DNA from: Anaerolineales bacterium | GTDB lineage: Bacteria > Chloroflexota > Anaerolineae > Anaerolineales > DRMV01 | Length of the DNA stretch: 35,020 bases | NCBI GenBank assembly: GCA_027053355.1 | Contig: JALUDX010000130.1 | Coordinates: 1 to 35,020, forward strand | Direction: 5' to 3' | The notes under the pieces: generated by a model | Told to the model about the DNA's origin: nothing | What the model saw: only the letters and a program-made list of their open reading frames with translations | Database searches by the model: none | In this document: in pieces, positions 1-35,020 of the stretch | Position numbering within the stretch: position 1 is the first letter of the stretch | Layout of the letters: the number at the start of each line of letters is the position of its first letter | Made by a program: the position numbers and the translations under genes

Positions 1-204
1 GGCATTCCCGAGGAAGAACAGCCGTTCATCTTCCAACGCTTTTTCCGCGGCGAGCAGGCGCGCAAGGTGGAAGGCAACGGCTTGGGTCTGGCGCTGGTGG
101 AGGCGCTGGTGCGCCATCACGGCGGGCAGGTGAGCGTGCAAAGCGCTGTGGGGAAAGGCTCGGTTTTCACCGTGACGCTCCCCTTGCAGACCGCAGGAGT
201 GTAG
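1..204 (+). CDS. Sensor histidine kinase, C-terminal fragment (5' end outside window)
   Basis: The frame is open from base 1 to a TAG at 202-204 and gives 67 residues that match the end of a HATPase_c domain. A loop with FQRFFRGE leads into GNGLGLAL (the G2 ATP-lid box), then HHGGQVSVQS and GKGSVFTVTLP, the usual last strands of PhoR/EnvZ-type kinases. In this family the domain binds ATP and phosphorylates the conserved His of the dimerisation domain, which lies outside the window. The partner response regulator is not in the window. The family is secure; the sensed signal cannot be told. Confidence 0.9.
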   Translation, partial: GIPEEEQPFIFQRFFRGEQARKVEGNGLGLALVEALVRHHGGQVSVQSAVGKGSVFTVTLPLQTAGV

Positions 205-231
205 GGGCATAGCGAATTTTGAGAGCGACGC

Positions 232-400
232 GGGGGAACCACAGAAAACACAGACGGCAGCGAGGTAGGGGCGAACGGCCGTTCGCCCCTACGAAATCCC
301 GCGCGTTTTGGAAATGGAGCAGAGGAAAACCACAGAAAGCACAGAATCTCCACAGAAAACACAGAAGGTTGCGGGGTAGGGGCAAGGCACCGCCTTGCCC
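232..400. repeat. Intergenic repeat cluster with two hairpins
   Basis: The gap 205-666 has no convincing gene. Several copies of words such as CCACAGAAAACACAGA lie at 239-254, 329-345 and 350-367, and the same words (reversed) occur inside the family A element at 15097-15331. A perfect 28-bp palindrome lies at 265-292 and a 9-bp stem with a 3-base loop at 380-400. A further imperfect hairpin (TCAGGTC/GGCCTGA) lies near 473-491. No terminal repeats were found here, so this looks like eroded repeat DNA rather than an intact element. Nothing recognisable is seen in 500-660. Confidence 0.6.
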
Positions 401-666
401 GCTTTTGGAGTGCGGTGTCTTGGCATCGCTTTGAAAAACGGCATTCTGGCGCTGCACTTCCAAAGACCTATCAGGTCTCGCAGGCCTGACAGATCTGCCC
501 CGACGCTGCGTTTTATTCCCTGCGCCGGCACAGCCCCTCCGCCATTGTCACGCCCCAAAGCGGCCTGGGCAAGTTAGGGCGAAACGCGCACTGCGGGCAA
601 GAAAGGTCGACCAAACCACCAGATTTTAGATGCCTTTGCTGCCCCGGTCAACGGTCAACATCTCGC

Positions 667-695
667 TTGACAATTTCCCAGAGGAGGAGTATTAT
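667..695 (+). promoter_or_regulatory. Sigma-70-type promoter of the toxin-immunity operon
   Basis: TTGACA at 667-672 is followed by a 17-base spacer and TATTAT at 690-695, which is a perfect -35 and a 5/6 match to the -10. Transcription would start near 702, giving a leader of about 75 bases before the ATG at 776. It is the best consensus promoter seen on the plus strand and suggests constitutive expression by the housekeeping sigma factor. Confidence 0.7.
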
Positions 696-775
696 GGCAA
701 TACATTGACCGTAGTTGTATCCCGGCGTTACAGCCAGCACCGACAGCAGGGCCAAGTCAAACGAGGAGGGCAAAG

Positions 776-3700
776 ATGAAGAAGGTGGGATGGTATCCCC
801 TTTCCGTGATTATCGGTGTAATGTTCCTGATGGGCTTAGGGAGCCTGACAGGGGTGGCTCAGGCGGCCGCAGGGCCCACGCCCACGCCGGCGCCACTGCA
901 CCCGCCGGCAGTGATCGGGGTGAACCCCTACCCCACGGCCGCGGTGCTGCCCACGTCGGAGGCCGAGGGCGGGGTGCTGCCCTCGGCCGGGGTAAGCGTA
1001 GACCCCGGCGGCAGAGCCGCGGGCAATGTCCCTCAAGGAACCAACGAAGCCGGCCCGCCGCCAGGCGTGCGGAGTGGTGGCGGTTCGCTGGGCCGGTCGG
1101 CCAGTGGGGGGAACAAGGCCGAAAAGCCGACCTCCCCGGGGGGAGCACAGGGGGCCTCGCCAACGACAAAGACACTGGCCGTACCTCAGCAGTGGCAAGA
1201 CGATGAAACCCAATGCGGGGCGGCCTCGCTGGCCATGGTGTTGGGCTACTACAGTGATGGCCAAGGCCCGCAGGTGGCAGAAGTAGCCCGTTGGTTGCGC
1301 GAGCGAGGGCTGCTCTACCACACCGGAACAGGGGTGGAAGAGTTGGCCTATGCGGCGCGGGCCTGGGGGTACGGCGGGAGTCGGCCGATCTACGGCTGGG
1401 ATATGGGGAAGTTGAAGAAAACGGTGGAAAGTGGCCGGCCGGTGGTGGTGAACCTTGGGGTGAACGGGGCCGGAGGGCCAGGGCACATGGTCGTAGTGGT
1501 GGGGTTCAGTGCGGATGGGAAGCGAGTGATTGTGCGGGATCCGGCGCTGGGGCAGCGGGAGATGGCCACTGATGAGTTCGAGGCGCTGTGGCAGTTGCGC
1601 GGCCGGAGCGGGCTTGTCGTGGCGCGGCAAGGGAAGGGGCCAGACCCCTTAGGGAAGTGGGTAGAACTGTTTGGAGTATTGGCTGGGCTGAGTCTGGCGC
1701 TGGGTCGGTATGGGCGCCGACTGGGGGAGGAAGAACGCCGGCGCCTGGCGGCAGTGCGGGCCGGGCTGCGGGGCTGGCTGAGCCGTCCGGAGCGTTTAGG
1801 CCTGGGCGCGGGCCTATGGCGGCCGAGGTACAGAGAGGTGGAACACAAGGAACCGGTGTACGGCTGGGTATGGAAAACACGGTACCGGACGATGCGTCAA
1901 AGGGTGCCGACCTACGGCTGGGTGTGGCAAACGCGGTATCGAAGGGTACGCCAACGGGTGCCGACCTACGGCTGGGTGTGGCAAACGCGGTATCGAAGGG
2001 TACGCCAACGGGTGCCCACCTACGGCTGGGTATGGCGGACGCGATATCGCACCGTGCGCCGACGGGTGCCGCGCTATCGGCGGGTGTGGAGCGTGGTGCG
2101 CTGGCGGACGCGGGTGCGCTATGTGCGCCAGAGGCGCTACCGCTGGGAGCGGCGCACTTCGTGGCGCCGGGAAGTGCGCTGGGAGCGGCGTACTTCGTGG
2201 CGCCGGGTGACGAGTTGGTTCCGCCGGGGCTGGCGGTGGTTCCGGCGCACGGTGTGGCGGCCGGTGACCCGCTGGGTGCGGCGGGTGGTATGGCGGCCGG
2301 TGACGCGATGGGTGCGAAGGGCCTACACCGTGGTACGGCGAGTGGTCGAACGGGTACCGGAGTACGGATGGAAGTGGGTCCGTGCTGGCTGGAAATGGGT
2401 GACCAGGCGGATTCCCGAACGGGTGAGGGTCTGGGCGCAAACGGGCTGGAAATGGGTGACCCGGTGGATCCCCGAGCGGGTGCGAGTCTGGGCGCAGAGA
2501 GGCTGGAAATGGGTGACCAGGCGGGTGCCCGAACGAGTGCGAGTCTGGGCGCAGACGGGTTGGAAATGGGTCACCCGACAGGTTCCCGAACGGGTGAGAG
2601 TGTGGGCACGAACCGGATGGCGGATCGTGAGAAAGAAGGTGCCGATCGGCCGGCCGGGGCATTGGAACCTGGGCGCGGGTTGGTGGCGACGGATTGTGCA
2701 CCGTGCGCGGCGGGTGTACCATGCGGTGTGGCATCGCGCGCGGCGGGCCTACCACGTGGTGCGGCACCGGGTGCGGCGGGTGTACCACGCGGTCCGGCAT
2801 CACGCGCGGCGGGTGTACCATGCGGTACGGCATCGCGCGCGGCGGGCCTACCACGCAGTACGGTACCATGCGCGGCGGGTGTACCATGCGGTACGGCACC
2901 GGGTGCGGCGGGTATACCATGCGGTGCGGCATCGCGCGCGGCGGGTGTACCACGCGGTCCGGCATCGCGCGCGGCGGGTATACCATGCGGTGCGGCACCG
3001 GGTGCAGCAGTTACTATCTTGGGGCAAAGGATGGTGGCAGCGACTTTCCGATTGGCTTTCTTCCAAACGCTTGGAAATGGCACAGCGGCTCCCTGATCAG
3101 CCTCCTTGGCCTTGGTGGGGAAGCCTTATCCCCTTACTGGGTGATGGAAGCGACCTGATCTATGAAATGTTGAAAAAACTTGTTGGAAAAAAGATGGATC
3201 CGTTGAACGTGGGGTTTTCCGTCGCGGGACTAGTTCTAGATGGTCCGGAAGATGGTGTTGCTGCTGGGGACATAGGTGTAGCTTTAATCAAGAAAGTGCT
3301 TCGAGCCCTGAGAAGGCGGGAACGAAAGGCGTTGATAGAGCTTAGCAAGGAAATAGGAAATGATACTGTAGTAAAAGGCATGGCTTTGGCAATGAAGGAG
3401 GGAGGGGAAGAAGGAGTATATATGCTAGCGCGTCTAGCGGCAGAGGATCGGCGGGCTACTCAGCGCCTTCTCAAGGGTCTGTTAGAAGGGGATGCAGAAG
3501 CCCGGGTGCTTCTTCGCCAGGGGGACCTGACGGCCTTGTTGAAGCGGTACAGTACCCAGTGGAACGCCAAACAACTCCGTCAGGCCATGATCGAGGCTGG
3601 CAAAGCGATTCCACCACGCTGGCACGTGCATCATATTGTGCCCAGTACCCATGGTGATGATTTTGCTATAGAAGCACGTAAAATCTTGAAACGTTGGGGC

Positions 3701-3883
3701 ATCGATATCAACGATGCGGTCAACGGCGTGGCCCTGCCGCCGGACGTGCACCCGCGAGTACACACCAAGGAGTATATGGAAGCAGTGCTGGAAGCGTTGA
3801 ACAAAGCCCAATCTCGAGAAGAGGTTATCTGGGTCCTTGAAGACATTGCCCGAACGCTGCGAGGAAAAGGCAGATATCCGTAG
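776..3883 (+). CDS. Predicted secreted polymorphic toxin: C39-like peptidase, Arg/Trp repeat stalk, AHH nuclease tip
   Basis: The 1035-residue protein starts at an ATG behind GAGGAGG. It opens with a Sec-type signal (MKK, hydrophobic core, AQAAA near 30) and a Pro/Gly-rich linker. Residues about 138-290 are a papain-like C39 peptidase domain with Cys147 in QCGAASLAMVL, His237 in GHMVVVVGF and Asp255 in VRDPALG. Residues 352-743 are three successive repeat arrays extremely rich in Arg, Trp, Tyr, Val and His. After a Gly-rich pretoxin-like stretch (about 770-850) the C-terminus carries HVHHIVP (His950, His952, His953), GIDINDAVNGVALP and HPRVH (His992, His996), matching the AHH group of HNH/EndoVII nucleases with the first A of AHH not conserved. 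In this family the C-terminal domain cuts nucleic acid and an adjacent gene gives immunity. The peptidase may process the protein itself; that is inference. The last third is visibly AT-richer than the stalk. Confidence 0.75.
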   Translation: MKKVGWYPLSVIIGVMFLMGLGSLTGVAQAAAGPTPTPAPLHPPAVIGVNPYPTAAVLPTSEAEGGVLPSAGVSVDPGGRAAGNVPQGTNEAGPPPGVRSGGGSLGRSASGGNKAEKPTSPGGAQGASPTTKTLAVPQQWQDDETQCGAASLAMVLGYYSDGQGPQVAEVARWLRERGLLYHTGTGVEELAYAARAWGYGGSRPIYGWDMGKLKKTVESGRPVVVNLGVNGAGGPGHMVVVVGFSADGKRVIVRDPALGQREMATDEFEALWQLRGRSGLVVARQGKGPDPLGKWVELFGVLAGLSLALGRYGRRLGEEERRRLAAVRAGLRGWLSRPERLGLGAGLWRPRYREVEHKEPVYGWVWKTRYRTMRQRVPTYGWVWQTRYRRVRQRVPTYGWVWQTRYRRVRQRVPTYGWVWRTRYRTVRRRVPRYRRVWSVVRWRTRVRYVRQRRYRWERRTSWRREVRWERRTSWRRVTSWFRRGWRWFRRTVWRPVTRWVRRVVWRPVTRWVRRAYTVVRRVVERVPEYGWKWVRAGWKWVTRRIPERVRVWAQTGWKWVTRWIPERVRVWAQRGWKWVTRRVPERVRVWAQTGWKWVTRQVPERVRVWARTGWRIVRKKVPIGRPGHWNLGAGWWRRIVHRARRVYHAVWHRARRAYHVVRHRVRRVYHAVRHHARRVYHAVRHRARRAYHAVRYHARRVYHAVRHRVRRVYHAVRHRARRVYHAVRHRARRVYHAVRHRVQQLLSWGKGWWQRLSDWLSSKRLEMAQRLPDQPPWPWWGSLIPLLGDGSDLIYEMLKKLVGKKMDPLNVGFSVAGLVLDGPEDGVAAGDIGVALIKKVLRALRRRERKALIELSKEIGNDTVVKGMALAMKEGGEEGVYMLARLAAEDRRATQRLLKGLLEGDAEARVLLRQGDLTALLKRYSTQWNAKQLRQAMIEAGKAIPPRWHVHHIVPSTHGDDFAIEARKILKRWGIDINDAVNGVALPPDVHPRVHTKEYMEAVLEALNKAQSREEVIWVLEDIARTLRGKGRYP
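1853..2068 (+). repeat. Array 1: four 54-bp coding repeats
   Basis: Four in-frame units of 18 residues with the core YGWVWxTRYRxxRxRV. Units 2 and 3 are almost identical at DNA level, which points to recent duplication. They encode the first part of the Arg/Trp stalk of the toxin. Confidence 0.9.
2387..2614 (+). repeat. Array 2: four 57-bp coding repeats
   Basis: Four in-frame units of 19 residues with the pattern GWKWVTRxxPERVRVWAxx. They encode the middle of the toxin stalk. Most differences between units are single bases, so the array is a likely site of slippage or unequal recombination. Confidence 0.9.
2702..2998 (+). repeat. Array 3: nine 33-bp coding repeats
   Basis: Nine in-frame 11-residue units of the type RARRVYHAVRH encode the last part of the stalk. 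With Arg, His, Tyr and Val at fixed positions, the 11-residue period (three helical turns) would fit a cationic, aromatic helix or coil; that structural reading is inference. Confidence 0.9.
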
Positions 3884-3896
3884 GAGAGGGTGCAAA

Positions 3897-4502
3897 ATGA
3901 AATACTGGTTGGTGAAGTTGGACGTGGAGCATTTTCGGAGTTTTAAGAAGAGGTGGACATCTGAAGAAGAGGAACGCTGGTGGTATTGGCGTCAACGTTT
4001 TCGCGAAGGCGGGCGGTTTGCCGAAGAATGGGAGCCGCCGTACTTGCGGTTGTATGAGGGGGAATTGGACGAAGAAGAAATTGAAGCGGCCAAGCCTATT
4101 CCGGATTTTGTGCATGGATACATTGATTGGGCCTGCAGTCAGCGGGCCAAAGAGGTCATTGAGCCGTTGGTGGGTGAAGAGGTGGAATTTCTTCCCCTTC
4201 GTACCGAGGTGGGGCCGTATTGGGAGATGAATTTGCCGCGCATTTCCTGTTTGGATGACGCGCGGGCGGAAGTGAAGCGTTTTTCTTCTGGGCGGATTAT
4301 GAGAGTGTTGCGCTATGCCATCCAATGGGAGAAAATCCAAGGGCATCATTTGTTCTATGTTGCGGAAGATTGGCCCAGTTCCCGCTTTGCCTCCGAAACC
4401 TTTCGCCGCTTGGTGGAAGGGCATGGGCTGAAGGGGTTGATGTTCAGGGAGATTCCCCTGGTGACCGGGGAACGGCCGCCGTGGGGCGAAACTCAGGCGT
4501 GA
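3897..4502 (+). CDS. Probable immunity protein for the AHH toxin (Imm11/DUF1629-like)
   Basis: The 201-residue protein starts 13 bases after the toxin stop with GGAGAGG seven bases upstream, so the two are co-transcribed. An ATG further upstream at 3837 lies inside the toxin gene and is unlikely. The protein is acidic and soluble, with no signal peptide. The arrangement of the C-terminal half (a D..S stretch after EVGPYWEMNLP, then FYVAEDWPSS, an FRRLVE helix, and HGLKGLMFREIP at the end) resembles the DUF1629/Imm11 immunity family as I remember it. Position directly behind a polymorphic toxin is the strongest argument. Its acidic surface could bind the nuclease domain. Base composition matches the toxin tip, not the Tad operon that follows. 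The role is well supported; the exact family is less certain. Confidence 0.65.
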   Translation: MKYWLVKLDVEHFRSFKKRWTSEEEERWWYWRQRFREGGRFAEEWEPPYLRLYEGELDEEEIEAAKPIPDFVHGYIDWACSQRAKEVIEPLVGEEVEFLPLRTEVGPYWEMNLPRISCLDDARAEVKRFSSGRIMRVLRYAIQWEKIQGHHLFYVAEDWPSSRFASETFRRLVEGHGLKGLMFREIPLVTGERPPWGETQA

Positions 4503-4531
4503 TAGAAGGATGGGGAGACTGGTTGCTTGAC

Positions 4532-4655
4532 ATAAAAAAGAAGTTATATTGTTGTTTTGGCGGCGAAGCCGCCAAAACAACAATATATTTTCTCCCTTCC
4601 CCTCGCTGGGAAGCGGGGAGAACAGGGGCCGAGCAGGCCCCTGTCCGCCCTTGAA
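4532..4655 (+). mobile_element. Family B MITE-like element, copy 1 (left end missing)
   Basis: A perfect 20-bp stem at 4545-4564/4568-4587 with loop GAA, a second stem (ACAGGGGCC/GGCCCCTGT) at 4622-4644, and the right end CTGTCCGCCCTTGAA at 4641-4655 match copies at 16481-16627 and 31748-31893. The left terminal hairpin of the other copies is absent. The central hairpin lies 42 bases after the immunity stop and is followed by a short T-rich stretch, so it could end the toxin-immunity transcript. The rest of 4503-4761 holds no gene. Confidence 0.7.
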
Positions 4656-4733
4656 CTCTCTGGGAAAGAGGGGAGGCTGCACCATCCAAATCCTACCCAG
4701 GGGTGGCTCTTCCCCTGAGCGGGCTATACTTCT

Positions 4734-4742
4734 TGCTAAAAT
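4734..4742 (+). promoter_or_regulatory. Candidate extended -10 for the Tad operon
   Basis: TGCTAAAAT at 4734-4742 is an extended -10 identical to the one in front of nrdR on the minus strand (20298-20306). No good -35 is seen, and the predicted start near 4749 would leave only about 12 bases before the cpaB ATG, just enough to hold AGGAG. Weak on its own. Confidence 0.3.
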
Positions 4743-4761
4743 GAGGTGAAAGGAGCAAAGG

Positions 4762-5460
4762 ATGCCGGTTCGGCGTTTGCCCCGTACCACGCCCGATTGG
4801 GAGGCTGCCGCACGTCGACGGGCGTGGTTGTGGTTTGTGGTCTCTGCGCTGTTGGCCGTGTTGTTCGGCTTGCTGGCTTACCAGGCGTGGCGCGGTTGGT
4901 TGCCCCAACAGGAGCCTCGCGTCCCGGCCGTGTTTGCCGTGCAGCCCCTGGAGGCCGGCACCATCATTACACCGAAGATGGTGGAGGTGCGCCAGGTGCC
5001 GCCCGAGGTCGTGCCCCAGGGGGCTTTTCAGGGCATCGAGGCGGTGGTCGGGCGGCAGGTGGTCTATCCCGTGGTCGCCGGCGAGATGCTGACCGAAAGC
5101 AAAGTCACCCTTGGGCCGGGCGGCGGGGTATTGGCCCGCAAGTGCCCCGGCGCCACCTGGTGCGTCAGCCTGCCCGAGGCCTGGTTCGTGGCCGCGCCGC
5201 CCCAGGTGGCCGAAGGAGACCGGGTGGACATTATCGGCGTACGGCCCAAAGCCCCTTACAAAGAATCTGTGTTCCTGGCCGATGACGTCCCGGTCATCGG
5301 GGTCGGACAGGATGGGAAAGAAGGCCGGCGGTTTGTCCTGGCCGTGGACGCTCAGGAATCTCTGAGTCTGCTCTACGCCCATGTTAACGAATATCGTTTG
5401 CTGCTGCTGCTGCGCTCGGCGCAACAGGCACCATCCCTTCCAACGGAGAGCGCGCCATGA
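4762..5460 (+). CDS. cpaB: CpaB/RcpC-like Flp pilus assembly protein with SAF domain
   Basis: The 232-residue protein starts at ATG 4762 behind AAAGGAG. A short basic N-terminus is followed by one membrane segment (about 22-44). Residues about 52-112 are an SAF domain: VFAVQPLEAGTIITPKMVEVRQVP, then VVGRQVVYPVVAGEMLTESKV. The remainder (AEGDRVDIIGV and a basic stretch) matches the RcpC/CpaB C-terminal region. In Tad systems CpaB sits in the envelope and helps pilus assembly; SAF domains are linked to binding of polysaccharide or pilin-like partners. It is the first gene of the operon and overlaps tadZ by four bases (ATGA). The identification is firm. Confidence 0.85.
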   Translation: MPVRRLPRTTPDWEAAARRRAWLWFVVSALLAVLFGLLAYQAWRGWLPQQEPRVPAVFAVQPLEAGTIITPKMVEVRQVPPEVVPQGAFQGIEAVVGRQVVYPVVAGEMLTESKVTLGPGGGVLARKCPGATWCVSLPEAWFVAAPPQVAEGDRVDIIGVRPKAPYKESVFLADDVPVIGVGQDGKEGRRFVLAVDAQESLSLLYAHVNEYRLLLLLRSAQQAPSLPTESAP

Positions 5461-6215
5461 GACCCGTCATCTTGGCTTTGACGGCGGCGAAGGGCGGGGT
5501 GGGGCGGAGCCTGCTGGCGGCCAACCTGGCGGTGGTTCTGGCGGCTAAAGGGCACCCCACCGCGTTGCTCGACCTGGCTCCAGCCTGCCAGGGCACGCTG
5601 GATCTCTACCTGGGCCTGTTGCCGGAACGCTCCTGGGCAGACTTGTTGCCCGTAATCACCGAGTTGGAACCGCGCCATCTCGACCTGACCTTAGCACGTT
5701 ATAACGAGCCACCTCTGGCGCTACTGGCCACTCCCCCTGAGGTACGCGCAGCCCTGATGTTCCCTGAACGCGGCCTGGAGCCCCTTTTCCGCGCCCTGAG
5801 CCAGCATTACGCGGCCGTGGTGGTAGACCTGCCCCTCATGTCATCGCGGCTGACTTATCATGTGCTGCGTTGGGCCACAGTGCCGATAGTGGTGGTCACC
5901 CCGGATCTCCCGGCAATGCGCAATACCAAGCGCTGGCTGCAAACATTGAACAAGCAGCAACCCTGGCCGTGGCAGGTAGTGGTCAATCAATATGCTCGCC
6001 GGGCGCCTATGACCCTGCGTGAGATCAAAACCTACTTAAAGGCTTCACCCGACGCCGTGCTTCCTTACGACGCGGTAGCGGCCTGGCAAACGGTGGGGCT
6101 GGGGCGGCCCTTTGTCTTGCGCCGACGCCGGGGGCTGGCGGGCGCTGTGCGCCGCTGGGCTCAACAGGTGTTGGCCGGCGTCGAGAGCAAAAACCGTGAA
6201 GCAAAGCGTGCCTGA
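5457..6215 (+). CDS. tadZ: TadZ/CpaE-like ParA-family ATPase
   Basis: The 252-residue protein starts inside the cpaB stop. It is a MinD/ParA-type P-loop protein: the deviant Walker A is KGGVGRS (12-18), where most relatives have KGGVGKT or KS, followed by AANLAVVLA and LLDLAP (Walker A'), and VVVDLP in the position of Walker B. TadZ proteins place the Tad machine in the cell and are often atypical ATPases. Unlike full-length CpaE there is no N-terminal receiver-like domain, so this is a short form. Replacement of the Walker A lysine by arginine suggests weak or no hydrolysis, although Lys12, the signature lysine of the deviant loop, is kept. Confidence 0.8.
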   Translation: MRPVILALTAAKGGVGRSLLAANLAVVLAAKGHPTALLDLAPACQGTLDLYLGLLPERSWADLLPVITELEPRHLDLTLARYNEPPLALLATPPEVRAALMFPERGLEPLFRALSQHYAAVVVDLPLMSSRLTYHVLRWATVPIVVVTPDLPAMRNTKRWLQTLNKQQPWPWQVVVNQYARRAPMTLREIKTYLKASPDAVLPYDAVAAWQTVGLGRPFVLRRRRGLAGAVRRWAQQVLAGVESKNREAKRA

Positions 6216-6240
6216 TATCCCCCGCGAGAAGGGAAAAGAG

Positions 6241-7512
6241 ATGGCCCAGGTGAACCTGGATGACCTGGAAGATCGTTTGCATCAGGGGGCTGTGCAGGCT
6301 CTGGAAGACCAGCCCGGCCAGTCCTTTGACCGAACCGGGCTGGAAAAACTGGTCTGGAACTTGCTCCAGAAGGAGGCAGTAATCCTCCCCCGGGCCGACG
6401 AAGAGCGTCTGGTGCAGCGGGTGGTATATCGTATCCTGGGGTTAGGCCCTCTGGAGCCTCTACTGCACGACCCAGAGATTACGGAGGTCATGGTCAATTC
6501 CCCCACAGAGATTTTCATCGAACGTCAAGGGCGTCTGGAGCGGGTAGAGGCCCGTTTTCGCGATGAACAGCACCTGCGGCAAATCATTGACCGTATCGTA
6601 GCGCCTCTGGGACGGCGGGTGGATGAGTCTATGCCTTATGTGGACGCGCGGCTCTCCGACGGCTCCCGAGTCAATGCCATCATCCCGCCCTTGGCCGTGC
6701 GGGGGCCGGCCTTGACCATTCGGCGCTTTTCGGCTACGCCTTTCACCCTGAAGCGCCTGGTCGAACTGGGCACGTTGAACGAAGCCATGGCCCGTTTTTT
6801 GCAGGCTTGTGTGCGGGCGCGATTGAACATCTTGATCTCTGGCGGCACAGGCGCCGGCAAGACGTCTACCCTCAACGCGCTGGCCCAGGCCATTCCCCGT
6901 CAGGAACGGCTCATCACCATTGAAGATACAACCGAATTACGGCTGAGCGCGGAAAACATCGTTTCTCTGGAAGCCCGCCCCCCCAACATTGAAGGAAAAG
7001 GCGAGATCACCATCCGCACCCTGTTACGCAACGCGCTGCGTATGCGGCCTGATCGTATCATTGTCGGCGAAGTGCGCGGCGCCGAAGCCTTTGATATGCT
7101 GCAGGCCATGAATACCGGGCATCCGGGGTCGTTGACCACGGTGCATGCCAACGCGCCTGCAGACGCGATTCGACGCCTGGAATCCATGGTGCTGATGGCC
7201 GGTCTGGATCTCCCCCAACCCACGATTCGGGAATATGTGGCCAGTGCTTTGCAACTCATCGTGCAGCAAGAACGTTTGCCCGATGGGTCACGCCGGGTAG
7301 TAGAAATTGCAGAGATCATCCCCGAAGAAGATGACCAAGGTCGGCTCCGTCCGAGGCTGATTCCTCTGTTTCGGTTTGAGCGCAGAGGGATGGATGCACA
7401 GCATCGGGTTGTGGGCGCCTTTGTTACTTTGTCTGCCGCTTTGGCTTCCTCACGGGCTTTGAAGCGTATCCGTCGCGTTGGGCTTTCTTTGAAAGACCCC
7501 CTGGAGGAATAA
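6241..7512 (+). CDS. tadA: TadA/CpaF secretion ATPase of the Flp pilus
   Basis: The frame is open upstream, but ATG 6241 lies 25 bases behind tadZ with a purine-rich site (GAAGGGAAAAGAG) and gives the usual CpaF length of 423 residues. After a helical N-terminus the protein shows LGLGPLEPLLHDPEITEVMVNSP (the CpaF signature), Walker A GGTGAGKT (201-208), an Asp box ITIEDTTELRL, Walker B DRIIVGEVRGAE (271-282) and the His box GSLTTVHAN (His302). It is a cytoplasmic hexameric ATPase that drives pilin export with TadB and TadC. All catalytic motifs are intact. Confidence 0.92.
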   Translation: MAQVNLDDLEDRLHQGAVQALEDQPGQSFDRTGLEKLVWNLLQKEAVILPRADEERLVQRVVYRILGLGPLEPLLHDPEITEVMVNSPTEIFIERQGRLERVEARFRDEQHLRQIIDRIVAPLGRRVDESMPYVDARLSDGSRVNAIIPPLAVRGPALTIRRFSATPFTLKRLVELGTLNEAMARFLQACVRARLNILISGGTGAGKTSTLNALAQAIPRQERLITIEDTTELRLSAENIVSLEARPPNIEGKGEITIRTLLRNALRMRPDRIIVGEVRGAEAFDMLQAMNTGHPGSLTTVHANAPADAIRRLESMVLMAGLDLPQPTIREYVASALQLIVQQERLPDGSRRVVEIAEIIPEEDDQGRLRPRLIPLFRFERRGMDAQHRVVGAFVTLSAALASSRALKRIRRVGLSLKDPLEE

Positions 7513-7516
7513 GAGC

Positions 7517-8542
7517 ATGGGGTGGGATTTCCTGCTGGTTCTGTTATTGGCGGTAGGCTCTGCCCTGTGGTGGGTAGGCGGCCCCTTTGAGCGCCTGCCG
7601 GGATATAGGGCTTGGCTGGAGCATTTGCCTTGGATTTTTGGCCTGTGGGTGGGCCTCTTTGTCTGGAGCGCCCTGCGTGCGGTTATTGCTTGGCGTCGGG
7701 TGCCCCAGGCCGCGCGCTTACGGCTGATTCACGCCTTAGACTCCCAGCACCCTTCGCTACTGGCACAGGCCTGGCGAAGGCTCCGGCAACGGTGGCAGCG
7801 CTGGATGGAGGCCCCTTTTAGCCGGCGTTTGCTTGGCCCGTGGCAAGAAGCCCGCATCCCTGGTGTGGGATACGCTGCTGCGTTGGCCCTCTCTCTGAGC
7901 ATAGGAGGGATGCTGGTGACCTGGCGCCCCGTGTTGGGGGGAACTTCTCTCCTGGTGGTGCTGGGGGGCGGGCGCTGGTGGGTGGGCGTACGCGCTCGCC
8001 AGCAAAAGCAACGATTTCACGAGCAGTTGCCCGATTTTCTGGATCGGGTGGCCGACGCTTTGCAGGCAGGATTTTCATTGCTCCAGGCGCTGAATTTCAT
8101 TGCGCCGAACCTGGCCGAGCCGATACGGTCCGAGGTTTATGCCATCATCCGGCGGATGGAGTGGGCGATTCCCCTGGCTCAAGCGTTTCAACCCACCTAC
8201 CAGCGTTATCCTTCTACAGAGATGCACATGTTGATTCAAGGCTTAAATCTACACCATCGCATTGGCGGAAATATGGTGGAACTTTTGCGCCAGATGAGCA
8301 CTTTGGTCCGTGAGCGGGTCGTGCTGGAAAATGAAATTCGCACCTGGACCGCCCAGAGTCGGCTCTCGGCGTGGGTCATGGTGCTTTTGATGCCAGTCTC
8401 ACTGATCTTGTTGCACTTTTTCCCCACCTATCATCAAATATTGTGGAACACGATGGCAGGCAATCTGGTAGTGGTGTTCGCGATTTTCCTCCAGATTATG
8501 GGCGCGTTGCTGATTCGCCGCTTGCTGCGCGTGGAGTATTAG
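7517..8542 (+). CDS. tadB: TadB-like inner-membrane platform protein (T2SSF domain)
   Basis: The 341-residue protein begins four bases after tadA behind GGAGG. Two N-terminal membrane segments (about 2-22 and 38-58) precede a basic cytoplasmic stretch, another pair of hydrophobic segments near 118-160, then the T2SSF domain (QLPDFLDRVADALQAGFSLLQAL, about 183-205, through RVVLENEIRTWTAQSRLSAWVM, about 275) and two C-terminal membrane segments. It forms the platform with TadC on which TadA acts. Length and order fit TadB. Confidence 0.85.
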   Translation: MGWDFLLVLLLAVGSALWWVGGPFERLPGYRAWLEHLPWIFGLWVGLFVWSALRAVIAWRRVPQAARLRLIHALDSQHPSLLAQAWRRLRQRWQRWMEAPFSRRLLGPWQEARIPGVGYAAALALSLSIGGMLVTWRPVLGGTSLLVVLGGGRWWVGVRARQQKQRFHEQLPDFLDRVADALQAGFSLLQALNFIAPNLAEPIRSEVYAIIRRMEWAIPLAQAFQPTYQRYPSTEMHMLIQGLNLHHRIGGNMVELLRQMSTLVRERVVLENEIRTWTAQSRLSAWVMVLLMPVSLILLHFFPTYHQILWNTMAGNLVVVFAIFLQIMGALLIRRLLRVEY

Positions 8543-8543
8543 G

Positions 8544-9458
8544 ATGAGGTTTTGGATGTTGCTTTTGTCTGCTGCTTTAGGTGGCGCAGTGGCCGCAGTG
8601 GTTTGGGGGCTGTGGGCGGCGGAGTCAGCACAACATATCGTGCGAAGGCGTTGGGTCGACTATAGCGTCTTTGACCGCCGTACAGCCAAAGGAGGAGAAC
8701 GGTCGCCGGGGCGTGCACGTTGGGCCGAAAAGTTCTGGCGCGACCTGCAGCGCCTTCGGGCGCCTTTCTTCGTGGAGCGCCTCCTGCCCGATGCGTTGAT
8801 CGTGGCTGCGGGCTGGCCTCACCCTCCTGAGGCTTACCGCGCTTTAGCGTGGTTACTCCTCCAAGGAGGAGGGTGGCTGGAGGTCTTACTGGTTTTCGCC
8901 AGTCTTAGCGGGCGAATGAAATGGAGCACCTTCTGGCTGGGGAGCACCCTGGTTCTCGTGGCGACAGTGTTGGGCCCCTGGTGGTGGATTCGGCGTTTGA
9001 AACGGCGCCGACAACAACAAATTCGGCGGGCTTTGCCGGATTTTTTGGATATGTTGACCCTGGCCGTAGAGGCGGGGTTGGGCTTTGAGCCGGCTATGAA
9101 ACAAGTGGCGGAACGTTTCCCTGGCCCGTGGGGAAGCGAAATGCAGCGGGCGCTGCAGCAAATCGACCTGGGCGTGCCGCGCGATGAGGCTTTGCGCCAG
9201 GCGGCCGAACGAGTAGACGTGGAAGAAGCCTTGAGTTTTGTGGAGGCTCTGTATCTGGCCCACCGTCTGGGAACGCCCCTAAGCCGCTCGCTACGGATCC
9301 AAAGCCAACTGCTTCGTACACGCCGTCGCCAGCAGGCCCAAATGCTGGCCCATACCGCCCCCGTACGACTGGTTCCTGCCCTGGTATTCTTTTTCCTCCC
9401 CAGCCTGCTTTTGCTCTATTTAGCCCCTCCTCTACTTTTCTTCTTTTTCGGGAGATGA
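8544..9458 (+). CDS. tadC: TadC-like inner-membrane platform protein (T2SSF domain)
   Basis: The 304-residue protein starts one base after the tadB stop. It has an N-terminal membrane segment, a pair of segments near 100-152, the T2SSF domain (ALPDFLDMLTLAVEAGLGFEPAMKQVAERFPG, about 168-200), and a hydrophobic C-terminus ending in a run of Leu/Phe. It is the second platform subunit, paired with TadB. Confidence 0.85.
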   Translation: MRFWMLLLSAALGGAVAAVVWGLWAAESAQHIVRRRWVDYSVFDRRTAKGGERSPGRARWAEKFWRDLQRLRAPFFVERLLPDALIVAAGWPHPPEAYRALAWLLLQGGGWLEVLLVFASLSGRMKWSTFWLGSTLVLVATVLGPWWWIRRLKRRRQQQIRRALPDFLDMLTLAVEAGLGFEPAMKQVAERFPGPWGSEMQRALQQIDLGVPRDEALRQAAERVDVEEALSFVEALYLAHRLGTPLSRSLRIQSQLLRTRRRQQAQMLAHTAPVRLVPALVFFFLPSLLLLYLAPPLLFFFFGR

Positions 9459-9469
9459 TGGTTTTGTAG

Positions 9470-9919
9470 ATGAAGACCTTTTCTCCATACCACAGGGCGA
9501 GCGACAAGGCAAGGCGCCCCAAAGCCCAGGCTTTGGTGGAGTTTGCCGCGGTGTTGCCGCTCTTGCTTTTTATGGCGCTGATGATGCTGGAAACCGGCCG
9601 TTTGGCGTATACCCAGATTGTAGTCACCAATGCGGCCTGGGAAGGGGCTCGCGTTGGCGCTACGCTGGCTCATCCCGAACAAGGAGACGCGGAAATCATG
9701 GGGGCCGTAAGGCAAGCCGCTTATGGTTTGGATGCCAGTCGCCTGAAAATTCAGATTCAACCCACCCAGCACGAATATCCCCGTAATCTTCCGGCTCCTT
9801 ACCCGCGGGGATATCCTTTGAAAGTCAAGGTTACCTACGAGTTGCCTCTGTTCCTCTGGCCAATCACTGTGCCGATAACGGCTCAAGCCACGACCGTGAT
9901 GGAGTATCAGAACCCATGA
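9470..9919 (+). CDS. TadE-like pseudopilin
   Basis: The 149-residue protein has a basic start, then RPKAQALVEFAAVLPLLLFMALMMLETGRLAYTQ, the TadE-like motif: a residue pair for prepilin cleavage, Glu at about +5 of the hydrophobic helix, and one long N-terminal membrane helix. The rest is a small extracytoplasmic domain ending in MEYQNP. In Tad systems TadE and TadF are minor pseudopilins processed by TadV. The next gene overlaps its stop by four bases. No strong ribosome binding site is seen, so translation may be coupled to tadC. Confidence 0.75.
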   Translation: MKTFSPYHRASDKARRPKAQALVEFAAVLPLLLFMALMMLETGRLAYTQIVVTNAAWEGARVGATLAHPEQGDAEIMGAVRQAAYGLDASRLKIQIQPTQHEYPRNLPAPYPRGYPLKVKVTYELPLFLWPITVPITAQATTVMEYQNP

Positions 9920-10500
9920 AGCGTCGGACTCGAGGCCAAGTGTTGGTTATGGTTGTCTTCTTGATTATGGGCATCCTTCTCATGTTTGCCTTAATCGTCG
10001 AGGTCGGTCGGCTCACCCAAACACATGCCCAACTCCAGGGCGTGGCTGACTCGGCGGCTAAGGCGGGAATGATGGCTGTGGCTGACCGAATGGTCACATT
10101 GGCCGCGGCCCAGCAAACCAAAGCAGCAGAATCACCCTGTACCCCTGATGCGGGCTACGGCACGCCCGCGGCCACGTGTACGGCAACGCCACCCCCCGAG
10201 AACGTTCCTGCCTGGCTAGACGATGGGGATCGGGCCACCCTGGTCGCCCCACCTATGCAAACCCAGGTGGCCCAAGCCGTTCGTCGGCAAATGCAGCGCA
10301 ACCTGCCTGCAGAGCACTCGGAAGTTCAGGTGAAAGTACTTTACCCCTACCATTACAACCCTTTGGCCAAAAACCTGCATCTCTGGGTGCAACTCCAACA
10401 ACCCATGAGTTGGTTGTTGGCCCCCTGGCTGGGATGGCATGGCAGCGTCCGCTTGCAAGCCGAATCGGAACAACGCCTACCTCAACGAGGAGAACCATGA
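9916..10500 (+). CDS. TadG-like protein (Flp pilus assembly, TadG N-terminal domain)
   Basis: The 194-residue protein starts RRTRGQVLVMVVFLIMGILLMFALIVEVGRL, the TadG-like N-terminal pattern (basic residues, Gly-Gln, long hydrophobic helix, then an acidic residue), followed by ADSAAKAGMMAVADR, which is also typical. The remainder is a short secreted region. Full TadG has a C-terminal von Willebrand-like domain; it is absent here, so this is a short form. Start and stop both overlap their neighbours by four bases (ATGA), showing tight operon packing. Confidence 0.7.
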   Translation: MKRRTRGQVLVMVVFLIMGILLMFALIVEVGRLTQTHAQLQGVADSAAKAGMMAVADRMVTLAAAQQTKAAESPCTPDAGYGTPAATCTATPPPENVPAWLDDGDRATLVAPPMQTQVAQAVRRQMQRNLPAEHSEVQVKVLYPYHYNPLAKNLHLWVQLQQPMSWLLAPWLGWHGSVRLQAESEQRLPQRGEP

Positions 10501-11156
10501 TGGAATCATTCCCTTCTTCGCCTGCCTCCGAGCCCAGGGCTGAAGAGGGAGCCTTGCCCCTTCCTCTCTGGATTCGGGCAGGACGCTTACTACCCTGGCT
10601 CGTGGGCGCGGGCCTGGTGACCTGGCTGAGTTACCATTGGTTTGTGCCTTTGCCTTTAACCTATGTTGCCATAGGGGCCGTGGTTTTGATTCTCCTCTTT
10701 GGGGTGTGGGGTTCGCGCCGGCCATGGAATATGATCATCCTCCTGGGGCTGGCGGTGAGCATGGGTCTCCTTTGGCGGGCAGAGATGTTCGTCGTGGCTC
10801 AAACCTTCCGCTGGGCTCTTGCATTAAGCCTTGGCACGCTGGTGATAGCCGTTTTGGGGAAACGTTGGCTGTTGAGCCGACCGTGGCGCTGGCTTTTGGC
10901 GCTGGCTGGCGTCGGGTACCTTGCCATTTGGGCTTGGTTCTTGTTCCCTTCTATGGGCAGCCTCACCGGCCGCGAATGGTGGGCAGCCTCTCTTGGGGGA
11001 GGCATGGTGACTTTTTGGGGCCTGCTCATGACCACGACATGGACGGAGTTCCTGTATCAGCCTAAAGAAAACCCCTTGGCTTTGGCTGGGGATTTTTTTA
11101 TCGAATTCTGGGCGTTGATTTGGACCCTTCCCCTGGTGCTGAACATCCTCTACTAA
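10497..11156 (+). CDS. Multi-pass membrane protein of unknown function, end of Tad operon
   Basis: ATG 10497 overlaps the tadG-like stop; the 219-residue product is preferred over the longer open frame, which runs inside the upstream gene. A short acidic, Pro/Ser-rich cytoplasmic N-terminus (about 30 residues) is followed by about seven predicted membrane segments with many Trp and few charged residues. I do not recognise the family and see no prepilin peptidase motif (no GxGD or paired Asp in FGxGDx). Its place at the end of the operon suggests a role with the pilus, but nothing in the sequence proves it. Confidence 0.6.
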   Translation: MMESFPSSPASEPRAEEGALPLPLWIRAGRLLPWLVGAGLVTWLSYHWFVPLPLTYVAIGAVVLILLFGVWGSRRPWNMIILLGLAVSMGLLWRAEMFVVAQTFRWALALSLGTLVIAVLGKRWLLSRPWRWLLALAGVGYLAIWAWFLFPSMGSLTGREWWAASLGGGMVTFWGLLMTTTWTEFLYQPKENPLALAGDFFIEFWALIWTLPLVLNILY

Positions 11157-11431
11157 AGGGGACTTTCACCTTGATGCCCATCAAGCGTTATGGGTTTTGA
11201 TTTGTAATGACCTGCGTGGCGGCAAAACGCCTCTGTGGGTAGTTTTTTGGCGCGCGACGACGAGTCGCCTGTCCTGAGTGCATCGAAGGGCCGTTTTCCA
11301 AAGCGGCGCCAAGGCGCCGCACGCCAAAAAAAAGCGCTGGCAACGGAAAATGCTCTCTGTGTCTTTCGTGTTCTCTGGGTGAGCATTTGCAGGCCTGCAG
11401 CGCTTCTGGGCAGGTAATTGCCTCAACCCAA
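11157..11431. other. Gap between convergent Tad and ileS transcription units
   Basis: No gene is seen. CTTGAT/ATCAAG at 11170-11185 could be a weak terminator for the Tad operon, with a T-rich tail. Further on are dispersed words: CCTGAGTGCATCGAAGGG near 11274, an 8-bp GC hairpin (GCGGCGCC/GGCGCCGC) near 11304-11321, and CTCTGTGTCTTTCGTGTTCTCTG near 11354, related to the interior of the family A elements. Confidence 0.5.
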
Positions 11432-11461
11432 GAAAAAAGCCCCACCGCGAGGGGTGGGGCT
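11432..11461 (-). terminator. Rho-independent terminator of ileS
   Basis: On the minus strand a 9-bp stem AGCCCCACC/GGTGGGGCT is followed by TTTTTTCTTGGG. It begins 27 bases after the ileS stop, a textbook intrinsic terminator. Confidence 0.85.
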
Positions 11462-11487
11462 GGGGCTACCTCGCGGAAGACAAGCGT

Positions 11488-14400
11488 TCAGGCTTTCTGA
11501 ATGCCCAAGGTGACTTTGCCGCCGGCGGCCTGGGTAGTGAAAGCGCCTTCGGGCGGCGCGACCGCGGTCATTTCCACGGCCAGCACTTCGTTCATGATGT
11601 CGTCGCGGTAGGCTTCTACCGCGGCGGTGATGTCTTCCGGCGCCTGGTAGAACAGGCGAATGCGGTCGGAAACTTCCAGCCCGGCTTCTTTGCGGGCGTT
11701 TTGCACCCAGCGCACGAAGTCCCGGGCGAGACCTTCTTGCCGCAGTTCGGGGGTGATTTCGGTATTCAGCGCCGCTAAGTACGCGCCTTCGCTGGCCACG
11801 GTCAGCCCGCCGTGGGCTTCCATGATCACTTCCACCTCGTCGGGCTGGATGTCGTAGGTCTGGCCGTCCACTTCTACGGACACGGGCTCGCCTGCCAGCA
11901 GGCGGCGGGCGGCGGGCTCGGCTTCCAGCGCCAGAATGGCCTGCCGCACTTTCGGGAACAGCCCTTTGTATTTCTGCCCCAGTTGTTTGGGCAACGGCTT
12001 TAGCCGATAGGACACAGCCTCGCTCTGCCCGTGGAGCACGCGCACCTGCTTGACGTTCAACTCGTCGGCTAGCAGGTGGGCGTAACGGGCGATGACATCT
12101 TGCTCGGACGCGCGACCCACGGCAAACGCGGCTTCCTGCAGGGGCTGACGCACCTTGAGACCGGCTTTGTTGCGGGCGGCATGGCCCAGGGAAACCAGTT
12201 TGAGCACCAACGCCATTTCGGCGTTCAGGGTTTCGTCGATGGCGTCGGCGTCGTAGGTCGGCCAGTCGGCTAAGTGGACGGATTCGGGGGCGTTTTCGTC
12301 CACCCCGCGCACCAGGTTTTGGTAGAGTTCCTCGGCCATGAAGGGCATCGCGGGGGCAATCAGTTTGGCGATGGTGGTCAGGGCTTCGTAGAGGGTGCTG
12401 TAGGCGGCTTCCTTGTCGGCATCGGAGGCGCTCTTCCAGAAGCGGCGGCGGCTGCGGCGCAGGTACCAGTTGGAAAGTTGCTCGACGAAGGTTTCTACCG
12501 GGCGGGTGGCGTTGAGGGCGTCGTAGGCTTCGTAGGCTGCGGTGACCTGTTTGGTGAGGGCGTGCAGTTCGGAACGCAGCCAGCGGTCGAGTTCGGTGTA
12601 GGCGGGCTGGGCGTCGGGGGAAGGCGTCCAGCCGTCGAGGTTGGCGTAGGTGGTGAAGAAGGCGTAAACGTTCCACAAAGTGAGCGAGAAGCGGCGCACG
12701 GTGTCGCCCACCAGGTTCAGGGAAAAACGTTTGCTGTCACCCGGCGGGCCAGCGGTGAAGAGATACCAGCGCAGCGCGTCCGCGCCGTGGACGTCGATCA
12801 CTTCCCACGGATCCACCACGTTGCCGCGAGATTTGGACATTTTCTGGCCTTTTTCGTCCAAGATCAGCCCCAGGCAGACCACGTTCTTGAAGGCCACGTC
12901 GTCAAACAGCAGGGTGCTAATGGCGTGGAGGGAATAGAACCAGCCCCGGGTCTGGTCCACGGCTTCGCAGATGTAGTCGGCGGGGTGCTGCTTGGCGAAG
13001 GTTTCCTGATTTTCGAAGGGGTAGTGCCACTGAGCCACCTGCATGGCGCCGGAGTCGAACCAGACGTCGATGAGTTCGGGCACGCGGTGCATTTTGCCGC
13101 CGCATTTGGGGCAGGTGAGGGTCACTTCGTCCACGTAGGGGCGGTGCAGGTCCAGGTCGCTGAGGTCTTTCCCGGCCATTTCGGAAAGTTCGGCCACCGA
13201 GCCTACCGCGTGTTGATGGCCGCACTCGTCGCACTGCCAGACCGGCAGGGGGGTGCCCCAGTAGCGTTCCCGGCCCAAGGCCCAGTCGATGTTGTTTTCC
13301 AGCCAGTTGCCGAAGCGGCCGTGCTTGATGTGCTTGGGCACCCAGTTGATTTTTTCGTTGAGGGCGACCAGGCGGTCTTTTTTGGCGGTGGTGCGGATGT
13401 ACCAGGTGGGACGGGCGTAATAGAGCAGCGGGGTGCCGCAGCGCCAGCAGAAGGGGTAACTGTGGGTGGAGGTTTCCGCGCGGAACATCAGACCCCGCTT
13501 TTGCAGGTCTTCGATGATGAGGGGGTCGGCGTCTTTGAAGAACATGCCGGCCCACGGGCGCACGGCTTCCACAATGGTGCCGTCGGGCTTGACAGTGTTG
13601 ATGACCGGCAGGTCGTATTGCCGCGCCATTTCCATGTCGTCGCCGCCGAAGGCGGGCGCCATGTGCACCAGGCCGGTGCCGTCTTCGGTGGTCACGAAGT
13701 CGGCCAGCACCACGAAGTGCGCCGGTTTGTCGGGCGGCACGAAGGTGAAGAGGGGCTGGTATTTCTTGCCTTTGAGCGCCTTGCCGGGGAATTCGGCCAC
13801 CACCTCTACTTCCTCATCGCGGAAGACCTTTTCCAGCAGGGGGCGGGCCACGATGAGGAATTCTTCGCCGCCGTCGGGCAGGGCGCGGCGGACTTTGACG
13901 TAGGTTACCTTGGGGTGGGCGGCGACAGCCACGTTGGCGGGCAGGGTCCAGGGGGTGGTCGTCCACACCAGCAGGGCGGTGTGCGGCTCGTCTTTCAGCG
14001 GCAGGCGGACGTAGACCGAAGGGTCTTCGGTGTCCTTGTAGCCCTGCGCCACTTCGTGGTCGGCCAAGGGGGTGCCGCAGCGGGGGCAATAGGTGACCAC
14101 CTTGTGGCCGCGGTAGATCAGCCCCTGTTCCCAAAACTGCTTCAAAATCCACCATACGCTTTCGATGTATTCGTTGTAATAGGTGACGTACGCGTGCTTC
14201 AGGTCGACCCAAAAGGCAATGCGCTCGGTCAGGTTTTCCCATTCCTGGATGTATTCGAACACCGATTGGCGGCACAGTTTGTTGAACTCGGCGACGCCGT
14301 AGGCCTCGATCTGGCGCTTGCTGGTGAAGCCGAGTTTTTTCTCGACCTCGATTTCGACGGGCAGGCCGTGGGTATCCCAGCCGCCGCGGCGGATGATGTG

Positions 14401-14634
14401 ATAGCCGCGCATCACCCGATAGCGCAGGAAGATATCTTTGAAGGAACGGGCCAGGACGTGATGCACGCCGGGCTTGCCGTTGGCAGTGGGGGGGCCTTCG
14501 TAGAACACGAATTCCGGGCCGCCGCGGCGGGTTTCTTCGGTTTTCTGGAAGACGCGACGCCGGCGCCAGAATTGGAGGTGGCGTTTTTCCATCTCAGGTA
14601 GACTAACCTGGGGTGAAACGGGTTTGAAGGGCAT
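11488..14634 (-). CDS. ileS: Isoleucyl-tRNA synthetase, type 2, with altered HIGH motif
   Basis: The 1048-residue enzyme charges tRNA-Ile with isoleucine in the cytoplasm and edits valine. PTANGKPGVHHVLARSFKD (about 49-67) is the class I nucleotide-binding signature, but the HxGH motif reads GVHH (56-59). WDTHGLPVE and the CP1 editing domain follow, then zinc-binding CPRCGTPL, CDECGH and CPKCGGKMH sites and GQKMSKSRGN (KMSKS at 598-602). The C-terminal anticodon-binding and extension domains resemble the type 2 (eukaryote-like) group that includes the mupirocin-tolerant enzymes. The start is ATG 14634, preceded by GGAGG. It is governed by the upstream T-box and ends at its own terminator, so it forms a single-gene unit. 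A long open frame on the opposite strand is a composition artefact. Confidence 0.95.
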   Translation of the reverse strand: MPFKPVSPQVSLPEMEKRHLQFWRRRRVFQKTEETRRGGPEFVFYEGPPTANGKPGVHHVLARSFKDIFLRYRVMRGYHIIRRGGWDTHGLPVEIEVEKKLGFTSKRQIEAYGVAEFNKLCRQSVFEYIQEWENLTERIAFWVDLKHAYVTYYNEYIESVWWILKQFWEQGLIYRGHKVVTYCPRCGTPLADHEVAQGYKDTEDPSVYVRLPLKDEPHTALLVWTTTPWTLPANVAVAAHPKVTYVKVRRALPDGGEEFLIVARPLLEKVFRDEEVEVVAEFPGKALKGKKYQPLFTFVPPDKPAHFVVLADFVTTEDGTGLVHMAPAFGGDDMEMARQYDLPVINTVKPDGTIVEAVRPWAGMFFKDADPLIIEDLQKRGLMFRAETSTHSYPFCWRCGTPLLYYARPTWYIRTTAKKDRLVALNEKINWVPKHIKHGRFGNWLENNIDWALGRERYWGTPLPVWQCDECGHQHAVGSVAELSEMAGKDLSDLDLHRPYVDEVTLTCPKCGGKMHRVPELIDVWFDSGAMQVAQWHYPFENQETFAKQHPADYICEAVDQTRGWFYSLHAISTLLFDDVAFKNVVCLGLILDEKGQKMSKSRGNVVDPWEVIDVHGADALRWYLFTAGPPGDSKRFSLNLVGDTVRRFSLTLWNVYAFFTTYANLDGWTPSPDAQPAYTELDRWLRSELHALTKQVTAAYEAYDALNATRPVETFVEQLSNWYLRRSRRRFWKSASDADKEAAYSTLYEALTTIAKLIAPAMPFMAEELYQNLVRGVDENAPESVHLADWPTYDADAIDETLNAEMALVLKLVSLGHAARNKAGLKVRQPLQEAAFAVGRASEQDVIARYAHLLADELNVKQVRVLHGQSEAVSYRLKPLPKQLGQKYKGLFPKVRQAILALEAEPAARRLLAGEPVSVEVDGQTYDIQPDEVEVIMEAHGGLTVASEGAYLAALNTEITPELRQEGLARDFVRWVQNARKEAGLEVSDRIRLFYQAPEDITAAVEAYRDDIMNEVLAVEMTAVAPPEGAFTTQAAGGKVTLGIQKA

Positions 14635-14656
14635 GGGGAAACCTCCGGGGTAATGA

Positions 14657-14687
14657 GGAATTAGGAATTAGGGATTAGGGATTAGGA
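14657..14687. repeat. Short tandem GATTAGG-like repeat
   Basis: About four imperfect copies of a 7-base unit (AATTAGG/GGATTAGG) lie between the T-box terminator and the ileS ribosome binding site. Next to it, 14703-14728 carries CATTCGCAACTCGCCATT; TTCGCAACTCGC recurs at 25767-25778 in another gap. They look like intergenic filler repeats and no function is evident. Confidence 0.6.
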
Positions 14688-14737
14688 GGAGCGGTGCGGT
14701 CATCGTTCGCCATTCGCAACTCGCCATTAACGCATAA

Positions 14738-15026
14738 CGCTCCCGCCCCGTGCAGGGACGAGAGCGCGAAACTCCCGCGGTACCACCCTGGTTCCCGCCG
14801 TGGTTGGCGGGCCCTCGGTCGGGCACGGCCTGGGAAAGCGTATGCCCGCGCCCGGGTAACGGTGGGCGAGGCCGGCGCGCCTACTAAGGGCTCACGCCCC
14901 GTTGGGTTTGCGGCTCCGGAGGGATTTTCGGCCTGCGGCGGCTGTTCGGCTTCCACCATCCCGAACTCGCTGGCAGCCCCGGGCAGGCTTACTCGTCTCC
15001 ATCGACGCCTTTAGGGGGCTTGGGTT
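14738..15026 (-). promoter_or_regulatory. T-box riboswitch, isoleucine specific, controlling ileS
   Basis: Read on the minus strand, Stem I has a lower GGAG/CTCC pairing (14997-15000 with 14918-14921), a specifier loop with AGTA on its 5' side (14990-14993), GCCTGC/GCAGGC above it (14983-14988 with 14931-14936), and an apical part with AGCGAG and GATGGTGGAAG. The 3' side of the specifier loop is CGAAAATCC, placing the Ile codon ATC at 14923-14925. The T-box AGGGTGGTACCGCG is at 14776-14789. A terminator stem (14738-14750 with 14754-14766) follows. Uncharged tRNA-Ile is expected to pair with ATC and the T-box bulge, favouring the antiterminator and read-through into ileS. The T-tract after the stem is weak. 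Confidence 0.92.
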
Positions 15027-15032
15027 GCCCAA

Positions 15033-15061
15033 ATTATGCCACAAAGCAGCGAGAAGGTCAA
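15033..15061 (-). promoter_or_regulatory. Promoter of the T-box-ileS transcript
   Basis: On the minus strand TTGACC (15056-15061), a 17-base spacer and CATAAT (15033-15038) form a good sigma-70 promoter. The predicted start near 15026 lies a few bases before Stem I of the T-box, which supports both assignments. Confidence 0.75.
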
Positions 15062-15096
15062 CCTGTATTGCGCAGCCGCGGAAAGAAGACGCTGAT

Positions 15097-15331
15097 CTAA
15101 CTGTTCAGCCTTTGGGAAACAGCCCACGGATGAACGCGGATAATGGCGGATGGACACGGATTTTAGAGCGCCGACGGCACCAGGAAAGGTGCCTGAGCAA
15201 CCAAGCGCCAAGTAACCAAGCACTATTTCACCCAACCCCTCCCGCCTTCTGTGTTTTCGGTGCCTTCTCTGTGTCTTCTGTGGTTTTCTGTCTGCGTCAT
15301 CTGCAGTGTCTCTTCGAGGCTGAATAGTTGC
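15097..15331. mobile_element. Family A MITE-like element, copy 1
   Basis: Ends are CTAACTGTTCAGCC (15097-15110) and GGCTGAATAGTTGC (15318-15331), inverted repeats of 14 bp with two or three mismatches. The left half has CCACGGATGA and GACACGGATTTTAGAGCGCC, shared with copies at 19422, 27579 and 34728. The right half is rich in CTGTG words. Flanking octamers (ACGCTGAT and CCGCGATT) agree only partly, so any target duplication has eroded. It has no coding capacity and sits between the ileS promoter and the lipoprotein gene. Confidence 0.7.
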
Positions 15332-15356
15332 CCGCGATTGGGCAAAATCGGATTCT

Positions 15357-16169
15357 TTACGGCGCTGGACCGTTGTAGTAGGAAATCGGCACCCACAGGC
15401 GCAGCGGGCCTTTGAGGTGGAAGCCGGGAGCCATCTCCAGTTCCACGATGCAATCGATGGCCTTCTTTCCATGCCAGAGTTCCCCGCCGCTCAAAGGCGT
15501 TTTTGGAGGAAGAGAGAGGGTGATGTTTTCCACAGTGACGAACACATTGGGCACCGGCGTGCGATAAGTGGGGGGGCCGTTGTTGGTGGGGAAAAGGGAA
15601 ATCGTTTTGCGCATTTCTGGCGTGAGTAGCGGCTTTTTGTCTGGGGGAAGGTAAATCTGCCGTAGCCCTCGAATGAAGTGAAGCGTAGCGCCCGGCCTTC
15701 CTCCCGTGGGGGGAGATGGTGGATAAGGCGGAAAAGGGGTGGCAATTTGAGATGGCGCGATGCCAAAGACTTGAAAGGCGAAGGTGATCTCAAGAGAGTA
15801 GTTGTGGGGAGAGTCCCAATATCTATTGTAGCCTTCAACAAAAATCAGGATGTTGGGTGCCTGGGGAAGGCGGTAATACCCCGCCCAACGCCCCCACAGA
15901 TTGAGGTTCTTCATGGGGAGATACCGGTAAGCGCCGTCTTCGAGAGGGCTGAAAGGCAGCGGCGGCGGGGTGGGGAGGTCGGCAGCAGGGGCGGCAGTGG
16001 CCTTCGGCAAGGCCGTGGCAGTAGCAGTAGGGATGGGGGATGTGACAGGCGGCGTGGCCGTCTCCGGCGCTATCGTACGGACGGGTGTCAGCCAATGAGG
16101 TTGCGAGCGGTGCTGACAGCCGACCAGCATGAAAACGAAAAGGATGCCTGACCAGATCGCCGATTTCAT
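15357..16169 (-). CDS. Putative lipoprotein of unknown function
   Basis: ATG 16169 is chosen because GGAGG stands seven bases upstream and the product then opens with a lipoprotein signal: MKSAIWSGILFVFMLVGC with lipobox LVGC. An upstream in-frame ATG (16211) would put 14 extra residues before the signal. The 270-residue protein has a Thr/Pro/Ala-rich linker (about 25-70) as in cell-surface lipoproteins, then a beta-rich region with many aromatic residues and no catalytic motif that I recognise. It is a monocistronic unit between a terminator-like hairpin and a family A element. Function is unknown. Confidence 0.75.
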   Translation of the reverse strand: MKSAIWSGILFVFMLVGCQHRSQPHWLTPVRTIAPETATPPVTSPIPTATATALPKATAAPAADLPTPPPLPFSPLEDGAYRYLPMKNLNLWGRWAGYYRLPQAPNILIFVEGYNRYWDSPHNYSLEITFAFQVFGIAPSQIATPFPPYPPSPPTGGRPGATLHFIRGLRQIYLPPDKKPLLTPEMRKTISLFPTNNGPPTYRTPVPNVFVTVENITLSLPPKTPLSGGELWHGKKAIDCIVELEMAPGFHLKGPLRLWVPISYYNGPAP

Positions 16170-16191
16170 GAGGGCGCCTCCAAAAACAAGG

Positions 16192-16229
16192 CTCCCCTGG
16201 CCGCGCGTCAAAGTGCGCGGCCAGGGGAG
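16192..16229 (-). terminator. Strong intrinsic terminator upstream of the lipoprotein gene
   Basis: A perfect 15-bp GC-rich stem (16192-16206 with 16215-16229) has an 8-base loop and, on the minus strand, is followed by CCTTGTTTTT. It ends 22 bases before the lipoprotein start codon and 21 bases after the stop of a small ORF. It either ends that small ORF's transcript or acts as an attenuator for the lipoprotein gene. Confidence 0.7.
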
Positions 16230-16250
16230 AAACCCGTAACCGGGGCGAAT

Positions 16251-16325
16251 TTACGGCTGGGTGGGCGTCGCGTGGTCGCCTGGTACATGTTCGGAGTTGG
16301 GGATGAGATGCAGGGGGATCGGCAT
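16251..16325 (-). CDS. Candidate 24-residue small protein or leader peptide
   Basis: ATG 16325 stands five bases behind AGGAG and opens a 24-codon frame ending in TAA at 16251-16253. The peptide is Pro/His-rich: it starts MPIPLHLIPN and ends TPTQP, with neither a membrane segment nor a run of a single regulatory amino acid. A TATACT -10 lies at 16368-16373 and a strong terminator at 16192-16229, so the unit reads promoter, ribosome site, ORF, terminator. With so short a frame, chance cannot be excluded. Confidence 0.35.
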   Translation of the reverse strand: MPIPLHLIPNSEHVPGDHATPTQP

Positions 16326-16367
16326 TTTTCTCCTGCGGGGTCTACTGTTTCCCCTCGCGGTACTTTC

Positions 16368-16373
16368 AGTATA
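16368..16373 (-). promoter_or_regulatory. Possible -10 of the small ORF or lipoprotein transcript
   Basis: The minus strand reads TATACT, 5/6 of the -10 consensus, about 40 bases before the small ORF start. No good -35 is visible at the proper distance. The rest of the gap 16374-16480 shows nothing beyond a run of nine C (16461-16469). Confidence 0.3.
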
Positions 16374-16480
16374 CCCCAAAAAGAGGAAGTCAGGTTGACG
16401 TTCACGTCATCCAAAGGTTTACATTCGCCCGAGGGCAGTTTTGAGCCTTCGCCGGGATAGCCCCCCCCCGCCCGAGAGAG

Positions 16481-16627
16481 CTCAGGGGCGGACAGTCGCC
16501 CCTGAAGAGAAAAAGTTATGTGGTTATTTTGGCGGCTTCGCCGCCAAAATAACCACACATTTTCTCCCTTTTCCTCTCTGAGAGGCGGGAAGAACAAGGG
16601 CCTGGTCGGCCCCTGTGCGCCTTTGAA
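16481..16627 (+). mobile_element. Family B MITE-like element, copy 2
   Basis: The left end CTCAGGGGCGGACAG forms a short hairpin with CGCCCCTGA; the right end is CTGTGCGCCTTTGAA (16613-16627). In the middle lies a perfect 18-bp stem (16519-16536 with 16540-16557, loop TTC). Flanks are CCCGAGAGAG (16471-16480) and CCCAAAAGAG (16628-16637), an 8/10 match consistent with a decayed 10-bp target duplication. The element lies 59 bases downstream of the nrdJ stop and might also end its transcript. Confidence 0.75.
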
Positions 16628-16686
16628 CCCAAAAGAGCGGGGGTTGGGGTGCTGTGTGCGTGCAGGGGTTGCTGTTTACATGGGGG

Positions 16687-19350
16687 TTATTTGCACTCAC
16701 TGTAGCCGCAGGCGTAGCAGCGGGCGCACCCTTCGGTATAAACCACCGCGGCCGCGCCGCATTCGGGGCAGATGTCGCCCACTTGGGTGATGTCCAGCGG
16801 CTTTTCGCCTTTTTCTTCAGGCGGGGCTAAGGTCTCTACCGTGTTTTCTGCCGCGGGTTCTTCTTCGCCCTCCAACGGCAGCAGCGAGGGCAGGTTGAGC
16901 GAGAACGTGTGCCGCTCCTCCTCTTCCTCCTCGCCGGTGGAAGGCTCAGATTCCAGATAACGCTTGATGGCCTGAGCGATGCCGTCGGGCAGGGAGCGCA
17001 CCCGGTTGGGGCCGAAGCCCGCGGATCTCCCGCCGCCGATGCCGCTCAACTGCCGCCAGATTTCACGCAGGCGCTCGCGCGGTTCCACCGTAGAGGTGAG
17101 GCGCAAAACGTAGGAAACCAGCCGCCCCATGGCCTCGGAAATCGCCGCGGTTTCCGAACCGGCCTTTGCGGTGTTGATGAACACTTCAAAGGGCTGGCCG
17201 CCGCCGTTTTCGTTGATGGTGATGAAGGCGCGGCCCACCGGCGTCTCAATGCGGTAGGTGCGGCCGCGGAGGACGGACGGCCGCGGCTTCTTCGGCTCGT
17301 TCCACAGGCGGGGCTGCTCGCTCTGCGCGGTGGGGGCTCCCAAGGCCACGTCCTTGCCCTTGGCTTTGGCGGTGGCTTTGGTTTCCAGCACCACCTTTTC
17401 GCGGGAGCCGGTGACGTACACCGTCAAGCCTTTGATGCCCAGTTCCCAGGCCAGTTTGTAGGCCTTGGCCACGTCGTCGGGGGTGGCGTCGGCGGGGAAA
17501 TTCACGGTCTTTGAAATACTATTATCTACGAACACCTGCAACGCGGCTTGGGTGTAAACGTGCTCTTCGGCGGTGATGTCGGAGGCCACCACGAAGGTGT
17601 GCTTGATGTGTTCGGGCACTTCGGGGATGTGCTGGCAGGTGCCCTGTTCCAGCACTTGTTCAATGATGCGGTTGCGGGTTTCTTCGTCCAGCCCGGCTTC
17701 TTCCAGCGCCTTCATGAAGAGGGGGCTGGTGTAGGTGAGTTGCAGGTCTTTGCCGTTGTCGTTGACGTGGCGGATGTAAGCCAAGGCGAACACCGGCTCG
17801 CAGCCGTAGCCTTCTACACCCGAAACGGTGGAAACCGTGCCCGTGGGGGCAATGGTGGTCTGCGCCGCGTTGCGGATGCCGTGTTTGCGGATGCCTTCTA
17901 CGATGGCGTCCCAGTCCAGCGGAGGGCGTCCCCAGTCGGTTTTGGGGCCGCCGCCGAGCCAGTCGGGCCACTGGGGCGGCTGCCACTTCAGGTTTTCGGG
18001 GTCGTAAATGCTGCCTTTGATGGCCGGGAAGGGGCCCCGTTCTTTGGCCAGTTCAATGCTGGTGCGCATGGCGTGGTAGCGCACGAATTCCATCACCTGC
18101 GCGGCAAATTCTTGCCCTTCGGGCGAGCCGTAGCGCACGCCGTTGACGTACATCAGGTCGGCCAAGCCCATGATGCCCAAGCCGATGCGGCGGGCGCGGT
18201 GGGCGGCTTCCTTCAGTTGAGGCACGGCGGGTACATAGGCGTTGGCTTCCACCACATCGTCAAGGAAGCGCACCGCGCGCTCGGTGGTTTCTCGCAGTTT
18301 CTCCCAATCTACCTTGCCGCCGTCGGTGACGTGCTGGGCCAGGTTGATGGAGCCAAGGCAGCAGTTTTCGTAAGGGCCGAGCCACTGCTCGCCACAGGGG
18401 TTTGTGGATTCCAGCGGGTAGAGGTGTGGCACGGGGTTGGCGCGGTTGGCGGTGTCAAGGAAGAGCACACCGGGCTCGCCGTTGTGGTGTGCCTGTTTGA
18501 CGATTTTGTCGAACAGGTCGCGGGCGCGCACCTTGCGGTAGGTCTTGATGGGGATGCCCGCGGCTTCGGCTTGGTCTATGGTGCCGTCAAAATCGTGGTA
18601 GCGCGGGTCAAGCACGTCGGGGAAGCGCAGTTCCCATTCCTCGTCGTTTTCCACTGCTTGCATGAAAGCGTCGGTGATACCCACCGAAATGTTGAAATTG
18701 GTGATGGCGTTTTCGTCAGTTTTGCAGGTGATGAACTCTTCAATGTCGGGATGGTCTACGCGGAGGACGGCCATGTTGGCCCCACGCCTTGAGCCGCCTT
18801 GCGCAATCTCCCCAAATGCTTGGTCGTAAACCCGCAAGAATCCAATTGGGCCTGTGGCTTGGCCAGCCGAAGATTTGACAATGGTGCCCTTGGGGCGCAG
18901 GCGGGAGAAGGAAAAACCGTTGCCGCCGCCGGTCTGCTGGATGAGCGCGGCGTTGCGCAGTGTCATAAAAATGCCCGACTCTTTGCGCCCCATGTCGTCG
19001 GAAATGGGTAGCACAAAGCAGGCCGCCAGTTGCCCCAAGGGCGTACCCGCGCCGGTCCACGTCGGCGAATTGGGGATGTAGCGTTTGGCGATGAGCAGTT
19101 TGTAAAATACCTTAGCCTGGGCAATGATTTGGGCTTTGCTGGCGCCAAACTCGCTTTCGGCCTTGGCCACGTGGTAGGCTACCCGCCAAAACGTTTCTTC
19201 TGGCGTTTCAACCGGCTTGCCGTCAGGCCCTTTGCGCACGTAGCGGCGCACGAAGACCTGATAGGCGTTTTCCGTCAGGTTGACCTTGGGCAGCCCTTTG
19301 GGCAGAGGCGGGGTGGGTAGGAGTCCTTTGGTGGGGGTGGAAGTGGCCAT
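16687..19350 (-). CDS. nrdJ: Adenosylcobalamin-dependent ribonucleoside-diphosphate reductase (class II)
   Basis: The 887-residue enzyme reduces ribonucleotides to deoxyribonucleotides for DNA synthesis, using adenosylcobalamin to make the thiyl radical. Landmarks are Cys111 in [24 protein letters not shown] (about 139-153), [27 protein letters not shown] (Cys319), [12 protein letters not shown] and [19 protein letters not shown]. After an acidic linker (about 810-860) the C-terminus has CPECG and [12 protein letters not shown], a zinc-ribbon tail with the redox cysteines that reload the active site. The start has GAGGAG nine bases upstream. No intein interrupts the gene, although this family often carries them. 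nrdR, its likely repressor, lies just upstream on the same strand. Confidence 0.95.
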
Positions 19351-19421
19351 GATTCGCTCCTCGACCTGGGGTGTGGGGAAGAGGGCGGCCTGCAGGCAGG
19401 CCGGCGCTCCAAAAAGAGGAC

Positions 19422-19651
19422 GTGATTTTTCAGCCTTGAAGAAACCGCTGATTACGCAGAAAGTAACTGTTCAGCCTCAAAGAGACGCTACGGATGACGC
19501 AGGCAGAAAACCACAAAAGGTACAGGAAACGGGATGCGGGATGCGGGATGCGGAACGCGGCCGTTGGCGTCATCTTGGAGACGCTGGCGCCCTAAAATCC
19601 GTGTCTATCCGTAATCGTCCGCGGGCCGTTTCCCAAAGGCTGAACAGTGAC
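19422..19651. mobile_element. Family A MITE-like element, copy 2
   Basis: Left end GTGATTTTTCAGCC (19422-19435) and right end GGCTGAACAGTGAC (19638-19651) are inverted repeats (11/14). The flanking octamer AAGAGGAC occurs at 19414-19421 and again at 19652-19659, a likely 8-bp target duplication. A second internal end, GTAACTGTTCAGCC, at 19463-19476 suggests nesting or partial duplication. Right-half words (CCGTGTCTATCC, CGCGGGCCGTTTCCCAAAGG) are the reverse complement of the left part of copy 1. The gap 19351-19785 holds no gene. Confidence 0.75.
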
Positions 19652-19785
19652 AAGAGGACGTCACAATCCTTCCGTGGCAACGTCGCATCGCCCGGCAGCA
19701 GAAAGGTCCTTTCGTGGTTGTATCACTACGGTGGAGAACGTCGGCTTTTCGCCTCTTGCCCCAAAAACGTTCTCCAAACTCGGCT

Positions 19786-20238
19786 TCACCCGGTTTCTAA
19801 CAAACGATCAATCTCATCCCGAATGGCTTTCAGATCGTCTAAACCCAAATACACAATGGCATAGCGGATGTAAGCAATTTGGTCTAACTTTTTGAGCCCT
19901 TCGATGATCATGTCGCCCACCACGCGCGAAGACACCTCGGCTTTGCCCAGCCCCTGCAGTTTGGACTCCACCTCGCCCACCAGCCGTTCAATGCTGGCGC
20001 CAGAGACCGGACGCTTCGCACAGGCAATCCGAATACCTCGCAGCAATTTCTCGCGGTTGAACTCTTCGCGCGTGCCGTCTTGCTTGACGATGAGCGGCGT
20101 CGCCAGCAAAGGACGCTCATAAGTGGTAAAGCGCCGACCGCAGGCCAAGCATTGCCGCCGCCGGCGGATGCCGCCTTGTTTGTCGTGGATTGTGTCGACC
20201 ACTTTGCTTTGGGCGTGACCACAAAAAGGACATTTCAT
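19786..20238 (-). CDS. nrdR: Transcriptional repressor NrdR
   Basis: Starting at ATG 20238, the 150-residue protein begins MKCPFCGH with a zinc ribbon (Cys3, Cys6, Cys30, Cys33) and GIRRRRQCLACGRRFTTYER, the standard NrdR DNA-binding start. An ATP-cone follows (about 46-136; VKQDGTREEFNREKLLRGI and AYIRYAIVYLG). In the family, NrdR senses dATP/ATP and represses ribonucleotide reductase genes through pairs of NrdR boxes. An upstream in-frame ATG (20319) is rejected because it lies at the promoter and adds residues absent from the family. It likely regulates nrdJ and itself. Confidence 0.93.
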   Translation of the reverse strand: MKCPFCGHAQSKVVDTIHDKQGGIRRRRQCLACGRRFTTYERPLLATPLIVKQDGTREEFNREKLLRGIRIACAKRPVSGASIERLVGEVESKLQGLGKAEVSSRVVGDMIIEGLKKLDQIAYIRYAIVYLGLDDLKAIRDEIDRLLETG

Positions 20239-20252
20239 GATGCATCCGCCAT

Positions 20253-20297
20253 ATCTTGGGGTTGGCGCACTCCATGCCCCTGCATCTTGGGGTTGGC
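20253..20297 (-). promoter_or_regulatory. Tandem 14-bp repeats in the nrdR leader, possible operator
   Basis: GCCAACCCCAAGAT (minus strand) occurs at 20284-20297 and again, identical, at 20253-20266, exactly 31 bp apart. The first copy covers the predicted transcription start and the second lies between it and the nrdR ATG. NrdR boxes usually come in pairs about three helical turns apart, so the spacing fits, but the bases do not match the known AT-rich NrdR palindrome. Confidence 0.45.
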
Positions 20298-20326
20298 ATT
20301 TTAGCATACTCCACCCCATAAATCAA
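20298..20326 (-). promoter_or_regulatory. Promoter of nrdR
   Basis: On the minus strand TTGATT (20321-20326), a 17-base spacer and TAAAAT (20298-20303) preceded by TGC make an extended -10 promoter. The predicted start is near 20291. Confidence 0.7.
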
Positions 20327-20436
20327 GGCCCAACGAGGCGCAGTAAGTATTTTTTAAGGGAAAAGTTGGTTTTAACCCACAGGGTAACTTCGTCTCGGCA
20401 AACGGGGGGCGGCACTGAGGCACTGCGGAATTAGGG

Positions 20437-20442
20437 TACAAT
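20437..20442 (+). promoter_or_regulatory. -10 box giving a probably leaderless mRNA
   Basis: TACAAT lies only seven bases before the ATG at 20450, and no Shine-Dalgarno sequence precedes that ATG. The -35 region has only CTGAGG (20415-20420). If this -10 is used, the transcript begins at or next to the start codon. Confidence 0.4.
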
Positions 20443-20449
20443 ACATCCC

Positions 20450-22786
20450 ATGACCACTTTACCCTTTCGCCCTCCCGCGCGCTTCACGTTGGCCACCGAC
20501 GCCCGCTTGCAGGCCGAAACGGCCGGTGAAGATTACGCCTGGCGCCTGCACGCGGCCTTCGGCCTCTGGGAGGCCATGGCCTTGGTCTCCACCTTAGGCT
20601 TGCGGGTGCAGGAAGTGGTCACCTTCCCCTTTGTGGAAGTGGAGGGGCAGCGGCGATGGGCGCCGGAAACTTTCGCCAACGGCCCGCACCTCCTCGCCCT
20701 GACCCCAGCATGGGCGCGGTTGCAATGCGAACCCTTTTTGGGGCTGGTGCTGCAGTGCGAATACTGGGCTGCCCATCCGCAGGGGATGGTCGGCCGGTTG
20801 CACCTGTACAACGAAGGCCACGTGCCCCGCGTGGGTGCCATCGGGGTGGCCGGTGTGCTGCGCCCCTTGCCCGGCGAAGAGGGCGGGCTGGAACCACGAG
20901 AAACCCACGCGGTACACGTCTTACAAGGCGAAGGCGGCGGGCTCAGCCCGGTGCTCTTCCTCACTGGCGGGGCCGAGGGGAGGAGGTCGCCCTTCCCCGC
21001 GCTCACGGTGTCCTTTTCACTGTTGCCGGGGCAAGAGCGTCACCTGACGTGGGTGCAAACCGCGCGGCAAGACCCCGAAGCCGGCTTCGAACTGGCGCGC
21101 CAACTGGCGGCCCGCCCCTGGCCGCCGGTCGAAGCCCGCCTGGCCGTGCTCGAAGCCCAGGTTTTGCACGTCGAAGCCGAAGCACCCGCCCGCTCGTGGG
21201 CCTTTTTGCGCGGGCGCCAGATGGCGTTGCGCCTCCTGCGCCCCCACCCCGACCTGCCGCACCCCTTCTTCGTCACGGCTCGCGGCCCCGACCACGGCGG
21301 CCCTTACGACCCCCAGGCCAGCCACCGCGCGCCTTCGGTGCTCGATGCTTACCACCTGGCCAGCGCGGTCTTCCTCCCCCTCTGGCCCGAGCCGGTGCGC
21401 GGCTGGGTGGCCAACTTCCTCGCCCGCCAGCAAGACAACGGCTTCATCCCCTGGAAGCCCACCCTCCCCACAGCAGGCAACCTGGCTTCTCCTTTGTTGG
21501 TTACCCTGGCTTACCGCGCCTGGCAACACGACCCCACCGGCCTGGCTGGGCTGTACGAGCCCATGCGCCACTTTTTAGAAGCCTGGCAGACCCAAGCCGA
21601 CGCCAACCGCGACGGCCTGCCGGAATGGACGCACCCGCTTCAAATGGGGTTGGCCGACCCGCCCGGCTTCGCCCCCTGGCGCCGCGAATCCCCCGGCGCT
21701 TCCCTCAGCCATGCCGAAAGCCCTGCTTTGTATGCCTTCCTCTTTGCTGCCCTCAACCACTTAGAGGCCATGGCCCAGGCCGGAGAGCGCCCCTTCCCCA
21801 AATCTTTGCAGACCTTCCGCCGCCGCCTGCGCCGCGCCCTCAACGAAATGTGGGATGACGCCCGCCGCGCCCCCCTCTATCGGGATCGGGACACCCACCA
21901 GCGCCCCCCGCACCAGGTGTTGCACAAAGCCCATGGCCGGCAGACCGTCGCCCTTTCCCTCACTTTTGCTTCGCCGCAACGGCTGTTGCTGCATTTCTTC
22001 CCCCAACGGGGCAGCGTCCGCTCGGTGGAGGTGGTGCTGCGCGGCCGCGACGAGCGGGGCAAGCCCTTGGAAGAAATCCTGCCGGCCAGCCGCGTGCAAT
22101 GGTACGAGGGGCGAGGCGTGCTGACCAGCGAGGGGGTGTTCGCCCATCTGGAGGAGGTGCGGGTCGATGGGCTGCGCAGCCGCGACCGCTGGGTGCTGCT
22201 CACCCCCGATTACACCCTCAGCGACATCAGCCTGCTCACTGCGCTGTGGGCTGAAGCCCTGACGCCCGAACAGGCCGAGCAGGTGCGGCGGGCTTTGCGC
22301 GGCGTGCGCGGCTACGGACGCCCCTTTGGCGCACCCCTCAGCCCCCGCGGCGGCAAGAAAGCGCCCCCGTGGCAGCGCGCGGTGCACCTGCCCTGGAACG
22401 CGTTGGCCGTTGAGGGCCTGCTGGCCTACGGCTTCCGGGAAGACGCAGCCCGCCTGCTCACGGCCAGCACCCAGGCCGTAGAACACGCCTTGAGCCACCA
22501 GGGCGCGTTCTTCGAAGCCTACCACGCGGACACCGGCCAGGGGTTAGAACGGGCGGAAATGTTGGCCGGTCTGCCAGCGCCCGCGCTGTGGATGAAGACC
22601 GCGGGGGTGCATCCCCTCACGCCCCGCCGCTTGCGCCTTACCTGGCCCAGCCCCTTTGCCGAGACCTTGCGCTTTGCCTTCTGGGGCTGGAAGGTCATCC
22701 GCGGCCCCAAACGCACCGTGGTCATCACCCCCGACGGCCGCAGCCGCACACTGCCTACGGCCGAACCGTGGGAAATCGCTTTCTGA
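20450..22786 (+). CDS. Six-hairpin glycosidase-like protein (GH63/amylo-alpha-1,6-glucosidase-like)
   Basis: The 778-residue protein lacks a signal peptide or membrane segment. The N-terminal 260 residues look beta-rich. The middle (about 290-500) has the repeating helix pairs of an (alpha/alpha)6 barrel: SVLDAYHLASAVF, NFLARQQDNGFIPWKP, LVTLAYRAWQ and DANRDGLPEWTHPLQ, the last resembling the DxNxDGLPEW signature of GH63, trehalase-like and glucoamylase-like enzymes. A helical and then beta C-terminal part follows. Such enzymes hydrolyse alpha-glucosidic bonds of storage or compatible-solute glycans in the cytoplasm. The catalytic acids are not clear to me, so it could be a divergent or inactive member. 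prmC follows after 25 bases and is probably co-transcribed. Confidence 0.55.
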   Translation: MTTLPFRPPARFTLATDARLQAETAGEDYAWRLHAAFGLWEAMALVSTLGLRVQEVVTFPFVEVEGQRRWAPETFANGPHLLALTPAWARLQCEPFLGLVLQCEYWAAHPQGMVGRLHLYNEGHVPRVGAIGVAGVLRPLPGEEGGLEPRETHAVHVLQGEGGGLSPVLFLTGGAEGRRSPFPALTVSFSLLPGQERHLTWVQTARQDPEAGFELARQLAARPWPPVEARLAVLEAQVLHVEAEAPARSWAFLRGRQMALRLLRPHPDLPHPFFVTARGPDHGGPYDPQASHRAPSVLDAYHLASAVFLPLWPEPVRGWVANFLARQQDNGFIPWKPTLPTAGNLASPLLVTLAYRAWQHDPTGLAGLYEPMRHFLEAWQTQADANRDGLPEWTHPLQMGLADPPGFAPWRRESPGASLSHAESPALYAFLFAALNHLEAMAQAGERPFPKSLQTFRRRLRRALNEMWDDARRAPLYRDRDTHQRPPHQVLHKAHGRQTVALSLTFASPQRLLLHFFPQRGSVRSVEVVLRGRDERGKPLEEILPASRVQWYEGRGVLTSEGVFAHLEEVRVDGLRSRDRWVLLTPDYTLSDISLLTALWAEALTPEQAEQVRRALRGVRGYGRPFGAPLSPRGGKKAPPWQRAVHLPWNALAVEGLLAYGFREDAARLLTASTQAVEHALSHQGAFFEAYHADTGQGLERAEMLAGLPAPALWMKTAGVHPLTPRRLRLTWPSPFAETLRFAFWGWKVIRGPKRTVVITPDGRSRTLPTAEPWEIAF

Positions 22787-22811
22787 GCCCCTACCCTGCC
22801 TTCTACCGCTT

Positions 22812-23669
22812 ATGCTGACCATTGCCCAGGCTCTGCGTCAAACGCGCCGCGTGCTGCAACCCCACAGCACCACCCCCGCGCTCGACGCCCAAACCCTGCT
22901 CGCCGCGCTCACACACCGCCCCCGCGGCTGGCTGTTAGCCCATCCCGAAGCCCGACTCAGCCCCCGGCAATACCGCCGCTGGCAACGCGCCTGCGCCCAA
23001 CTGGCTCGGGGCGTGCCTTTGCCTTACGTGATCGGGCGGTGGTGGTTCTACGGCCGCGAATTCGCGCTGAGCCCTGCGGTGCTCATCCCGCGGCCCGAGA
23101 GCGAAACCCTGGTAACCCACGCCTTGGCCTGGCTGCAGGCACACCCCGGGCGGGTGCGGGCAGCCGATGTGGGCACAGGCAGCGGCATTTTGGCCATCAC
23201 CCTCGCGGCCGAACAGCCGCGGCTGCGCGTCACGGCCACCGACCTCAGCCTGCCCGCGCTGGCGCTGATGCAGGTCAACGCCTGGCGGCACCGCGTTGCG
23301 GCGCGCGTCCACGGCGTGCTGACCGACCTGCTCCGCGCCTGCCTCGGCCCCTTCGACTTGATCGTCGCCAACTTGCCCTACATCCCCCACGAGGCGCTGG
23401 CCGACTTAGCCGTCAGCCGCTACGAGCCCCACCTGGCGTTGGATGGCGGCCCCGACGGCCTGAGGCTGGTGCGCGCTTTGCTCGCCCAGGCCCGGACGCG
23501 GCTGGCTCCTGGCGGGTTGCTGTTGTTAGAAATCGCGGCCGACCAGGGGGAAAAGGCGCGCGGTCTGGCGGCTGAGGCCTTTCCCCAGGCCGAAATCGCT
23601 GTGCACCCCGACCTGGCGGGGCGCCCGCGGGTGGTCGCGGTGCAGCAGCCGCCCGCCGCGCGGTGCTGA
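22812..23669 (+). CDS. prmC: Release factor glutamine methyltransferase PrmC (HemK)
   Basis: ATG 22812 gives the family-typical 285 residues; the open frame further upstream overlaps the preceding gene. An N-terminal helical domain is followed by GVPLPYVIGRWWFYGREFALSPAVLIPRPESE (about 68-98), the S-adenosylmethionine loop DVGTGSGILAITLA (119-132), and VANLPYIP, where the catalytic NPPY motif reads NLPY (187-190). PrmC methylates the Gln of the GGQ motif of release factors on the ribosome-bound or free protein. Its substrate gene prfA lies about 2 kb away on the other strand. The function is secure; I have seen NLPY noted in other lineages, and regard it as tolerated. Confidence 0.9.
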   Translation: MLTIAQALRQTRRVLQPHSTTPALDAQTLLAALTHRPRGWLLAHPEARLSPRQYRRWQRACAQLARGVPLPYVIGRWWFYGREFALSPAVLIPRPESETLVTHALAWLQAHPGRVRAADVGTGSGILAITLAAEQPRLRVTATDLSLPALALMQVNAWRHRVAARVHGVLTDLLRACLGPFDLIVANLPYIPHEALADLAVSRYEPHLALDGGPDGLRLVRALLAQARTRLAPGGLLLLEIAADQGEKARGLAAEAFPQAEIAVHPDLAGRPRVVAVQQPPAARC

Positions 23670-23733
23670 GGCTTTGCCGAAGCACCCGCGGGGGAAGAGT
23701 GAGGGCACTACCATCAATAGCGCCCCCCGGGCT

Positions 23734-25623
23734 TCAAAATTCCAGATAATCGTCCAAATCGAAGAGAAACACGGTGGCGCCCCCTACTTTGACCGGGCGG
23801 GGCTGAGGCAAGGGGAAAAGCCCGCCCACGGTTTTCGTCACGAATTCCACCCGATGGCGACAAGTTTTGCGCAGCGCGGCGACCACTTCCTCGACCTGGC
23901 CCTCGGGCACGCCAATGAGCAAAGTGACGTTGGGGCGTTTGAGGAAGCCGCCGCTGCTGAGCACGGGCACCACCGGCACGCCCAGCCGGGCCAACGCCTC
24001 GGCCACGGCTTCGGGATGGCGCTCTTGAATCACGGCCATCATCAAATGCCGAATGGGCGGCGCGTCGGGTACGCGGCGCAGCAACATCCCCGGCCAGGCG
24101 GGGAGGGGCTCGTTGAGCGCGCGGTCGATTTCGGTGGTGAGTTCGGAGAGAATGTGCTCGCTGATCACCCCGGCCTGAAAGAGGTCGTGCAACGCAGCCC
24201 GCTGGGCGCGCAAGGTTTCCAGGCGCGCTTTGCGGAATTCTTCCATCTGCAGTTCAGGCCGTTGGGCTAAAATCTCGTGCACCGCCTGTTGCAAGCGCTG
24301 GTTGCGCTGTTCCAGCAGGGGTTGGAGCATTTCCCAGGTGTGGGCGGAGATCACGCCTTGCCGGAACGCGCGGCGCAGATATTCGAAGCCCGCGCGCGCG
24401 GCCACCGCGCGGGCATGGCGTTTCTCGAATTCCATCTTTGCCGCGTCGGGCGCACCGATACCCAACCTGCGCAGCACCCACGGCATGGAGCCCCCTTCCA
24501 CCAACAGGGTGAACAACACCACGCCAAAAGCCATGATCTGAATTTGCTCCCGAGCACCGCCCAGGCTTTCGGGCAGGCCCAGCGCCAGCGCCAGCGAAAC
24601 TGCGCCGCGTAACCCACCCCAATAAAGCACATGACGCCAGGCCCAGGGCACCCCTTTCCCCACCCACGCCAGGCTGTAAACGCTAATCGCCCGGGCCGCC
24701 AAAATGGCCAGCACCGCCCATAGCACGGTGTATCCGTTGTTCAGCAGCACGTGGGGCCGAATTTGTAAGCCGATGAGGAGAAAGATGAACGAGTTGGCCA
24801 GGAAGGCCGCGAATTCCCAGAAATTGACGGCCACGATGCGCGAGGTGGGCGACATGCTGCGCGGCCCCAGGTTGCCCGCCAACAAACCCGCGGCCACCAC
24901 GGCCAATACGCCGCTGACGTGCAATTGCTCGGCCACCAAAAACGCGCCGTAGGCCAAAACGGTGGTCAGCGCGGTTTCCAACAGATAATCATCCACCCGC
25001 GCGATAACGCTGGCCACCAACGCGCCCAAAAGCACGCCCACCAAAAAGCCCCCACCGGCCACGCGCAAAAAGTCCATCACGCCCTGGCTCACGCTGTACT
25101 GGCCGGTCAGTGCCACGCCCAACAACAGGTTGAAAATCACAATAGCGGTGCCATCGTTGAACAGGCTTTCACCTTCCAAAAGCACCTGCAGCCGCTTGGG
25201 CGCGCCCAAGGAGCGGAAAAGGGCGACCACCGCCACCGGGTCGGTCGCGGCTACCAACGCGCCAAACAACAACGCCACGGTAATGGGCATCCCCAGGCCA
25301 TAATGCACCACCGCGGCGGTGACCACGGTAGCCACCAACACCCCCACCACCGCCAGGCTCATGATCAGCCCCAAATCGCGCTTGAGGTCATCCCAGCGCA
25401 GGTGAAAGGCGGCTTCGAAGATAAGCGGCGGCACCAACACCCCCAAAATCAATTCGCCGGTAATGTGAACCGTGACCTCGGCGAAGATGGCCAACGCCAG
25501 CCCCACCAACACCAAACCCAAGGTGTAGGGCATCCGCAGCCGTCGGCTGAGCAGCCCGACCACCACGGCCACGGTGAGCAGGGAAATGACGATTTCTTCG
25601 AGAAAAAGCAGCGAATGGGGCAT
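23734..25623 (-). CDS. CPA1 Na+/H+ antiporter fused to a PII-like c-di-AMP receptor domain
   Basis: The 629-residue protein has about 12 membrane segments in residues 5-390 typical of the NhaP/NHE (CPA1) family: LVPPLIFEAAFHL, ATDPVAVVALF (Asp128), GESLFNDGTAIVIF (Asn156-Asp157) and GGLRGAVSLALAL. A charged helical linker (about 395-515) follows. Residues 524-629 match the CdAMP_rec/DarA (PstA) fold: AVIQ, then LSSGGFLKRPNVTLLIGV, and after an insertion VKVGGATVFLFDLDDYLEF. The antiporter exchanges cytoplasmic Na+ or K+ for H+; the attached domain would let c-di-AMP control it directly. Stand-alone PstA/DarA proteins bind c-di-AMP at the trimer interface. The fusion is read straight from one open frame; its regulation is inference. 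The gap upstream (25624-25818) contains only TTGG-rich filler repeats. Confidence 0.88.
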   Translation of the reverse strand: MPHSLLFLEEIVISLLTVAVVVGLLSRRLRMPYTLGLVLVGLALAIFAEVTVHITGELILGVLVPPLIFEAAFHLRWDDLKRDLGLIMSLAVVGVLVATVVTAAVVHYGLGMPITVALLFGALVAATDPVAVVALFRSLGAPKRLQVLLEGESLFNDGTAIVIFNLLLGVALTGQYSVSQGVMDFLRVAGGGFLVGVLLGALVASVIARVDDYLLETALTTVLAYGAFLVAEQLHVSGVLAVVAAGLLAGNLGPRSMSPTSRIVAVNFWEFAAFLANSFIFLLIGLQIRPHVLLNNGYTVLWAVLAILAARAISVYSLAWVGKGVPWAWRHVLYWGGLRGAVSLALALGLPESLGGAREQIQIMAFGVVLFTLLVEGGSMPWVLRRLGIGAPDAAKMEFEKRHARAVAARAGFEYLRRAFRQGVISAHTWEMLQPLLEQRNQRLQQAVHEILAQRPELQMEEFRKARLETLRAQRAALHDLFQAGVISEHILSELTTEIDRALNEPLPAWPGMLLRRVPDAPPIRHLMMAVIQERHPEAVAEALARLGVPVVPVLSSGGFLKRPNVTLLIGVPEGQVEEVVAALRKTCRHRVEFVTKTVGGLFPLPQPRPVKVGGATVFLFDLDDYLEF

Positions 25624-25818
25624 GAGGGGGAAAGGGGGGATTGGGGTAAAAAAGAAGATGGTTGCTTGGTTGCTTGGTTGTCTCTCTTGGCGCCCTTGAC
25701 GTCGTCTTGGCGATCTTGGCGCCCCCGCTCCTTGGCGGCCTCAAAGCCGCGGGCTAACTCATAATTCGCAACTCGCGCCCACGCCACCTGCGGTTCGTTT
25801 TCTCAGGGCTGTGCACCC

Positions 25819-26898
25819 TTACGCCGCGGGAGGCGTTTCTTCCAGCGCGGCCAGGCGTTGGGCTTCGTCGCGAGTTGCCAATTCGTCGATGAAGTCGTCC
25901 AACTCGCCGTCGAGCACCGCGGGCAGGTTGTACACCGACTTGTTGATGCGATGATCGGTCACGCGCGATTGGGGGAAATTGTAGGTGCGGATTTTCTCGG
26001 ACCGCTCCCCGCTGCCCACCTGGGCACGGCGCGCTTGCTCTACCTCAGCCCGCCGCCGGGCCTCCTCAATTTCGTATAGCCGCGCTTTGAGGATGCTCAT
26101 CGCCCGCATCTTGTTCTGCAACTGCGAGCGTTCGTCCTGGCAGGCCACCACAATGCCCGTGGGCAAATGGGTGATGCGCACCGCGGTAGCGTTCTTCTGC
26201 ACGTTTTGTCCCCCCGCGCCTGCGGATTTGTACACGTCGATCTTGATGTCTTTGTCCGGGATGTCGATTTCCACATCGTCCACCTCGGCTAGCACCGCCA
26301 CGGTGGCCGTGGAGGTGTGAATGCGGCCCTGCGATTCGGTGGTCGGCACCCGCTGCACCCGATGCACCCCGGCCTCGTATTTCAGCCGCGAATACGCGCC
26401 CTGGCCTTTGATGAGGAAGGTGATTTCCTTGAAGCCGCCCAGGCCGGTCTCGTTGGCCGAGAGCACCTCCACCTTCCAGCCCTGGCGCTCGGCGTAGCGG
26501 GCATACATGCGGAACAGATCAGCCGCGAACAGGGCGGCCTCTTCGCCGCCGGTGCCGGCGCGGATTTCCATGATCACGTTGCGTTCGTCGCGCGGGTCTT
26601 TGGGCAACAGCAGGCGTTTGATTTCGGCCTCCAGTTGGGCCTGCCGGGGCAGCAAGTCGTCCAGTTCGGCGCGCGCCAGGGCTTTGAGTTCCGGGTCTTC
26701 GCCTTCTTCGGCCAGTTGGCGGGCTTCTTCGATTTGCTGCAACACGCGGCGATACGCCGCCGCCTTACGCACCAGCGGCTCCAGATCAGCCCGTTCCTTG
26801 GCCAGCGCGGCCGCGCGCTTGTAGTCGTTGCCGACCTCGGCCAGGGCTTTTTCGATTTCTGCGAAGCGTTGTTCGATGCCGTGCAGTTTTTCCAACAT
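25819..26898 (-). CDS. prfA: Peptide chain release factor 1
   Basis: The 359-residue factor recognises UAA and UAG in the ribosomal A site and releases the peptide. It has a helical N-terminal domain, the codon-recognition loop VPTTESQGRIHTS (PxT motif as PTT, 185-187), and GAGGQNVQK with the GGQ at 229-231, which is the methylation target of PrmC. Its length is that of full RF1. It follows folE after 24 bases on the same strand and is probably in the same transcript. Confidence 0.96.
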   Translation of the reverse strand: MLEKLHGIEQRFAEIEKALAEVGNDYKRAAALAKERADLEPLVRKAAAYRRVLQQIEEARQLAEEGEDPELKALARAELDDLLPRQAQLEAEIKRLLLPKDPRDERNVIMEIRAGTGGEEAALFAADLFRMYARYAERQGWKVEVLSANETGLGGFKEITFLIKGQGAYSRLKYEAGVHRVQRVPTTESQGRIHTSTATVAVLAEVDDVEIDIPDKDIKIDVYKSAGAGGQNVQKNATAVRITHLPTGIVVACQDERSQLQNKMRAMSILKARLYEIEEARRRAEVEQARRAQVGSGERSEKIRTYNFPQSRVTDHRINKSVYNLPAVLDGELDDFIDELATRDEAQRLAALEETPPAA

Positions 26899-26922
26899 GG
26901 GCGCACCTTTGCGAACCAGGGG

Positions 26923-27552
26923 TTAGAGGCGAAGCGGCTGGGTGCCGCGGCTGATGTGGGCCAAAAATTCGTTGCGGGTGGCCGGGTTGGTGCGGAAAGA
27001 ACCCAACATGGTGGAAGTCACCATCAGGGCGTCGCGCTTTTTCACCCCGCGGATCATCGCGCACATGTGAAACGCCTCCACCACCACCGCCACTCCGTGC
27101 GGGTGCAGCAATTCTTCCAGAAAGTCGGCAATCTGCCGGGTCATTCTTTCCTGCACTTGCAAGCGCCGCGAAAACATATCCACAATGCGCGGGATCTTGG
27201 AAAGCCCCAACACCCGCCCCTTAGGGATGTAAGCCACGTGCGCCCGCCCGATGAAGGGCAGCATGTGGTGTTCACACAGCGAATAAAACTCAATATCGCG
27301 CACGACCACCATTTCGTCGTAATCCACGTCGAAGAGGGCGTTGTTGATCAACGCCTCGGGGTCGGTGCGATAGCCAGCCAGCAGTTCCTCGTACATGCGC
27401 GCCACCCGCTCGGGGGTGCGTTGCAGGCCGTCGCGGGCGGGGTCTTCGCCAATGGCGGCCAAAATTTCCGCCACGGCCTGGCGGATGCGCGGCTGGTCGA
27501 TCTCGCCCTCCAACAGGGCAGCGGAAGAAAAAGCGAGCGGCTTTTCGGGCAT
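26923..27552 (-). CDS. folE: GTP cyclohydrolase I
   Basis: ATG 27552 is chosen because GGGAGG stands seven bases upstream; an ATG ten codons earlier lacks a ribosome site. The 209-residue enzyme converts GTP to 7,8-dihydroneopterin triphosphate, first step of folate synthesis. Zinc ligands are Cys93 and His96 in [10 protein letters not shown] and Cys164 in [25 protein letters not shown] and TRNEFL complete the active site. A family A element ends only 27 bases upstream of the start, so the promoter lies in or beyond that element. Confidence 0.95.
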
Positions 27553-27578
27553 GGGTTCCTCCCTGAGGATGGGGAAAG

Positions 27579-27803
27579 GCAACTATTCCGCCTTGAGGAA
27601 ATCGGCCGCGGATGATGCGGATGGCAACGGATTCCCGCGGATTTTTAGATCGCCAAGGTCGCCAAAATGACGCCAAGACCGCCAAGAAGTGAGGGCAAGA
27701 GTGGGCTTTTTATGTTTTCTGCCCAATCTGTGCTCATCTGTGGATGTTTTTCTGCGAAATCTGCGTAATCTGTGGTTTCTCCTTGTCAAGGCTGAACCGT
27801 TAC
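27579..27803. mobile_element. Family A MITE-like element, copy 3
   Basis: Left end GCAACTATTCCGCC (27579-27592) and right end GGCTGAACCGTTAC (27790-27803) are imperfect inverted repeats. The octamer GGGGAAAG occurs directly on both sides (27571-27578 and 27804-27811), a clear 8-bp target duplication. The interior has GCGGATTTTTAGATCGCC, shared with copies 1 and 4, and GCCAAG-rich words. No coding capacity. The gap 27553-27836 is otherwise empty. Confidence 0.8.
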
Positions 27804-27836
27804 GGGGAAAGGGACTCCTGAGTGGCCAGGGTGAGG

Positions 27837-29282
27837 TCATTCCTCCAGGTGCATTCGGCCATCGGCCGCGAGCACAAAGCGATGGGGCCCCTGAGGCACG
27901 TGGGGGCTGATGACCAGCGCGCCGCGGTCCATGGCTTCCCAGATGGCCTGGAAGGCCACCTTGCCGGGCTGCCATTTTTCCACCACCACCAGGCCGTGGC
28001 CGGGGATGATGGTGAAGGCCAAAGTGCGCGGGTCGTCGGGGGAACGCAGGCTGGCGGCGCGGCTGAAGGCTTCCACAATGCCTTCGGCCTGGGCGCGGGT
28101 GGCGCACGACACGGGGTAACGGTGGTAGGTCTCGGCCATGGGCGCGAACTCCACCACCGCGGGGTCGAAGGAAGCCACCCCGCGATGGCCATGCAGTTTA
28201 GAGCGGATGACCGGCACGTCGTACCCTTGCCAGCGGATGCGGGGCAGGGGTTGATCCATGGCAAACAATTCCACCGCTTCAGAAGAGGGCGGGTCGTTGC
28301 GCTTGCCTTCCACGTGCCGCACCAGCGCGCCGCGTCCGTCTTCCCGCACGCCCACGATCACGGCCAGTTCGTCTTCGGTAAGCGCGTCTTTGGCCACCGG
28401 CCGCGCGCTGCCGGTGATGGTCGCCACCAGGCCGGGGAAGGTGGGTTCCCAGGTGGCAAAGCAGCCTTCGCTGTATTGCTCAGAGATGCTGGCTTCCAGC
28501 GCGGGCACGGCCACCAGGTTGTTGATCCGCACCATGCGGGTGAAGAAATGGCGCTGCCCGAAGGCCGCGCCGGCGCGCACCATGGCTTTGGGCGCTTCCG
28601 CGGCCTGCCACACCGCGGCAGGGATGGGCGGCGGGAGCACCTTGTGTTCCGTGATTTCCTCTGCGCTCAAGGCCGTCACCAAGCGCAGCGCGATGTCGGT
28701 GTAAAAGGCGTCGAAGTTTTGCGCCTGCAAGCGCGGATAAGCGCCCACCAGGTCGAAGAGGTAAGCCTCTTGCGGCTCGCGCTCCCCCACGGCCAAGAGG
28801 ATGCGCAAACCCTTGGCCTGGGCTTGCACCACGCGCTCCAAGGCCAGCAGCGGGCCGCCGCGACGGCCTTGCTCGATCAGGGTCTGATAAGCCTGGGGCG
28901 CCATGCCGGGGAAGGCAAAGTCGGCCGGGTCGGGCGGCGACTTGCTCAGCGCGGCTTCGAGGCGGTCTAACGCCTGCCGAAACGCAGGGGGCGAAACGCC
29001 CACCACAGTGACCACGGTGGGGGTCTGGCGCAGGCCAAAGCGACGCCGAGCGGTAAACATCAGGCCGCGCCGCCAGTTGATGGGCTCGCCAAAGGGCGCG
29101 GTGGTAAAAATCAGGTTGGTATCGGGCTGCGGCTCGGCCGTGACCACGTGCCCCAACCCCCGAAAGGCTTGCTCCAACCCCTGGAAGACGTGGGCTTCCA
29201 GGGGAGAAAGGGGTTGCCTGCCGGGCACGAAGGCCACCCGCTGAACCCTCAGCCAGGGATGCACCGGTATCGCTGCACGCAT
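27837..29282 (-). CDS. Conserved-looking protein of unknown function, 481 residues
   Basis: ATG 29282 has GAGGAG eight bases upstream; the longer frame runs into repeat DNA. The product is soluble, with no signal peptide or membrane segment. Notable stretches are NLIFTTAPFGEPINWRRGLMFTARRRF (about 55-81), NFDAFYTDIALRLV, VRINNLVAVPALEASISEQYSEGCFATWEPTFPGLVATITGSARP (about 265-310) and RSKLHGHRGVASFDP. The His, Glu and Cys residues in the latter blocks could form a metal or substrate site. I do not recognise the family; I considered class V fructose-1,6-bisphosphatase and sugar isomerases and could not support either. Good codon bias and a clear ribosome site argue that it is real. Confidence 0.75.
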   Translation of the reverse strand: MRAAIPVHPWLRVQRVAFVPGRQPLSPLEAHVFQGLEQAFRGLGHVVTAEPQPDTNLIFTTAPFGEPINWRRGLMFTARRRFGLRQTPTVVTVVGVSPPAFRQALDRLEAALSKSPPDPADFAFPGMAPQAYQTLIEQGRRGGPLLALERVVQAQAKGLRILLAVGEREPQEAYLFDLVGAYPRLQAQNFDAFYTDIALRLVTALSAEEITEHKVLPPPIPAAVWQAAEAPKAMVRAGAAFGQRHFFTRMVRINNLVAVPALEASISEQYSEGCFATWEPTFPGLVATITGSARPVAKDALTEDELAVIVGVREDGRGALVRHVEGKRNDPPSSEAVELFAMDQPLPRIRWQGYDVPVIRSKLHGHRGVASFDPAVVEFAPMAETYHRYPVSCATRAQAEGIVEAFSRAASLRSPDDPRTLAFTIIPGHGLVVVEKWQPGKVAFQAIWEAMDRGALVISPHVPQGPHRFVLAADGRMHLEE

Positions 29283-29407
29283 ACTCTCACTCCTCACCGG
29301 AGGCATTAGAGACAACGCAGAGAGGCGCGAAGTAGGGGCGAGGCGCAGAGAGACGCGGAGGCGCAGTGCGAATCTCCAATTCCTCAATGCCTCAGCCCCT
29401 CGATGCC

Positions 29408-30946
29408 TTACTTCGCGAAGTCGGTGGCGCGGGTTTCTCGGATCACGGTGACCTTGATCTGGCCGGGGTATTGCAGGTTTTCCTCGACCTTTTTGGCGAT
29501 GTCACGCGCCAGGCGAGCGGCTTGCAGGTCGTCGATCTCTTCGGGATGAACGATGATGCGGATTTCGCGACCGGCCTGCAGCGCGTAACTCTCGCTCACC
29601 CCGGCAAAGCCGTTGGCGATTTCTTCCAGGGTGCGCACCCGCTTCAGGTAATCTTCCAGGCTTTCGCGGCGGGCGCCCGGCCGAGCGCCGCTGATCGCGT
29701 CGGCCACTTCCACGATGATGGCCTCCACCGTATCCTGCTCCACTTCGTGGTGGTGCGAGGCCACCGCGTTCACCACCCGCGGCGAAACACCGTGGCGCTT
29801 GAGAAATTCCGCGCCGATGAGCGCGTGAGTGCCTTCCAGGTTGTGATCCATGGCTTTGCCGATGTCGTGGAGCAAGCCACCGGCCTTGGCGACCTCTACG
29901 TCCGCACCCAACTCTGCGGCCAGCACCGCGGCCAGTTTGGCGGTTTCTACCGCGTGATCTAACTGGTTTTGGCCGTAAGAGGTGCGGAACTTGAGCCTGC
30001 CGAGCACCTTGAGCACCTCGGGAGGCAAGCCGGCCACGCCCGCCTCGTAGGCGGCTTCTTCACCGGCCTCGGCAATGATGCGTTCCACCTCCGCGCGCTC
30101 CTTTTCGACCACTTTTTCGATGTGCGCGGGGTGGATGCGGCCGTCGAGCACCAATTTGGTCAGCGCCCGCCGGGCAATCTCGCGGCGCACCGGGTCGAAG
30201 GACGAAATGGTGACCGCTTCGGGCGTGTCGTCGACGATGACGTCGACCCCCGCGGCCTGCTCGAAGGCGCGGATGTTGCGCCCGCTGCGGCCGATGATGC
30301 GGCCTTTCATGTCGTCCGAGGGCAACGGCACCACCGAGGTGGTAATTTCCGACACGTGTTCCGAAGCCACCCGCTGGATGGCTAACGCGATCAGTTTGCG
30401 GGCTCGTTTTTCGCCCTCTTCTTTGGCCTCGGTTTCCACCTGGCGGATGATGCGCGCCATGTCGGCGCGGGCTTCTTTTTCCACCTCTGCCAGCAACTGC
30501 TGCCGCGCTTCTTCTACGCTCATCTGGGCGACCTGTTGCAAACGCTCATTTTGTTGTTGGTACAGGCGCTCGATTTCGTTCGCCCGCTTGTCGAGGGTGC
30601 TTTGGCGTTTGTTGAGGGATTGTTCGCGGCGCTCCAGGTTTTCGGCGCGGCGGTCGAGTTCCTGACGCCGGCGCTGCAGGCGCTCTTCTTCACGGCGCAG
30701 TTCCCGGCGCAGGTTTTTGAGTTGCTCTTCCGCCTCCTGGCGCAGGGCTAAGGCCTCGTCTTTCGCGTGGAGGATGGTTTCCCGTGCCTGGTCTTTGGCC
30801 TCTTGGCGGATACGCTGAGCCTGGGCTTCGACGTCGGCCAAGCGGCGTTTGTCGCTCTGGGTTTTGTACCAGTAGCCCACGGCCGCGCCGATGGCCAAGG
30901 CGACCAAAGCGACGATCAGAAGGATGAGTAGTGTCATTCCGTCCAT
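29408..30946 (-). CDS. rny: Ribonuclease Y
   Basis: The 512-residue endoribonuclease starts mRNA decay at the membrane. One N-terminal membrane helix (about 5-26) is followed by a long coiled coil (about 30-180) rich in Arg, Glu and Gln, a KH domain with [15 protein letters not shown] (215-229), and an HD domain with [11 protein letters not shown] (His360-Asp361) and ASHHHEVE. Length and order are those of full RNase Y. Its start overlaps the recX stop by 13 bases, so the two are translated from one message. Confidence 0.95.
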
Positions 30947-31617
30947 GGCGATTCCTCATTGTCGGGGATATCCTCGGCAGGCGCCGAGGGGGAAAGGGGA
31001 GAAACTTCTGCCCACACGCGGGTCACGACCTCTTGAACGACCGCATAGGGGAAGCCGCGGCGAGCCAGGTAGGCGCTGAGTTTGCGTCGGAACTCGGGCC
31101 AGGCCAGCCCGCGATAGCGGCGCAGCGCTTTTTGCGCGGCCTGGTAGGCCAGAGCCTCTTCGTCGACCTGGGCCAGGGCCTGGCCGATGAGGTCTTCGTC
31201 CAGCCCCTTTTGGCGGAGTTCGGCGCGCAGGGCGCGCCGCCCGCGCGGGCGGAAGGTGTTGCGGCTTTCTACCCAGCGTTGGGCAAAGGCCGCATCGTCG
31301 ATCAGTTTCAGTTCGCGCAGGCGATCGAGGGTGCTTTCGATCAGGGCTTCGTCCAGGCCACGCTTTTGCAGGTAGCGGCGAAGTTCCGCCTCGGTGCGCG
31401 GCCGGTAGTTCAGGTAATGCAAAGCCCGCTGAAACGCCTGCTCGTGGGCGTCGGCCTCACGCAGGCGGGCAATGGCTTTCTCATCCAGTTCTTGCCCCAC
31501 CTGCAGCCAGGCGGCCACCACCTTGGCCAGGCCAAAGGCAAACTCGCCATCCAGGTAAACATTAACCCGTTGGGGGTTGCGCTTTTGCACGGTGATGGCG
31601 GTAATTTTGGCAGCCAT
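30934..31617 (-). CDS. recX: Regulatory protein RecX
   Basis: The 227-residue protein carries the RecX helix-repeat pattern: [39 protein letters not shown] with [14 protein letters not shown], and a third copy ending near [13 protein letters not shown]. RecX binds in the groove of RecA filaments and modulates recombination. It lies downstream of recA on the same strand, separated by a 580-bp gap that holds a family B element and an attenuator-like hairpin. A weak promoter (TTGCAC, 17 bases, TAAATA at 31669-31674) may serve it separately. Confidence 0.9.
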
Positions 31618-31628
31618 GGCAGAGAAAC

Positions 31629-31661
31629 GAAAACGGCCGGGCGCGCGCCACGGCCGTTTTC
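31629..31661 (-). terminator. Terminator-like hairpin just upstream of recX
   Basis: A perfect 11-bp stem (31629-31639 with 31651-31661) with an 11-base GC loop ends on the minus strand in CCGTTTTC and runs on into GTTTCTCT. It stands 12 bases before the recX start codon, so it can reduce recX expression relative to recA, as the intercistronic terminator does in E. coli. Confidence 0.6.
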
Positions 31662-31747
31662 AGGTGGATATTTAGGCAACACCGACCCGCGGTGCAAGGT
31701 CACCGCGCGGGGGTTCGGGCAAGCGTATCATCCCTGAGGCCGCCGGT

Positions 31748-31893
31748 TTCAGGGGCGGACAGCCGCCCCTGAAGAGAAGAATTTATGTGTTATTTTGGCG
31801 GCTTCGCCGCCAAAATAACGACATATTTTCTCTCTTTTCCTCTCCGAGAGGCGGGAAGAACAAGGGCCTGATCGGCTCCTGTCCGCCTTTGAA
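31748..31893 (+). mobile_element. Family B MITE-like element, copy 3, with perfect target duplication
   Basis: Left end TTCAGGGGCGGACAG (31748-31762) and right end CTGTCCGCCTTTGAA (31879-31893) are 15-bp inverted repeats with two mismatches. The left end also folds with CCGCCCCTGAA (31763-31773). A 14-bp stem with loop TTC lies at 31789-31819 and a third stem near 31860-31880. The decamer GGCCGCCGGT occurs directly on both sides (31738-31747 and 31894-31903), a perfect 10-bp target duplication. It lies between recA and recX and encodes nothing. Confidence 0.88.
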
Positions 31894-32073
31894 GGCCGCC
31901 GGTAAAGGGAGGCCGGCGAGCAGGTCAGGGTTGTGAGTCGGATAGCCAACCGCGTGTTGGCGGTGGTGGTCTACCCAAAGGCGCTTCGGTGTTCCGTACT
32001 ATCCTGAGTTCTGGCCGTGGCGCGGGGGGGAAGGAAGCAGATGCCCGCGCTTGCTTGTCGGGCCTGTTGCCCA

Positions 32074-32113
32074 CGAGAGGGGGCCCAAACAGGGGTGTTT
32101 GGACGCCCTCTCG
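32074..32113 (-). terminator. Long hairpin downstream of recA
   Basis: CGAGAGGG/CCCTCTCG (32074-32081 with 32106-32113) and CCAAACA/TGTTTGG (32085-32091 with 32096-32102) form a 15-bp interrupted stem with a GGGG loop. It starts 86 bases after the recA stop and has no T-tract, so it may protect the message end or act in Rho-dependent termination. The remaining gap 31904-32198 holds no gene. Confidence 0.45.
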
Positions 32114-32188
32114 CGCCCAACAGGGGGCACTCGGATTTCGGCGAAGGACAAGTTGCCAGTCAGGCGGCGAAGGAGGGCGGATGCACGC

Positions 32189-32202
32189 GGCTGAACAGTT
32201 AC
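32189..32202. repeat. Solo family A terminal repeat overlapping the recA stop codon
   Basis: GGCTGAACAGTTAC is identical to the consensus end of family A elements. Its outer edge supplies the last G of the recA coding sequence and the TAA stop (32199-32201). No matching left end was found in the following 250 bases, so this may be a remnant of a decayed copy. Confidence 0.65.
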
Positions 32203-33206
32203 TCTTCGTAAACTTCTTCGCCGCCCAAGAGGGCGTCGCGGATTTGCTGCTCTAACATGGCCGTGAAATCGGGGTTGGCCTGCAAAAAATTGATGGCTGC
32301 CGCGCGGCCATGCCCCAGTCTCTGCTCGCCATAAGCGTAATGCGCGCCGCGCTTGGCGACGATTTCGGTTTTGACGGCCAGGTCTAAAATGTCGCCTTCG
32401 CGGGAAATGCCGAACCCGTACAAGATGTCGAACTCGGCCTGCCGGAAGGGCGGCGCGACTTTGTTCTTCACCACTTTGACCCGGGTGCGGTTGCCGATGA
32501 TTTCGCCGTTGACCTTGATGGCCTGAATGCGGCGGATGTCCATGCGCACCGACGCGTAGAACTTGAGCGCCAGGCCGCCGGGGGTGGTCTCAGGGCTGCC
32601 AAACATCACGCCGATTTTGTGGCGCAGTTGGTTGGTGAAGATGACCGCGGTGTTGGTCTGCTTGATCACGCCCGAAAGTTTGCGCAGCGCCTGCGACATC
32701 AGGCGGGCCTGCATCCCCATGGATGCGTCGCCCATATCGCCTTCGATTTCGGCGCGGGGCACCAGCGCGGCCACCGAGTCGATGACCACCACCGCGATCG
32801 CACCTGAACGCACCAGCGCCTCGACGATTTCCAGGGCTTGCTCGCCGGTGTCGGGCTGCGAAACGAGCAAATCGTCCACGTCCACGCCGATGGCGTCGGC
32901 GTACACCGGGTCCAGCGCGTGTTCCATATCCACGAATGCGGCTTTGCCGCCCAAGCGCTGCGCCTCGGCAACGATGTGCAGGCAGAGGGTGGTCTTCCCC
33001 GAAGATTCGGGGCCGTAAATTTCCGTGATGCGCCCGCGGGGCACACCGCCTACCCCTAAGGCAATATCCAGCGAAAGCGCGCCCGTGGGGATGGCTTCCA
33101 CCTGCAAGTGGTGGGCTTCTCCCAAACGCATGATAGCGCCTTCGCCATAGCGTTTTTTGATGTCCGAAATCGCCTGATTCAAGGCTTCTTGTTGGCCTTT
33201 GTCCAT
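32199..33206 (-). CDS. recA: Recombinase RecA
   Basis: ATG 33206 has AAAGGTG upstream and gives 335 residues; the longer open frame upstream is rejected. The protein forms filaments on single-stranded DNA for homologous recombination and SOS induction. Motifs include Walker A GPESSGKT (65-72), [82 protein letters not shown] and [14 protein letters not shown]. The C-terminal tail is short and acidic (GGEEVYEE) and its stop lies within a repeat end. No LexA-type box (GAACnnnnGTTC) was found in 33207-33336. Confidence 0.97.
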
Positions 33207-33336
33207 GGAGCACCTTTGTGAAAAGGGGTTCGTTGTATGGGTTTTCCTTATAAAGTGTACTTCATTCTGGGCGTGCTGGCAAGGGTGGCCGACGCGGTTT
33301 CGCGCACCAGAGGCAAAGGCGAGAGCAGAGCCCAAC

Positions 33337-33909
33337 TCAACCCGACACAGCAGAAGATGCCGGTTCCAGGGGCACGATTTGCCCCCAGACACGCCCTTCT
33401 TCCAAAAACAGCAGCGCCACGGTGGCCGGTGTCGTGCTGGGCGGGAAAGGCACCGCGGGCGAGCCGGGGTTGCACAGCAACTGCCGCCCCACGCGGCGGC
33501 AGACCGGGCGGTGAATGTGTCCGAACACCACCACATCGGCCTGGGGGAAGGCGGCCAGCGCCCGCCGTTCGAAGCGCTTATAGGGGATGCCGTGCACCAA
33601 GTGCGTCCATTTGTCGTGCAGGTATTGCCACAACGTGCCGTGGCCGTGGCACATGCCGAGGCTTACCCCCTCCCAACGCTGCTGCCAGCGGGAAGGAAGG
33701 TGGGGCAGCAGCCACAAATCGCGATTGCCACGCACGGCGTAGACCGGCGCGAGGGTTTCCAAAGTGCGCAGCACGCGCGGATGCACCACGTCGCCGGCGT
33801 GCAAGATGGCGTCGACCCGGGCGCGGCGGAAAACTTCCAACGCCGCGGGGGGCAACGCGGGCTCGCGGTCGGGGATGTGGGTGTCGGCGATCACGCCCAA
33901 GGTCATCAT
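33337..33909 (-). CDS. YfcE/MJ0936-type metallophosphoesterase
   Basis: ATG 33909 overlaps the stop of the upstream gene (ATGA) and yields 190 residues. The calcineurin-like metal site is complete: [10 protein letters not shown] (Asp9, His11), HAGDVVH (Asp40), RGNRD (Asn62), CHGHG and FGHIHRP near the end, then NPGS. These small cytosolic enzymes hydrolyse phosphodiesters such as bis-p-nitrophenyl phosphate or cyclic nucleotides, and the natural substrate is usually unknown. Translation is coupled to the HEAT-like gene upstream. Confidence 0.88.
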
Positions 33910-34697
33910 GAGGTCAGGAATTGGCGCGCCCGGCGCAGCGCGCGCGAGGCGGGATGGCGGGCTTCCAGCGCGTCGAGGATGGCCAACGCGCGCGGCCGGT
34001 GTCGCCGCGCCCACGAACCGCGCAAAGCCCGAACAATGGCCGTTAAGTGCGGCTCGGCGCTGTGGGCCCAGGCTTCCAGCAGAGCCAGCACGGCTTCGCT
34101 TTGCCCGGCCGCGGCCAGGGCGCTCAGGGCTTCGCCCACAGCCGGCTCCAAGGCCGTGGGGAGCGCGGCTTCTCGCAGCAAGGCAAGGGCGAGGGCAGGA
34201 CGCTTTTGGCCCAAAGCAGGCAAAAGGCGCAAAGCCACCTCTTGGGCGCGCGGAGAAACGCCCGGCCCCGACTGCAGCCAGCGCTGGATGAGCGAAGCCA
34301 GCCGGTCGGGGGGTAGCGCGTCGGCCTCGGCCAAGGCTTTTTCTACGGCTGTGCGCACGTCTGGGCGCGGGTCGCCGGCCAGGCGGGTCAACGGAGCCTG
34401 GGCCGCGGCGTCACCTTCGCCGAGGCGCGTGGCCCACGCACCGGCCGCGAGGGCGCGGTACGCAGCCAGGCCATGCTTGCTCAGCCCGTGCAGATACGCG
34501 GCCGACACCCGGGGACTGGCCAAGATCTTCCCCAGCGACAACAACTGGTCGATGGTTTTGGGTGCCAAGGGCTGGTTCGCGGCCACTTCAGGCCACGTTT
34601 GCAGGCCCTCCAACGCCCAATCCAACGCCTCGGGTAATCCCAGGCGGGCAGCGCCCTTGAGGTCAATGCGCAACGTGTGGAGGTCGGTGGGGGTCAT
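33906..34697 (-). CDS. HEAT-like helical repeat protein
   Basis: The 263-residue protein is almost wholly alpha-helical, with repeated Leu/Ala-rich helix pairs such as APLTRLAGDPRPDVRTAVEKAL, ALRLLPALGQKRPALALALLREAAL and ALSALAAAGQSEAVLALLEAW, and an Arg/Trp-rich C-terminal part (RALRGSWARRHRPRALAIL). This is the look of HEAT or DNA-alkylation-repeat-like scaffolds. The N-terminal part (about 1-80) has no pattern I recognise. It is translationally coupled to the phosphoesterase. A family A end lies 14 bases upstream of its ATG, and no clear ribosome site is visible there. Confidence 0.6.
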   Translation of the reverse strand: MTPTDLHTLRIDLKGAARLGLPEALDWALEGLQTWPEVAANQPLAPKTIDQLLSLGKILASPRVSAAYLHGLSKHGLAAYRALAAGAWATRLGEGDAAAQAPLTRLAGDPRPDVRTAVEKALAEADALPPDRLASLIQRWLQSGPGVSPRAQEVALRLLPALGQKRPALALALLREAALPTALEPAVGEALSALAAAGQSEAVLALLEAWAHSAEPHLTAIVRALRGSWARRHRPRALAILDALEARHPASRALRRARQFLTS

Positions 34698-34710
34698 GGC
34701 AAGTCGCGGC

Positions 34711-35018
34711 GTAACCGTTCAGCCTCGGTAACTGTTCAGCCACAAGGAAATAGACCACGGATGACACGGAGCGTCACGGATGCACACGGATTTTTAGGTC
34801 GCCAAGTAACGCAAAGCGCAAAGGAACACAAAAACGCAGAGAGGGAAACGCCAATCGCGCCAAGAAACGAAGGGAAGCGTTGTGTTTTTCGCTCAATCTG
34901 TGAAATAGTATGATAAAGGCAGGGGGCGGGTGCGGCAGGTCGGTAGTGAAATGGTCCTTTGAGACCGGCACAGAGTGAAGGCCGCCGCACCCGTTTTCAA
35001 AACAATCCGAACAGTTAC
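34711..35018. mobile_element. Family A MITE-like element, copy 4 (right end at window edge)
   Basis: Two left-end-like repeats stand in tandem: GTAACCGTTCAGCC (34711-34724) and GTAACTGTTCAGCC (34728-34741). CCACGGATGACACGGAG and CACACGGATTTTTAGGTCGCC follow, as in copies 1 and 3. A right end matching in its outer ten bases (GAACAGTTAC, 35009-35018) closes it. The flanking octamer of the inner left end is CAGCCTCG; the two bases after 35018 are CA, so the duplication cannot be tested further here. The interior includes a possible RNA gene. Confidence 0.6.
34909..34993 (+). ncRNA. Candidate structured RNA
   Basis: TATGAT at 34909-34914 could be a -10. Downstream, CGGGTGCGGC (34927-34936) pairs perfectly with GCCGCACCCG (34984-34993), enclosing a 47-base region with its own GGTC/GACC hairpin near 34953-34966 and two AGTGAA motifs (34945-34950 and 34974-34979). 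The 3' arm is followed by TTTTC. It does not match tRNA, SRP RNA, RNase P, 6S or a riboswitch class that I can recall. No good -35 is visible. Confidence 0.35.
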
Positions 35019-35020
35019 CA

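Follow-up and report, generated by a model that had tools for sequence, protein, structure and literature searches.

A cation/proton antiporter of Anaerolineales carries a PstA/DarA-like domain and may share a c-di-AMP site with a second PII-like protein

As late as December 2025, the targets of the c-di-AMP receptor PstA/DarA were described as unknown (PMC12802241). In the genome of an Anaerolineales bacterium, a window of 35,020 nucleotides (the whole stretch of DNA analysed here) contains a gene that was predicted from its sequence to encode a Na+/H+ antiporter fused to such a receptor; the fusion was taken to suggest direct control of transport and to give a functional clue for the free receptor. 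The locus raises the question of whether the transporter carries a complete c-di-AMP receptor, and how much it reveals about the free one.

The frame runs from ATG to stop over 629 codons with zero internal stops (Table 1). With Pfam cut-offs of 26.2 bits for PF00999 and 27 bits for PF06153, the antiporter part matched the Na_H_Exchanger family at 239.4 bits (E 7.6e-71) and residues 527-628 matched CdAMP_rec at 62.6 bits (E 4.6e-17). By profile the fusion is a clear member of both families. A CPA1 transporter and a PF06153 domain in one reading frame, the latter 106 residues long, were thus found as the original prediction had them, and the motifs were located where they had been read: TDPVAV around D128, ESLFND at residues 152-157, GGFL at 558-561, N565-V-T-L-L-I-G571, and VGGATVF up to F619. 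D128, N156-D157 of ESLFND and R339 of GGLRGA are invariant across 44 aligned fusions. The two matches were the sole Pfam domains of the protein, and neither RCK_C (TrkA_C) nor a cyclic-nucleotide-binding domain was found in it by Pfam. An RCK_C, CNBD or USP tail on the antiporter was considered and rejected on zero Pfam matches.

The AlphaFold2 model (44 fusions; mean pLDDT 82) predicted a helical membrane part, four cytoplasmic helices and a PII-like order of strands and helices at 524-622. The linker helices were placed at 394-421, 427-454, 456-483 and 489-504, with pLDDT mostly 76-94 in this block, and the phmmer alignment to SOS1 reaches residue 505. The enlarged B'-loop of the fused domain was modelled at 596-606 with low confidence. 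When the tail alone was compared with solved structures, S. aureus PstA was the best match (E 5e-14), followed by Listeria PstA, a Pediococcus homologue and B. subtilis DarA/YaaQ; the transporter part was nearest to plant SOS1, sperm NHE and other NHE/NhaP structures. SLC9C1 (the sperm NHE) and SOS1 also headed the whole-chain fold ranking by Foldseek. Like the fusion, these proteins combine an exchanger of the CPA1 type with a regulatory tail in the cytoplasm, and structures of SLC9C1 have been solved with cAMP/cGMP. Both carry a cyclic-nucleotide-binding-type domain, whereas in the fusion a PII-like domain occupies that place.

Table 1. Coordinates of the fusion gene, its parts and a neighbouring gene in the window
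Feature	Position	Strand	Description or basis
Antiporter-PII fusion gene	23734..25623	minus	CPA1 cation/proton antiporter, helical linker and PstA/DarA-like (PF06153) C-terminal domain; 629 aa
Transmembrane antiporter domain, residues 17-385	24469..25575	minus	PF00999
Cytoplasmic helical linker, residues 394-504	24112..24444	minus	AlphaFold2 model; phmmer alignment to SOS1
"Long" PII-like c-di-AMP-receptor domain with B'-loop, residues 524-629	23737..24054	minus	PF06153, PstA match, predicted fold
T'-loop GGFL, residues 558-561; half B with N565 and F619	23941..23952	minus	Alignment to SaPstA
Val552 at the PstA Thr28 position; half A lost	23968..23970	minus	Alignment to SaPstA
Glu628 at the PstA Gln108 position (phosphate contact, half A)	23740..23742	minus	Alignment to SaPstA
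MGH1-like glycoside hydrolase gene	20450..22786	plus	PF22422, E 4.8e-12

The distribution of the fusion was determined in 121 genomes of Anaerolineales, the order of the source organism. It was present in 37 of them, including all four sampled from the source genus, and it recurs far above chance, in many independent contigs and with tail identity down to about 35%. An assembly artefact or a chance frame is ruled out by 50 distinct fusion sequences with conserved boundaries. The named relatives that carry it are Anaerolineales/Anaerolineae (Chloroflexota) MAGs. PF06153 was matched twice in the source genome (2.45 Mb, 215 contigs), by the fusion and by a stand-alone protein of 88 aa encoded on contig C185 (10479-10745). 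In most relatives, a homologue of the MGH1-like hydrolase is found immediately upstream of the fusion, or of a pair of free PII-like genes described below; in the window the hydrolase reads toward the fusion and is parted from it by a PrmC-like gene. No match to this hydrolase was found among solved structures. A link with compatible solutes might exist.

In PstA, c-di-AMP sits between two subunits (PMC4316997, PMC4475381). One subunit contributes R26, T28, G47 and residue 108, referred to here as half A, and the other contributes the GGFL loop with F36 and L37, N41 and F99, referred to as half B (PMC4316997, PMC4475381). T28 belongs to the TKL...GGFL motif. Measurable binding is abolished in SaPstA T28A, which is unsaturated even at 300 uM (PMC4316997), and N41A weakens binding to 9.6 uM in the S. 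aureus and about 140 uM in the L. monocytogenes protein (PMC4316997, PMC4475381). R26 is dispensable, being Gly in LmPstA (PMC4475381). The fused domain retains GGFL, N565 (N41), G571 (G47), F619 (F99), R67 and the B'-loop, and has Pro550 at R26, Val552 at T28 and Glu628 at Q108 (PstA numbering). The claim of a fused c-di-AMP receptor therefore holds for the family and not for a complete site: T28 and residue 108 are both lost, a complete PstA-type receptor is not claimed, and the isolated fused domain may well fail to bind c-di-AMP.

The two halves were scored across the family. Half A was taken as intact with T/S28, G47 and Q/K/R/N/H108, and half B with an aromatic residue at 36, L/M/I/F37, N41 and an aromatic residue at 99. 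These definitions were set after the PstA papers and the substitutions in the window, so that the counts describe a pattern and are no blind test of it. Half A was intact in 46 of 53 canonical, 5 of 46 free long, 0 of 50 fused and 84 of 88 short proteins; the corresponding counts for half B were 51/53, 43/46, 42/50 and 21/88. About half of the fused domains retain T28. Residue 108 is Glu in 74% of them and Q/K/R/H in 53 of 53 canonical proteins. In three fused proteins of the window's family (L044, L047 and L049) N41 and G47 are lost too.

The short protein of the source genome has R26, T28, G47 and Q108, with N41 replaced by Ser and L37 by Phe. A second PII-like protein, unlinked in the source genome and adjacent in relatives, thus carries exactly the half that the fused domain lacks. 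Sequences from dozens of related genomes suggest that the fused domain contributes a single half of the c-di-AMP site, the other being supplied by a distinct short protein. The short PF06153-like proteins of fusion genomes are 86-98 aa long and lack the B'-loop; the best fold match of the short protein is LmPstA with c-di-AMP.

Linkage of the two genes is consistent with such a partnership. In most fusion genomes the short gene lies directly 3' of the fusion, typically a few bases away or overlapping it. A clear short gene was present in 33 of the 37 fusion genomes and directly downstream in about 21 by hand count; three have no clear short gene and one has divergent copies only. In the source genus the short gene is unlinked. 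That of the source genome adjoins an AMMECR1-like gene (an identity read from sequence), the neighbourhood in which several relatives have a free long/short pair; this position suggests a transfer of the long gene to the antiporter, with the short gene left in place. Long genes also occur unfused, and all 20 of those fetched have a short gene directly after them. Among 46 distinct free longs, 9 follow unfused PF00999 antiporters, namely 2 behind a CPA1 antiporter without a tail (e.g. L064) and 7 behind a CPA2-like one (e.g. L070, L073 and L081), and 27 lie behind the MGH1-like hydrolase.

Complementarity was then scored in 77 linked long/short pairs (43 free, 34 fused). A mixed site, with half A from the short and half B from the long protein, was intact in 68 of the 77 (41/43 free, 27/34 fused); the reverse combination was found in 0/77. 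A site formed by the long protein alone was intact in 5/77 pairs and in 0/34 fused ones, and a site formed by the short protein alone in 2/43 free and 15/34 fused pairs. In these 15 pairs the short protein could bind by itself, which counts against a mixed site. The seven fused pairs without an intact mixed site and the four fusion genomes without a clear short gene were also counted against a mixed sensor. On the gene trees, T28 changed state at least 16 times among the long, twice among the short and never among the canonical proteins, and N41 at least 10 times among the short and 7 times among the long; residue 108 shows a single early change in the long lineage. The repeated changes at T28 and N41 indicate that the half-site losses were not one inherited event at every site.

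These counts bear on the alternative closest to the original prediction, that the fused domain binds c-di-AMP alone in a homomeric PstA-like site and that the short protein is an unrelated paralogue. GGFL, N41, G47, F99, R67 and the B'-loop are indeed in place, R26 is not needed in LmPstA (PMC4475381), and T28 persists in part of the family. Nevertheless, no fused domain has an intact half A, the window's protein has Val at T28 together with Pro at R26 and Glu at Q108, and the T28 substitution in SaPstA left no measurable binding (PMC4316997). The short gene is also linked in most relatives, and an antiporter dimer alone does not give three PII domains. We regard a homomeric site as unlikely.

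A search for a diadenylate cyclase, proposed with the original prediction, identified a 292-aa CdaA-type protein (PF02457, E 2.7e-41) followed by a CdaR/YbbR-like gene. A cyclase was present in 116 of the 121 genomes; being near-universal in the order, it discriminates little, and its co-occurrence with the fusion is uninformative. No ydaO riboswitch was found in the source genome and no Rfam element in the window. It could be argued that the long and short proteins form a mixed regulator of the antiporter that responds to another ligand, such as ATP/ADP or another nucleotide. The site has drifted from that of PstA, the ydaO riboswitch was not detected, and one short protein scores just over the classical P-II cut-off (28.9 vs 25 bits). 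The residues preserved on each side are, however, exactly the c-di-AMP contacts of PstA, the short protein lacks a B-loop insert at the place expected for the P-II ATP motif, and a cyclase is present; a different ligand is accordingly held to be improbable. That the fused domain senses nothing and is a structural or oligomerisation tail, c-di-AMP (if any) being bound by short homotrimers acting elsewhere, would agree with the loss of half A, with the missing N41 and G47 of L044, L047 and L049 and with the short proteins that have both halves, but is very doubtful, since half B is intact in 42/50 fused domains over wide divergence, which would not be required of a mere structural tail, and the short gene is linked to and co-occurs with the fusion.

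The reading preferred here is a mixed PII-like trimer, perhaps of two fused domains and one short subunit, through which c-di-AMP would gate the antiporter; on the sequence evidence we consider it reasonably probable. We lean slightly towards its more specific form, in which complementary degeneration has left each of two PII-like proteins with a part of the c-di-AMP site. As one of the two is covalently joined to the antiporter, binding would then need the mixed complex to assemble on the transporter, possibly as a trimer of two fused domains and one short subunit with a single site. CPA1 antiporters are dimeric and PII-like proteins trimeric; two fused domains and one short subunit would fit both and would leave one complete site. 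We infer a physical complex in which a CPA1-type Na+ (or K+)/H+ antiporter would contribute, as its tail, one of the two kinds of subunit in a PII-like c-di-AMP sensor of two components. Half B (GGFL loop, N41 and F99) would come from the fused long domain, along with the B'-loop, and half A (R26, T28, G47 and Q108) from the 88-aa short protein, and the mixed trimer would close round c-di-AMP solely at the short-to-long interface. Movement of the B'-loop would be relayed via the helical linker to the transporter, and rising c-di-AMP would lift autoinhibition and activate cation efflux. A rise in c-di-AMP is a high-K+ signal in Bacillus. In KhtTU, c-di-AMP activates K+/H+ antiport through RCK_C (PMC10117811), and B. 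subtilis lacking c-di-AMP benefits from mutations in the antiporter NhaK (PMC7857571). By analogy with these two cases, activation of efflux at high c-di-AMP seems the likelier direction, with modest confidence.

PstA (S. aureus, L. monocytogenes) and DarA (B. subtilis) remain the closest solved proteins in sequence and fold, sharing PF06153, the GGFL T'-loop, N41, G47, F99, R67, GGA and the B'-loop. They are free homotrimers with identical complete sites, whereas the domain described here is transporter-borne, has lost half A and has a second PII-like protein alongside. In GlnK-AmtB and SbtB-SbtA, a homomeric regulator with a different ligand acts on a trimeric transporter to which it is not fused. 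The present system differs in that one of its two subunit types is joined to the transporter, and in that two proteins are predicted to share the site. Common to these systems, and proposed for the present one, is the control of a transporter by a PII or PII-like protein, often from adjacent genes (PMC3831643; SbtB-SbtA as cited in PMC10710835). KhtTU, CpeAB and CpaA are cation/proton antiporters for which c-di-AMP control is known or predicted (PMC10117811; CpaA, PMC7288161), but they sense it via RCK_C, whereas the fusion has a PII-like domain and no RCK_C was found in it. That a regulatory domain can be fused to a transporter is established in general (PMC10710835).

PII control of neighbouring transporters and c-di-AMP control of antiporters via RCK_C are thus already known. 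The open literature searched, with subscription journals largely outside it, gave no account of an antiporter fused to a PstA-type domain or of a PstA-type oligomer of mixed composition. The PstA/DarA family is widespread, and its members are here joined to, or encoded with, cation/proton antiporters across a Chloroflexota order, which gives a testable target. If correct, the mixed complex would be another c-di-AMP route to transport besides RCK_C and CBS domains, and a site split in the predicted way would be unusual among the signal-sensing architectures of the PII superfamily.

The clue for the free receptor was followed in canonical DarA of the same class. At 30 loci, the neighbour was tmk in 29 and an antiporter in none. 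The long/short subfamily is distinct from the canonical tmk-linked DarA; the fusion is informative for this subfamily, and its bearing on free DarA/PstA is indirect. Eight tandem proteins from other Anaerolineae families (211-261 aa, L156-L163) contain a long-like and then a short-like domain in one chain, and one of them lies near a CPA2-like antiporter. Each of the two tested by Pfam gave two PF06153 stretches. The tandem proteins support a physical association of the two types but not the split site, since both of their domains mostly retain both half-sites; the split site seems to be peculiar to the Anaerolineales subfamily. Tandem PF06153 proteins were not described in the literature searched. 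Long frames in other families that resembled further antiporter fusions turned out to be tandem PII proteins, chance upstream frames or a tmk read-in frame.

Several other arrangements were observed. Locus L130 has two fusion/short units in tandem, L116 has a fusion/short unit followed by a free long/short pair, and in L094 a fusion/short unit is followed by a CPA2-like antiporter and a free long/short pair. A 119-aa protein without a Pfam match (L070:2984-3343, minus strand) lies between the CPA2-like antiporter and the long/short pair, and its end (GILLVLPI) resembles PII-like C-termini by eye. At L164:1776-2783 (minus strand), thymidylate kinase and canonical DarA occupy one 335-aa frame, either a true fusion or a sequencing effect. 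A Tissierellales MAG has two adjacent canonical-type PF06153 genes (L146:4495-5164). In Finegoldia magna (L147:4462-5102) a short protein comes after a canonical-type PF06153 protein; the pairing of PII-like proteins thus extends beyond Chloroflexota.
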